Below are positions 1-46,708 of a DNA stretch of 46,708 bases, piece by piece. The position numbers were made by a program, and so were the translations under genes. The notes beneath the pieces are model-generated. The model searched no databases. It had not been told where the DNA came from and was given only the letters and a program-made list of their open reading frames with translations. The stretch lies in the NCBI GenBank assembly GCA_017482055.1, contig JAFUOH010000002.1, positions 1 to 46,708 on the forward strand. Reading direction: 5' to 3'. How positions within the stretch are numbered: the first letter of the stretch is position 1; every line of letters begins with the position of its first letter. Origin of the DNA: Clostridia bacterium (GTDB lineage Bacteria > Bacillota > Clostridia > Oscillospirales > CAG-272).

Positions 1-138
1 CGGCAATACAACAAGGTTTGCCGTGGCTGTACCCACGACTGCAAGCAGAGTTTCCGGGTGATCCTGATAGCCTGTCCCCGCTACACTTCGGAGAGATCGA
101 AAAAGTGTGGCGGCAGGGGTTCAAAAACGGTCAAATAA
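1..138 (+). CDS. C-terminal part of a small Cys-rich conjugative-element protein (5' truncated)
   Basis: The frame is open from the first base to a TAA at 136-138, giving the last 45 residues of a basic, Cys-rich protein. Cysteines occur in CRGCTHDC and later ACPRY and KKCGG contexts, which could bind a metal. Similar short Cys-rich proteins are common in Clostridia conjugative elements, but I cannot name the family. The start is outside the window. It is followed by a strong hairpin terminator at 251-301. Another frame is longer here, but the Cys spacing favours this one. Confidence 0.5.
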   Translation, partial: RQYNKVCRGCTHDCKQSFRVILIACPRYTSERSKKCGGRGSKTVK

Positions 139-250
139 TCTCCTGTATCGGCTTTTCGGAAGGTAGGCTATATGTTTTCCTTTACGGAGGTTTTCTTCTC
201 CCGTGGAGGTCATACAGAGGTCAAAATCAACACTTTTATAAACGCAAAAA

Positions 251-301
251 GGGAGCGCAGCTTCTCGGTTTGTCCGAGGGCTGCGCTCCCTGTCTTTTTT
301 T
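251..301. terminator. Strong intrinsic terminator between convergent genes
   Basis: The arms GGGAGCGCAG and CTGCGCTCCC (251-260 and 281-290) pair perfectly, followed on the plus strand by TGTCTTTTTTT. An A-run on the left gives a U-tract on the minus transcript too. It separates the plus-strand Cys-rich gene from the minus-strand mobilisation operon and probably works both ways. Confidence 0.85.
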
Positions 302-416
302 ATGCTCTTTTTTCTCTTTGGGATAGGAAAGGATAGGATAGAAATTCGCAGTAGTAGGCGTTGTGGAATTGTGCGTAAACTGCTTGCAGTTTTCCACATT
401 TCCATAATGCAGGGGC

Positions 417-749
417 TTACCCCTTTATCAGCCGGTACACCGTCAGCGGCACATACCACACGGCGACCAGGAGCCGCCATACGAGGACGACACCGCCGAT
501 AACGGCGCCGATCAGAAAGTTCAAGGCAAAGATGGCAATGCTCCCGCCGAAGGAACGGCCGCCGGGGATGATCCAGAGAAACATACAGTGTATCCCGAAA
601 GGCAGACCGCACAGGAGCCATAAGAGAAAATAGTCCACGCTCCCGTCCTTCATACAAGCGGAACGGAAAATGAAGAACAGCAGCACCGCCGCTGTGATCG
701 GCAGCAGGCAGTTTTTCAAAAACGCCCCGACCGCCTCACGCCTCGTCAT
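417..749 (-). CDS. Small integral membrane protein of the ICE mobilisation operon (DUF6050-like)
   Basis: This is a 110-aa hydrophobic protein with three or four predicted membrane segments (about residues 10-28, 38-60, 68-90 and 88-108) and few charged residues. It resembles the DUF6050 proteins that I associate with Firmicutes ICEs; that name is from memory and tentative. It is the last gene of the minus-strand operon and overlaps the preceding gene by 14 bp, so translational coupling is likely. A GGAG lies about nine bases before the ATG. No catalytic motif is visible. Its function is unknown; its place suggests a role beside DNA transfer. Confidence 0.6.
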   Translation of the reverse strand: MTRREAVGAFLKNCLLPITAAVLLFFIFRSACMKDGSVDYFLLWLLCGLPFGIHCMFLWIIPGGRSFGGSIAIFALNFLIGAVIGGVVLVWRLLVAVWYVPLTVYRLIKG

Positions 750-1065
750 GGACGATCTTCTCCATAACCTTCTTGTAGCCTTCGTATCCTTTATCCACGA
801 TCAGGTCAATATCTTCACGCTCGATATTGCCTTTATGTCCGCAGGATACGATGGAGAGGACGAGTACACTCTTGACGGCAAGGGCCAGGTGATGTTCCAT
901 TTCCTCCTGTTTGCTTTGCCATCCGTTGTTCGGTGTTTCACCGGGGCGGCGGATAGTGTCCGCAAGGTGGGCGAGCTCTTCCAGGGCGCGCTTGCATTTT
1001 TCCTCATACCAGGGCTGCATATTGTTCTTGTTGCCGGATACGATGATAGCGGGTTTGTTTTCCAT
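736..1065 (-). CDS. Hypothetical ICE protein, soluble, 109 aa
   Basis: This is a soluble, charged 109-residue protein with no signal peptide or membrane segment, and I do not recognise its family. A clean AGGAGGT lies eight bases before the ATG at 1065. It starts 54 bp after the relaxase stop and overlaps the membrane-protein gene downstream, so relaxase, this gene and the membrane gene form one transcription unit. The N-terminal half is rich in Lys, Glu and Asn, and the C-terminal half reads as an amphipathic helix. The context suggests an accessory role in transfer. Confidence 0.6.
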   Translation of the reverse strand: MENKPAIIVSGNKNNMQPWYEEKCKRALEELAHLADTIRRPGETPNNGWQSKQEEMEHHLALAVKSVLVLSIVSCGHKGNIEREDIDLIVDKGYEGYKKVMEKIVHDEA

Positions 1066-1119
1066 AGGGTGATACCTCCTGAAATAAAAATTATTTTTTC
1101 ACTCCGCAAAAGTGCGGGG

Positions 1120-2448
1120 TTATTCGATGTGATGGGTACGCTTCGGTTCGTCGTCCTTCGGGACGGACACCAGCGTATCCACGTTCTTTTTTATGGTCTC
1201 GTATTCCTGGGCTTCGCTTCTTGCCGTCTTGTATTCAGCAAGGAGCTTTTCCTTCTTGGCGTTCAGCGCGGCGAGCTCTGCCTTCATACTCTCGGTCGTC
1301 GGCAGCGGAACGGCGCCCAGGCGTTTGAGCTCACGGGCGGCGGCCTCGAAAAGAATGATCTCGCTTTCGTGACCTCGCATGAATTTCTCTTTATCTCCCG
1401 ACCGTCTGTATTGATCGTAGATCGGTTTCAGCTTCCGATAGGTGGCGGCGTGCTTCATTATAAGGGCGAGCTCCGCGCTCCTTGCCTCGATGGTCTTTAT
1501 CTCGGTATGGGAGCTGTCCCGTTTCTCGGTGATGGAGGCCGCCTTGCATTCAAGATCGGCATAGTTATCTATCCCGCGTTCTTCCAACCAGGCGAAGGTC
1601 TTTGCGGCCAGTTTCAGATTTTGTATCTTCGCCCAGTGCTGTAGCCCTCCTTGTTTTGTCTGGAGGTCATACAGCAGACGGATACGGTCGTCACGCTGCT
1701 TCGGCTGACGGGACGGACGGGAGGCACCGGCGATCCGTGCGGTAATGGCTTCCTCCGTGTAGTCGATACCCAGGATCTTCATTCGGGTAAATCTCTCTTG
1801 ATCGGAGGCGCGGCAGGAGATATATTTTCCTCGCTTTATCTCATAGCCTTCACGCTGCAGGCGGGAAAGAAGATCCTCAAAATCTTTACAAGTGGGAATG
1901 AGCCGGTCGATGGTCGTTTTCAGTTTTGCCTTGTAGCTGGTACCGTTTCTCTCGGCCTGGTGTTCAATGTAGCTCTTACCCTTATCCTGTCCGGGAACGA
2001 CGACGGACAGACCGTGTTCCTTGCACAGCCGGTCGGATATGCGGCGTATTTCGTGATAGCTCCGTTTGTTGGAATGGTAGTGCTTATGATCCGCAAAGCT
2101 GACGGCGTTAAAAATGATGTGGTTGTGTACGTGATCCTTGTCTATATGGGTCGTCAGCACAAATTCATACTTGCCGCCCAAAATCTCTTTTGCGAGCTGC
2201 ATACCGATCTCGTGGGCTTCCTCGGGTGATACCTCACCGGGCTCAAAGGCTTGTATCAGGTGACGGCCCAGGTTCGTCCCCTTGTCGATGGCATGACGGC
2301 GGGTCCAGGCAAATTCAATGTCCGCAGTTTCGGCGGCGCAGCCATAGGCAGAGACGAGCAGCTTACCGTCCGTTTTCTCGGGATTGCAAATATAGTCAAT
2401 GGCCGCTTTCAGCGTTGACTTGATAGGATGCGTCTTTGTAACTGCCAT
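1120..2448 (-). CDS. Relaxase/mobilisation nuclease (MobA/VirD2-like, MobP type)
   Basis: This is a 442-aa relaxase that would nick one strand at oriT and lead it into the recipient. The nuclease domain occupies about residues 1-230. The three-histidine metal site is visible as H106, H108 and H110 in DHVHNHIIFN, preceded by H101. Tyr19 in the N-terminal helix is a candidate nicking tyrosine. Residues 290-430 are Lys/Glu-rich and probably coiled coil. The start at 2448 has only a weak AAAGG but overlaps the end of the upstream MobC-like gene by 40 bp, typical of mob operons. It appears complete for the smaller relaxases of Clostridia mobile elements (Pfam Relaxase). Confidence 0.9.
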   Translation of the reverse strand: MAVTKTHPIKSTLKAAIDYICNPEKTDGKLLVSAYGCAAETADIEFAWTRRHAIDKGTNLGRHLIQAFEPGEVSPEEAHEIGMQLAKEILGGKYEFVLTTHIDKDHVHNHIIFNAVSFADHKHYHSNKRSYHEIRRISDRLCKEHGLSVVVPGQDKGKSYIEHQAERNGTSYKAKLKTTIDRLIPTCKDFEDLLSRLQREGYEIKRGKYISCRASDQERFTRMKILGIDYTEEAITARIAGASRPSRQPKQRDDRIRLLYDLQTKQGGLQHWAKIQNLKLAAKTFAWLEERGIDNYADLECKAASITEKRDSSHTEIKTIEARSAELALIMKHAATYRKLKPIYDQYRRSGDKEKFMRGHESEIILFEAAARELKRLGAVPLPTTESMKAELAALNAKKEKLLAEYKTARSEAQEYETIKKNVDTLVSVPKDDEPKRTHHIE

Positions 2449-2738
2449 ATCTGATCCAGCCTTTCCCGTATCTCGTCCATATCGGCCTGATACGCGGGAC
2501 CTCCGGCGTTGAGCTTCTTTGCGATCTGATTGATATTACGGCCGATGGAGAAAAGGGTCTTGTTCATCTCTTTCAGGTTCGACATATCCGTGTAGATGAT
2601 ATATCCGTCAATCGCCATCTTGCGAAGGTATGCGCCGTACCTTTGCGTCGGCAGCAGCTTCATCTTCTCGTCAATGAGGCGTTTTTCTTCCTCCGTGACC
2701 CAAAATTTCATCTGTATGTTCCGTTTCCGGTTCGCCAT
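2409..2738 (-). CDS. mobC: MobC-like relaxosome accessory protein
   Basis: This is a 109-aa protein with the MobC pattern: a basic N-terminus (MANRKRNIQMKFWVTEEE) resembling a ribbon-helix-helix DNA-binding segment, then a helical region with the typical NLKEMNKTLFSIGRNINQIAKKLN stretch split across residues 55-80. MobC proteins bind near oriT and help the relaxase open DNA. I chose the ATG at 2738 over an upstream one at 2885, because GGAGG lies six bases before it and family similarity begins there. It overlaps the relaxase start, so the two are co-translated. Confidence 0.85.
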   Translation of the reverse strand: MANRKRNIQMKFWVTEEEKRLIDEKMKLLPTQRYGAYLRKMAIDGYIIYTDMSNLKEMNKTLFSIGRNINQIAKKLNAGGPAYQADMDEIRERLDQIWQLQRRILSSQR

Positions 2739-2759
2739 AAAACGCCTCCGTTTCGTATA

Positions 2760-2900
2760 AGGGTTTGGGATATCCCAACAAGCATTTTTCATTTTCGGGC
2801 AAGGGACCTGAAAATACGGAAAAATCGCAAGTGGGTACTCACTTGCTGTGCTTGCTATCGTAACTCTTTCGTTCTCTCCCTTCATCTAATAAAACAATTC
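2760..2900. other. Candidate origin of transfer (oriT) region
   Basis: The non-coding stretch directly upstream of the mobC-relaxase pair contains a perfect 14-bp palindrome TTGGGATATCCCAA (2765-2778) and an inverted repeat GCAAGTG-6-CACTTGC (2827-2833/2840-2846), followed by TGTGCTTGC. Relaxases of this class usually nick beside such a repeat next to their own genes. The nick site is not identifiable by eye. Confidence 0.45.
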
Positions 2901-2984
2901 AAAATGGGTAAAATGGCTGATTTTCCGAAAAAAGTTGCAAAAAAACTCTGTTTATACCGTGTCAAGATTTTGCGAACGCAATTA

Positions 2985-3012
2985 TTTACATTTCTCGGGT
3001 AAAATATATATA
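2985..3012 (+). promoter_or_regulatory. Candidate promoter of the cargo recombinase
   Basis: TTTACA (2985-2990), a 16-bp spacer and TATATA (3007-3012) sit 36 bp before the recombinase ATG. The boxes are flanked by GAACGC/GCGTTC (2974-2979 and 3013-3018), a small inverted repeat that could be an operator. The match is moderate. Confidence 0.4.
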
Positions 3013-3048
3013 GCGTTCTAATGAGAAAAACAAACAGGAGGACACGAT

Positions 3049-3903
3049 ATGTCAATAGAAACCATAACGCAAACACACTTAACCGCATTTGAGGAATATC
3101 TTTTGAGAGAAGAAAAAAGCGCGGCGACAGTGGAGAAATATCTCCGTGACGCTCGCGCTTTTGTGCTATATGCGGAAGGAAAAACAGTAACAAAGGAAAT
3201 GACTGTTGCTTATAAAAAATCGTTGGAGGACACAGGGTACAAGCCTCGTTCCATCAATTCAATGATTGCCAGTCTCAATAGTTTTCTTGATTTTTTAGGT
3301 GTTGCGGATTGTAAAGTAAAAACGCTCCGTATTCAAAAGCCCACTTATCTGACAGAAGAAAAAGAGCTGACAAAAGATGAATACAAACGCCTGCTTGCTG
3401 CGGCAAAGCATAAAGAGCAGTTAAATCTTGTGATACGGACGATCTGTGCAACGGGTATCCGTGTATCGGAACTGAAATACTTTACTGTGGAGGCGGTACG
3501 AAACGGCGAGGTATCCGTCAAGTGCAAAAGTAAAACCCGGACGATACTCGTTCCGGGAGATTTAAGAAAACTCTTATTAAGTTATGCTCATAAGCACGGT
3601 ATCACGGACGGCGTGATCTTCGTGACAAGAAACAGAAAGCCGCTTGACCGCAGTTATATTTGGGCGCAAATGAAGGGGCTTTGTGAAGGTGCGGGAGTGA
3701 ATCCGTCAAAGGTCTTTCCGCATAATCTCCGTAAGCTCTTTGCTCGCACATTTTACGGTATAGAAAAGGATATTGCAAAGTTAGCGGATATCTTGGGGCA
3801 CAGTAGCATTGAGACCACCCGTATCTATATTATGACAACGGGCAGTGAGCACAGACGGCAGATTGAACGCATGGGGATTGCACTTGCAGAGAGGTACGCT
3901 TAG
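3049..3903 (+). CDS. Tyrosine recombinase, probable DNA invertase of the adjacent promoter switch
   Basis: This 284-aa XerC/D-like recombinase has an N-terminal SAM-like core-binding domain (about 5-90) and a catalytic domain (about 105-280). The catalytic set is complete: R138 in ATGIRVSEL, a Lys near 161, H225 and R228 in PHNLRKL, H251 in LGHSSIETT, and nucleophile Y260. AGGAGG precedes the ATG. It is much shorter than the ICE integrase at 15423 and lacks an arm-binding domain, like recombinases that invert small segments. Only 16 bp after its stop begins the first of three copies of a 22-bp near-palindrome, one of them inverted. Inference: it flips the segment that controls the surface operon. 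A role in excision cannot be excluded. Confidence 0.9.
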   Translation: MSIETITQTHLTAFEEYLLREEKSAATVEKYLRDARAFVLYAEGKTVTKEMTVAYKKSLEDTGYKPRSINSMIASLNSFLDFLGVADCKVKTLRIQKPTYLTEEKELTKDEYKRLLAAAKHKEQLNLVIRTICATGIRVSELKYFTVEAVRNGEVSVKCKSKTRTILVPGDLRKLLLSYAHKHGITDGVIFVTRNRKPLDRSYIWAQMKGLCEGAGVNPSKVFPHNLRKLFARTFYGIEKDIAKLADILGHSSIETTRIYIMTTGSEHRRQIERMGIALAERYA

Positions 3904-3919
3904 CCGGGAAAATAAAAAA

Positions 3920-3941
3920 CCACATAATTCGCATTATGTGG
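3920..3941 (+). repeat. Inversion site 1 (left inverted repeat)
   Basis: This 22-bp near-palindrome has 9-bp arms CCACATAAT/ATTATGTGG around an asymmetric TCGC centre. The same sequence, fully reverse-complemented, occurs at 4257-4278. It lies 16 bp after the recombinase stop codon. Confidence 0.85.
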
Positions 3942-3972
3942 ATGACTGTATATTGCTGAGAAAAAGCAACCT

Positions 3973-3994
3973 TGACATAATTCGCATTATGTGG
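3973..3994 (+). repeat. Additional copy of the recombination site (site 2)
   Basis: Twenty of 22 bases match site 1 in the same orientation (identical from ACATAATTCGC onward), 53 bp downstream of it. It could serve as an alternative left site for inversion, or allow deletion of the 53 bp between sites 1 and 2. Confidence 0.75.
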
Positions 3995-4040
3995 AAACAA
4001 GGCTTAAAGCAAATGTGTGTACATAACAAGACACGGTAAT

Positions 4041-4069
4041 ATTATACACCAAAAACCCGATTTCGTCAA
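4041..4069 (-). promoter_or_regulatory. Promoter inside the invertible segment
   Basis: On the minus strand TTGACG (4069-4064), exactly 17 bp, then TATAAT (4046-4041): a near-consensus sigma-A promoter. In this orientation it drives transcription leftward, away from the surface operon. Confidence 0.75.
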
Positions 4070-4141
4070 GACCTTTGGAAAAGAAACCTGGGTCGCATTT
4101 GTAAATTCTTTCGGAACACTTCCAAAATGAGCATAACGATA

Positions 4142-4182
4142 ACACCCTCCGTCCGAATTTTTTTGAAAATTTCGGGAGGGTG
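4142..4182 (+). terminator. Hairpin within the invertible segment
   Basis: ACACCCTCC (4142-4150) pairs with GGAGGGTGT (4174-4182), and the inner AT-rich part also pairs (CCGAATTTTT with AAAATTTCGG). A loose T-rich stretch follows on the right (CTATTTTT at about 4196-4203). In the present orientation it would block read-through from the recombinase toward the operon. Confidence 0.5.
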
Positions 4183-4256
4183 TGCTTTCGTGCGTCTATT
4201 TTTCAGAGGGTAGTTTTTTACAGGACTATTCTTGTGCTGTTTCTTCGGTCGATCAT

Positions 4257-4278
4257 CCACATAATGCGAATTATGTGG
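4257..4278 (-). repeat. Inversion site 3 (right inverted repeat)
   Basis: It is the exact reverse complement of site 1 (3920-3941), including the asymmetric centre (GCGA here, TCGC there). Inverted orientation of the cores predicts inversion rather than deletion. It lies 95 bp before the first operon gene. Confidence 0.85.
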
Positions 4279-4373
4279 AGAGCCTAAACGGATACGCGCG
4301 GAAGGTCTGCGGTGTCCGTTAAAAAAAGCGAAAAATGTAGCAAGTGCTATTACGGAGGCTTATGTAAAGCGCG

Positions 4374-4967
4374 ATGAAGAACGAGAGAATTTACCGGGAG
4401 GTATTCATTAACAACACTATACGGCTTGTTGCAGAGGGTGGCTTTGAAAAGGCTACCACAAGGGCGATTGCGGGTGAACGCAAAGAGATCAATAACGTTA
4501 AGCTGAATGAGGCACACATTTACCGTGTATTCGGCACAAAAGAAAATCTCTTTGCGGAAACATTTTCAATGCTTGACAACGAACTCATATCCAACATTAA
4601 GGAGAGTTTGTCTGCCTTTGATACGGGAGCAAATTTTCGGAGTCAATGCGAAAATCTGTTTTTGAAGCTGTGGCGTTTACTTTTGCAGAATGAGGATAAA
4701 TGTAGATATTATACACGCTATTACTATTCCATCTATTTTAAGGAAAGCATCCGCAAGGCGCACATGAAAAAGTATGAAATCCTCATTGAAAGAATGACTC
4801 CGGCTTTTGTTCCGGGTGCTGATGTGTGGTCTCTCTTTCATCATATTATAACAGTTATGCTGGATTTTGCAATACGGGTTTATAACGGAGCGATTGAAGA
4901 TACGAAAGATAATGCAGCTCACATTTTCAACGTCGCCTATTCCTCTATTACCCCGTATTTGAAATAA
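4374..4967 (+). CDS. TetR-family transcriptional regulator
   Basis: This is a 197-aa TetR-like protein. Helix-turn-helix lies at about residues 8-60 (FINNTIRLVAEGGF ... AHIYRVFGTKENLFAETF), with an unusually long loop between the HTH helices; residues 65-190 form the helical ligand/dimer domain. GGAGG lies about 15 bp before the ATG, longer than normal, and an ATG TAA start-stop sits between them, so translation may be weak. It is the first gene after the invertible promoter and only 29 bp before the wall-anchored protein gene. Inference: it regulates the phase-variable operon, adding a second control layer. Its ligand is unknown. Confidence 0.85.
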   Translation: MKNERIYREVFINNTIRLVAEGGFEKATTRAIAGERKEINNVKLNEAHIYRVFGTKENLFAETFSMLDNELISNIKESLSAFDTGANFRSQCENLFLKLWRLLLQNEDKCRYYTRYYYSIYFKESIRKAHMKKYEILIERMTPAFVPGADVWSLFHHIITVMLDFAIRVYNGAIEDTKDNAAHIFNVAYSSITPYLK

Positions 4968-4996
4968 GATCAGAAAAAAACAAGGAGGTGGAGTCC

Positions 4997-6118
4997 GTGG
5001 CGGATACACTTAAAAGAATGAAGATCATTATTATTGTCCTATCCATACTGCTGGGGCTCAGCCTTGCAGCGTTGGCGGGAATTATCATTTACGGACAACT
5101 TGACCCGTCAAACGGTTCTGCCGTTATCCCCGATAATTACATAGAGCCGACAAGTAGCGGCGAACTGAATACAGGCGCGAAGGTAACGCAGCTCCGCACC
5201 GGTCCCGTTCTTCTTTGTGCTTCTGTTCCAACGGTCAATCTTTCCGGCAACATTCCCGTGATGGCACTTTCCAAAACGGTCATTACTTCGGACAGCGCAA
5301 AGGAAACGGTGATCTCCATTTACAAGAATCACGCTGAGGACAGCGAGCCTTTCAAGTGTTCCAATATGTTCCCCGGCGACAGCGAAACAAACGCCTATCT
5401 TGTAGAGGTATCCCACAAAGGAACCGTTACGGTTCGTTTTCACGCGGATATCCGAGCAGGCTACGAAAAGCTGGCTGAGGTTTTGAAATGCAAGATCGTT
5501 TTGAACGGCGACGAGACCTTATATGACGGTCTTATGCGTGATATGCCCGAAAGCATCAATCACCGTATATCTTCCATATTCAAGAAGACTACCGAGCTTA
5601 CCTATGATATTACGGTCTATTTGGATACGAGCGTCGGCAATGAGTATATGAACAAAGAACTTGTTGCAGACTTTCGCTGGTGGGTTGAGGAAAGCGGCGG
5701 CGATCCTACACCGCCTCCCGGTACAGACCCCGATGATCCGACCGATCCAAGTGATCCGACCGATCCAAGTGATCCGACTGACCCGAGTGATCCGACTGAC
5801 CCGAGCAATCCGACAGACCCAAGTGATCCTACAGACCCGAGCGATCCTACCGACCCAAGTGATCCTACAGACCCGAGTGATCCTACAGACCCAAGCGTTC
5901 CTACTGACCCAAGTGTTCCTACTGACCCAAGCGACCCAACCGATCCGATAGACCCCGATGACGGCGAGCTGGTATATCCTCCGCAGACGGGCGATAATTC
6001 CCATTTCTGCATTTGGTTCTGGATTGCTATGATCTCTCTGCTTATAAACATTATCCTCCTTTGGCCGAAACGCCGTAAGAATGCCGACGAAAAGGAGGAA
6101 ACAACAGCGAATGAGTAA
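4997..6118 (+). CDS. Wall-anchored stalk protein with DPTDPS repeats and LPXTG-like C-terminus
   Basis: This is a 373-aa surface protein. An N-terminal membrane/signal segment (about 10-33) is followed by a globular region (about 50-245), then twelve tandem DPTDPS-type hexapeptides (nt 5735-5950), and a C-terminal YPPQTGD motif, hydrophobic span and RRK tail. That end matches the sortase sorting-signal pattern, with PPQTG instead of LPXTG. No sortase gene is in the window. I chose the GTG at 4997, because AAGGAGG (4982-4988) is correctly spaced; the earlier GTG at 4988 overlaps the ribosome site. Its stop overlaps the next start by 8 bp. Likely role: a rigid stalk or anchor for the secreted matrix proteins encoded next. 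Confidence 0.8.
   Translation: MADTLKRMKIIIIVLSILLGLSLAALAGIIIYGQLDPSNGSAVIPDNYIEPTSSGELNTGAKVTQLRTGPVLLCASVPTVNLSGNIPVMALSKTVITSDSAKETVISIYKNHAEDSEPFKCSNMFPGDSETNAYLVEVSHKGTVTVRFHADIRAGYEKLAEVLKCKIVLNGDETLYDGLMRDMPESINHRISSIFKKTTELTYDITVYLDTSVGNEYMNKELVADFRWWVEESGGDPTPPPGTDPDDPTDPSDPTDPSDPTDPSDPTDPSNPTDPSDPTDPSDPTDPSDPTDPSDPTDPSVPTDPSVPTDPSDPTDPIDPDDGELVYPPQTGDNSHFCIWFWIAMISLLINIILLWPKRRKNADEKEETTANE
5735..5950 (+). repeat. Twelve tandem 18-bp units encoding DPTDPS
   Basis: Twelve 18-bp units encode six-residue repeats, with first-residue variants D, N and V and a final DPTDPI. Codon variants are mixed (ATCCG, ATCCT, GTTCC), but neighbouring units are nearly identical, so copy number could change by slippage or recombination. 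Confidence 0.9.
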
Positions 6119-6659
6119 ACAACCGAATACAGCAAAGCGATTGACGCTCAGCGTTATTATCGCAATTATCCTCGCCTGTTCTTTATGTATTACGACCTAC
6201 GCTCTGTTTTATGCCACCGTTACAGTGGAGGGCAACTATTTCAAAACGGGTATTATCAGTATTGACCTCAACGGCGGCAAGCCCGTTATTGAGGAACACG
6301 AATATCTCTTTGAGCCGGGTATGACGGTTGAAAAACCGTTTTACATACAAAATCAAAGTACCTGGGCGGTGTATTACAAAATATACCTTGATAACGTTGA
6401 GGGTGGTCTTGCCGACGTGTTGGAGATCACCGTCCTTGACGGTGACAAGGTTTTGTATGAGGGCACCGCAAGAAGTCTGACGCGGCAAAACGTGATCGCC
6501 GCCGATGATATTCTCCTGGTTGGAGAAAAGCGTGACCTTACCATCCGTTTCCATTATCCCGAAAACAGCGGAAACGCTACGCAGAATTATCAACTCAAAT
6601 TTGACCTCTGCGCAGACGCGGTACAGGAAAAGAACAACCCCGACAAGGATTTTGATTAA
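6111..6659 (+). CDS. Camelysin/TasA-type secreted protein with SipW-dependent signal
   Basis: This 182-aa protein has a signal peptide followed by TYALFYATVTVEGNYFKTG (about 24-42), the pattern of SipW-cognate substrates: hydrophobic core, Y/F-rich cleavage zone, then a conserved G before a beta strand. The rest is a beta-rich domain like TasA/camelysin (Peptidase_M73-like). No HExxH-type metal site is visible, so a structural rather than proteolytic role is likely. I take the ATG at 6111 (AAAGGAGG 12 bp upstream, 8-bp overlap with the previous gene) over one at 6081. The sipW-like gene follows 17 bp later, so substrate and peptidase are made together. Confidence 0.75.
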   Translation: MSKQPNTAKRLTLSVIIAIILACSLCITTYALFYATVTVEGNYFKTGIISIDLNGGKPVIEEHEYLFEPGMTVEKPFYIQNQSTWAVYYKIYLDNVEGGLADVLEITVLDGDKVLYEGTARSLTRQNVIAADDILLVGEKRDLTIRFHYPENSGNATQNYQLKFDLCADAVQEKNNPDKDFD

Positions 6660-6676
6660 CGGAAAGGAGGCAGCGC

Positions 6677-7363
6677 ATGAAAAAAGCATTAAACATCATA
6701 TCTACCGTTCTTGTGTGGGTACTTGTGGTCGCCACGGTGGGAATGATGATATTTACCTTGATTTCCGTTAACACCTTCGATCAGGCGAACAGAAGTATCT
6801 TCGGATATAAATTCTTCATTGTCCGTTCTGATTCAATGAGCAAGACGGATTTCGATGCGGGCGATATCGTCTTTGTAAAGAACGTTGACCCTGCTACCCT
6901 GCAGGTCGGTGATATTATCGCCTTTACCTCGCAGAACACAAACAATTTCGGTGATACCGTTACCCATAAAATACGAGAGATCACCACAAATGCCTACGGC
7001 GATCCGGCGTTCATTACCTACGGAACAACGACGGACACGAACGACGAGACCCCGGTTACATACCCTTATGTTCTCGGTAAATACACGGGTAAAATTCCCA
7101 ACGTAGGCTCGTTTTTTCAGTTTCTTAAAACGACGCCCGGTTATATTCTTTGTATTTTTGTTCCTTTTCTTCTGCTTATTCTGTATCAAGGATTTCAGTG
7201 CATCCAACTGTTCCGCAGATACAAGAAGGAGCAAATGGAAGAACTCCAAGCGGAGCGCGCAAAAATCGAAGAAGAACGCAGACAGTCAATGGAAATGATG
7301 AAAGAGCTGCAGGCACTCAAAGAGCAGCTTGCGGCAAAGGGACAGGATACGTCCAATCAGTAA
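6677..7363 (+). CDS. sipW: SipW-type (ER-type) signal peptidase I
   Basis: This 228-aa membrane peptidase would cut the signals of the TasA-like proteins in this operon. Membrane segments lie at about 8-32 and 150-172. The catalytic serine is S53 in RSDSMSKTD, and the ER/archaeal-type histidine is H97 in DTVTHKIR, replacing the Lys of ordinary SipS-type peptidases; this identifies the SipW class. The C-terminal 45 residues are an unusual charged coiled coil (KKEQMEELQAERAKIEEE). The ribosome site GGAAAGGAGG precedes the ATG. Its position between substrate genes matches the Bacillus tapA-sipW-tasA layout. Confidence 0.9.
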   Translation: MKKALNIISTVLVWVLVVATVGMMIFTLISVNTFDQANRSIFGYKFFIVRSDSMSKTDFDAGDIVFVKNVDPATLQVGDIIAFTSQNTNNFGDTVTHKIREITTNAYGDPAFITYGTTTDTNDETPVTYPYVLGKYTGKIPNVGSFFQFLKTTPGYILCIFVPFLLLILYQGFQCIQLFRRYKKEQMEELQAERAKIEEERRQSMEMMKELQALKEQLAAKGQDTSNQ

Positions 7364-7432
7364 GGTATAGGCAGCAGAAGGCTGTTTATATATATTCGTC
7401 AAACGAAAATACTAATAAGGAGGTAAAACAAA

Positions 7433-9283
7433 ATGACGAATAGCAAAACCACTAAGAGAGCATTGTTTAGCAGTGTTGTGGCACTCCTTCTCTGTTTCAC
7501 AATGCTTCTCGGGACTACGTTCGCGTGGTTCACGGACTCCGCTGCTTCCGGCAGCAACGTAATCACCGCAGGCAACCTTGACATTGTTGTTGAGTACACG
7601 CTTGACGGTACAAACTGGAACAATCTTGACGGTGCAACCGATCTGTTCCAGAAGGGTCTTTGGGAGCCCGGCCATACCGAGGTCGTTGCTCTCCGCATTA
7701 AGAACAATGGTACTTTGGCTCTGAAATATGCTGCCAATATGAACATTGTTAGTGAGACTACCGGTAAGACTAAGGACAATGCTGATATCGTTCTGTCTGA
7801 TATTCTTACTGTAAGCACACTTATTCAGCAGGCTGCTGATAAGGACGGTGTTGCAAACCAGATCGGCGATATCACCCTCGGTCTTGCATTCAATGGCGAA
7901 AATAGCGTAGCTTATCAGAACACTACCACATTCAAGGCTGGTAACGTTCTCGGCAACGATGAAGAACTTGAGCCTGGTGCAGCTCATTATCTGATCGTAA
8001 AGGTAGATATGGCTGAAAGCGTAGGCAACGAGGCTAACCACGATGGTACTCATATTCCTACAATCAACTTTGGCATCAATGTTCTCGCTACCCAGTTTAC
8101 TTACGAGAACGATAGCTTCGGCAATCAGTATGATAAGGATTCTACATATCCCGTTGTTGATACAATGGTAACTGCAGCAAACCTTGCAACCGTTGATTTT
8201 ACCGAGGAAAACACCAAATTTGTATTTAGTGGTACATTTGATGCTGTAACCATTTCTGAATTGGGTGATGGAAGTGTTATCGATTTTGATAATGCTACAG
8301 TAGGTGTATTGACCATTCAAGATGATGCTGTTCTGACTGGTAACGCAACGATTGAATCTTTAACTGGTGTTCGCAATGACAGCACTCCCATTGAGATGAC
8401 CATTTCCGATGCTACTTTGGATATTGCTGGTGATCTTAATGTGAAGAACACTATGAATGGTTCTGTGTTGAACATTGTGGATAGCTCCGTTGAATGTGCT
8501 TTCTTGTTTGTTGGTGAACACACCAATAATGCTACTGCTGCTTTGGCAGAATTTAATGTAATTAACAGTTACTTAAGATGTGAAGAAAACTCGATGGGCT
8601 CTACGATTTCTGTTTGGGGTCGTTCCGGCGTTAAGTCCACCATCTACGATAGCGAGATCCACACGTACAGCCGTGGTTGGCACTCTTCTGAGGACGCTAA
8701 TGACAATGCAATTACCTTCCAGGGAGCTACCAGCATTGATGTAGATATTCAGCGCTCTAATATTCATACTTACGGATACAGAAGCATTATCAACGCAAGA
8801 CAGTACGGTTCTGAAGCAACTACTATTAACGCAAGTATTGATGACTCTTTTATTTGGGTGATTACAAAATCTACTCACGATGCTAATACTGTTCCTGTAT
8901 GGGGATTTGATAGTATTACTGATACTGCACTTGTATTTACCAAGAATGTTGCTGCTTCCGTTGATCAGGTTGTTGATAGTAGCTTCGTTTATGGTAATCC
9001 TGTAATTCACGGCAATTTCAATCTTCATAGCAACTGCAACTGCAGCTGGGACGCTCATGTCGCATTGGATGATGAGACTGTGACTTTCGCAGCAGATGCA
9101 AATGTTTCTGTTGATGATGCCTGCATCGGAAGTCTGACCTTTGTGCTTTCCGATACTGCAAAGATTGTTGTTGAAGACGGAGCGACTGTTTCCGGCAAGG
9201 TAAATATTGTTGCAGCAGACGGTTACACACTCAATACTGTAACCGAAAACGGCGTGACTACTTATTCCGTTTCTGCTAACTAA
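7433..9283 (+). CDS. Large TasA-like secreted protein with beta-helix-like C-terminal part
   Basis: This is a 616-aa secreted protein. Residues 8-50 show the SipW-type signal: a basic start, hydrophobic core, GTTFAWFTDSAASGSN and then AGNLDI, the hallmark of TasA/camelysin substrates. Residues 50-230 form a TasA-like beta domain. Residues 240-616 consist of short repeated beta strands with many small and Asn/Asp residues (VDIQRSNIHTYG, TINASIDDSFIW), reminiscent of right-handed beta-helix or adhesin folds. AAGGAGGT lies well placed before the ATG. Codon use is A/T-richer (GCT, GTT) than in its neighbours, suggesting high expression or a separate origin. Probable main fibre or matrix component; the exact fold is inferred. 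Confidence 0.8.
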   Translation: MTNSKTTKRALFSSVVALLLCFTMLLGTTFAWFTDSAASGSNVITAGNLDIVVEYTLDGTNWNNLDGATDLFQKGLWEPGHTEVVALRIKNNGTLALKYAANMNIVSETTGKTKDNADIVLSDILTVSTLIQQAADKDGVANQIGDITLGLAFNGENSVAYQNTTTFKAGNVLGNDEELEPGAAHYLIVKVDMAESVGNEANHDGTHIPTINFGINVLATQFTYENDSFGNQYDKDSTYPVVDTMVTAANLATVDFTEENTKFVFSGTFDAVTISELGDGSVIDFDNATVGVLTIQDDAVLTGNATIESLTGVRNDSTPIEMTISDATLDIAGDLNVKNTMNGSVLNIVDSSVECAFLFVGEHTNNATAALAEFNVINSYLRCEENSMGSTISVWGRSGVKSTIYDSEIHTYSRGWHSSEDANDNAITFQGATSIDVDIQRSNIHTYGYRSIINARQYGSEATTINASIDDSFIWVITKSTHDANTVPVWGFDSITDTALVFTKNVAASVDQVVDSSFVYGNPVIHGNFNLHSNCNCSWDAHVALDDETVTFAADANVSVDDACIGSLTFVLSDTAKIVVEDGATVSGKVNIVAADGYTLNTVTENGVTTYSVSAN

Positions 9284-9306
9284 ACTATAAGTTACTATAA
9301 GTCCGT

Positions 9307-9377
9307 CCTATCCCTCCCCATGAGGGATAGGCGGCAATCAAAGGGCTCAAACATAGCGTTGAACCTTTTGATTGCCG
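9307..9377 (+). other. Two tandem hairpins between the TasA-like and LysM genes
   Basis: Hairpin A is CCTATCCCTC/GAGGGATAGG (9307-9316/9322-9331), a perfect 10-bp stem. Hairpin B is CGGCAATCAAAGG (9332-9344) with CCTTTTGATTGCCG (9364-9377), a long stem. Neither is followed by a U-run, so partial termination or mRNA protection and processing is more likely than full termination. They would set the ratio between the fibre gene and the genes downstream. Confidence 0.6.
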
Positions 9378-9410
9378 AAACAAGAAAATAACGAAAGGAG
9401 GGCTCGGATA

Positions 9411-11465
9411 TTGAAAAAGCGGGCTTTTGGAAAGCTATATAAAGAACTTTTCTACATTCCAAAGCACGAAAAGTTACCCGATAAAGTCTTTCGGTGCAGG
9501 ATGGTTCTATCTCTTTTGACGATCCTTGCTTGTACGGCGGTTATGGCGGCGTCAACCTTCGCGCTGTTCTATTCTGAGGTATCCACCGATCATTCCACCA
9601 TTGCAAGCGCGTATTATTCCGTAACGGTGGATAATGCCGAAAACGGTACATATATCTGTCCCCTTGTTTTTGAAGATAAGCACACCTTTGTGATAACCGC
9701 AAACGGAACCGCTACCACGGGTTATTGTAAAATTCAAGTCGGTGCGAATACCTATTACACCGAACAGATATTCAAGGACCAATCTTTAGTTCTGACCGTA
9801 CAGGCGGCAAAAGATACGCCTATCATATTCACTCCCGGTTGGGGTACGCTCTCCGAGGAAACTTGCGGAAATGAGATCAAACATTCTGAAACGCCATCCA
9901 CGGTCTATACGGTAGAACCCACGGCGAGACTTTCAAGCATTGCGGCGCATTACGGAGTTACCGAGGAAGATATCCTCATTTACAACAACCTTTTGGCGGC
10001 AACAGTTGACGAGGAAAGCTCTACTCCGCTTCTTCCCGTTGGTATGGAATTGAAAATACCCAACCCGGCAGAAAACGTGGAACCTTACAGAGTACCTTAT
10101 GCAACTTATATCGTAGAGCCGACAGCGACCCTTGACGCGATCTCCGCGTATTACGGCATTTCCGTTGAGGACATTATCGCGTTTAACGACATGACCGCCT
10201 ACGGCGTCGGTATGAGCTTGAAAATACCAAACACCGATCCATACCTCCCCGATTATGCGGTGCCTTACGCAATCTATGTTGTTGAGCCTACGGCAACGAT
10301 TGGTGCTATTGCGGCATATTACGGTGTGTCCGAGACGGATATTTTGAGTTACAACAACATTTCGGAAATTGCCGTTGGTATGGAATTGAAAATACCGGGG
10401 GCTACTACTGAAACAAGCTATGCGGTGCCTTATGCCGTTTATATTATGCAGGACGGCGCAACTCTTGATAATATCGCTATCCATTACGACGTTTCGATTG
10501 ACGATATTATTTATTACAACAATTATCCGAACTTGACTGTAGGATATGAATTGAAGATCCCCGGTGTTGCTTACGATTATCCGGCGTACAACTACGTTGC
10601 TCCTATCCCCGAGCCTCCGGCAAGTACGGATGAAAACACAAGCGACAATACCCAGGGCGAGAATAACAATCCTCCCGTTGTGGATGATACCGTTTCGAGC
10701 GGTGATGTAGGAACCGGCGAACAGCAGACCGAGCAGCAGCCCGCACAGGAGCCTGTCAGCGAGGAATTGGCTGTATTGTATCCGAACGATAACGATTATT
10801 ACCTCATTTCGGAAAGTACAATTACACTCAAAAATGCGGATATCCTTATTTACAAAGGGCACGAGTATGAAACGGTCGAAAGCTACCAAAAAGACCTTGA
10901 CCGTCGCATTACCGGCATTGAAGCCGTTGCAGATATCAATAACAAGACCGGAGAATATTTCTGCGAGCTGTTGACAAATGCGGAAACGCTCTCCCTCTGT
11001 CTTGAAATAACCGAGAATATTGAGCTGGGCTATTTGAAGATCATCATCGGTGAAAGCGAGTATTACACCGTCCAGCTCAAAAAGGACGCATATATCCGAT
11101 TGGATATCGTTGCTCCCATCGGTACAGAGATACGTTTTGAAGCCTATGAGGGTGTGCCTGTAGCAGATACTTTCTACGGAGACGATCTTAAAAACGATAC
11201 CGACGGAAACAATCCGCTTCTCGACCATACCTGGTTGGTGTCGCAGAATGTTGAGCCCGTCGATCCTGTTGGTGAGTCAACCGATCCGATAACTGAGGAT
11301 AATACCGTTTCCGACGATGATACTACACCGACAGAACAGCCTACGGTTGAAATTCCTACGGAAGATACCACATCTACCGAGGAAACACCTACAACGGAGC
11401 AACCGACAGAAGAACCTGCCCCTGCAGGTGATGAAGTTCCAACCGATACCGGCGCAACAGAATAA
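9411..11465 (+). CDS. Secreted protein with SipW-type signal and four LysM repeats
   Basis: This is a 684-aa protein. The N-terminus has a membrane/signal segment ending in ASTFALFYSEVSTDHSTIASAYY, again SipW-substrate-like. Four LysM modules follow, each of the form Y-VEPTA-L--IA-YYG---EDI--YNN---VGMELKIP (nt about 9904-10065, 10108-10232, 10276-10401, 10438-10563), which would bind peptidoglycan glycans. After an acidic linker comes a second beta domain (about 450-590) and a Thr/Glu/Pro-rich tail. I use the TTG at 9411, eight bases after GGAGGG; an upstream TTG at 9372 has no ribosome site. Likely role: non-covalent wall attachment of the matrix, complementing the LPXTG-like stalk. Confidence 0.8.
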   Translation: MKKRAFGKLYKELFYIPKHEKLPDKVFRCRMVLSLLTILACTAVMAASTFALFYSEVSTDHSTIASAYYSVTVDNAENGTYICPLVFEDKHTFVITANGTATTGYCKIQVGANTYYTEQIFKDQSLVLTVQAAKDTPIIFTPGWGTLSEETCGNEIKHSETPSTVYTVEPTARLSSIAAHYGVTEEDILIYNNLLAATVDEESSTPLLPVGMELKIPNPAENVEPYRVPYATYIVEPTATLDAISAYYGISVEDIIAFNDMTAYGVGMSLKIPNTDPYLPDYAVPYAIYVVEPTATIGAIAAYYGVSETDILSYNNISEIAVGMELKIPGATTETSYAVPYAVYIMQDGATLDNIAIHYDVSIDDIIYYNNYPNLTVGYELKIPGVAYDYPAYNYVAPIPEPPASTDENTSDNTQGENNNPPVVDDTVSSGDVGTGEQQTEQQPAQEPVSEELAVLYPNDNDYYLISESTITLKNADILIYKGHEYETVESYQKDLDRRITGIEAVADINNKTGEYFCELLTNAETLSLCLEITENIELGYLKIIIGESEYYTVQLKKDAYIRLDIVAPIGTEIRFEAYEGVPVADTFYGDDLKNDTDGNNPLLDHTWLVSQNVEPVDPVGESTDPITEDNTVSDDDTTPTEQPTVEIPTEDTTSTEETPTTEQPTEEPAPAGDEVPTDTGATE

Positions 11466-11557
11466 TTTACAAGGACTTCAAGCCCATCCGTGTACCGCAA
11501 GTAAGCGGCATGGGTGGGCTTGTTTGGTTATATACACACAAAAAGGACGATACCACA

Positions 11558-12523
11558 ATGACGAAAACAAAGCTGACGGGCGAGCTGCCCGGTCAAAGAG
11601 CCGGACGGCTTACCATAACAGATGAATATATAACGACAGACAAAGGCGAGAAAAAATATCTCTGCCGCTGTGACTGTGGAAATGAGAAATACATATTGGA
11701 GCGCACCTTGCGATACGGCGGTGCCACAAGCTGCGGTTGTCTGCGTAAAGAGAACGCCTACAAAGCTAATTCCCACGATCTGACGGGCAAGGTGTTCGGT
11801 GAGCTTACCGTCCTTCATAAAGCCGAAAATCAGCGTAAAAACGGCGGTGTTTGGTGGACGTGTCGGTGTTCCTGCGGAAATATATATGATGTGCCGGGCA
11901 CTCTCCTTGTCAAAGGTCGCCGTACCGATTGCGGACGTAAAAACCACGAAAAGAACTATGCAGCCTCCAATATCGAAGGACAGAAATTCTATCAGCTCAC
12001 AGCTCTGTATCCCACAAAAGAACGCGACAAGAAAGGCTCGGTGATCTGGCATTGTCGCTGTGATTGCGGTAATGAAATTGATGTGTCGTATAATTCTTTG
12101 GTCTATTCCAATATGCAGAGCTGCGGCTGCCGCAAAAAAGCGCACGATGAAAAGCTGGGGACATTTCTGACACACATTGCCGGTACGTCCCTTGATATGG
12201 TCAAAAGCAAAAAAGTACCGACAGATAATACCACGGGATACAAGGGCGTTTATCTGATAAAGGGAAAATACGTGGCAAAGATCGTCTTTCAAAAGAAGCA
12301 GTATTATCTCGGTGTTTTCGATCAGATCGAGGACGCAGCCAAGGCACGAAAAGAGGCTGAAGAAATCCTCTTTGATGGGTTTGCCGCCTACTACGAAAAA
12401 TACAAACAATTTGCCGACGCTGACCCGGAGTGGGCAAAGGATAACCCCGTTTCGGTCAGCGTAGAGAAAAAGCAGGACAATACCATATCCATCACATTTC
12501 TACCGGTGATGGAACAGGTTTAA
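11558..12523 (+). CDS. AP2-domain DNA-binding protein with three Cys-rich (CxCxCG...CGC) modules
   Basis: This is a 321-aa cytosolic protein. It has three repeated Cys modules: CRCDCGNE...SCGC (about 34-62), CRCSCGNI...DCGR (about 98-124) and CRCDCGNE...SCGCRKK (about 165-192), each likely a zinc-binding unit. A C-terminal AP2-like DNA-binding domain follows (about 225-285; GYKGVYLIKGKYVAKI ... YYLGVFDQIEDAAKAR). AP2 domains of this kind occur in phage and homing-endonuclease-derived proteins, but no HNH nuclease residues are visible. AAAAGGACG precedes the ATG; an in-frame ATG at 11510 has no ribosome site. It lies 92 bp after the LysM gene on the same strand. Its role is unknown; DNA binding is likely. 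Confidence 0.75.
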   Translation: MTKTKLTGELPGQRAGRLTITDEYITTDKGEKKYLCRCDCGNEKYILERTLRYGGATSCGCLRKENAYKANSHDLTGKVFGELTVLHKAENQRKNGGVWWTCRCSCGNIYDVPGTLLVKGRRTDCGRKNHEKNYAASNIEGQKFYQLTALYPTKERDKKGSVIWHCRCDCGNEIDVSYNSLVYSNMQSCGCRKKAHDEKLGTFLTHIAGTSLDMVKSKKVPTDNTTGYKGVYLIKGKYVAKIVFQKKQYYLGVFDQIEDAAKARKEAEEILFDGFAAYYEKYKQFADADPEWAKDNPVSVSVEKKQDNTISITFLPVMEQV

Positions 12524-12544
12524 TATTTTGACGGAGGAAATGAT

Positions 12545-13201
12545 ATGCGGGAATGGCCCAGCCTTATAGGACAAAAATTCGGTATGCTGACCGTGATAGG
12601 ACAAGCTCTGTCCACGGAAAAAGGACACCGCCGATGGATATGCAAATGTGATTGCGGTACAGAAAAGGTCGTATTGGGCAGCAATCTCAAAAGAGGTACT
12701 ACCGTTAGCTGCGGCTGCAAGCATACAAATGACCTCACAGGTCAAAAGATAGGAAAACTAACGGTTTTGGAGCGTTCCGACAAATACGGTTCTCGCGGCA
12801 AAAGAAAGGCTCAACTTTGGAAATGTCAATGTGAATGCGGAGCTATTACATACAAGGCAACGGACACTTTGACAAATCCCGATATCAGTATGTGCCAAGA
12901 ATGTGCCGGCAAATACGGTGCTCAAAGGGCCAGAGAAAATGCAGGATTTGAAGGCGGCACGCAAATATCAAAGATCAAGAACTGCCTGGACACATCAGAT
13001 AATTTCAGCGGTTTTCGCGGTGTTTACCGAGACGGAAAAACAGGCAAATTTAGGGCACGATTGAAATTCAAGGGCAAGCTATATAATCTGGGGAGCTTTT
13101 CTTCTCTGGAGGACGCCGTAAAGGCTCGTAAACGCGGAGAGGAAGAAATCTTCGGTAAATTTCTTGACGATATTGAAAATGCGTCAAACAACAGCCAATG
13201 A
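12545..13201 (+). CDS. Second AP2-domain DNA-binding protein
   Basis: This 218-aa paralogue of the preceding protein has one complete Cys module (CKCDCGTE...SCGCK, about 31-59), a second divergent one (CQCECGA...MCQECAGK, about 97-125) and the C-terminal AP2 domain (about 155-205, GFRGVYRDGKTGKFRARL ... YNLGSFSSLEDAVKAR). ACGGAGGAA lies correctly before the ATG, 21 bp after the previous stop, so the two are co-expressed. Keeping such a pair at the end of a phase-variable surface operon suggests regulation or interaction with the element DNA, but this is inference only. Confidence 0.75.
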   Translation: MREWPSLIGQKFGMLTVIGQALSTEKGHRRWICKCDCGTEKVVLGSNLKRGTTVSCGCKHTNDLTGQKIGKLTVLERSDKYGSRGKRKAQLWKCQCECGAITYKATDTLTNPDISMCQECAGKYGAQRARENAGFEGGTQISKIKNCLDTSDNFSGFRGVYRDGKTGKFRARLKFKGKLYNLGSFSSLEDAVKARKRGEEEIFGKFLDDIENASNNSQ

Positions 13202-13220
13202 CTTTATGGAGGGTAAAATT

Positions 13221-13298
13221 ATGGTTCTAAATAACGGTTCTTCTCGTATGCCACCTGGGAAAGCATATAATGATTACAGAGCGCTCAACTTGCGATAA
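13221..13298 (+). CDS. Possible 25-aa peptide at the operon end
   Basis: An ATG eight bases after GGAGGG opens a 25-codon frame (MVLNNGSSRMPPGKAYNDYR...) ending in TAA inside the loop of the following terminator hairpin. The ribosome site is good, and the frame ends exactly where a ribosome would disturb the hairpin. It could be a real peptide or an attenuator leader. No family is recognised. Confidence 0.35.
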   Translation: MVLNNGSSRMPPGKAYNDYRALNLR

Positions 13299-13323
13299 AA
13301 CAAGTTGGGCGCTTTGTTTTTAT
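13280..13323 (+). terminator. Terminator of the phase-variable operon
   Basis: AGCGCTCAACTTG (13280-13292) pairs with CAAGTTGGGCGCT (13301-13313) with one G-U pair, then TTGTTTTTAT. It closes the tetR-to-AP2 gene run that starts at 4374. Confidence 0.85.
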
Positions 13324-13410
13324 ATGCTCGACAAAATATGAGAAAAAGCAAAATCAATCGGCAAATTTCCGCTTGATATATCAATGATTATTCGACAAGG
13401 AGGATCTGTG

Positions 13411-13503
13411 ATGGATACGGAAATCCATTCCGAACAGCCCAAAACAGACACACATAAATTCACGATAAGCAAAATGGCGTGGCAGTATAGCCCACCGCAA
13501 TAG
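13411..13503 (+). CDS. Short ORF, 30 aa, probably decayed ICE gene
   Basis: AAGGAGG lies seven bases before an ATG that encodes MDTEIHSEQPKTDTHKFTIS and ten further residues up to TAG at 13501. The same frame continues after this stop and a TGA at 13558 with protein-like sequence (ITYSVVFTFTADEATDLTIR...). It may therefore be the start of a gene broken by two stops, or simply a small peptide. No family is recognised. Confidence 0.35.
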   Translation: MDTEIHSEQPKTDTHKFTISKMAWQYSPPQ

Positions 13504-13710
13504 CAGGCATCCGACCGTGAGGGAGGCTGTGCTGCCCTTACGGCGAGGATGTCACAATGAAAAATTACGATTACATATTCCGTTGTGTTCACATTCACAG
13601 CGGACGAGGCCACCGATCTCACCATACGCACAGGCAGCATAAAGCGCAGCCGAGCAGCCAAAAGGGTTCGGACAAACCTCCGGGTAAAGCTCACCCATAT
13701 CCTAACCGTA

Positions 13711-13757
13711 ACGCCAAATTTGCCCCGTTTTTTTCACGGGGTGAGTTTGGCGTTTTA
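13711..13757 (+). terminator. Intrinsic terminator before the sigma-like gene
   Basis: ACGCCAAATTTGCCCCG (13711-13727) pairs with CGGGGTGAGTTTGGCGT (13737-13753) around a TTTTTTTCA loop, followed by TTTAC. It ends transcription of the small-ORF region 13411-13700. Confidence 0.7.
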
Positions 13758-13869
13758 CTTCACGCCCATTTTTTGAAACGCAAGACCGGCCGCGGTGCCG
13801 GTTGTCGCTCACCGCCCTTTCAATTCGCAGAAGGAAATCCACCCGAAACGAATTGAAAGGAGACTCTAT

Positions 13870-14424
13870 ATGAGCGACAGAAAAAATAATTTTCAAAAAA
13901 ATTCCGAAAATCAGCCAAAACGCCACTTCCCAAGACCTTTAATGGACGAAAGGGGAAAGAAAGACCTGCCTCCCGGCATGACGAAGGGAGGTGAGAAAAT
14001 GGAACTCGATCCCAAAGAAATCCAAAGGCAGCAGACCTTTGATAGCTTCTGCAAGAAGGTATTGAGGCATGAGGCCAACAACGGACACAGGGAGATCAAT
14101 CGGAGGGCACTTATGGAAATACCTATGAGTGAACTGCCGGAAGAAGCTATGGAGCAGCTTGCGGTTTACGATGAATATCCCTGGGACTACACCTCTTTCC
14201 AGGTTGGAAGTGAAACTGTGTATGTCAAGAATGACCGTCTGGCTGAGGCGTTGGCTGCTATTCCCGAAAAGGAACGCAATATCATCCTTATGTATTGGTT
14301 CCTGGATATGGCAGACCGTGAGATCGCTACCCACATGGGCATAGCGAGGCGAACGGTCAATACCCATCGGCAAAAAGGCTACGATCTGCTGAAAAAGCTG
14401 ATGGGAGGTGAAGCGGATGAATAA
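13870..14424 (+). CDS. RNA polymerase sigma-70-like factor of the ICE
   Basis: This 184-aa protein has a sigma region-4-like HTH at the C-terminus (about 130-180: AIPEKERNIILMYWFLDMADREIATHMGIARRTVNTHRQKGYDLL), where promoter -35 contact would occur. The middle holds the FDSFCKKVLRHEA motif typical of sigma-like proteins in Tn916/Tn1549-type elements. The ATG at 13870 follows GGAGA; a second ATG at 13999 has a better GGGAGGTGAG and also fits the family length, so the true start is uncertain. It overlaps the next gene by 8 bp. Likely role: regulation of ICE transfer genes. Confidence 0.8.
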   Translation: MSDRKNNFQKNSENQPKRHFPRPLMDERGKKDLPPGMTKGGEKMELDPKEIQRQQTFDSFCKKVLRHEANNGHREINRRALMEIPMSELPEEAMEQLAVYDEYPWDYTSFQVGSETVYVKNDRLAEALAAIPEKERNIILMYWFLDMADREIATHMGIARRTVNTHRQKGYDLLKKLMGGEADE

Positions 14425-14656
14425 AGCTGCTAAAGAACCTCGCCTGATCCCGTATCCGGTGATTGAAGCTGCAATCAGCGGTGATACAGACGCGGTGAAT
14501 GAGGTGATCCGTCACTACTCCGGCTATATTGCTACGCTTTGTCAGAGGACAGGCCGTGACGAGAACGGCAACTACTGTACTTATGTTGACGAAGAACTGC
14601 GTAGAAGGCTGGAAACGAAACTGATTATCTCCATCCTGGGCTTTAAGCTGATATAA
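14417..14656 (+). CDS. Small HTH protein (HTH_16-like, ICE regulator)
   Basis: This 79-aa protein resembles the helix-turn-helix proteins found beside the sigma-like gene in Tn916-type ICEs (IPYPVIEAAISGDTDAVNEVIRHYSGYI, then RRRLETKLIISILGF at the end). GGGAGGTG precedes the ATG, and the 8-bp overlap with the sigma-like gene indicates translational coupling. It probably assists transcription of the transfer or excision genes. No membrane segment is present. Confidence 0.8.
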   Translation: MNKAAKEPRLIPYPVIEAAISGDTDAVNEVIRHYSGYIATLCQRTGRDENGNYCTYVDEELRRRLETKLIISILGFKLI

Positions 14657-14671
14657 AGTCCGGAGGCACAT

Positions 14672-14863
14672 ATGAGCAACCCCTTTCCTCGTATGTTGCC
14701 GGGCTCTTTGACAAAGAAAGCCGAGGCGGAAAATTCCCGGCAGTATAAGGCAGACGGATACGATCTGTTGGTGACGAGCCGAGCGAACGGTGCGCCACGA
14801 CCCCGCAAGGGCGAGCGAGCAACACAAGGACGCAAAGCAGGTGTGGCAGCCTGCGGGCGATAA
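14672..14863 (+). CDS. Doubtful small ORF, 63 aa
   Basis: The ATG follows GGAGG by six bases, and the first half (MSNPFPRMLPGSLTKKAEAE...) reads like protein. The second half is Arg/Gly-rich and may be a chance frame over structured DNA. Another frame to 14947 reads DAKQVWQPAGDNSQQDNETP..., so a frameshifted gene is possible. No family is recognised. Confidence 0.35.
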   Translation: MSNPFPRMLPGSLTKKAEAENSRQYKADGYDLLVTSRANGAPRPRKGERATQGRKAGVAACGR

Positions 14864-15110
14864 CTCACAACAGGATAATGAGACTCCCTTACAGCTACAG
14901 TCCGAGCGTGCAGCCATTTATCAGGTGGCGAGGCGTCGCAGGCAATAGGTAGGGTCGCGCGAGAACCGCGTGAGGGTGAAATTCCCGTGGAGCTGAGCCA
15001 AGCAGCCGTCCGTTCAGCCTATTTATTTTTTCGGATAGAGTAAAGTTCTTTTCATTTACGGATAAATCGTAAATTTTTTATTTATTTCAAAAAAGCAGCA
15101 GACAAAAGAC
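14770..15110. other. Non-coding stretch between HTH gene and excisionase
   Basis: About 340 bp without a confident gene. The left part (14770-15010) is GC-rich with many short complementary runs (CCCGCAAG...CTGCGGG; GCGCGAGAACCGCG), and the right part is AT-rich. It could hold a structured RNA or decayed gene; I cannot assign it to a known RNA family. Confidence 0.3.
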
Positions 15111-15112
15111 AC

Positions 15113-15171
15113 AACAGCACGGTATAATATAGTAAAGTTCATTACTTGACTATATGAAATATCGTGCTGTT
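15113..15171 (+). promoter_or_regulatory. Inverted repeat and -10 box upstream of the excisionase
   Basis: AACAGCACG (15113-15121) and CGTGCTGTT (15163-15171) flank a 41-bp AT-rich spacer that contains TATAAT (15123-15128). No good -35 is visible. The arrangement suits an operator, or excisionase binding in the xis-int control region. Confidence 0.5.
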
Positions 15172-15194
15172 TCATTCATAGAAAGGGGGTTCAC

Positions 15195-15401
15195 ATGTCT
15201 AACACATGGAACGGCACGAAACAAGAGCTCCCCGACAAGAGAACATATACGGTTGAGGAAATCGCCCACATTTTAGGGATCGGTCGAACCTCTGCATATA
15301 TCCTTGTCAAAGAGGGGCACTTCAAAATCGTGCGAATTGGTAACGCCATAAGAATATCCAAGCGGTCTTTTGACGAGTGGCTGGATACCCTCAACATCTG
15401 A
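15195..15401 (+). CDS. xis: Excisionase, HTH_17/MerR-like DNA-binding protein
   Basis: This 68-aa winged-helix protein (TYTVEEIAHILGIGRTSAYILVKEGHF ... IRISKRSFDEWL) has the typical excisionase/HTH_17 pattern. Tn916-type excisionases bend the element ends so that the integrase works in the excision direction. AAAGGGGG lies before the ATG. It lies 21 bp before the integrase gene, so they form one unit. Confidence 0.85.
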   Translation: MSNTWNGTKQELPDKRTYTVEEIAHILGIGRTSAYILVKEGHFKIVRIGNAIRISKRSFDEWLDTLNI

Positions 15402-15422
15402 TCTAAGAAAGGATATAATATT

Positions 15423-16823
15423 ATGGCATCTATCATCAAACGTAAAAAGAATTATTCCGTTATATACAACTATGTTGACGAGAACGGAGAAACCAAGCAA
15501 AAATGGGAAACCTGGGGCACGCACAAAGAGGCCCTGAAGCGCAAAGCCGAAATTGAAAACCAGCAGCACACGGGAACATTTCTCCCGCCGAGCAATCAGA
15601 AGATATCCGATTTCCTTTTTGACTTCGTATCCTTGTATGGAGAAAAGAAGTGGGGCGTGTCTATGTACGACAGCCAAACTTCGCTGATTAACAACTATAT
15701 CAATCCGATTATCGGTGATATGGAGGTGCAGTCGGTTACACCTCGCGCCGTGGACGCATACATTCAGACCTTGCAAAAAACAAGGTCGGTATCCACCAAG
15801 ACGAGAAAAGCCACAACCACCTATGTCAGCAATCAGACCATCGAGAAGATTATCAAACTTCTGCGCTGCGCTTTCAAACAGGCGGTACGCTGGGAGATCA
15901 TCGGGAGAAACCCCTTTGATAATGTGATCCTCCCCAAGACGGAGTATAAGAAACGCGATATCTGGGACGCGGATATGATCCGCACCGCCCTTGATAAGTG
16001 TACGGACAGTAAACTCTATGTGGCAATGAACCTTGCCTTTGCCTGCTCTCTGCGAGTAGGTGAGATATTAGGGCTGACCTGGGATAACGTACACATTTCC
16101 GATGAAGATATTGCGGCCGACAATGCTTATGTTTACATTGACAAGGAATTGACGCGAGCCTCCAAGCGCGCGATCGAGACTTTGGGTGAGAAGGATATCT
16201 ACCATATCTTTACACCGCTTATGCCAAACACAAGTACGCGAATTATTCTGAAAAAGCCGAAAACGGAGTCAAGTATCCGTAAAGTATGGCTGCCTAAAAC
16301 CCTCGCCTATATTCTGTGCGAGTGGAAGAAGGCACAGGATGAAATCAGGAGCTTCCTGGGAGACGAGTATCAGGACTATAACCTGGTCGTTGCTCTCCCT
16401 AACGGACGGCCTTGTGAGGATCGTATCATCCTGAAGGAGTTTGCAAAGCTCCGTGAGGACGCAGGACTGCCCAGGGTGGTCTTTCACTCTCTCCGTCATT
16501 CCAGTACCACATACAAGTTAAAACTCAACCACGGCGATCTGAAGGCCACACAGGGCGATACAGGACACGCAGAGATTGACATGATTACAAGCGTGTACGC
16601 TCATATCCTGGATGAAGATAGAAAGGTCAATGCCCAAAAGTTTGAGACCGCCTTCTACTCCAACCCTGATTTGAGAGACGTCCGTCCTCCGGCAGAACCG
16701 AAGGAAACGGCACCCGCAACCCTTGATTTGGCAAGCCTGGTCGAGCAGCTTCAAAAATCACCCGAGCTTGCAAGTGCGCTGGCGGCGCTGATTGCCGCGC
16801 AAGCCCCCGCAAGTGGTCGCTAA
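15423..16823 (+). CDS. int: ICE integrase, tyrosine recombinase
   Basis: This 466-aa integrase has three parts: an N-terminal arm-binding AP2-like domain (about 1-55), a SAM-like core-binding domain (about 60-165) and a catalytic domain (about 175-400). Catalytic residues are R211 (SLRVGEIL), H355 and R358 (FHSLRHSS), H382 (TGHAEIDM) and Y392 (VYAHI). The Pro/Ala-rich tail after 410 is dispensable-looking. It catalyses integration and excision of the element. Its 3' end faces tRNA-Arg with three ATTAGCAAA repeats between, likely arm-type sites. AAAGGATATAAT precedes the ATG. Confidence 0.92.
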   Translation: MASIIKRKKNYSVIYNYVDENGETKQKWETWGTHKEALKRKAEIENQQHTGTFLPPSNQKISDFLFDFVSLYGEKKWGVSMYDSQTSLINNYINPIIGDMEVQSVTPRAVDAYIQTLQKTRSVSTKTRKATTTYVSNQTIEKIIKLLRCAFKQAVRWEIIGRNPFDNVILPKTEYKKRDIWDADMIRTALDKCTDSKLYVAMNLAFACSLRVGEILGLTWDNVHISDEDIAADNAYVYIDKELTRASKRAIETLGEKDIYHIFTPLMPNTSTRIILKKPKTESSIRKVWLPKTLAYILCEWKKAQDEIRSFLGDEYQDYNLVVALPNGRPCEDRIILKEFAKLREDAGLPRVVFHSLRHSSTTYKLKLNHGDLKATQGDTGHAEIDMITSVYAHILDEDRKVNAQKFETAFYSNPDLRDVRPPAEPKETAPATLDLASLVEQLQKSPELASALAALIAAQAPASGR

Positions 16824-16829
16824 AATCAA

Positions 16830-16892
16830 ATTAGCAAACAGATGATTTTTATTAGCAAACTTGTGGAAACCGTTCGAGTCCAATTAGCAAAA
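16830..16892 (+). repeat. Three direct repeats ATTAGCAAA near the element end
   Basis: ATTAGCAAAC at 16830-16839 and 16851-16860 and ATTAGCAAAA at 16883-16892 lie just after the integrase stop. Direct repeats at this place are typical arm-type integrase or excisionase binding sites (DR). A tRNA-like CGTTCGAGTCCAAT stands before the third copy. Confidence 0.55.
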
Positions 16893-16911
16893 TATTCAAC
16901 GTGCAGCGAAT

Positions 16912-16950
16912 AAAAAAGCACCCGATGATATACGGACCATCATCGGGTGC
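16912..16950 (-). terminator. Minus-strand hairpin terminator
   Basis: GCACCCGATGAT (16918-16929) pairs with ATCATCGGGTGC (16939-16950). The left A6 gives a U6 on the minus transcript. It is probably a back-up terminator for tRNA-Arg; it lacks a U-run for the integrase side. Confidence 0.6.
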
Positions 16951-16954
16951 AAAG

Positions 16955-16995
16955 AGAAAAATTAACGCTGCAAACCCCGAAAAGGGGCTTGCAGC
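16955..16995 (-). terminator. Terminator of tRNA-Arg
   Basis: GCTGCAA-CCCC (16967-16978) pairs with GGGG-TTGCAGC (16984-16995) around GAAAA, with A5 on the left becoming a U-tract on the minus transcript. It lies about ten bases after the CCA end of the tRNA. Confidence 0.65.
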
Positions 16996-17004
16996 AAGGG
17001 TTTT

Positions 17005-17081
17005 TGGCATCCCGGATTGGAGTCGAACCAACGGCCTGTCGCTTAGGAGGCGACCGCTCTATCCTACTGAGCTACCGGGAC
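17005..17081 (-). tRNA. tRNA-Arg (anticodon CCT), CCA encoded
   Basis: The minus strand folds into a complete cloverleaf: acceptor GTCCCGG/CCGGGAT (one G-U), D-arm TAGCTCAGTAGGATAGAGC, anticodon stem GTCGC/GCGAC with loop CTCCTAA, T-arm with GGTTCGACTCC, then discriminator G and encoded CCA (17005-17007). The anticodon CCT reads AGG. It lies next to the ICE integrase and is the likely integration target. Confidence 0.93.
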
Positions 17082-17105
17082 GTATTCAAAAAATATTCAG
17101 TTTTC

Positions 17106-17173
17106 CGCCCCTCCAGGAAACGAACGAGCTGCCGCTTAGGAGGGGCATGTTATATCCACTTAACTATGGGGGC
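17106..17173 (-). pseudogene. Degenerate tRNA-Arg(CCT)-like sequence
   Basis: The minus strand starts GCCCCCAT, has a proper D-arm (GTTA-AGTGGATA-TAAC) and the same anticodon loop CTCCTAA as the intact neighbour. The anticodon stem has an extra base, the T-stem does not pair, and the acceptor stem pairs only in part with GAGGGGC. It reads as a decayed tRNA-Arg. A functional but odd tRNA cannot be excluded. Confidence 0.5.
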
Positions 17174-17274
17174 ATTTAACCAATTGAGCATATAAATATG
17201 ATACCATATTCAGACGGTTTTGTCAAGTGAAAAATCGCTATTTTGTACCGAGGGGAGGAAATCCCAAGTATTTC

Positions 17275-17303
17275 TTGACATAAAACCTACATTATGATAT
17301 AAT
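17275..17303 (+). promoter_or_regulatory. Consensus sigma-A promoter of the hydrolase gene
   Basis: TTGACA (17275-17280), exactly 17 bp, TATAAT (17298-17303), 31 bp before the ATG at 17335. Both boxes are perfect. Confidence 0.85.
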
Positions 17304-17334
17304 GTAACAAAAGTAAAGCGTGCGGAGGGGTTCT

Positions 17335-18138
17335 ATGAAAATAAACGATCCTGCATTTGATATAAAAAACGGAGAATTTACGGGCGGAAGCTACAGTACA
17401 GATGATGTTACAATCCCAACAAGCATATACATTCCCAAAGCTTACGATCACGATAAAAAGTATGCGCTTCTCATATATTTCCACAATATCGGCGGCAGAG
17501 GTGACACTCCATATTGGAGCGGTGATCAAGGCAACATCCTTGTGAAAAACGTGATCGAGCTCACAAACGATAATGTTATCGTATTCGCCCCTCGTTGTCC
17601 AACAGAATACTTTTGGGTAGATACACCGTACGCTCCCGGTATTTACGACTTTGATAAAACACCTGTCAGCAAGGTAATGCGAGCCGTTATAAGCTATATC
17701 GAAAACGAAATTCTCGCAAAGTACAGCGTCGATACGAGCCGCGTATGGGCATTCGGCGATTCGCTCGGCGGCGGTGCAACATGGGACCTTCTCCTGCGAA
17801 AGCCCGACCTCCTCGCGGCGGCGATCCCCGTTGCGAGCTATTGTGATCCCACTCAAGCTGAGAATATTCCCGAGAATATTGCTATCTGGGCTTTCCATAC
17901 GGCGCAGGACAAGTCGGTGAGTGTAAACGGTATCCGCGCTTTAATGCCGAAGCTTGCCGCGTTTCGCAGAAACGTCAAGTACACCGAGTATGATTCCGCA
18001 GATCCCGATCATAAGGCGCTCTTTAATGGCGCCTGGGAAAAGAGCAAGAACTGGGAGCATTGGGCATGGGTTCCTGCGTACAATGATATCGCCACTGCCC
18101 GGTGGTTGGTTTCACAAGCAAAGCCTACATGCTTATAG
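17335..18138 (+). CDS. Alpha/beta-hydrolase, esterase or peptidase (PHB-depolymerase/dienelactone type)
   Basis: This is a 267-aa cytosolic protein of the alpha/beta-hydrolase fold. The nucleophile elbow is GDSLGG (about 140-145, Ser141 region) and the acid probably lies near AQDKSV (about 191-196). The catalytic His is likely in WEHWAW near 240. The beginning (SIYIPKAYD..KKYALLIYFH) matches the predicted-peptidase/feruloyl-esterase-like group. There is no signal peptide. CGGAGGGG precedes the ATG at 17335. It stands alone with a consensus promoter and converges with the flippase gene. The substrate is unknown; an ester of a plant polymer is plausible. Confidence 0.75.
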   Translation: MKINDPAFDIKNGEFTGGSYSTDDVTIPTSIYIPKAYDHDKKYALLIYFHNIGGRGDTPYWSGDQGNILVKNVIELTNDNVIVFAPRCPTEYFWVDTPYAPGIYDFDKTPVSKVMRAVISYIENEILAKYSVDTSRVWAFGDSLGGGATWDLLLRKPDLLAAAIPVASYCDPTQAENIPENIAIWAFHTAQDKSVSVNGIRALMPKLAAFRRNVKYTEYDSADPDHKALFNGAWEKSKNWEHWAWVPAYNDIATARWLVSQAKPTCL

Positions 18139-18200
18139 TGAGTATTTATGCGGTATATGCACTAAATGCGACGACCGCTTATTGCATTGATCCTCAAAGC

Positions 18201-19604
18201 TTATCCGCGGCGCAGAAGCTTCATTATCCCCTTTAATATCGGTTTTGCGTTGAGGGCGAATATAACCGCGATGCCGATCACCTGGACGATGATCCACAGC
18301 GGAAGCTCACACACCATAAATACCGTCTGCAAGCCGATGACGGCAGTGTTTACGATAAGCTTGGCTGTGTGAAGGTCAAAGCGGATGAATTTGCGGGTGT
18401 TGACGGCGCGGATGATAAATACGACAAAGTAGCAGATAAAGGTCGCCAGTGCGGCGCCGTTGGCTCCAAGCGGGGTGGGAATGAGAATAAGATTCAGCAC
18501 TACGTTCACCACGGCGCCGATCATGGAGGTCACAAAGGAGTGTACGCTCTTTTTGTCAACCAGATACACGCTTCCCATAAATGTGACAAGGCTGGAAAAC
18601 ACCGTAGCCACGATGAGCAGCGGCATATATTGCCATGCTGCATAGTAGCTGTCGTCAAACAGCACGATGGCGAAGATCTTGGAGAATGCGATAAGTCCCG
18701 CGGCGGAGATGTACAGCATGCCCTGAAAGCTGTCAAACACTGTTCCGAAGAATACCTCATGGCTCTTTTTCGACTCCGTGTCACGCTCGGTGACGGCGGA
18801 GAACTGCCATGCCTCGATAAAGATGCCCGAGAGCAGGATAAGCATGGTGGGAATCTTGAATGCCGCCGCGTAGAGCCCGTTGACATCGTCGCCGATAAAG
18901 CCCTTGACCATGTAGCGGTCGGAAACATTTGTGACCCACCAGAATACGGTGGTGGGGATAAGCGGGATGCTGAATTTCAACATCATTCCCGCTATTTTTT
19001 TGTTAAAGCGCTTGAAGCTTAAAGAAAACTCCTTGCGGATCACCGCAATTATAAGCAGCGATACCACCGCATCGGCGATGACCACGCTGAGCACATAACC
19101 GAGCAGACCTATGTCAAGCAGCACGAGGAATATTATGTTTAGCAGGATAGTCGTTGCTGTGGCAATGATGCCTTGAAGGGCGAAAAACGCCGTCATGCCG
19201 CAGGCACGCACATACTGAGCCAGCAGTGAATGCACATTCGCCGCGAAGGCATACAGGATGATGAGCCACATGTAGCCTTCAAAATAGTCTATTAGATTTA
19301 AAAGCGGGAACAGTGCCGCGAAAACAAGCAGTCCTGCAAATACCACGTAAAGTCCCGTGGTCAGTACATCTCTGCGGTCTATATCACGGTCAAGTGTGAA
19401 GCGGAACACCGCGTCACAGATACCCAGCGCCATAAGCGGCATCAAAAGATTCGCACTTTGCGTTATAATGTCGGCGGTACTGTACTCGGCGGTGGAAAGG
19501 CAGGCGGTGTACAGCGGCAACAGCAGAAATACCAGTATTTTCGAGCCGAAGGTGCCGATACCAAGAATCGCCGTGTTTCCGATCAGCTTTTTATACTTAT
19601 CCAT
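18201..19604 (-). CDS. MOP-superfamily polysaccharide/lipid flippase (Wzx/MurJ-like)
   Basis: This is a 467-aa integral membrane protein with about 12-14 membrane segments along its whole length. Its start (KLIGNTAILGIGTFGSKILVFLLLPLYT) is typical of the polysaccharide-biosynthesis flippases that move lipid-linked oligosaccharides across the membrane. It starts 12 bp after the cardiolipin synthase gene, with which it is probably co-transcribed. No polymerase or glycosyltransferase genes are near, so its substrate is unclear. It converges with the hydrolase gene; no clear terminator is seen in the 62 bp between them. Confidence 0.88.
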   Translation of the reverse strand: MDKYKKLIGNTAILGIGTFGSKILVFLLLPLYTACLSTAEYSTADIITQSANLLMPLMALGICDAVFRFTLDRDIDRRDVLTTGLYVVFAGLLVFAALFPLLNLIDYFEGYMWLIILYAFAANVHSLLAQYVRACGMTAFFALQGIIATATTILLNIIFLVLLDIGLLGYVLSVVIADAVVSLLIIAVIRKEFSLSFKRFNKKIAGMMLKFSIPLIPTTVFWWVTNVSDRYMVKGFIGDDVNGLYAAAFKIPTMLILLSGIFIEAWQFSAVTERDTESKKSHEVFFGTVFDSFQGMLYISAAGLIAFSKIFAIVLFDDSYYAAWQYMPLLIVATVFSSLVTFMGSVYLVDKKSVHSFVTSMIGAVVNVVLNLILIPTPLGANGAALATFICYFVVFIIRAVNTRKFIRFDLHTAKLIVNTAVIGLQTVFMVCELPLWIIVQVIGIAVIFALNAKPILKGIMKLLRRG

Positions 19605-19616
19605 TTTTACTCCATG

Positions 19617-21167
19617 TTACAGCAGCGGTGCAAACAGCTTCAAAAGGCTCATAACGAGCCCGTGTCTGCCTCGCATTTTTTTGTATATTTCGGGCGTGAC
19701 CTCTTCGGAGACCTTCAGTGCCTCCGTAAAATCGCGCTTTGCATCGAGAATGGCGGGATTATTATAGATCAGCGCCGCGCATTCAAAGTGAAGGTACAGA
19801 CTGCGGTAATCGAAGTTTATCGACCCAACTGCCGCAATACGGTCGTCGCTGACGGTCACCTTTGAATGAATAAATCCGGGGGTGTATTCATATACCTTCA
19901 CTCCGGCATCGAGCAGCACGCCGTAAAATGAGCGCGTGACCTGCTGTACATACCACTTATCGGGAATGTGCGGCGTGATGATGCGCACGTCGATGCCGCT
20001 CTTTGCCGCGAAGCAGAGGGCGGTTAAAAGCTCATTGTCGGGGATGAAATATGGGGTCATTATATAGATGTAATCCTCAGCCTTGTTTATCATATTGAAG
20101 TATACCAGCTCACCCACGCATTCGCCGTCAAGGGGAGTGTCGGCGTAGGGCTGAACATAACCGTCCGCACGGCTTGTGGGGATTATGAACTCCCCGGGAG
20201 CGGGACGGTAGAGAAATTTGTCAATATACGGATCGGTGGGATTTGCCATGTACCAGTGGCCGAGGAACATCATTGTAAAGCTTTTGACGGCGTCACCGCG
20301 GAGCATGACCGCCGCATCCTTCCAATGACCGAAGCGGTCATAGGCGTTGATGTATTCATCGGCAAGGTTTATACCCCCCGTAAATGCGGTGTGACCGTCG
20401 ATGACCACGATCTTTCTATGATCGCGGTTATTTTGTATGACAGTAGCGATCGGCACGAAGGGATTGAAGATCATTACCTTGATGCCGAGCTCGCGCAGCG
20501 TTTTGTCATAATTCTTCGGCAGGGTACCGATACAGCCCATTCCGTCCCAGATAAGACGTATGTCCACACCCTCCTTGGCTTTACTAATAAGCAGCTTCAG
20601 GATCGAATCCCACATTATGCCTTCCTGGATGATGAAATATTCAAGGAAGATGAATCGCTTAGCACGGCGCAGCTCTTCCATAAGGCAATCAAATTTTGCC
20701 TCACCCGACGGCAGATATGTGACCTCGGTGTTTTTGTAGACAGGGAAGGACGCCTTGGTGGCAAGATAGGATACATGTGCGGCAGTGGTACGGCTTACCG
20801 CTCGTATCTCTTCGGTGATGGCGGGATCCTGATGCAGATAGGGTTCAACCACCGCCTTTGCCTTGGCGGCTTTCTTTTTAAAGAGATATGTGGAGGATTG
20901 AAGCGAGGCGGCAAGATACATCAGTCCGCCAAAGATCGGAAAGGTGAGTATGATTATCGACCATGTGAGCTTGTATGCGGGGTTTTTGTTCTGATTTATC
21001 ACCAGTATCACCACAAGCATACTGATTATTGCCAGCGTAAAAGAGATCGGGATGATGTAGCTGCTGAGCATCACAAGCATGACGATGAACGCGAGTATCT
21101 GAAGCGCCGCGAAAAACGCGGTGATTATCAGTCTGCCCGTGAAATTTTTAAGATACCTTTTGTGCAC
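19617..21167 (-). CDS. cls: Cardiolipin synthase (phospholipase D family)
   Basis: This 516-aa membrane enzyme would join two phosphatidylglycerols into cardiolipin. Two N-terminal membrane segments (about 10-35 and 42-62 and beyond, the PLDc_N part) are followed by two catalytic HKD motifs: HRKIVVIDGHTAFTGG (about 235-250) and HSKVTVSDDRIAAVGSIN (about 430-447), each with the H-x-K-x4-D pattern. I chose the GTG at 21167, which has AGGGGGTGAG upstream; a start at 21245 would add 26 odd residues over the promoter. The minus-strand promoter is at 21204-21232. The flippase gene follows in the same operon. Confidence 0.92.
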   Translation of the reverse strand: MHKRYLKNFTGRLIITAFFAALQILAFIVMLVMLSSYIIPISFTLAIISMLVVILVINQNKNPAYKLTWSIIILTFPIFGGLMYLAASLQSSTYLFKKKAAKAKAVVEPYLHQDPAITEEIRAVSRTTAAHVSYLATKASFPVYKNTEVTYLPSGEAKFDCLMEELRRAKRFIFLEYFIIQEGIMWDSILKLLISKAKEGVDIRLIWDGMGCIGTLPKNYDKTLRELGIKVMIFNPFVPIATVIQNNRDHRKIVVIDGHTAFTGGINLADEYINAYDRFGHWKDAAVMLRGDAVKSFTMMFLGHWYMANPTDPYIDKFLYRPAPGEFIIPTSRADGYVQPYADTPLDGECVGELVYFNMINKAEDYIYIMTPYFIPDNELLTALCFAAKSGIDVRIITPHIPDKWYVQQVTRSFYGVLLDAGVKVYEYTPGFIHSKVTVSDDRIAAVGSINFDYRSLYLHFECAALIYNNPAILDAKRDFTEALKVSEEVTPEIYKKMRGRHGLVMSLLKLFAPLL

Positions 21168-21203
21168 ACGCTCACCCCCTTCGAAAGAAAATATCCAAAC
21201 CTT

Positions 21204-21232
21204 ATTATACCATATTTTGCCCGCGTTTTCAA
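21204..21232 (-). promoter_or_regulatory. Promoter of the cardiolipin synthase operon
   Basis: On the minus strand TTGAAA (21232-21227), 17 bp, TATAAT (21209-21204), 36 bp before the GTG start. It is divergent to the ThuA-gene promoter. Confidence 0.75.
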
Positions 21233-21345
21233 GGGGAAACAACAATATGTTTCGGAAAATACGAAAAAAATTCTGTTATTTGGCGCAGGTACGGTACAAA
21301 AGCTTAAAAAAATCGAGTATGAGCTCAGATTAATCAAAAAAATGA

Positions 21346-21374
21346 TTGACAATACTGAAAAAATGTGCGATAAT
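21346..21374 (+). promoter_or_regulatory. Promoter of the ThuA-domain gene
   Basis: TTGACA (21346-21351), 17 bp, GATAAT (21369-21374), about 47 bp before the ATG at 21422. Confidence 0.75.
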
Positions 21375-21421
21375 ATAAATAAACAAAATCCCGTTTTCAC
21401 GGTCAAAATAAGGAGATAATT

Positions 21422-22180
21422 ATGGAGAATAAAATTAAAGTAACGATCTGGAATGAGGGGCGGCATGAAAAGAAAAACGCAAAGGTACAGGCAATGTACC
21501 CGAACGGTATTCACGGTGCGATTGCGGAGTTCCTTTCAAAATGTGACGATCTTGAAATTCGCACAGCAACCCTTGACGATCCCGACTGCGGTCTGCCGGA
21601 TGAAGTATTAAACGATACCGATGTGCTCATGTGGTGGGGACATATGCATCACAATGATGTTCCCGAGGAGCTGGCAGGCAAGATCCGCGACAGAGTGTAC
21701 AGCGAGGGTATGGGCTTTATTGCTATGCACTCCGCTCATAAGTCAAAACCCTTCCGTTACATAGTCGGTACCGACGGAAATCTTTCCTGGGGTGAGGATC
21801 AGCGCGAGATCATCTGGAATCTGCTGCCTCAGCATCCCATCGCGGCAGGCATTCCCGAATATTTTGACCTCGGTGTTGAAGAAATGTACGGCGAGCCCTT
21901 CCGCATCCCTCAGCCCGATGAGCTTATCTTCACAAGCTGGTTTGAGGGCGGCAACATCTTCAGAAGCGGCGTTACATACTACCGCGGCATCGGCAAGGTG
22001 TTCTACTTCCAGCCCGGCCACGAGACCAATCCTCATTTTTACAATCCCTATGTTCAGAAGATTCTTACCAATGCCGTTCACTGGGCGGCACCGCAAAAGT
22101 TTGAGTTTCCAATTCCCGTTGGATGCCCTAAGAGAATGAATCCTGTTGATGAGCTTAATGAGGCTAAGGCGGAGAAGTGA
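21422..22180 (+). CDS. ThuA-like domain protein (trehalose-utilisation type)
   Basis: This 252-aa soluble protein is of the ThuA family, with a class-I glutamine-amidotransferase-like fold. Characteristic stretches are VTIWNEGRHEK at the start, DVLMWWGHMHHNDVP (about 67-81), GMGFIAMHSAHKSKPF (about 96-111) and GKVFYFQPGHETNP near 200-213. ThuA proteins accompany sugar catabolic genes and are linked to disaccharide use, but their reaction is not settled. AAGGAGATAATT precedes the ATG. The next gene follows after 120 bp with a hairpin between, so partial co-transcription is possible. Confidence 0.85.
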   Translation: MENKIKVTIWNEGRHEKKNAKVQAMYPNGIHGAIAEFLSKCDDLEIRTATLDDPDCGLPDEVLNDTDVLMWWGHMHHNDVPEELAGKIRDRVYSEGMGFIAMHSAHKSKPFRYIVGTDGNLSWGEDQREIIWNLLPQHPIAAGIPEYFDLGVEEMYGEPFRIPQPDELIFTSWFEGGNIFRSGVTYYRGIGKVFYFQPGHETNPHFYNPYVQKILTNAVHWAAPQKFEFPIPVGCPKRMNPVDELNEAKAEK

Positions 22181-22221
22181 GCCGCGATAATGGGGTAATG
22201 CCCATATAGGCAATAGATATA

Positions 22222-22253
22222 TGCAGGGACCGGCGGGGACGTCGGTCCCTGCA
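22222..22253 (+). terminator. Hairpin after the ThuA-domain gene
   Basis: TGCAGGGACCG (22222-22232) pairs perfectly with CGGTCCCTGCA (22243-22253). No U-run follows, so termination would be weak. It may act as a processing or attenuation site. Confidence 0.45.
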
Positions 22254-22302
22254 AATGCGCGGTTATAATGAAATGTGTACTTATAATTACGGAGTTAACG
22301 AG

Positions 22303-23955
22303 ATGAAGGACAAATATATCGCGCTTATGGATAAAGCGCTTGACGCCTATTCCTATGGGCACATTATCGAGTATTTTGAAAAAGTAAAAAAAGACGGACT
22401 CAAAGAGCACGGTTTTCCGCGACTTACGGCGAATATGGGAATACTGATCGCTCACGGAAAAAGATGCGAGCTGACACCGCTGTTTCTTGAAATGATGGCG
22501 TTCTGCTGCCGCATGATGCATGAAGTCAAGGCGGCGAACGATTTTTCCGTGCGGGAGCTTATACTATGTATTTTGGAGCTTGAGAGGTGCGGGAAATTTG
22601 ACAAATCGGTCACGAATGGCTTCAGAGCAGAGCTTTCCCTTATCGAGCCCACAAAATGCTACAATCACTTCGCCGTGACGACTGCCGACCCCGAATACAA
22701 CTGGGCGCTGTTTACGGGGGTCAGCGAGTTTGTGAGATTCCGTGAGGGCATCGGTGGCGACATGGAGTTTATCGAGACTCAGATCGGCTCACAGCTCAAG
22801 TGGCTGGATGAAAACGGCATGTACAGAGACGCGCCGGTGCATCCTCCGATGATGTATGACATAGTATCCCGCGGACTTTTTACGACTCTGCTCCATTTCG
22901 GCTACCGCGGTAGATATTATACGGAGCTCGATAAAGTGCTCAGAGGTGCGGCACTGCTCATGCTAAAAATGCAGTCGGTGACGGGAGAAATGGCGTTCGG
23001 CGGGCGAAGCAATCAGTTTCTTCACAACGAGACCTGGATGGCGGTTATCTTCGAATACGAGGCGGCGCGCTATAAAAAAGAGGGCGATCCCATGCTTGCG
23101 GGAAGATTTAAAGAGGCGGCGCACCGTGCGCTTTCCGTTGTAGAAGCATGGCTCTCGAAAACACCTATCGGACACATCAAAAACCGTTTTCCCACCGAGA
23201 CGAAATACGGCTGTGAAAAGTATGCTTATTTTGATAAATACATGATAACCGTTGCGTCGTTTTTATACATGGCGCACCTCATGTGCGACGACAGCATCGC
23301 GTCGTCCGAACGGGACACCTCGCCTGCGGTATTCGAGACATCGGCGGATTTCCATAAGCTGTTTATGTCCTGCGGCAATTACAGTCTCGAATTTGAACTT
23401 GACGGTGACCCGCATTACGACGCGTCGGGACTTGGACGTGTACACCGAATCGGTGCCCCCTCCACTATCTGCATGTCCGGTTCCTGTCCTGCCGAGCCGA
23501 ACTTTTCCGTTGCTCCGAGCGACCCGCATCCATTGTCACTCTGCGAAGGAGTAAAACAGGACGGCGAGTGGGTATTTGCCGCAGAGGTCGGGGCAAAGTA
23601 TACCGTACTCGCGGCTGAGACCCGCGGGGATGCAGCATATGCGAAGCTGTCCTCCGATCATGACGGTGGTTTTACTGAGTATACCGTGTCGAATGACGGT
23701 GTACACATTGTCGTACACGGTAAAGACGAGGCGGCGTATTCTCTGCCGGCGTTCCTTTACGACGGCGAGACGTACACGGAAATTTCCGCAGATGAGCACA
23801 GCCTTACCATAAGATACGGCGGTCATTTCTGCAGATATGAAACAAACGGTGTCATCGTCGAAACCGAGATCGTGGCATGCGGCAGAAACGGTCTCTACCG
23901 CAAGTATTACGCCATAGCAGACAAGCGGGTATGTGTAAATATTGTGATAAAATAG
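22303..23955 (+). CDS. Unrecognised 550-aa protein, probable alpha/alpha-toroid polysaccharide-active enzyme
   Basis: I do not recognise the family with certainty. Residues 1-350 are helical, with repeated aromatic/His motifs (NWALFTGVSEFVRF, DAPVHPPMMYDIVSRGLFTTLLHFGYRGRYY, FGGRSNQFLHNETWMAVIFEYEAARY) like the alpha/alpha barrel of heparinase-type lyases. Residues 360-550 are beta-rich (SCGNYSLEFELDGDPHYDASGLGRVHRIG...), like the second domain of such enzymes. There is no signal peptide, so it would act on imported oligosaccharides. ACGGAG precedes the ATG at 22303. It lies between a ThuA-like gene and a beta-galactosidase, supporting a glycan role. The lyase idea is inference. Confidence 0.6.
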   Translation: MKDKYIALMDKALDAYSYGHIIEYFEKVKKDGLKEHGFPRLTANMGILIAHGKRCELTPLFLEMMAFCCRMMHEVKAANDFSVRELILCILELERCGKFDKSVTNGFRAELSLIEPTKCYNHFAVTTADPEYNWALFTGVSEFVRFREGIGGDMEFIETQIGSQLKWLDENGMYRDAPVHPPMMYDIVSRGLFTTLLHFGYRGRYYTELDKVLRGAALLMLKMQSVTGEMAFGGRSNQFLHNETWMAVIFEYEAARYKKEGDPMLAGRFKEAAHRALSVVEAWLSKTPIGHIKNRFPTETKYGCEKYAYFDKYMITVASFLYMAHLMCDDSIASSERDTSPAVFETSADFHKLFMSCGNYSLEFELDGDPHYDASGLGRVHRIGAPSTICMSGSCPAEPNFSVAPSDPHPLSLCEGVKQDGEWVFAAEVGAKYTVLAAETRGDAAYAKLSSDHDGGFTEYTVSNDGVHIVVHGKDEAAYSLPAFLYDGETYTEISADEHSLTIRYGGHFCRYETNGVIVETEIVACGRNGLYRKYYAIADKRVCVNIVIK

Positions 23956-24025
23956 CTGCTTATCATGCCCGTTTTTTGAGGGTAGATGTAAGGATATTGC
24001 AGTTTTATAAACATATTGCAAACTG

Positions 24026-24055
24026 TTGACAAACAGACCCTGATTAATGTAAAAT
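24026..24055 (+). promoter_or_regulatory. Promoter of the first beta-galactosidase
   Basis: TTGACA (24026-24031), 18 bp, TAAAAT (24050-24055), 28 bp before the ATG at 24084. Confidence 0.65.
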
Positions 24056-24071
24056 ATTATTAATACCTTAA

Positions 24072-27125
<3,054 letters not shown>

Positions 27126-27171
27126 TGGAAAGGACGCAATTTGCAGGAGCAGATCGCGATCCGCCCCGCCA

Positions 27172-27216
27172 AAAAAGACACCTCAAACGGTTCGTTTGAG
27201 GTGTCTTTTTGTAATC
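27172..27216. terminator. Bidirectional terminator after the beta-galactosidase
   Basis: AAAAAGACACCTCAAACG (27172-27189) pairs perfectly with CGTTTGAGGTGTCTTTTT (27193-27210) around GTT, an 18-bp stem with U-tracts on both strands. Confidence 0.9.
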
Positions 27217-27315
27217 GTATCGGTTATTTCAGGATACGGGCGAAGCAGACTTCGTCTGCTATGAATCGCCACACGGGTTTAGAGTGATTTTTTATTCAAA
27301 CCGCCCAAAGCATCG

Positions 27316-28263
27316 CTATACCTGCATCCCCACCGTCCCGTGAACTACGTTATTCTCCTCGCGGAAGGCGTGAGGAGTGATGCCTACGTACTTGCTGAAC
27401 ATAAGCTCGAAGCCCTGGCGGGTATCATAGCCGCAGCGGGCAGCGATCTCGTTTATCGGCAGAGTGCTTTCGGCGAGCAGACGCTTTGCGACCACGATTC
27501 TGGTGTTGCGCAGTATCTGCGAGAAGGAGCTGCCGTAGCATTCGTGAAGTATGCGGTTGGTCTGAGCTTTGCTGTAGCTTAAATAGCTTGCCAGGGACTC
27601 AAGAGTTATCTGACTGTTGCAGTTTTTGGCAAAATAGCTTTCGATACGCGAGTACAGCGTAAGACGGCTGTACCGCCCGAGTGCCTCGGTGCGGTCATCC
27701 TCGCAGAAAAATCCAAGGGCATAGCTGAAGAGGATACCGTAATGGGATTTTAAACGGAACAGCTCCAATTTTCCGATATCCTTTTTCATAAGACTTCGCA
27801 CATGGTGCATGGAGTCGAGTATCTCCTGTTTTTCGTCTGTGCTCGGAGAATAATGCAGATAGGATTTCAGCGCCTTGTCGGTATACTCATGGGAGCGGAG
27901 CAGAAAGCGCACGTTAAAACGGCGGAGGTCACTGCTGCAGCTTATAATATGATGAGGGGTACGCGCACGGATAACGAACAGATCGCCCGTATTGAGATCC
28001 ACACGCTGTCCGTCGCATTCCAGCGACAGCGTTCCCATTTCGATAAAATAGGTCTCGTGAGAAGCGTGTGAGTGAGAGGAGTATGAGGAATGAGCGATTC
28101 CCCGGAGCGGGCTTGCCTCGGGAAGCACGTCGATGTGTGTGTCGCCTATCTTGACAGGAATTGTAAGATATTTTGGTGGCTCGAGCTGCGTATCGGTGAA
28201 CGTCTCCGCGGTCACATCTGGAACGAATAAGGTGCTGATATCGTCCGATTGTTTTGGAATCAT
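27316..28263 (-). CDS. AraC-family transcriptional regulator
   Basis: This 315-aa regulator has an N-terminal cupin sensor (about 45-135: HSHASHETYFIEMGTLSLECDGQ ... GDLFVIRARTPH) and two C-terminal HTH motifs (about 205-300: ITLESLASYLSYSKAQTNRIL and LPINEIAARCGYDTRQGFELMFSKYVGITPHAFR). AraC proteins with cupin sensors usually activate sugar-use genes on ligand binding. I use the ATG at 28263 (AAAGG upstream) rather than one at 28299. It is divergent from the two lyase genes and convergent with the beta-galactosidase, so it could control either. Confidence 0.9.
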   Translation of the reverse strand: MIPKQSDDISTLFVPDVTAETFTDTQLEPPKYLTIPVKIGDTHIDVLPEASPLRGIAHSSYSSHSHASHETYFIEMGTLSLECDGQRVDLNTGDLFVIRARTPHHIISCSSDLRRFNVRFLLRSHEYTDKALKSYLHYSPSTDEKQEILDSMHHVRSLMKKDIGKLELFRLKSHYGILFSYALGFFCEDDRTEALGRYSRLTLYSRIESYFAKNCNSQITLESLASYLSYSKAQTNRILHECYGSSFSQILRNTRIVVAKRLLAESTLPINEIAARCGYDTRQGFELMFSKYVGITPHAFREENNVVHGTVGMQV

Positions 28264-28470
28264 CGTTAAGTTGCCTTTCTTTTTCCAAGCTGTGGTCAAT
28301 ACTGTTAATTTAAGAGTTAAGCGCTGCTTTAAGCTGACGGCATTGCCGTGTACAGCGGATGATCATACTAATGTAATTATATCATACGACAGCACAAAAA
28401 AGCAAGTATATTTATTATTATTTTTCAAAGAAACGACTCAAAAATTCCGTATTATTGAATTTTATTTCGC

Positions 28471-28499
28471 TTTACATATTCTACAGGCAGTGATATAAT
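28471..28499 (+). promoter_or_regulatory. Promoter of the first sialate-lyase-like gene
   Basis: TTTACA (28471-28476), 17 bp, TATAAT (28494-28499), about 50 bp before the ATG at 28550. Confidence 0.7.
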
Positions 28500-28549
28500 A
28501 TCGGTAAATAAAGCCGTTTTACGGCTGTTTGCGAAAGGAAACATGTAAA

Positions 28550-29473
28550 ATGAAAAATGTTTTATTCACAGGCATCAGATCAGCGATATTTACTCCCCTG
28601 AATCCCGACAATACGGTAAAGCTCGATGCGGTCAAGCCGCTGGTGGATTTTACGCTGGACAGAGGCGTTAAGGGCTTCTACGTTGCAGGAAGTACGGGAG
28701 AGGGTCCCGCACTCAATGCGGCGGAACGCATGAAGATCGCCGAGGCGGTTATTGATGCCTGCAAGAGCCGCAAGACCATATACGGCACTACCCCGGACGT
28801 TATCGTCCACGTAGCGGCGCCCGATGTGTTCGATGCCTTCAAGCTGGCAAAGCATGCCAAGGAATGCGGTGCGGATGCGATCTCGTCGCTTGCGCCCAAC
28901 TTCTACGCGAGCCACGGTCCCGAGGAGATGCTCGAATATTATAAGCGCCTCGCAGACTGCACCGATCTGCCCATACTTATCTACGCCACCGGTCTCCTTA
29001 TGAGAACTGCGGGCAGCATTCAGAATTTCATGGAAAAAGCGCTGGAGATCGATCATATCATCGGTCTCAAATATACAGATCCGAATTATCATCCGCTCAA
29101 CCGCATCAAGAAGGTAAACGGCGGCGACATCAATGTAATAAACGGTCCCGACGAGACTTTACTCGCAGGTCTTGCAATGGGTGCCGACGGCGGTATCGGT
29201 TCCACTTATAACCTTGTACCCGAGAAGTTTGTTAAGATCTATGATCTCTACAATGAGGGCAAAATGGAGGAAGCGAGACGTGTTCAGACCGAGGTCAACG
29301 ATATCATTGATGCGCTTGCGGGCTTCAAGGGCGGTTACGGCAATGCCGCAAAGAATACGATGAGATTCTTCGGAATCGACCTCGGAAACCGGGCATATCC
29401 TGCAATGCAGTATACAGCGGATGAGCTCGCTGAGCTTAAGCGTGTCATGCGAGACGCGGGTCTTGATATATAA
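28550..29473 (+). CDS. N-acetylneuraminate lyase-like aldolase, copy 1 (DHDPS/NAL family)
   Basis: This 307-aa TIM-barrel class I aldolase has AGSTGEGPAL (about 43-52), the Tyr145 of the carboxylate-binding/proton-relay set, and the Schiff-base lysine K174 in IIGLKYTD. GADGGIGSTYN (about 211-221) is typical of N-acetylneuraminate lyase, which splits sialic acid to N-acetylmannosamine and pyruvate. Other substrates in the superfamily remain possible; no sialic acid transporter or kinase is in the window. The ATG at 28550 follows GAAAGGA. Copy 2 follows 189 bp later with its own promoter. Confidence 0.85.
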   Translation: MKNVLFTGIRSAIFTPLNPDNTVKLDAVKPLVDFTLDRGVKGFYVAGSTGEGPALNAAERMKIAEAVIDACKSRKTIYGTTPDVIVHVAAPDVFDAFKLAKHAKECGADAISSLAPNFYASHGPEEMLEYYKRLADCTDLPILIYATGLLMRTAGSIQNFMEKALEIDHIIGLKYTDPNYHPLNRIKKVNGGDINVINGPDETLLAGLAMGADGGIGSTYNLVPEKFVKIYDLYNEGKMEEARRVQTEVNDIIDALAGFKGGYGNAAKNTMRFFGIDLGNRAYPAMQYTADELAELKRVMRDAGLDI

Positions 29474-29581
29474 ATTATTTGCCGGCCTTAAAAAATATAA
29501 AAGGTCTGCAAACAAATCGCTCATTTTTTTAAAAAAAAGCTCCTTTAATTGCTTAAATCAGCCAAAAAAGCCGATTATGTA

Positions 29582-29609
29582 TTGACAAATCAATTATTCG
29601 TGATATAAT
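29582..29609 (+). promoter_or_regulatory. Promoter of the second sialate-lyase-like gene
   Basis: TTGACA (29582-29587), 16 bp, TATAAT (29604-29609): consensus boxes with a slightly short spacer, about 54 bp before the ATG. This is stronger than the promoter of copy 1. Confidence 0.75.
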
Positions 29610-29662
29610 AATAATGATTGAAGCCGTTAATATAACGGTAATTTTGAAAGGATGTAAAAACA

Positions 29663-30589
29663 ATGAAAAACATTCAGTTTACCGGTATCAGATCCGCTAT
29701 CTTCACTCCTCTGAACGCTGACGGTTCTGTAAACACCAAAATGATCAAGCCTCTCGTTGATTTCGGTCTGGATCGCGGTCTCAAGGGCTTCTACGTAGTA
29801 GGAAGCACCGGTGAGGGTCCCGCTCTCAGCGCTGAAGCACGTATGGAAGCTACCGCAGCAGTTGTTGAGGCGTGCAAGAGCCGCAAGACTGTGTACGGCG
29901 ACACTCCCGACGTAATCGTTCACGTTGCAGCTCCCGATACATATGATGCATTTAAGCTCGCGAAGCACGCAAAGGAGTGCGGTGCTGACGCTATCTCCTC
30001 CCTTGCTCCTAACTTCTATGCAACTCACAATGCGCAGGAGATGCTCGACTACTACAAGCGTCTCACCGCTATCTCCGATCTTCCCCTTCTCATCTACGCT
30101 ACAGGTCTTCTCACCGGCTCTGTAGGCGGCAGCCTCAAGGCATTCATCGAGGAAGCTATGAAGATCGAACACATCATCGGTCTTAAGTACACAATCCGTG
30201 ACTACCATCAGCTCAATGTCCTCAAGACCATCAATGACGGTGATATCAACATCATCAACGGTCCCGATGAAACCCTTCTCGGCGGTCTCGCTATGGGCGC
30301 TGACGGCGGTATCGGTTCTACTTACAACCTCGTTCCCCAGTGGTTTGTTAAGATCTGGGATCTCTATCATGAGGGCAAGATGGAAGAAGCAAGAGTATAT
30401 CAGACCAAGGTCAACAAGCTCATCGGCGCACTCGCTTCCTTCAACGGCGGTTACCTGACTGCGGCTAAGAACGCAATGAAGTTCCTCGGTCTCGACATCG
30501 GTACTTGTGCATATCCTGCAATGACCTACTCTGCTGACGAGCTCAAGAAGCTCGAGGCGACCGTTAAGGCTGCAGGTCTCGAATTCTGA
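29663..30589 (+). CDS. N-acetylneuraminate lyase-like aldolase, copy 2
   Basis: This 308-aa paralogue of the preceding enzyme is clearly similar along its full length. It keeps GSTGEGPAL, the catalytic K175 in IIGLKYTI and GADGGIGSTYN. The region after the catalytic Tyr differs (TGLLTGSVGGSL against TGLLMRTAGSI), and so does the residue after the Lys-Tyr pair, which could change the sugar end of the substrate. It uses GTT/GCT/CTC-type codons typical of highly expressed genes more than copy 1. AAAGGATG precedes the ATG. A strong terminator follows at 30657-30695. Confidence 0.85.
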   Translation: MKNIQFTGIRSAIFTPLNADGSVNTKMIKPLVDFGLDRGLKGFYVVGSTGEGPALSAEARMEATAAVVEACKSRKTVYGDTPDVIVHVAAPDTYDAFKLAKHAKECGADAISSLAPNFYATHNAQEMLDYYKRLTAISDLPLLIYATGLLTGSVGGSLKAFIEEAMKIEHIIGLKYTIRDYHQLNVLKTINDGDINIINGPDETLLGGLAMGADGGIGSTYNLVPQWFVKIWDLYHEGKMEEARVYQTKVNKLIGALASFNGGYLTAAKNAMKFLGLDIGTCAYPAMTYSADELKKLEATVKAAGLEF

Positions 30590-30656
30590 GATTAATATCA
30601 GATAGGCATTATCATATCGCGTGATCGGCGATAGCCGCGTAAACAGATTTTTTAAT

Positions 30657-30695
30657 GGAGTAGTTTCTCTTTTGAGGAACTACTCCGTTTTTTTT
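30657..30695 (+). terminator. Terminator of the lyase pair
   Basis: GGAGTAGTTTCTC (30657-30669) pairs with GAGGAACTACTCC (30674-30686) with one G-U pair, followed by GTTTTTTTT. Confidence 0.9.
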
Positions 30696-30732
30696 GTTTG
30701 AAAAGCACTCGGCATCATATGGGAGAAAAATT

Positions 30733-30807
30733 ATGATCGATCTGAAAAGTCATCCGTATTTTGAGGAATAAGAGGATACAAAGTCGGGAGTCAAGAGTGA
30801 TATTTGA
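30733..30807 (+). pseudogene. Possible remnant of a gene start
   Basis: After GGGAGAAAAATT an ATG opens MIDLKSHPYFEE, then TAA, and the same frame continues EDTKSGVKSDI before TGA. The two pieces together look like the N-terminus of a longer protein cut by an early stop and then lost. This is weak evidence. The remaining bases 30590-30917 hold only hairpins. Confidence 0.25.
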
Positions 30808-30822
30808 CATTTTCTATGATGG

Positions 30823-30864
30823 AACAGCAACAAGGAGGTGCGTGCGCAGCTCCTTGTTGCTGTT
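30823..30864. terminator. Long perfect hairpin after the collagen-like gene
   Basis: AACAGCAACAAGGAG (30823-30837) pairs with CTCCTTGTTGCTGTT (30850-30864), a 15-bp perfect stem with a 12-base loop, 54 bp past the stop codon of the minus-strand gene. No U-run follows on either side, so it may protect the 3' end rather than terminate. Confidence 0.55.
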
Positions 30865-30917
30865 CGCCGATCTTGTTACTCCATGGTAAAGCAGATCGGT
30901 ACCCGTGTATTAAAACA

Positions 30918-32207
30918 CTATTGGATCTGTGTGATTACGAGATGGGCAGAAACAGGGCGAGTACCGCCTGCAAGAGGTGTGATGGTAAGTGCGGCGGCAT
31001 TTCCTGCGGGATTGCGTACCGTCAGAATCGAGTTAACTGCCGTAGTAGTAACGACTGCCATTCCAACGATCTGGGATGTGCCTGTGGCACGACCTGCTAC
31101 AGTATACTCCAGATCTTGACCGTTCAAGGTCAGGATCAACTGTCCTGCCTCGGTAACGCTGACTTGGAAGAGGATCTGATAGGTTCCGATCACTCCGAGA
31201 TTGAACGAGGAAGGCCCGAGGCGCCCAATATTCGTATTGGCAATCGGACCGTTCTGCGGAAAGCTGACATCGGTGCCGGGAGCAACCGTTGCCGAGTTGT
31301 CGGGCGGCATCAATGCATAAAAATCGGCATAGCTTAACACGCCGCCGGGAAGCCCCTGTGGTCCTTGTTCTCCTGTATCGCCTGCAGGCCCTTGCGGCCC
31401 TGCGGGACCTGTTTCACCAACGGGACCCTGAGGCCCTGCGGGACCTGTATCGCCTGCAGGTCCCTGAGGACCGGCAGGACCTGTATCGCCAACGGGACCT
31501 TGCGGACCGGTCAGACCTATAGGACCGGCGGGTCCCTGAGGTCCAATAGGACCGGTCTCACCCATAGGTCCTTGCGGACCAATGGGACCTGTATCGCCAA
31601 CGAGACCTTGCGGACCTGTAGGACCTATAGGACCGGCGGGTCCCTGAGGCCCCGCGGGACCTGTTTCACCTGCGGGTCCCTGAGGCCCAATGGGACCTGT
31701 ATCGCCAACGGGACCTTGCGGACCTGCAGGACCTATAGGACCGGCGGGTCCCTGAGGACCGGCAGGACCTGTTTCGCCAACGGGACCTTGCGGACCGGTC
31801 AGACCTATAGGACCGGCGGGTCCCTGAGGTCCAATAGGACCGGTCTCACCCATAGGCCCTTGCGGCCCCGTGGGACCTGTATCGCCAACAGGACCTTGCG
31901 GACCGGTCAGACCTATAGGACCGGCGGGCCCCTGAGGGCCAATAGGACCGGTCTCACCCATAGGTCCTTGCGGACCAACGGGACCTGTTTCGCCAACGGG
32001 ACCCTGAGGCCCCGCGGGACCTGTTTCGCCAACAGGACCTTGCGGACCTATTGGACCTACGGGTCCTTGCGGACCGGGAGGGCAGATCGTACATGGGTGG
32101 TTGTCTTTATCGTCATCGCAGCAAGGCTTTTGGCCGCTGCAGTTGTTTTGATTGCAGTCACAATCGTGATTGTTGGTACTTCTCATAAACGGATTTTGTC
32201 TGCTCAT
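30918..32207 (-). CDS. Collagen-like surface protein (BclA/exosporium-like)
   Basis: This is a 429-aa protein in three parts. Residues 1-43 form a Cys-rich head ([15 protein letters not shown]) without a signal peptide. Residues 44 to about 287 are an uninterrupted Gly-X-Y repeat, mostly [12 protein letters not shown] and GETGPA triplets, a collagen triple helix. Residues 288-429 form a beta-rich domain ([15 protein letters not shown] ... [11 protein letters not shown] ... LVITQIQ) like the trimerising C-terminal domain of BclA-type exosporium proteins. Lack of a signal peptide suits assembly on the spore surface from the mother cell. AAAGGAGGT precedes the ATG. Repeat number can vary between strains. 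Confidence 0.9.
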
Positions 32208-32243
32208 AAAGCTACCTCCTTTGTGATTATTGGTGAAGCACCA

Positions 32244-32282
32244 TTACAGTATATGCTGCTTGTCATCAAGGAGATACTGTAA
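32244..32282 (-). promoter_or_regulatory. Inverted repeat upstream of the collagen-like gene
   Basis: TTACAGTAT (32244-32252) and ATACTGTAA (32274-32282) are perfect inverted arms 21 bp apart, just before the gene. On the minus strand CATATACT overlaps one arm and resembles a mother-cell sigma -10 (CATANNNT). This could be a regulator site or a sporulation promoter; it is suggestive only. Confidence 0.4.
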
Positions 32283-32389
32283 AAACAAAAGCCAAAAAGG
32301 TAACAAACGAGGACTGTTGTATTTAGCGTATGTTCTGCATAAACATCCGGAAATCGCAAGGGCGAACAACAGTCATCTGCTCATTCGAT

Positions 32390-33197
32390 TCAGTCCTTTT
32401 TGACAGCTTTCTTGTCACAACCTTTCTTTCGCTTTGCACCGCTGCACTTGTAATGGTAATTCTTTGCACCGGTACTGTTTGTGTCGCTTTCACCAACCAT
32501 CAGACGCTCGCATTTACCGCAGAACATCTTGATAGCTGTATTCTCCGATGTACTTGCGGTTCTTGAGCATGGTGTTGAAACTACTGTGAGTAAAAACTTT
32601 ACCCCTATTTGTTTTCAAACCACGGTTATTGAAATCGGCAATAATCTCACGAATAGTCTCGCCCTCGGCATAACGCTTAAAGGTTTCAACAACTATATGT
32701 GCGGTTTCGGGGTCAATAATTAGTTTCTGTGTAGCCTTGTCGAGCTGATATCCAAGAGGAATACCGCCGCCGTTGTTTTTGCCCTTTAGGGCGTTTTCTT
32801 TTTGCCCGCGATGGATTTTTTTCGACAGCTCCGCTGAGTAATATTCAGCATACCCTTCAAGCATAGCTTCGAGGATGATGCCCTCCGGTCCTTCGGAGAT
32901 ATTCTCTTTGGCAGACAGAACACGAACACCGTTCTTTTTGAGAATCCGTTTATAATGCGCACTGTCATAGCGGTCACGTGAGAAGCGGTCGAGCTTGTAT
33001 ACGAGTACAACATCGAACAGTTTCTTTTCGCTGTCGCGGATCATTCTCTGAAACTCCGGGCGGTCTGCCGTTCTTGCGGACAGTGCGCGGTCTATGTAGG
33101 TTGAGAGAATTGTGATGTCGTTGCGATTGGCGTAATCGGTACATTCACGAATCTGACCTTCATATGAGGACATCCGGAAAACTTCTGGCAGACTCAT
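32390..33197 (-). pseudogene. Decayed large serine recombinase
   Basis: The open part (32514-33197, 227 aa) covers the recombinase middle: GQIRECTDYANRN, YIDRALSARTADRPEFQRM, LDRFSRDRYDSAHYKRIL and the NGGGIPLGY linker. The N-terminus with the catalytic-serine motif (Y-R-S-x-Q region) is missing. At about 32525 the frame breaks after YIGEYSYQDV, and the zinc-ribbon part continues in another frame to 32390 (KMFCGKCERLMVGESD ... CSGAKRKKGCDKKAVKKD). The segment usually lying between these parts is deleted. Both ends lost means it cannot recombine DNA. It marks a past mobile element here. Confidence 0.85.
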
Positions 33198-33233
33198 TTA
33201 TACCCAAACAATTGTTAGGTTATAAGCACAGAA

Positions 33234-33986
33234 TCACCGATTTCTGGATTCGCTCGGTGACACACCAAAGTGTTTCTTAAATGCTTTCGAAAATGAAAGC
33301 TGATCCGTGTATCCAACGGACGACGCTACCATCCCGACGCTTATATCCTTGATAGCAAGCAACTTGGCGGCTTTTTCCATCCGATAGCAGTCCAGATACC
33401 TTTTTGTTGGCATACCCGTGTATTTCACAAAAAGATTGCGAAGATACTGTCGGTCAATATGTACTTCATCTGCTATCTGCTCCACGGTCAGCTGTTTGTG
33501 ATAATTTGAAGCTATAAACTCTTTTGCAAGCACCACCCACTTTTCATCCCACGCACACCCTTCACTTAAATTCGGTTGTATGTGCATTGACAGTATCATT
33601 TTTGCAGCTGCCTCTGTGAAGCTTCGGTTTGCTCTTTGGAGCGTGAGCTCGGAAAATACTATCGGTGCAAGAACCCCGAGTCGTTCCTTGTGATCATAAG
33701 AAAACACACCGGAGGCTGAAGGTATTCCGCAACTTTGAAATAACCCTTCGCTGTCCTCGCCTTCAAAACGCATCCATATGTATGTCCATGGGTCGTTTTT
33801 ATCCGGAAAGTATTCACAAAAATCGTTTTTATAAACGATAAACGCCTGACCGGCGCCAAGCGTATTCCCGTTGAAATAACCCTTACCGTCTGTTATGTAA
33901 TGTATCCAGACGCCGGGACAGATTATCTTGATATGCTCTTTGTCTGCACTGCAGTGTTCAAGAGCGCCGTGTGTAATATAAAGCAT
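33234..33986 (-). CDS. AraC-family transcriptional regulator
   Basis: This 250-aa regulator has an N-terminal cupin-like sensor (about 18-75, GVWIHYITDGKGYFNGNTLGAGQAF) and two HTH motifs (about 160-245: LTVEQIADEVHIDRQYLRNLFVKYTGMPTKRYL and ISVGMVASSVGYTDQLSFSKAFKKHFGVSP). I use the ATG at 33986, which has GAGAGGTGAAG just before it. It is divergent from the GH2-GH36 genes with promoters in the shared 120 bp, so it most likely controls them. Confidence 0.9.
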   Translation of the reverse strand: MLYITHGALEHCSADKEHIKIICPGVWIHYITDGKGYFNGNTLGAGQAFIVYKNDFCEYFPDKNDPWTYIWMRFEGEDSEGLFQSCGIPSASGVFSYDHKERLGVLAPIVFSELTLQRANRSFTEAAAKMILSMHIQPNLSEGCAWDEKWVVLAKEFIASNYHKQLTVEQIADEVHIDRQYLRNLFVKYTGMPTKRYLDCYRMEKAAKLLAIKDISVGMVASSVGYTDQLSFSKAFKKHFGVSPSESRNR

Positions 33987-34011
33987 TTCTTCACCTCTCT
34001 CGATAAGTATC

Positions 34012-34041
34012 ATTTTACCATATAGAAACATCATTTGTCAA
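34012..34041 (-). promoter_or_regulatory. Promoter of the AraC gene at 33234
   Basis: On the minus strand TTGACA (34041-34036), 18 bp, TAAAAT (34017-34012), 26 bp before the ATG. It overlaps the region where the divergent GH2 promoter must lie. Confidence 0.65.
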
Positions 34042-34105
34042 TTCCTTTGTTTGCAAAAGTGTGATAGAATTTATCTGTAAAATTATACTTTCGGAGGGAA
34101 GAGAA

Positions 34106-37100
34106 ATGATACCCAAAAGCCTTTTACTTAATTCAGACCCCAATATCGAAAATCAAAATATACTGCATATCGGCAGACTTCCCGCAAGAGCTACTATTGT
34201 ACCGTCGAAAAAACGCGGCGTTTACTATCAAAACAAATTCGAATCAGAATGTATCACCTCGCTTAACGGTGACTATAAGTTCAGATATCTCACCGAGGAT
34301 ACGGAAAAGGACTTTTACCGTACGGACATTTCCGACAGCGATTGGGATACCATAGATGTTCCCTCTATGTGGCAGTATCGCGGTTATGGCAAGCCCGAAT
34401 ATCCGAACGTTCGCTATTCCATACCTTTTCTGCCGCCTTACGTGAAGAAGCAGAATCCCGTGGGACTTTACAGAAGAACATTCTTTGTGGACAAGCCCGC
34501 AGAGCGTACCGTACTGCATTTTGCTGGTGTTGACAATGCTTTCTACGTTTATCTCAACGGCGAAATGATCGGCTTTTCCAAGGGCAGCCGCCTGCCTTCG
34601 GAATTTGATGTGACAAAGCATATCAAAGCGGGGGAAAATCTGTTGGCTGTAAAGGTATTCACCTATTCCGACGCCACATATCTTGAAAACCAGGATATGT
34701 TGCTTGCAAGCGGTATTTTCCGAGATGTTTTCCTTGTTGAAACGTGCAAAAACTCCATTTGGGACTACCGTGTCACTACCACGTACACTTCTGTCACCGT
34801 AGAAGCAAAGCTTTGTGTCGATACTCCGTACCGCGTAAGATTTACCCTCAACGGAGTGACCGCGGAGTATGATGCAGACGAAACGGTAATGCACACCTTC
34901 ACACTTGATGCCCCGAAGCTGTGGTCAGCGGAAACCCCGAATCTGTACGATCTTTTCGTTGAGCTTATCGGTGATGACGGGATCTTTGAGGTTCATTCCA
35001 AGCGCGTGGGTATTATGCATACACGGGTGGAAGGAAACAAGTTCCTTGTCAACGAGCATCCCATCTATATCAAGGGCGTAAATCGCCACGAAAACGATCC
35101 GTGGAACGGACGAACATTGACCGTCAAGCAGATACGCCGCGACATTGAGATGATAAAGGCGAACAACCTCAACGCTATACGCCTTTCTCATTATCCAAAC
35201 GATCCCGCCACCTACGAGATCGCCGCAGAGCTTGGACTTTACCTTATGGACGAAGCAGACCTTGAGACTCACGGTGCACAAATTGCAAACGGAGATCAGG
35301 GCTATCTTTCAAAATCTCCCGAATGGTATCCTGCTTATGAGGACAGAATCGTGCGGATGCTGGAACGCGACAAGAACGAGGTGGCAGTGTTCATCTGGTC
35401 AACGGGTAATGAAGCCGGAACGGGAGAAAACCTCAATAAGTGCATCGATATTATACGCGATTTCGATCCCACAAAAGAATGTATCATTACTCAGGATATC
35501 GGCGAATACACACATTTCCGCAAGATCGCTTACTATCCTATGTCGCGTACCGCAGAGTATACCGACGAGGGCTACCCCGTGCTTGCCATCGAATACGGTC
35601 ACGCTATGGGTAACAGCCCCGGAACGCTTGCCGATTATTGGGACTACAACTATACCCACGAAAAGATGTGTGGCGGTTTTGTATGGGAATTCCGCTCTCA
35701 CGGCTTCGGCGCTAAGGATGCAGACGGAAATGTATTTATGAAATACGGCGGCGATTTCGATGACGATTACCATTGGTGTAATTTTAATATGGACGGCTAC
35801 TGTCTTTCCGACGGCAGACCCAAGCCCGCATGGTTTGAGCTGGGATGTGTTTCATTTGCGGCATATACCACTTTCAAGGACGGTATTATCACAGTAAAGA
35901 ACACCAACGATTTTCTTGATCTGTCATATCTCGACGCAAGATATGACATCGAATGTGACGGAAATATCATAAAGAGCGTTCCAATGTCCATTCCGAGTGT
36001 AAAGCCTCACGACAGCTTTACGTTTGTTCCCGATGTTACTGTCGGTGAAAAGATCGGTGGTGCGAGATATTATCTGAACGTGCTGTACTTTAAGAACGGT
36101 GTCCGGGTACACAAAAAGCAATTTAAGCTCGGTGTTCTTGCGGATGCTCTGCCGTATTCTTCGGAGCGTAAAAAAGCCGATATCAGCGTAAACAACTACA
36201 TTCTTTCGGTAAGCTACGGTGATTTTTCCTGCGAGTTTACTAAGGGTATGATCTCGTCGGTGAAAAAAGGCGGCAAGGTGCTTCTCGACACACCTATGCG
36301 TCTTAACATCCACCGCGCATACACCGACAATGACGGTATCATCGGGCTGTTTCCGCGGTGCATTGGTGAATGGCAGAAGTCGCTTCTTCACAAGTATTAT
36401 TTCAATCTTTTCGACATAGATGTAAAGGAAGGCGATGAGCGGGTATATGTCACGGTAAGCGGAAGCTATACGGCAAATTCGGTTTATGCGGGATTTCATG
36501 TGAAGCTCATATATGAGGTGATAAGCGACGGGACTGTACTTGTCACTGTCAAGGGTGAGCCTTACGGTGAGCTTCCGAATGTGCTTCCGAGGCTGGGTGT
36601 GATATTTGAAGCGGACAGAATATTTGACCGTGTGAAGTGGCTCGGTCGCGGTCCTTATGAAAACTATACGGATTCGCTTGCAAATGCGCCCATCGGGATA
36701 TACGAAAAATCTGTGGATGAGCTTAATACAGATTACGATTATCCACAGGAAACCGGCAATCACGAGGACACATATGCGCTGACGCTGAAAAGCAGAGACG
36801 GCGAGTGCGGACTTTCCGTTATAGGTTCGGATACCTTTGCATATTCATATCACGATTTCACACTCGATGATCTGACAAATGCAAAGCACAAGAACGAGCT
36901 CAAAAAGAGCGAACGGAATTACCTTTACATCGATTACAAAATGCGAGGTCTCGGAAGTCGCTCCTGCGGTCCCGAGCCTGAGGAACAGTATGAATTCAGA
37001 CCGCATAAGTTTACTTTTACATTCGCACTTGCAGCCTGCGATTTTAACAGCGCGGTGACACTTTCGAGAATGAACCACGGTAAAAAGACTGCGGCGCTTT

Positions 37101-37162
37101 CGGGTACTTACAAATACGAAAAGCCCGAAAAGATCACCGAAATAGCCGACTGCGATCTGTAA
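34106..37162 (+). CDS. Beta-galactosidase, glycoside hydrolase family 2 (second copy)
   Basis: This 1018-aa LacZ-type enzyme has the full domain set and is divergent from the one at 24084. The acid/base is E436 in WSTGNEAGTG (STG where LacZ usually has SLG), and the nucleophile is E496 in LAIEYGHAMGN. The Bgal_small_N part is at about 720-990. Cytosolic, no signal. I use the ATG at 34106 after GGAGGGAAGAG. The GH36 gene follows after 40 bp, so the pair could remove beta- and alpha-galactose from oligosaccharides. The divergent AraC is the likely regulator. Confidence 0.93.
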   Translation: MIPKSLLLNSDPNIENQNILHIGRLPARATIVPSKKRGVYYQNKFESECITSLNGDYKFRYLTEDTEKDFYRTDISDSDWDTIDVPSMWQYRGYGKPEYPNVRYSIPFLPPYVKKQNPVGLYRRTFFVDKPAERTVLHFAGVDNAFYVYLNGEMIGFSKGSRLPSEFDVTKHIKAGENLLAVKVFTYSDATYLENQDMLLASGIFRDVFLVETCKNSIWDYRVTTTYTSVTVEAKLCVDTPYRVRFTLNGVTAEYDADETVMHTFTLDAPKLWSAETPNLYDLFVELIGDDGIFEVHSKRVGIMHTRVEGNKFLVNEHPIYIKGVNRHENDPWNGRTLTVKQIRRDIEMIKANNLNAIRLSHYPNDPATYEIAAELGLYLMDEADLETHGAQIANGDQGYLSKSPEWYPAYEDRIVRMLERDKNEVAVFIWSTGNEAGTGENLNKCIDIIRDFDPTKECIITQDIGEYTHFRKIAYYPMSRTAEYTDEGYPVLAIEYGHAMGNSPGTLADYWDYNYTHEKMCGGFVWEFRSHGFGAKDADGNVFMKYGGDFDDDYHWCNFNMDGYCLSDGRPKPAWFELGCVSFAAYTTFKDGIITVKNTNDFLDLSYLDARYDIECDGNIIKSVPMSIPSVKPHDSFTFVPDVTVGEKIGGARYYLNVLYFKNGVRVHKKQFKLGVLADALPYSSERKKADISVNNYILSVSYGDFSCEFTKGMISSVKKGGKVLLDTPMRLNIHRAYTDNDGIIGLFPRCIGEWQKSLLHKYYFNLFDIDVKEGDERVYVTVSGSYTANSVYAGFHVKLIYEVISDGTVLVTVKGEPYGELPNVLPRLGVIFEADRIFDRVKWLGRGPYENYTDSLANAPIGIYEKSVDELNTDYDYPQETGNHEDTYALTLKSRDGECGLSVIGSDTFAYSYHDFTLDDLTNAKHKNELKKSERNYLYIDYKMRGLGSRSCGPEPEEQYEFRPHKFTFTFALAACDFNSAVTLSRMNHGKKTAALSGTYKYEKPEKITEIADCDL

Positions 37163-37202
37163 GCGGACAAACGAACCAAATATAATTAGGATGGTAATAT
37201 CA

Positions 37203-39320
37203 ATGAACTTTTTTAAGGAATTCAAGCCCTGGTTTATGAAAGCGGGCGACAGTAACCGCTACTATATGGAAAAGGGCAGATGCAATGGGCAGTATAAGTA
37301 CGAGGGTGAAGACTGCAAGGTCTCGCTCAAATACAGAACCGCCACCGAAAACGGACTCCACGCAGTATGGGTGGACTCAAAGATAAGCGGAGCCAACTTC
37401 TCGGGAACCTTCGCCGTAGGTCTTGAGACCTTGCCCGTTCGTGAGATCGAGGGATATATGTCGGACTACCGCAACTGCGCCTTCTGGTGTATGGCGCAGT
37501 TCGATACCGATTTCACCAAACTCCACGAGCGTACACAGGGACTTCTCTGGAAGTATAAGGACGGCGGCTGGGGATTTATTCTCCCCACCGTTGACGATAC
37601 CTACAAAACCAATCTCGTCGGTACCGACGGCGGCTTCTCTGCAGGACTTACAACCTACTGCACCAACATAAACACCTGTAAGGATCAGCTTGCATTCGTA
37701 TGTGGAGAGTGTGACGATCCCTACAAGCTTATGCGCGACTGTGCCGCGTACGCAATGAAGCTCCTTAACAACGGAGCGACAGTGCGCGAGGAGCGCCGCT
37801 ATCCCGAAACGTTCGAATACCTCGGTTGGTGCTCCTGGGATGCTATGGAGATAAGAGTAAGCGAAGCGGGACTTATCGAAAAGTGCGAGGAGTTCAAGGA
37901 GAAGGGGATCCCCGTAAGATGGGCTATCATCGACGATATGTGGGCGGAGTGCGACAAGCTTCGTGACATTCCCGACGAGCTCAACAGGAACACAGGAATG
38001 TTCAATGTGATGCATTCGTCAAAGCTCCGCACTTTCGATGGTGACCCTAAACGATTCCCCGATGGGCTCGGTCATGCCATAGGACGTATGAAAGATGAGT
38101 ACGGACTCAAGGTGGGTATGTGGCATCCCTACAACGGATATTGGGCGGGACTGGATCCCGACGGAGAGCTTGCCAAGAAGTACAAAAACGATTTCATGGC
38201 TGTGACGGTAACTAAGGATAATCTGACCAAAACGGATGGGATTCCCGAAATGCGTCTTTATCCGAAGCCAGAGGCGGATTCCTTCTATCACTTTTATTAT
38301 GATTGGCATCATTTCCTGAAGCAGTGCGGCGCGGACTTTGTAAAGATAGACAATCAGAGTAATGTTACAATCTACGCACAAAACAACCTTGCCCCAATCG
38401 GCAAGGTTGCGCGTGAGCTTCACAAAGCCATCGAAAGCTCGGTAGGTGCGCACTTCGACAGCACGCTCATCAACTGTATGGGAATGGCGAACGAGAATAT
38501 GTTCAATCGGTCAACCGGTGCCATCTCCAGATGTTCGGGAGATTTTAAACCCGAGAATCGCGAGTGGTTCAGAAGGCACCTCAAAATGTGCGCTTACAAC
38601 TCGGCTATACAAGGCTTGTTCTACTGGTCGGATTGGGATATGTGGTGGACGGACGATGCGCAGGCAGGGAAGAATTCCGTGCTTCGAGCAATATCGGGCG
38701 GACCTATTTACGTCTCCGACAAGATCGGCAGAAGCCGTCCCGAGCATCTCGCGCCACTCTGCTACAGCGACGGACGGATCCTCCGCTGTGAAAATCCCGC
38801 ACTTCCCACCATTGACTGTCTCATTGCAAACCCCGACATATCGGGTAAGCCCATGAAGGTGTTCAACACCTACAAGCAAGGTGGTGTTGTCGCGGCGTAC
38901 AACCTCAATTCCGAGGAGAAGCCCGTGAAAGGAACAGTCAGCGCGGCTGACATCGGAGCGAAGTATGACGAGTACGTCATATATGAGCATTTCACGGGTG
39001 AAGTGGCCCTGCTTCACGGTGACGAGGTGCTTGAGATCACCTTAAAGGATCACGACGACTTCCGTCTTTACACCATCGTTCCCGTCGTTGACGGCATCGC
39101 TATGATCGGACTTGCGGACAAGTTCAACTCGCCCCTTGCCGTCAACTATGAGTTCGACGGAGTGTGGTCGCTTCACGAGGGCGGCAGGATCGCTTTTGTC
39201 TGCGCCGACGGAAGAAAGCGCACGGTAACTGCCGAGAGCGGCTCCTATGAGCCGACGGTCAACGGTATGCTTTCGGTTGTGGATCTGCCCCTTTCCGACA
39301 GGCACATAAAATTAAGCTGA
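37203..39320 (+). CDS. GH36 alpha-galactosidase/raffinose-synthase-like protein
   Basis: This 705-aa protein resembles the raffinose synthase/Sip1 branch of family GH36. The barrel runs over about 205-560 (YLGWCSWDAMEIRVSE, VRWAIIDDMW). The probable nucleophile is about D382 in DFVKIDNQS, and the acid/base is in YWSDWDMWWTDD (about 473-483). Bacterial members can be alpha-galactosidases on raffinose-type sugars, or transferases. The ATG at 37203 follows AGGATGG. It is co-oriented with the GH2 gene 40 bp upstream. A long hairpin with a T-run follows at 39411. Confidence 0.88.
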   Translation: MNFFKEFKPWFMKAGDSNRYYMEKGRCNGQYKYEGEDCKVSLKYRTATENGLHAVWVDSKISGANFSGTFAVGLETLPVREIEGYMSDYRNCAFWCMAQFDTDFTKLHERTQGLLWKYKDGGWGFILPTVDDTYKTNLVGTDGGFSAGLTTYCTNINTCKDQLAFVCGECDDPYKLMRDCAAYAMKLLNNGATVREERRYPETFEYLGWCSWDAMEIRVSEAGLIEKCEEFKEKGIPVRWAIIDDMWAECDKLRDIPDELNRNTGMFNVMHSSKLRTFDGDPKRFPDGLGHAIGRMKDEYGLKVGMWHPYNGYWAGLDPDGELAKKYKNDFMAVTVTKDNLTKTDGIPEMRLYPKPEADSFYHFYYDWHHFLKQCGADFVKIDNQSNVTIYAQNNLAPIGKVARELHKAIESSVGAHFDSTLINCMGMANENMFNRSTGAISRCSGDFKPENREWFRRHLKMCAYNSAIQGLFYWSDWDMWWTDDAQAGKNSVLRAISGGPIYVSDKIGRSRPEHLAPLCYSDGRILRCENPALPTIDCLIANPDISGKPMKVFNTYKQGGVVAAYNLNSEEKPVKGTVSAADIGAKYDEYVIYEHFTGEVALLHGDEVLEITLKDHDDFRLYTIVPVVDGIAMIGLADKFNSPLAVNYEFDGVWSLHEGGRIAFVCADGRKRTVTAESGSYEPTVNGMLSVVDLPLSDRHIKLS

Positions 39321-39410
39321 TTTCCCGGAATCATATATACGCTTGCTTAAAAAGGAATAATAACATGAAAAATACGGCTGTGTTTATATGTTCTCTTGTG
39401 TACTGCGGAT

Positions 39411-39486
39411 AGCAGACTTGGATACAGCCAGGATTAACCGATCAACGTAAAAATAACGGAAGGCGGTAATCGGAGTCTGCTTTTTA
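39411..39486 (+). terminator. Long imperfect hairpin with T-run after the GH36 gene
   Basis: AGCAGACT (39411-39418) pairs with AGTCTGCT (39474-39481) across a 55-base inner part that can pair further (GGATTAACCG with CGGTAATC), followed by TTTTA. It may terminate the GH2-GH36 operon. Confidence 0.45.
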
Positions 39487-39497
39487 TATATCAAACG

Positions 39498-39605
39498 AAA
39501 GGAATTGTAATCCAAGCCTATTACGAAACCGAGGAAGGTCGAAAGTCATTCGAAGAATGGCAAGAAAGACAACTAATGACAGAGGAACAAACAGTTTCCG
39601 ATTAA
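39498..39605 (+). pseudogene. 3' remnant of an unknown gene (YYETEEGRKSFEEWQ...)
   Basis: An open stretch without a good start reads IVIQAYYETEEGRKSFEEWQ and about 14 further residues ending at TAA 39603-39605. The last 14 residues recur, with small changes, in the repeat copy at 46053. It is the end of a charged protein typical of small mobile-element proteins; I cannot name it. Confidence 0.5.
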
Positions 39606-39726
39606 GATACACAAAAAGCGAGAGGATGACCCCCAAACGTCTCCTCTCGCTTTTCTGTTATCAATCTTTGATGTCCTCGATATAAACGAACCCATTGCCA
39701 ATCGGTATCAGGTTCGGATCATATTG
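39565..39726. repeat. Direct repeat copy 1 (about 162 bp)
   Basis: It starts AAAGACAACTAATGACAG and ends GGTTCGGATCATATTG. It contains a gene end on the plus strand, a bidirectional hairpin (39614-39654, AAAAGCGAGAGGA/TCCTCTCGCTTTT) and a gene end on the minus strand. The same layout recurs at 46053-46221 with point changes and small indels. Confidence 0.85.
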
Positions 39727-39737
39727 TTTCAGTGCCG
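39661..39737 (-). pseudogene. 3' remnant of a second unknown gene (NLIPIGNGFVYIEDIKD)
   Basis: On the minus strand an open frame ends QYDPNLIPIGNGFVYIEDIKD and TGA at 39661. The right repeat copy ends the same protein as NLIPIGNGFGFIVYIEDIKDL, an in-frame three-residue insertion. Conserved frame between diverged copies shows it was coding. The upstream part is cut off at the AraC stop codon. Confidence 0.55.
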
Positions 39738-40523
39738 CTAAAACAATTGTTGCTTATACTTATACGGCGTTATTCCCGTATGCTTTCTGAAAAATCTGAT
39801 AAAGTAGCCGACATCGTCAAATCCGCACTTTTCGGCGATTTCGGACACATTATAGTAGCCGCTGGAAAGAAGCTCGCGTGCAAAGGATAACCGCAAGCTG
39901 TCGCGGTATGCGAGCGGCGTGTTGTTATAATGCTTTTTCCATTCACGCCTGAAGTTTGTGACGCTCATATCCGTAAGACTTGCAAGCTCGGCAAGGCTTA
40001 CGGAGCCTTTAAAATGCTTTTCGATGTATTCCTTCGCGCAAAGCAGTCTGCCGTTTGAGGGTATATTATCGGCAATAATACGATCGTAGTAAAACGCCGA
40101 CAAAAGCTCGTAAAGGCGACCGACCGCCTGCATTTCACAGCCTGAACGCTTGGATGCCCATAAGCTTACAACTTCCTCGGCAAGGCGTCTGAATCGCTCG
40201 GTATTATCCTCGGTTACAAGCAAGTAAGGGCGGTCAAGCACACAAAGCTTCGATGTGCTTTGGTGAATATCGAAATTGACTGTGTAATGCCTGAAAGCCT
40301 TTTCTGTAATGATCGTATATGCGGCATCGGGTGACAAAAACAGCATATTTCCTTTGGTAACGGTGACATTGTCGCCGTTTGTGAAGCGATACTGTGCATT
40401 GCCGTCGAGAGTATACACAAATCCGTAATTTCCGCGCCCGGACGGATACGCACATTTTTGTATGCGGTCAAGTACGAATTCATGGGCGATGATGATCTTT
40501 TTGATATCGATATTAAATTCCAT
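39738..40523 (-). CDS. AraC-family transcriptional regulator
   Basis: This 261-aa regulator has a cupin sensor (about 30-95: FVYTLDGNAQYRFTNGDNVTV) and two HTH motifs (about 165-258: VSLAELASLTDMSVTNFRREW and YNVSEIAEKCGFDDVGYFIRFFRKHTGITPYKYK). It is divergent from the WbsX-isomerase-esterase genes and shares a 152-bp promoter region with them, with a perfect promoter for itself (40551-40579). It probably controls that operon. Its stop codon touches the remnant gene end of repeat copy 1, so the insertion or deletion boundary lies there. Confidence 0.9.
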   Translation of the reverse strand: MEFNIDIKKIIIAHEFVLDRIQKCAYPSGRGNYGFVYTLDGNAQYRFTNGDNVTVTKGNMLFLSPDAAYTIITEKAFRHYTVNFDIHQSTSKLCVLDRPYLLVTEDNTERFRRLAEEVVSLWASKRSGCEMQAVGRLYELLSAFYYDRIIADNIPSNGRLLCAKEYIEKHFKGSVSLAELASLTDMSVTNFRREWKKHYNNTPLAYRDSLRLSFARELLSSGYYNVSEIAEKCGFDDVGYFIRFFRKHTGITPYKYKQQLF

Positions 40524-40550
40524 AACTGTCAGAACACCTCCGTGTCAAAT

Positions 40551-40579
40551 ATTATAACACAGATATACACCCGTGTCAA
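40551..40579 (-). promoter_or_regulatory. Consensus promoter of the AraC gene at 39738
   Basis: On the minus strand TTGACA (40579-40574), 17 bp, TATAAT (40556-40551). Both boxes are perfect, 28 bp before the ATG. A second TTGACA-like half (TTTGACACGG) lies downstream between it and the gene. Confidence 0.8.
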
Positions 40580-40623
40580 CACACCAAATGGACAGATAGT
40601 CCTATAAATGGCTGTATTGTTCA

Positions 40624-40652
40624 TTGATATCGGATTCCTTTTGTGATACAAT
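40624..40652 (+). promoter_or_regulatory. Promoter of the WbsX operon
   Basis: TTGATA (40624-40629), 17 bp, TACAAT (40647-40652), 24 bp before the ATG at 40676. Confidence 0.65.
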
Positions 40653-40675
40653 AAAATAAAAACGGAGGAATCATT

Positions 40676-41929
40676 ATGTATAATATCAAATTATCCGATT
40701 ACGTTCCGAAGCCACAGCCTGCGAGCTCCGACCGCATCGTTGCCGCTCATTACTATGCGGCTTGGAAAAAAGGCGCCGCCGAGATACACGGTGGATTTGA
40801 TGACCTGCATGGATATCCCGAGCGTACGCCGCTTATGGGCTATTATGACGAGGAAAAGCCCGAGGTCTGCGATTGGGAGATAAAATGGGCGCTTGAGCAC
40901 GGCATAAACTGCTTTATCTACTGCTGGTACAGACGGCTTGAGGACATGAAAAAGCCCGTCAAGGCAGAAAAGCTTCGTTGCGGACACTGTATTCACGATG
41001 CTCTCTTAAACGCAAAATACGGCGATATGATGAAATTTGCCATCATGTTCGAAAACAGCCCCAGATGGGGTACCACCGATGAAAATGACATCATCGACAA
41101 TCTTATGCCCTTCTGGGTGGAGAACTATTTCAGTCGTCCGAATTATCTTAAATTCGACAACAAGCCTGTGCTGTTTATATTCCATCCCGCGCGCCTTGTG
41201 GAGGTGTTCGGCGCCCCCGAAAAGCAGAAAGCGGCGTTCGACGCCTGCCGCGAATATGCTAAAGGATGCGGCTTCGACGGAATGATCTTTGCCTGCTGCG
41301 ATCCGCGTCCCACGAGTGAGGCAAATGATGAGCAGATCGCTCGCGGTTACGATTTCCGTTTCGGCTATGATTCGGGCTACAGTGCCCCCGATCATTATCC
41401 GAGGGCGGAGGATGTAATAACCAAGCAGTGCGAGCTTCTGAAAACGCGGCTTGAAATTGATCCCATGCGATATATCCCGACACCATCCTGCTTCAGCGAT
41501 CCCACACCGCGTACCACACAGCATTGGATAGATATGGGCTATCCGTTCCACACATGGAAGTTGTGGTATCTCGAGCCCGACGATTACCGCAAATGCCTTC
41601 GCCGCATGAAGGAGATGACCGATGCGCTCCCCGACGGCGCATGGGGTAAGCGTATCATGATGATCGACAACTGGAACGAATGGGACGAGGGACATTATGT
41701 CGCTCCGAGCCACGAATTCGGCTTCCGTTATCTGCAGGCGATACGCGAGGAGCTGACGGCGCGCAACAATCTTCCCGACTACCGTACACCGCAGGATATC
41801 GGTCTTTCCGAGGGACTTAACAGATCATGGGAAGTACCGGATATGAGCGAGGTCAGCCTCGCGCGGCTTGACAAGGAAAAGGTAAGACGTGAAACGTTGA
41901 AAAATTACATTAAGAAGGAGCAAAAATGA
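40676..41929 (+). CDS. GH99-like WbsX-domain glycan-processing protein
   Basis: This 417-aa soluble protein of the WbsX/GH99-like group begins with RIVAAHYYAAW (about 21-31) and ends its barrel with IDNWNEWDEGHYVAPS (about 328-344), the conserved Glu-rich signature of the family. Related proteins occur with O-antigen and glycan genes, and GH99 itself is an endo-mannosidase family. Cytosolic, no signal. CGGAGGAA precedes the ATG. Its stop overlaps the next start in ATGA, so it is tightly coupled to the isomerase-like gene. The exact substrate is unknown. Confidence 0.8.
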   Translation: MYNIKLSDYVPKPQPASSDRIVAAHYYAAWKKGAAEIHGGFDDLHGYPERTPLMGYYDEEKPEVCDWEIKWALEHGINCFIYCWYRRLEDMKKPVKAEKLRCGHCIHDALLNAKYGDMMKFAIMFENSPRWGTTDENDIIDNLMPFWVENYFSRPNYLKFDNKPVLFIFHPARLVEVFGAPEKQKAAFDACREYAKGCGFDGMIFACCDPRPTSEANDEQIARGYDFRFGYDSGYSAPDHYPRAEDVITKQCELLKTRLEIDPMRYIPTPSCFSDPTPRTTQHWIDMGYPFHTWKLWYLEPDDYRKCLRRMKEMTDALPDGAWGKRIMMIDNWNEWDEGHYVAPSHEFGFRYLQAIREELTARNNLPDYRTPQDIGLSEGLNRSWEVPDMSEVSLARLDKEKVRRETLKNYIKKEQK

Positions 41930-43353
41930 AAAAAGCAAAGATAGCGGTAGTGACTTTGGGACACTACATTTATTTCGATCAGTTCGACGGTCTGAAAGCG
42001 GAGCTTTCAAAGAAAACTGCGCAGTTTATAAATTATATCGACACCGACAAATGCGACATCTTTGATGTTGGCTATATCGACTGTGCAGACGAGGCGTTTG
42101 AGGCGGTAAAGAAGTTGAAAAAAGAGGATGCAGACCTGCTTTTCGTGCTTCTTTCCACCTATGTTCCGTCAGCGGTATGTGCTCCGTTCATCAGATATAT
42201 CGACATCCCCCATGTGCTTGTGGGAATACAACCGCTCGATCACCTCGACTACTCACACACCACCACATATATGCAGCTTGCCAACGACGACATCTGCGCG
42301 ATGCCCGAGATAGCGGGAGTTTATGAACGGATGGGGCGGGATATACCGTCCTGTATCGTTGCCGCGTCCTCCCGGACCGATGCCATTAAGAAAGAGGTGG
42401 ATTCGTGGGTAGACGCCGCCTCGGCTATGGCAGGCTTCAAGTACGAAACCATCGGCTACCTCGGACATACATATGAGGGAATGTACGATATGCACACCGA
42501 CCCGACTGCGTTCTCCGCCGCATTCGGCTCGCACGTCAAGATGCTCGAGATATGCGAGCTTGCAAGACTTACCGAAGATATTACCGACGCGGAGATCGAA
42601 GATGAGATCACCGAGATCACCGATATATTTGAGATATGCGACCCTTCTGTGGATCCGCTGACGGACTATGTAAAGAACGAGGATCTCGCATATTCGGCAA
42701 AGATCTCCGCGGCACTCAAAAAGCTTGTCAAAAATAACGGCCTCGCAGCTCTTGCCTACTACTACAAGAGCGAACCGGGCAACTCATATGAGCAGCTTGC
42801 CGCAAATCTCATCATCGGCAACACGCTTCTCACGTCATCGGGCATTCCCCTTGCTGGCGAGGCTGATCTCAAGACTGCGGCGGCTATGCTTATCATGAAA
42901 AACATCGGTGGCGGCGGCTCCTTTGCGGAGATCCATCCCTTCGACGTGACCGACGACGTGGTGCTCATCGGTCACGACGGACCGCACAATATTGCCATCG
43001 CCGAGGGTAAGCCGAGACTTCGCAAGCTTAAAAAGTATCACGGCAAGTCGGGAAGCGGCATCGGTGTTGAGTTTTCGCTGAAGGCAGGTCCCGTGACTCT
43101 GCTCAGCGTAAACGTTGACCGAAACGGCAAATTCCGTATGATTGCGGCGGAAGGTACGTCCATAGCCGGTGACATTCCCCAGACGGGCAATACCAACACC
43201 CGTGTCAGCTTCGGCGGTGACGTGTGCGGATTCCTCTCTCGTTGGTGTGAAGCGGGACCGACCCATCATCTGGCCCTTGGCATCGGGCATCATATTGACA
43301 CGCTTCGCAAGTTCTCGAAAATGAGCGGGATCGAGCTTATCGAGGTGAAATGA
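41926..43353 (+). CDS. L-fucose/L-arabinose isomerase-like protein
   Basis: This 475-aa protein has the fucose/arabinose isomerase fold. Motifs include YEGMYDMHTD (about 184-193), GIPLAGEADLKTAAAML (about 306-322, with a metal-ligand Glu) and FAEIHPFDVTDDVVLIGHDGPHN (about 333-355); THHLALGIGHH near the end supplies further histidines. These enzymes interconvert an aldose and its ketose with a divalent metal. The sugar cannot be read from sequence; no kinase or aldolase is beside it. AAGGAGC precedes the ATG within the upstream gene. The esterase gene starts one base after its stop codon. Confidence 0.8.
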   Translation: MKKAKIAVVTLGHYIYFDQFDGLKAELSKKTAQFINYIDTDKCDIFDVGYIDCADEAFEAVKKLKKEDADLLFVLLSTYVPSAVCAPFIRYIDIPHVLVGIQPLDHLDYSHTTTYMQLANDDICAMPEIAGVYERMGRDIPSCIVAASSRTDAIKKEVDSWVDAASAMAGFKYETIGYLGHTYEGMYDMHTDPTAFSAAFGSHVKMLEICELARLTEDITDAEIEDEITEITDIFEICDPSVDPLTDYVKNEDLAYSAKISAALKKLVKNNGLAALAYYYKSEPGNSYEQLAANLIIGNTLLTSSGIPLAGEADLKTAAAMLIMKNIGGGGSFAEIHPFDVTDDVVLIGHDGPHNIAIAEGKPRLRKLKKYHGKSGSGIGVEFSLKAGPVTLLSVNVDRNGKFRMIAAEGTSIAGDIPQTGNTNTRVSFGGDVCGFLSRWCEAGPTHHLALGIGHHIDTLRKFSKMSGIELIEVK

Positions 43354-43354
43354 A

Positions 43355-44389
43355 ATGTACAATGACATTATTCGTGACGGTGACATCTGCCGTACAGCAT
43401 ACCGAGACGGGCTCAATGCCTTTGTAAAACGAATGGAGCAGGAAGCAAACCTGATTCGCGAGCGATTTATGCCGACCGATGGATTTCTCGAACGGATCGA
43501 GGAATACCGCGCAAAGTACATATCCATGCTTGGCATCGACCGTATCGGCGATGAAAATTTGCCCGAACCGACACTTGTTCGCGTAGGCGAGGATGAGGAC
43601 GCGGTCATATACAGAACCGTGGTTTATATCACGCCCGAAATACCGCAGTACGGGCTTCTGTTTGTCCCGCACGGTACAATAAAAGCTCCGCTCATCGTCG
43701 CCCAGCACGGCGGAGGCGGTACGCCCGAGCTTTGCTCCGATATGAACGGCAAGAACAATTACAATCATCTTGTCCGCCGCCTGCTGAAACGAAAAGCCAT
43801 TGTATTTGCACCGCAGCTTCTTCTTTGGAACTTCGGCGAGCCGCTTGCTACACAGCCGAAGCACGATATTCCGCATAAGCGTCAAGAGGTTGACAAGAAT
43901 CTGAAAAGGTTCGGCATAAGCCTTACCGCTGTTGAAATCAAGGGCATTATGAATGCGCTGACCTTTCTGTCGGAGCTTGACTTTATTGACAGCGAGCGCA
44001 TCGGTATGACGGGAATATCCTACGGCGGTTATTTCACCCTTTACACAATGGCGGCGGACACCCGTATTAAGGCCGGTTTCAGTAACGCCTGCTTTAATGA
44101 CCGTAACGCATACCCGTGGAACGACTGGACATATCCGAACAGCGCTAATCTGTTCCACGATGCCGAGGTCGCCGCGCTGTGCGCTCCGAGAAAGCTTTAC
44201 GTTGCTGTCGGAAAAGAGGACGAGGTTTTCGATTACAGATCCGCCATCCCCGAAGCGGAGCGTGTGAAGAAATACTTCGCGGCGGCAGGATGTCCCGAAA
44301 ATTTCATCTTTGCCGTATGGGACGGCGGTCACACCGTTCCCGATACGGACGAGGGATTTGATCTTATGTTTTCGGCGTTTGAAAAATAG
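43355..44389 (+). CDS. Alpha/beta-hydrolase, acetyl-xylan-esterase-like
   Basis: This 344-aa hydrolase has a nucleophile in GISYGGYF (about 225-232), an acid near KEDEVFDYRSA (about 286-296) and a catalytic His in GGHTVPDT (about 325-332). APLIVAQHGGGGTPE (about 110-124) gives the oxyanion region. Length and fold match the Abhydrolase_7/acetyl-esterase group acting on sugar esters. There is no signal peptide. GAGGTGAA precedes the ATG, directly after the isomerase stop, so the three genes form an operon in which it may remove acetyl groups before isomerisation. That pathway is inference. Confidence 0.78.
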   Translation: MYNDIIRDGDICRTAYRDGLNAFVKRMEQEANLIRERFMPTDGFLERIEEYRAKYISMLGIDRIGDENLPEPTLVRVGEDEDAVIYRTVVYITPEIPQYGLLFVPHGTIKAPLIVAQHGGGGTPELCSDMNGKNNYNHLVRRLLKRKAIVFAPQLLLWNFGEPLATQPKHDIPHKRQEVDKNLKRFGISLTAVEIKGIMNALTFLSELDFIDSERIGMTGISYGGYFTLYTMAADTRIKAGFSNACFNDRNAYPWNDWTYPNSANLFHDAEVAALCAPRKLYVAVGKEDEVFDYRSAIPEAERVKKYFAAAGCPENFIFAVWDGGHTVPDTDEGFDLMFSAFEK

Positions 44390-44456
44390 GGAGAAAAAGT
44401 TTGAAACAACCACCTGATCAATCTTATTAACAAAAAACGAAAGGCGGTATATTGAT

Positions 44457-45934
44457 ATGCAAACATATATCACGCCAAGCGGCAAGGCACGCATCGAAAG
44501 ACTTCGAAGCCGCGCACTAAAGCCAAGCATAAGCTACGTCGATTTCCACTATCGGTTCTGGAAGTACTTTCTCTCCCTCGACGAAAGCCGCAGCCGATAC
44601 GACCGATACGCCGAGGCATACACATACGCATTCGAGCATGTAACACCCGTCATTGACGATGATGAGCTCATCGTCGGCAAGGTCGCCGCAAGACTCACTG
44701 CCAATGAAAAGGCAGACCGGGAACCCTCCGACCGACCGCCGAGGCTGTACGCGGTACAGGCGAGGGTCAGGATTCACATATGGCGGTGGACTATTCCATT
44801 CTGCTTACTAAGGGTACAAGCGGCATAAAGAAACACATTGACGTGCTTCTCACATCCTGCAAGGACGATAGTAAGCGGGAGTTTTACGAAACCTGCAAGG
44901 CTTGTCTTAACGCTGTGGAGCGCTTTTCCGAGCGTTACGCCGACCGTGCCAGACAGCTTGCCGTGGATGCCGAGAGTGAGCGCAAGGCCGAGTTTCTGCG
45001 TATCGCCGAAATATGCGAAAGGGTTCCGAAGTATCCCGCCGAAAGCTTTTACGAAGCGGTGCAGTCGATAAACTTTCGACGCTCTGCCTTTCCTGCAACC
45101 CCACAAGATTTCACGTCTGCGAGGTGTTCCGGCTTGGTCGCATCGACAGACTTCTGTACCCTTATTACAAAGCCGACCGCGATGCGGGCATCATCGACGA
45201 TGCCTTCGCACAGCTTCTTATCGACTGCCTCGGCATAATGATAAACCACCGCGTACTAAGCGGGCTTTCAAGCGGCTATATGGTCGGCGGCAGAAACGCC
45301 GACGGTACTGTTGTGGCAAACGAGCTTACATATATGGGCATACGCGCCATCGACGATATAAGGCTGTCCGCATCTATAAAAAAAGAAGCCGAGCGTTACC
45401 GTGGCATACGCGAAAGACGTATGCAGACAGGTATGATGCCCCTGCTTTCCTGCTTTGTAAATGACTGCCTCGAGCGCGGACTCGACATCGAAAAAGGCGG
45501 CGTAAGATGAGAACTTCGGCAAGGTCACCGGTGCGACACCCGACGGCAGAGTATCGGGCTTCCCACTTGGCGACGGATCGGGTCCGTGTCAAGGCCGCGA
45601 AAAATGCGGTCCCACAGCATCGGTACTGTCAAGCTCAAGCTGGTCGCATAAGGAGTTTATCGGCGGCATTGCCGTTAATATGAAGTTCTCGAAGAATACC
45701 TTCAATGACGATTCGCTAAAGAAGATCGCCGCTCTTGTAAAAGTCTACATTGAGCGCGGCGGCTTTGAAATACAGATAAATGTCACCAGCCGTGAGACCC
45801 TGCTTGCGGCACAAAAAGAGCCGGACAAATACCGCGATCTTGCGGTGCGCGTCGGCGGCTACAGTGACTATTTCTGCAGGCTTACACCCGAAATGCAGGC
45901 GGAGATCCTGCTTCGTACAGAGCACGAAATTTAA
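44457..45934 (+). pseudogene. Broken glycyl radical enzyme (pyruvate-formate-lyase/dehydratase family)
   Basis: Four pieces of one gene lie in changing frames. A: 44457 to about 44720 (ITPSGKARIERLRSRAL ... VIDDDELIVGKVAARLT). B: about 44764-45078 (GQDSHMAVDYSILLTKG ... AESFYEAVQSINF). C: about 45079-45507 (TLCLSCNPTRFHVCEVF ... LERGLDIEKGGVR). D: about 45512-45934 (FGKVTGATPDGRVSG ... LAVRVGGYSDYFCRL). D keeps the glycyl-radical loop RVGGYSDYF. The stretch with the active-site Cys, expected between C and D, is gone. The remains are about 490 residues against roughly 800 in the family. It follows the esterase gene and has AAAGGCGG before the start. It cannot be functional. No activating enzyme is nearby. 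Confidence 0.88.
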
Positions 45935-46015
45935 TGACGGTGTCCCTATTGAACTCACAACTAATCAACTTTTTCATCCCAAAATTCTCCTAACAATCAT
46001 ATATTCGGTTTAATA

Positions 46016-46044
46016 TTGACAATTTAATGATTATCAACTATAAC
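46016..46044 (+). promoter_or_regulatory. Orphan promoter-like sequence before repeat copy 2
   Basis: TTGACA (46016-46021), 17 bp, TATAAC (46039-46044) reads into repeat copy 2 where only a gene end remains, so it seems a leftover or chance match. Confidence 0.4.
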
Positions 46045-46052
46045 ATCAATAC

Positions 46053-46221
46053 AAAGACAACTAATGACAGATGAACAAGCAGTTTCCGATTAAGATACAC
46101 AAAAAGCGAGAGGGTGACCCCAAACGTCTCCTCTCGCTTTCTGTTACAGATCTTTGATGTCCTCGATATAAACAATAAATCCGAACCCATTACCGATCGG
46201 TATCAGGTTCGGATTATATTG
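46053..46221. repeat. Direct repeat copy 2 (about 169 bp), abutting tRNA-Val
   Basis: It matches 39565-39726 from AAAGACAACTAATGACAG to ATATTG, with scattered substitutions and indels including a 9-bp in-frame insertion in the minus-strand gene end (46144-46221). It contains the same hairpin (46103-46140). Its right edge lies three bases from the CCA end of tRNA-Val. Confidence 0.85.
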
Positions 46222-46224
46222 ATT

Positions 46225-46301
46225 TGGTGGAGACAACTGGAATCGAACCAGTGACCCCTTGCATGTCAAGCAAGTACTCTAACCAGCTGAGCTATGCCTC
46301 C
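46225..46301 (-). tRNA. tRNA-Val (anticodon GAC), CCA encoded
   Basis: The minus strand gives acceptor GGAGGCA/TGTCTCC (one G-U), D-arm TAGCTCAGCTGGTTAGAGTA, anticodon stem CTTGC/GCAAG with loop TTGACAT, T-arm CACTGGTTCGATTCCAGT..., discriminator A and encoded CCA at 46225-46227. GAC reads GUC valine codons. Its 3' end is adjacent to the remnant repeat, as at a tRNA integration site. Confidence 0.95.
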
Positions 46302-46456
46302 ACAACGCTAAATTATTTTACTATAAGCAACCATTCTTGTCAAGAGCCAATTGATAAATTTTATTTTATTTGACTTTTCTCCCCCGTTTCGGTATAGTTA
46401 TTTCAAGATGTACCCCGAAACACTTTCGTTTCACATCCATAGAAAGGAGCGCCCCT

Positions 46457-46630
46457 ATGTTCGAAAAATTCTATACCCTCGTCAAAATCGAGGGCGAATA
46501 TTGCTACCTGCGGGATGAAAGCGGCGAATGTCAAGAGGATCTCTTCATCGCCCTGGCGCTGCTGCCCGCGGGCGCCGACCTGGGCACTCGCCTGCATTAC
46601 AAGAACTTTACCTACGAAATCATCCAATAA
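46457..46630 (+). CDS. Small hypothetical protein, 57 aa
   Basis: AAAGGAGC lies six bases before the ATG of a 57-aa frame (MFEKFYTLVKIEGEYCYLRD ... LHYKNFTYEIIQ) that fits a small beta-barrel-like protein with alternating hydrophobic residues. It ends at TAA directly inside a strong terminator stem, showing a complete single-gene unit. I do not recognise a named family. No membrane segment. An in-frame ATG at 46370 lacks a ribosome site. Confidence 0.7.
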   Translation: MFEKFYTLVKIEGEYCYLRDESGECQEDLFIALALLPAGADLGTRLHYKNFTYEIIQ

Positions 46631-46662
46631 AAAAGAGCCCGGCGGACGCCGGGCTCTTTTTA
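46630..46662. terminator. Terminator after the small gene
   Basis: AAAAAGAGCCCGGCG pairs with CGCCGGGCTCTTTTT around a three-base GGA/GAC turn, a near-perfect stem with T-tracts on both strands. Confidence 0.9.
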
Positions 46663-46708
46663 TGCGGCGGCATACCAATTCATTTGGTATGAAGCACCAT
46701 ATATACCA

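Follow-up and report, generated by a model that had tools for sequence, protein, structure and literature searches.

The window, that is, the whole 46,708-nt stretch of DNA analysed here, carries a gene for an Xer-like tyrosine recombinase, the presumed invertase (3049-3903, + strand), followed by a short segment bounded by inverted repeats and then by an operon for predicted surface proteins. The recombinase ORF is intact, encodes 284 aa (Pfam Phage_integrase, 1.4e-22) and retains all the catalytic positions (R138, K162, H225, R228, H251 and Y260). In an alignment of 93 recombinase rows, which takes in the window and three duplicates, each position holds the same residue in 87-89 rows, the remainder being gaps, and one row has G in the tyrosine column. 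Five solved relatives were found, a XerC-like recombinase (4a8e, the closest), XerA, XerD (twice) and XerH; the protein scores under the NCBIfam Xer cut-offs, though it is Xer-type in its catalytic residues and sequence relation. The gene is present as a single copy in its own 1.56-Mb, 54%-complete genome.

Crossover site S1 (3920-3941, + strand) begins 16 bases past the recombinase stop codon and contains the core ACATAA-TTCGCA-TTATGT, and S2 (4257-4278, - strand) is its inverted copy. An earlier note on this DNA had described a 22-bp site with its exact reverse complement 337 bp further on; both stand at these positions, within a perfect inverted repeat of 26 nt rather than 22 (3920-3945 and 4253-4278). 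Each arm of this repeat holds a near-palindrome whose core is dif-like (ACATAA-N6-TTATGT). A third core site, S1b (3973-3994, + strand), absent from the earlier note, shares the polarity of S1 and has an intact 18-nt core with two outer bases changed. Based on the sites and on the comparison with homologues, the putative invertible segment, including both outer sites, spans 3920-4278. A search allowing up to 3 mismatches in the 22-nt site yielded no copy beyond the three linked ones in this 1.56-Mb, 54%-complete genome, and such a set of three linked sites, one of them inverted, is unlike the single chromosomal dif for dimer resolution. The inverted site pair exceeds chance expectation, because a control search covering 1.15 Mb of the remaining sequence at the relatives' loci yielded 80 single sites but not one inverted pair whose 6-nt spacers were identical.

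The segment contains a TTGACG-17-TATAAT promoter on the minus strand (4069-4041) that is directed away from the operon, the OFF configuration. It shows 11 of 12 consensus bases and is the best of the 11 promoter-like matches in 2900-7500; with 8.3 matches expected there, it is remarkable for its strength alone. In the stretch 4279-4374, no promoter-like match on the + strand reached the threshold of the scan. Folding revealed a strong hairpin behind the promoter, a presumed insulator or terminator (4142-4183; -21 kcal/mol, z -3.5), and a leader hairpin ahead of the tetR-like gene (4287-4320, + strand). The intact recombinase gene, the near-consensus minus-strand promoter, the strong hairpin between the sites and an operon with no visible promoter of its own, all pointed out in the earlier note, were thus recovered. 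Inversion by S1 x S2 would place the promoter at 4129-4157 on the + strand, which agrees with the expectation of that note that a flip would aim the promoter at the operon and leave the hairpin behind it. The idea that a conserved promoter spacer serves as an operator was rejected, given that the 29-nt promoter (up to 3 mismatches) occurs only in the window's genome among the 394 searched. Nine partial matches to it (18-26 of 29 bases), the closest in genome G155, which is not a match in the 394-genome sample, are promoter-like and stand ahead of other ORFs; no crossover site was found near them within the 1.6-2 kb examined.

S1 together with an adjoining T-tract looks like an intrinsic terminator facing the recombinase gene (3910-3941, - strand), as detected by a terminator scan that found 8 such sites in 2900-7500, S1 included, against 4.5 expected. 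Read leftward on the minus strand, it consists of a 9-bp stem followed by TTTTTTATTT at 3919-3910, and on the basis of this stem and T-tract leftward transcription is expected to terminate with 7-16 nt remaining to the last base of the recombinase gene. Predicted termination at this point would end the OFF-state transcript and shield the recombinase from antisense RNA. With a grouping and a threshold picked after the table was seen, at least 6 T in 8 occur on the recombinase side of S1 in 15 of the 19 closest loci (L004-L024 with sites) and on the operon side in 0 of 19; over all 90 loci the same criterion gives 20 on the recombinase side and 4 on the operon side, which suggests a feature of the window's own subfamily. 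The suggestion in the earlier note that the leftward transcript could run antisense to the recombinase finds no support in these observations, and antisense control of the recombinase was set aside because S1 is terminator-like.

Downstream of the segment, six genes on the + strand form an operon (4374-11465) with gene-to-gene gaps of -38 to 88 bp, after which come two genes matching phage HNH endonuclease families. The first gene encodes a TetR-like regulator (4374-4967; Pfam TetR_N, 2.8e-6). The second encodes a wall-anchored-type protein (4988-6118) whose translation comprises a hydrophobic N-terminus, DPTDPS repeats, a PPQTG motif, a hydrophobic stretch and a basic tail, and for which no family match was found in Pfam/NCBIfam-type profile searches. 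It is followed by a camelysin/TasA-like protein with a SipW-type signal (6081-6659; Pfam PF12389, 4.5e-5; TIGR04088, 20.6 bits against a cut-off of 19), a SipW-like signal peptidase (6677-7363), a large TasA/camelysin-like protein with a SipW-type signal (7433-9283; PF12389, 1.6e-6; TIGR04088, 19.5 bits, cut-off 19) and a LysM-repeat surface protein (9372-11465; Pfam LysM, 5.3e-20). The peptidase passes TIGR02228 (5.8e-20) and fails the stricter SipW model NF046067 (1.3e-24, under the cut-off). Both camelysin matches are weak, yet over the Pfam cut-off, the SipW-type signals score barely over theirs, and no solved structure was found by sequence for 7433-9283 or 6081-6659. These weak family matches suggest a surface-fibre function for the operon.

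The genes on either side of the switch resemble those of mobile elements. To its left lie a MobA/VirD2-type relaxase (1120-2448, - strand; Pfam PF03432, 1.4e-38) and a NikA/MobC-like mobilisation protein (2409-2885, - strand; Pfam PF21983 and PF05713). To its right lies a second tyrosine recombinase, the presumed integrase of the island (15423-16823, + strand; Pfam Phage_integrase, 3.7e-14), which stops 181 bp short of a tRNA-Arg(CCT) identified by ARAGORN and Rfam, the presumed attachment site (17005-17081, - strand). This arrangement makes an integrative mobilizable element likely, and the switch cassette is likely to sit on such an island. No second copy (at least 13 nt) of the tRNA region, and hence no left attachment site, was found in the window, which begins with the first base of its contig. 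The relaxase has a relative at 15 of 52 loci (L004-L083 with sites and roughly at least 4 kb upstream), indicating that mobilizable islands are common, not necessarily universal, hosts.

The recombinase and its sites belong to a larger family of loci. A scan of genome contigs confirmed 193 recombinase relatives, the best 80 of which (55-76% identical) were kept, their loci being mostly from Clostridia. At the DNA level, 295 genomes from the window's family were searched and 76 had matches, the best of which gave 29 further loci. The resulting set of 110 loci, window included, was reduced to 97 by dropping 13 with less than 330 nt after the gene. Two sites follow the recombinase gene in 93 of these 97 loci with enough flank, 90 of them unique once three duplicates are removed; the remaining four are L036, L058, L073 and L078. 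L058 has a diverged repeat, and L078 has only 360 nt of flank. Tyrosine recombination demands identical spacers within a locus and variable ones between loci, and this is the pattern observed: the two sites agree in their central 4 nt, taken in inverted polarity, in 89 of the 90 unique loci (the exception being L068) and in none of the 90 if the pair is taken as direct repeats, and sites of different loci agree in 170 of 8010 comparisons (2.1%). The sites are spaced 206-449 bp apart (median 262; 90 unique loci), and 13 of the 93 loci, one of them a duplicate and the window among them, have extra site copies sharing the spacer. Each of 18 regions fetched later through a recombinase match likewise has a pair with identical spacers, although one (G016:C60) had been met already. 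Private spacers insulating co-resident switches were considered as well; of 11 co-resident pairs, 9 have different spacers but 2 have the same one, compared with a background of 75 of 4005, and spacer avoidance is therefore not supported.

Of 98 genomes sampled from the window's family, 33 have the recombinase (E < 1e-55), in up to four copies each, as do 3 of 199 genomes across the phylum, the window's own genome being counted in both samples. Relatives occur on plasmids (8 records), where two of three examined share these site arms and the third has a diverged pair, and on viral contigs (6 loci), where the two with room for a second site both have a pair. Promoters scoring at least 10.5 are directed away from the cargo in 41 of 90 loci and toward it in 11 of 90 (4 in both directions), compared with 4.8% in the control. 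Among 50 labelled loci with a promoter score of at least 10, the strongest hairpin stands behind the promoter in 46, against 67% expected from the available room, and the best hairpin beats one plain shuffle of its own segment in 46.

The opposite orientation, for which the earlier note had recommended searching other genomes, is present in homologues. When all loci are oriented with the recombinase gene pointing right, L066 and L068 share the recombinase (96%) and the downstream region (85%) in the same direction, while the inner segment (89% over 170 nt) runs in the opposite one. L093 and L109 behave similarly (recombinase 85%, downstream 80%, inner segment 81% over 203 nt in opposite direction), and also share a weaker same-direction match of 85 nt at 76%. 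L038 and L068 resemble L066 and L068 in having an inverted segment between collinear flanks, and the segment is opposite in L043 and L053 too, but without downstream similarity. Altogether, 254 pairs of inner segments could be aligned (E < 1e-5), 75 of them in opposite directions. The state was called confidently from the promoter in 47 of 90 loci (37 OFF, 10 ON; no confident call in the other 43), and these calls agreed with the alignment direction in every one of the 49 pairs in which both loci had a call, all 15 opposite pairs among them, although loci recur among the 49 pairs, so that these are not independent observations. Extending direction from locus to locus along the alignments labelled 72 of 90 loci, 59 OFF and 13 ON, with 202 of 203 redundant alignments consistent in sign (the inconsistent pair being L088/L105).

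A quick tree of 86 recombinase rows, in which 33 of 83 inner branches are weak, required 12 changes for its 12 ON rows, compared with a shuffled mean of 11.3, and its well-supported branches force at least 6 changes of state; four rows were left out, for which an early break in the genes was not the cause. Orientation thus carries no phylogenetic signal and behaves as a freely changing trait. The window's locus has no second copy that is nearly identical to it. Its segment matches L016 (Hespellia stercorisuis DSM 15480, called ON) in the opposite direction over 70 nt at 74%, its only opposite match; L016 and L015 (Cuneatibacter caecimuris DSM 29486) belong to cultured relatives. In the same direction it matches L004 over 46 nt at 78% and L012 (called ON) over just 17 nt, the latter probably by chance.

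The genes downstream of the switch differ between loci. A search with profiles grown from the SipW and TasA-like proteins of the window found one or the other downstream in 17 of the 61 unique loci, window included, whose downstream sequence reaches 3 kb or more, and both in 16, so that most loci (44 of 61) carry other cargo; upstream, no such gene was found in the same 90 loci, 54 of which have at least 3 kb there. When Pfam was run on 66 of 156 first and second downstream ORFs, picked mainly from loci without SipW, the families most often met were SPFH/Band 7 (9), InlB-type repeats (6), BspA leucine-rich repeats (5), collagen repeats (4), cohesin (4) and dockerin (3), among others (25 of 69 families listed). 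Single cargo members resemble defence proteins (PLD-helicase, type IIG restriction, TIR), and cargo genes often begin shortly past S2. In genome G314, parts of the window's operon (79-88% identical at the nucleotide level) stand beside a recombinase that is only 57% identical and has a different spacer, which argues that switch and cargo have been exchanged; cargo therefore appears to be swapped between switches.

The anatomy of the locus, its conservation across the family and the opposite orientations in homologues, all read at the level of sequence, make it very probable that the window carries a phase-variation switch on a mobilizable island, in which a 0.36-kb promoter segment is flipped by the linked recombinase and which was sequenced in the OFF state. 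An invertible promoter with a linked tyrosine recombinase controlling a surface operon, sequenced OFF, was also the proposal of the earlier note, and it remains the best reading. We infer that the segment flips in this strain, that this enzyme catalyses the reaction and that the operon is expressed as a result. According to the proposed mechanism, the recombinase would exchange strands between S1 (or S1b) and the inverted S2, so that the segment flips. As sequenced, the segment has a single strong promoter, which is directed toward the recombinase and whose transcript would be expected to terminate at the S1 palindrome and T-tract; the operon would be silent, shielded from read-through by the hairpin at 4142-4183. 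After inversion, the promoter would lie 217 nt ahead of the tetR-like start (164 nt with S1b), with the hairpin behind it, and the genes for the TetR-like regulator, the wall-anchored protein, the two camelysin/TasA-like proteins, the SipW peptidase and the LysM protein would be transcribed. Surface fibres would thereby be ON in a fraction of the cells.

Three other explanations were weighed against this phase-variation switch. The locus could have been an active switch in the past and have since become fixed OFF in this strain, its recombinase unexpressed or inactive, in keeping with the single orientation assembled here and with the homologue L068, an ON locus whose unequal spacers may have locked it; this is unlikely, however, given an intact recombinase ORF with every catalytic residue and sites that are exact inverted copies over 26 nt. 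Alternatively, the leftward promoter could be functional as sequenced, so that the segment would not be an ON/OFF switch of the operon but the source of a small or antisense RNA regulating the recombinase, and the prevalence of high-scoring promoters facing the recombinase (41 versus 11) would suit such a role. We consider it very unlikely, since the terminator-like S1 would stop this RNA ahead of the recombinase gene, the cargo often begins just past S2 and the strongest hairpin stands behind the promoter in 46 of 50 loci. Least probable of all is that cargo is gained, lost or swapped at the sites, which would then be attachment or cassette sites, the inverted pair being a by-product and the promoter not switched, because, even though switch and cargo do recombine, as in G314, the paired sites are inverted at 206-449 bp, never match as direct repeats and enclose homologous segments found in both orientations between collinear flanks.

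Beyond this locus, we propose, with about even confidence for and against, a widespread modular platform of gut Clostridia that would combine an Xer-like invertase with a promoter-hairpin segment and with dif-like sites whose spacers are particular to each locus, the whole moving on islands and serving exchangeable cargo (SipW/TasA fibres, giant adhesins, SPFH proteins and defence-like helicases). At least in the window's subfamily, a crossover site would double as a terminator, the OFF transcript ending inside the site and sparing the recombinase antisense RNA. The signature of a recombinase with an inverted ACATAA-N6-TTATGT pair would allow the switch, its state and its cargo to be read from an assembly, and matrix-fibre genes would be linked to a heritable on/off switch on mobile DNA. 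The recombinase itself is present in a third of the genomes sampled from the window's family, and the excess of OFF among the labelled loci (59 of 72) suggests that most populations sit OFF.

Switches made of an invertible promoter and a linked tyrosine recombinase are already known as a kind, and to our knowledge phase variation is less charted in gut Firmicutes than in Bacteroides. The dif motif, which we take to consist of two short inverted arms around a 6-nt centre, resembles the present sites, and the recombinase is related to XerC-like, XerA, XerD and XerH structures. The present system differs from Xer/dif in having a single linked recombinase, near-symmetric arms and at least two copies of the site 206-449 bp apart in inverted order. 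In addition, one genome can have as many as four recombinase copies, and at least some of these systems lie on mobile islands. The operon of the window resembles the TasA/SipW fibre operon of Bacillus, with which it shares a SipW-like peptidase, SipW-type signals and camelysin-family proteins. It departs from that operon in its weak family scores, in the added TetR-like, LysM and wall-anchored proteins, and in its presumed flipping promoter.

In Clostridioides difficile, the tyrosine recombinase RecV flips short segments controlling surface genes, according to the relevant parts of PMC5903667, and both RecV and the present system would be tyrosine recombinase switches for surface genes in Clostridia; RecV serves several switches, whereas the recombinases described here each abut a site pair. 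Closer still is inverton group 139 of a read-based survey (PMC11892184, Microbiome 2025), which comprises 33 invertons, 32 of them from class Clostridia and nearly all beside a tyrosine recombinase, is linked to invertase group 35 and has a repeat motif called novel. Orientation shifts of this group are described there in read data from culture, one of them dependent on mucin-carrier growth. Group 139 and the present family have the class and the adjoining tyrosine recombinase in common, and the start-to-start spacings of two example pairs (231 and 241) fall within the range of 206-449 found here; matched on class, recombinase and spacing, group 139 with invertase group 35 probably represents the same family as the present switch (PMC11892184). 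Unlike the present cargo, the main text on group 139 includes no SipW, TasA or signal peptidase, and its sections concerned describe no terminator within the site. No title among the literature matches listed for invertons, phase variation, SipW/TasA and gut Clostridia concerns a SipW/TasA operon under an invertible promoter, and the terminator-like site, the three-site layout and the exchange of switch and cargo were not met in those matches or in the parts of PMC11892184 and PMC5903667 concerned. In comparison with these systems, what appears to be new here is the reading of S1 as a terminator, the swapping of cargo and the placement of the cassette on a likely mobilizable island.

Within the putative invertible segment, sites S1 and S1b (window 3920–3994) stand as direct repeats, 53 bp apart. 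Given this arrangement, the linked tyrosine recombinase could also remove 53 bp by S1 × S1b recombination; alternatively, the two sites could serve as two inversion end points, yielding leaders of differing lengths.

The crossover sites vary among loci carrying relatives of this recombinase. At L068, a homologue called in the ON state, the spacers differ between the two sites, and this locus may be locked ON. The Pusillibacter faecalis plasmid locus L144 (from 8846), whose recombinase is 50% identical to that of the window, carries a diverged inverted site pair (AGACAAAAACAACATTTCGT) ahead of an S-layer-domain protein; the crossover site thus seems to have diverged in step with its recombinase.

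Following the surface operon, two adjoining genes (window 11510–13201) match phage HNH endonuclease families (phrog_374), and relatives or parts of these genes also occur close to the switches at L008, L011, L016 (Hespellia stercorisuis) and L071. Farther downstream, a sigma-like gene (window 13795–14424) precedes a plus-strand pemK RNA motif (window 14875–14990; Rfam, 54.8 bits versus a gathering threshold of 34.8), and the searched genome G003 contains a 94% identical stretch.

In some relatives, defence-like genes lie downstream of the invertible segments (e.g., L082:11131–14310), the types found in L082 and other relatives being PLD-helicase/DrmD-like, type IIG restriction and TIR. This placement suggests phase-variable defence in some relatives of the window's switch.
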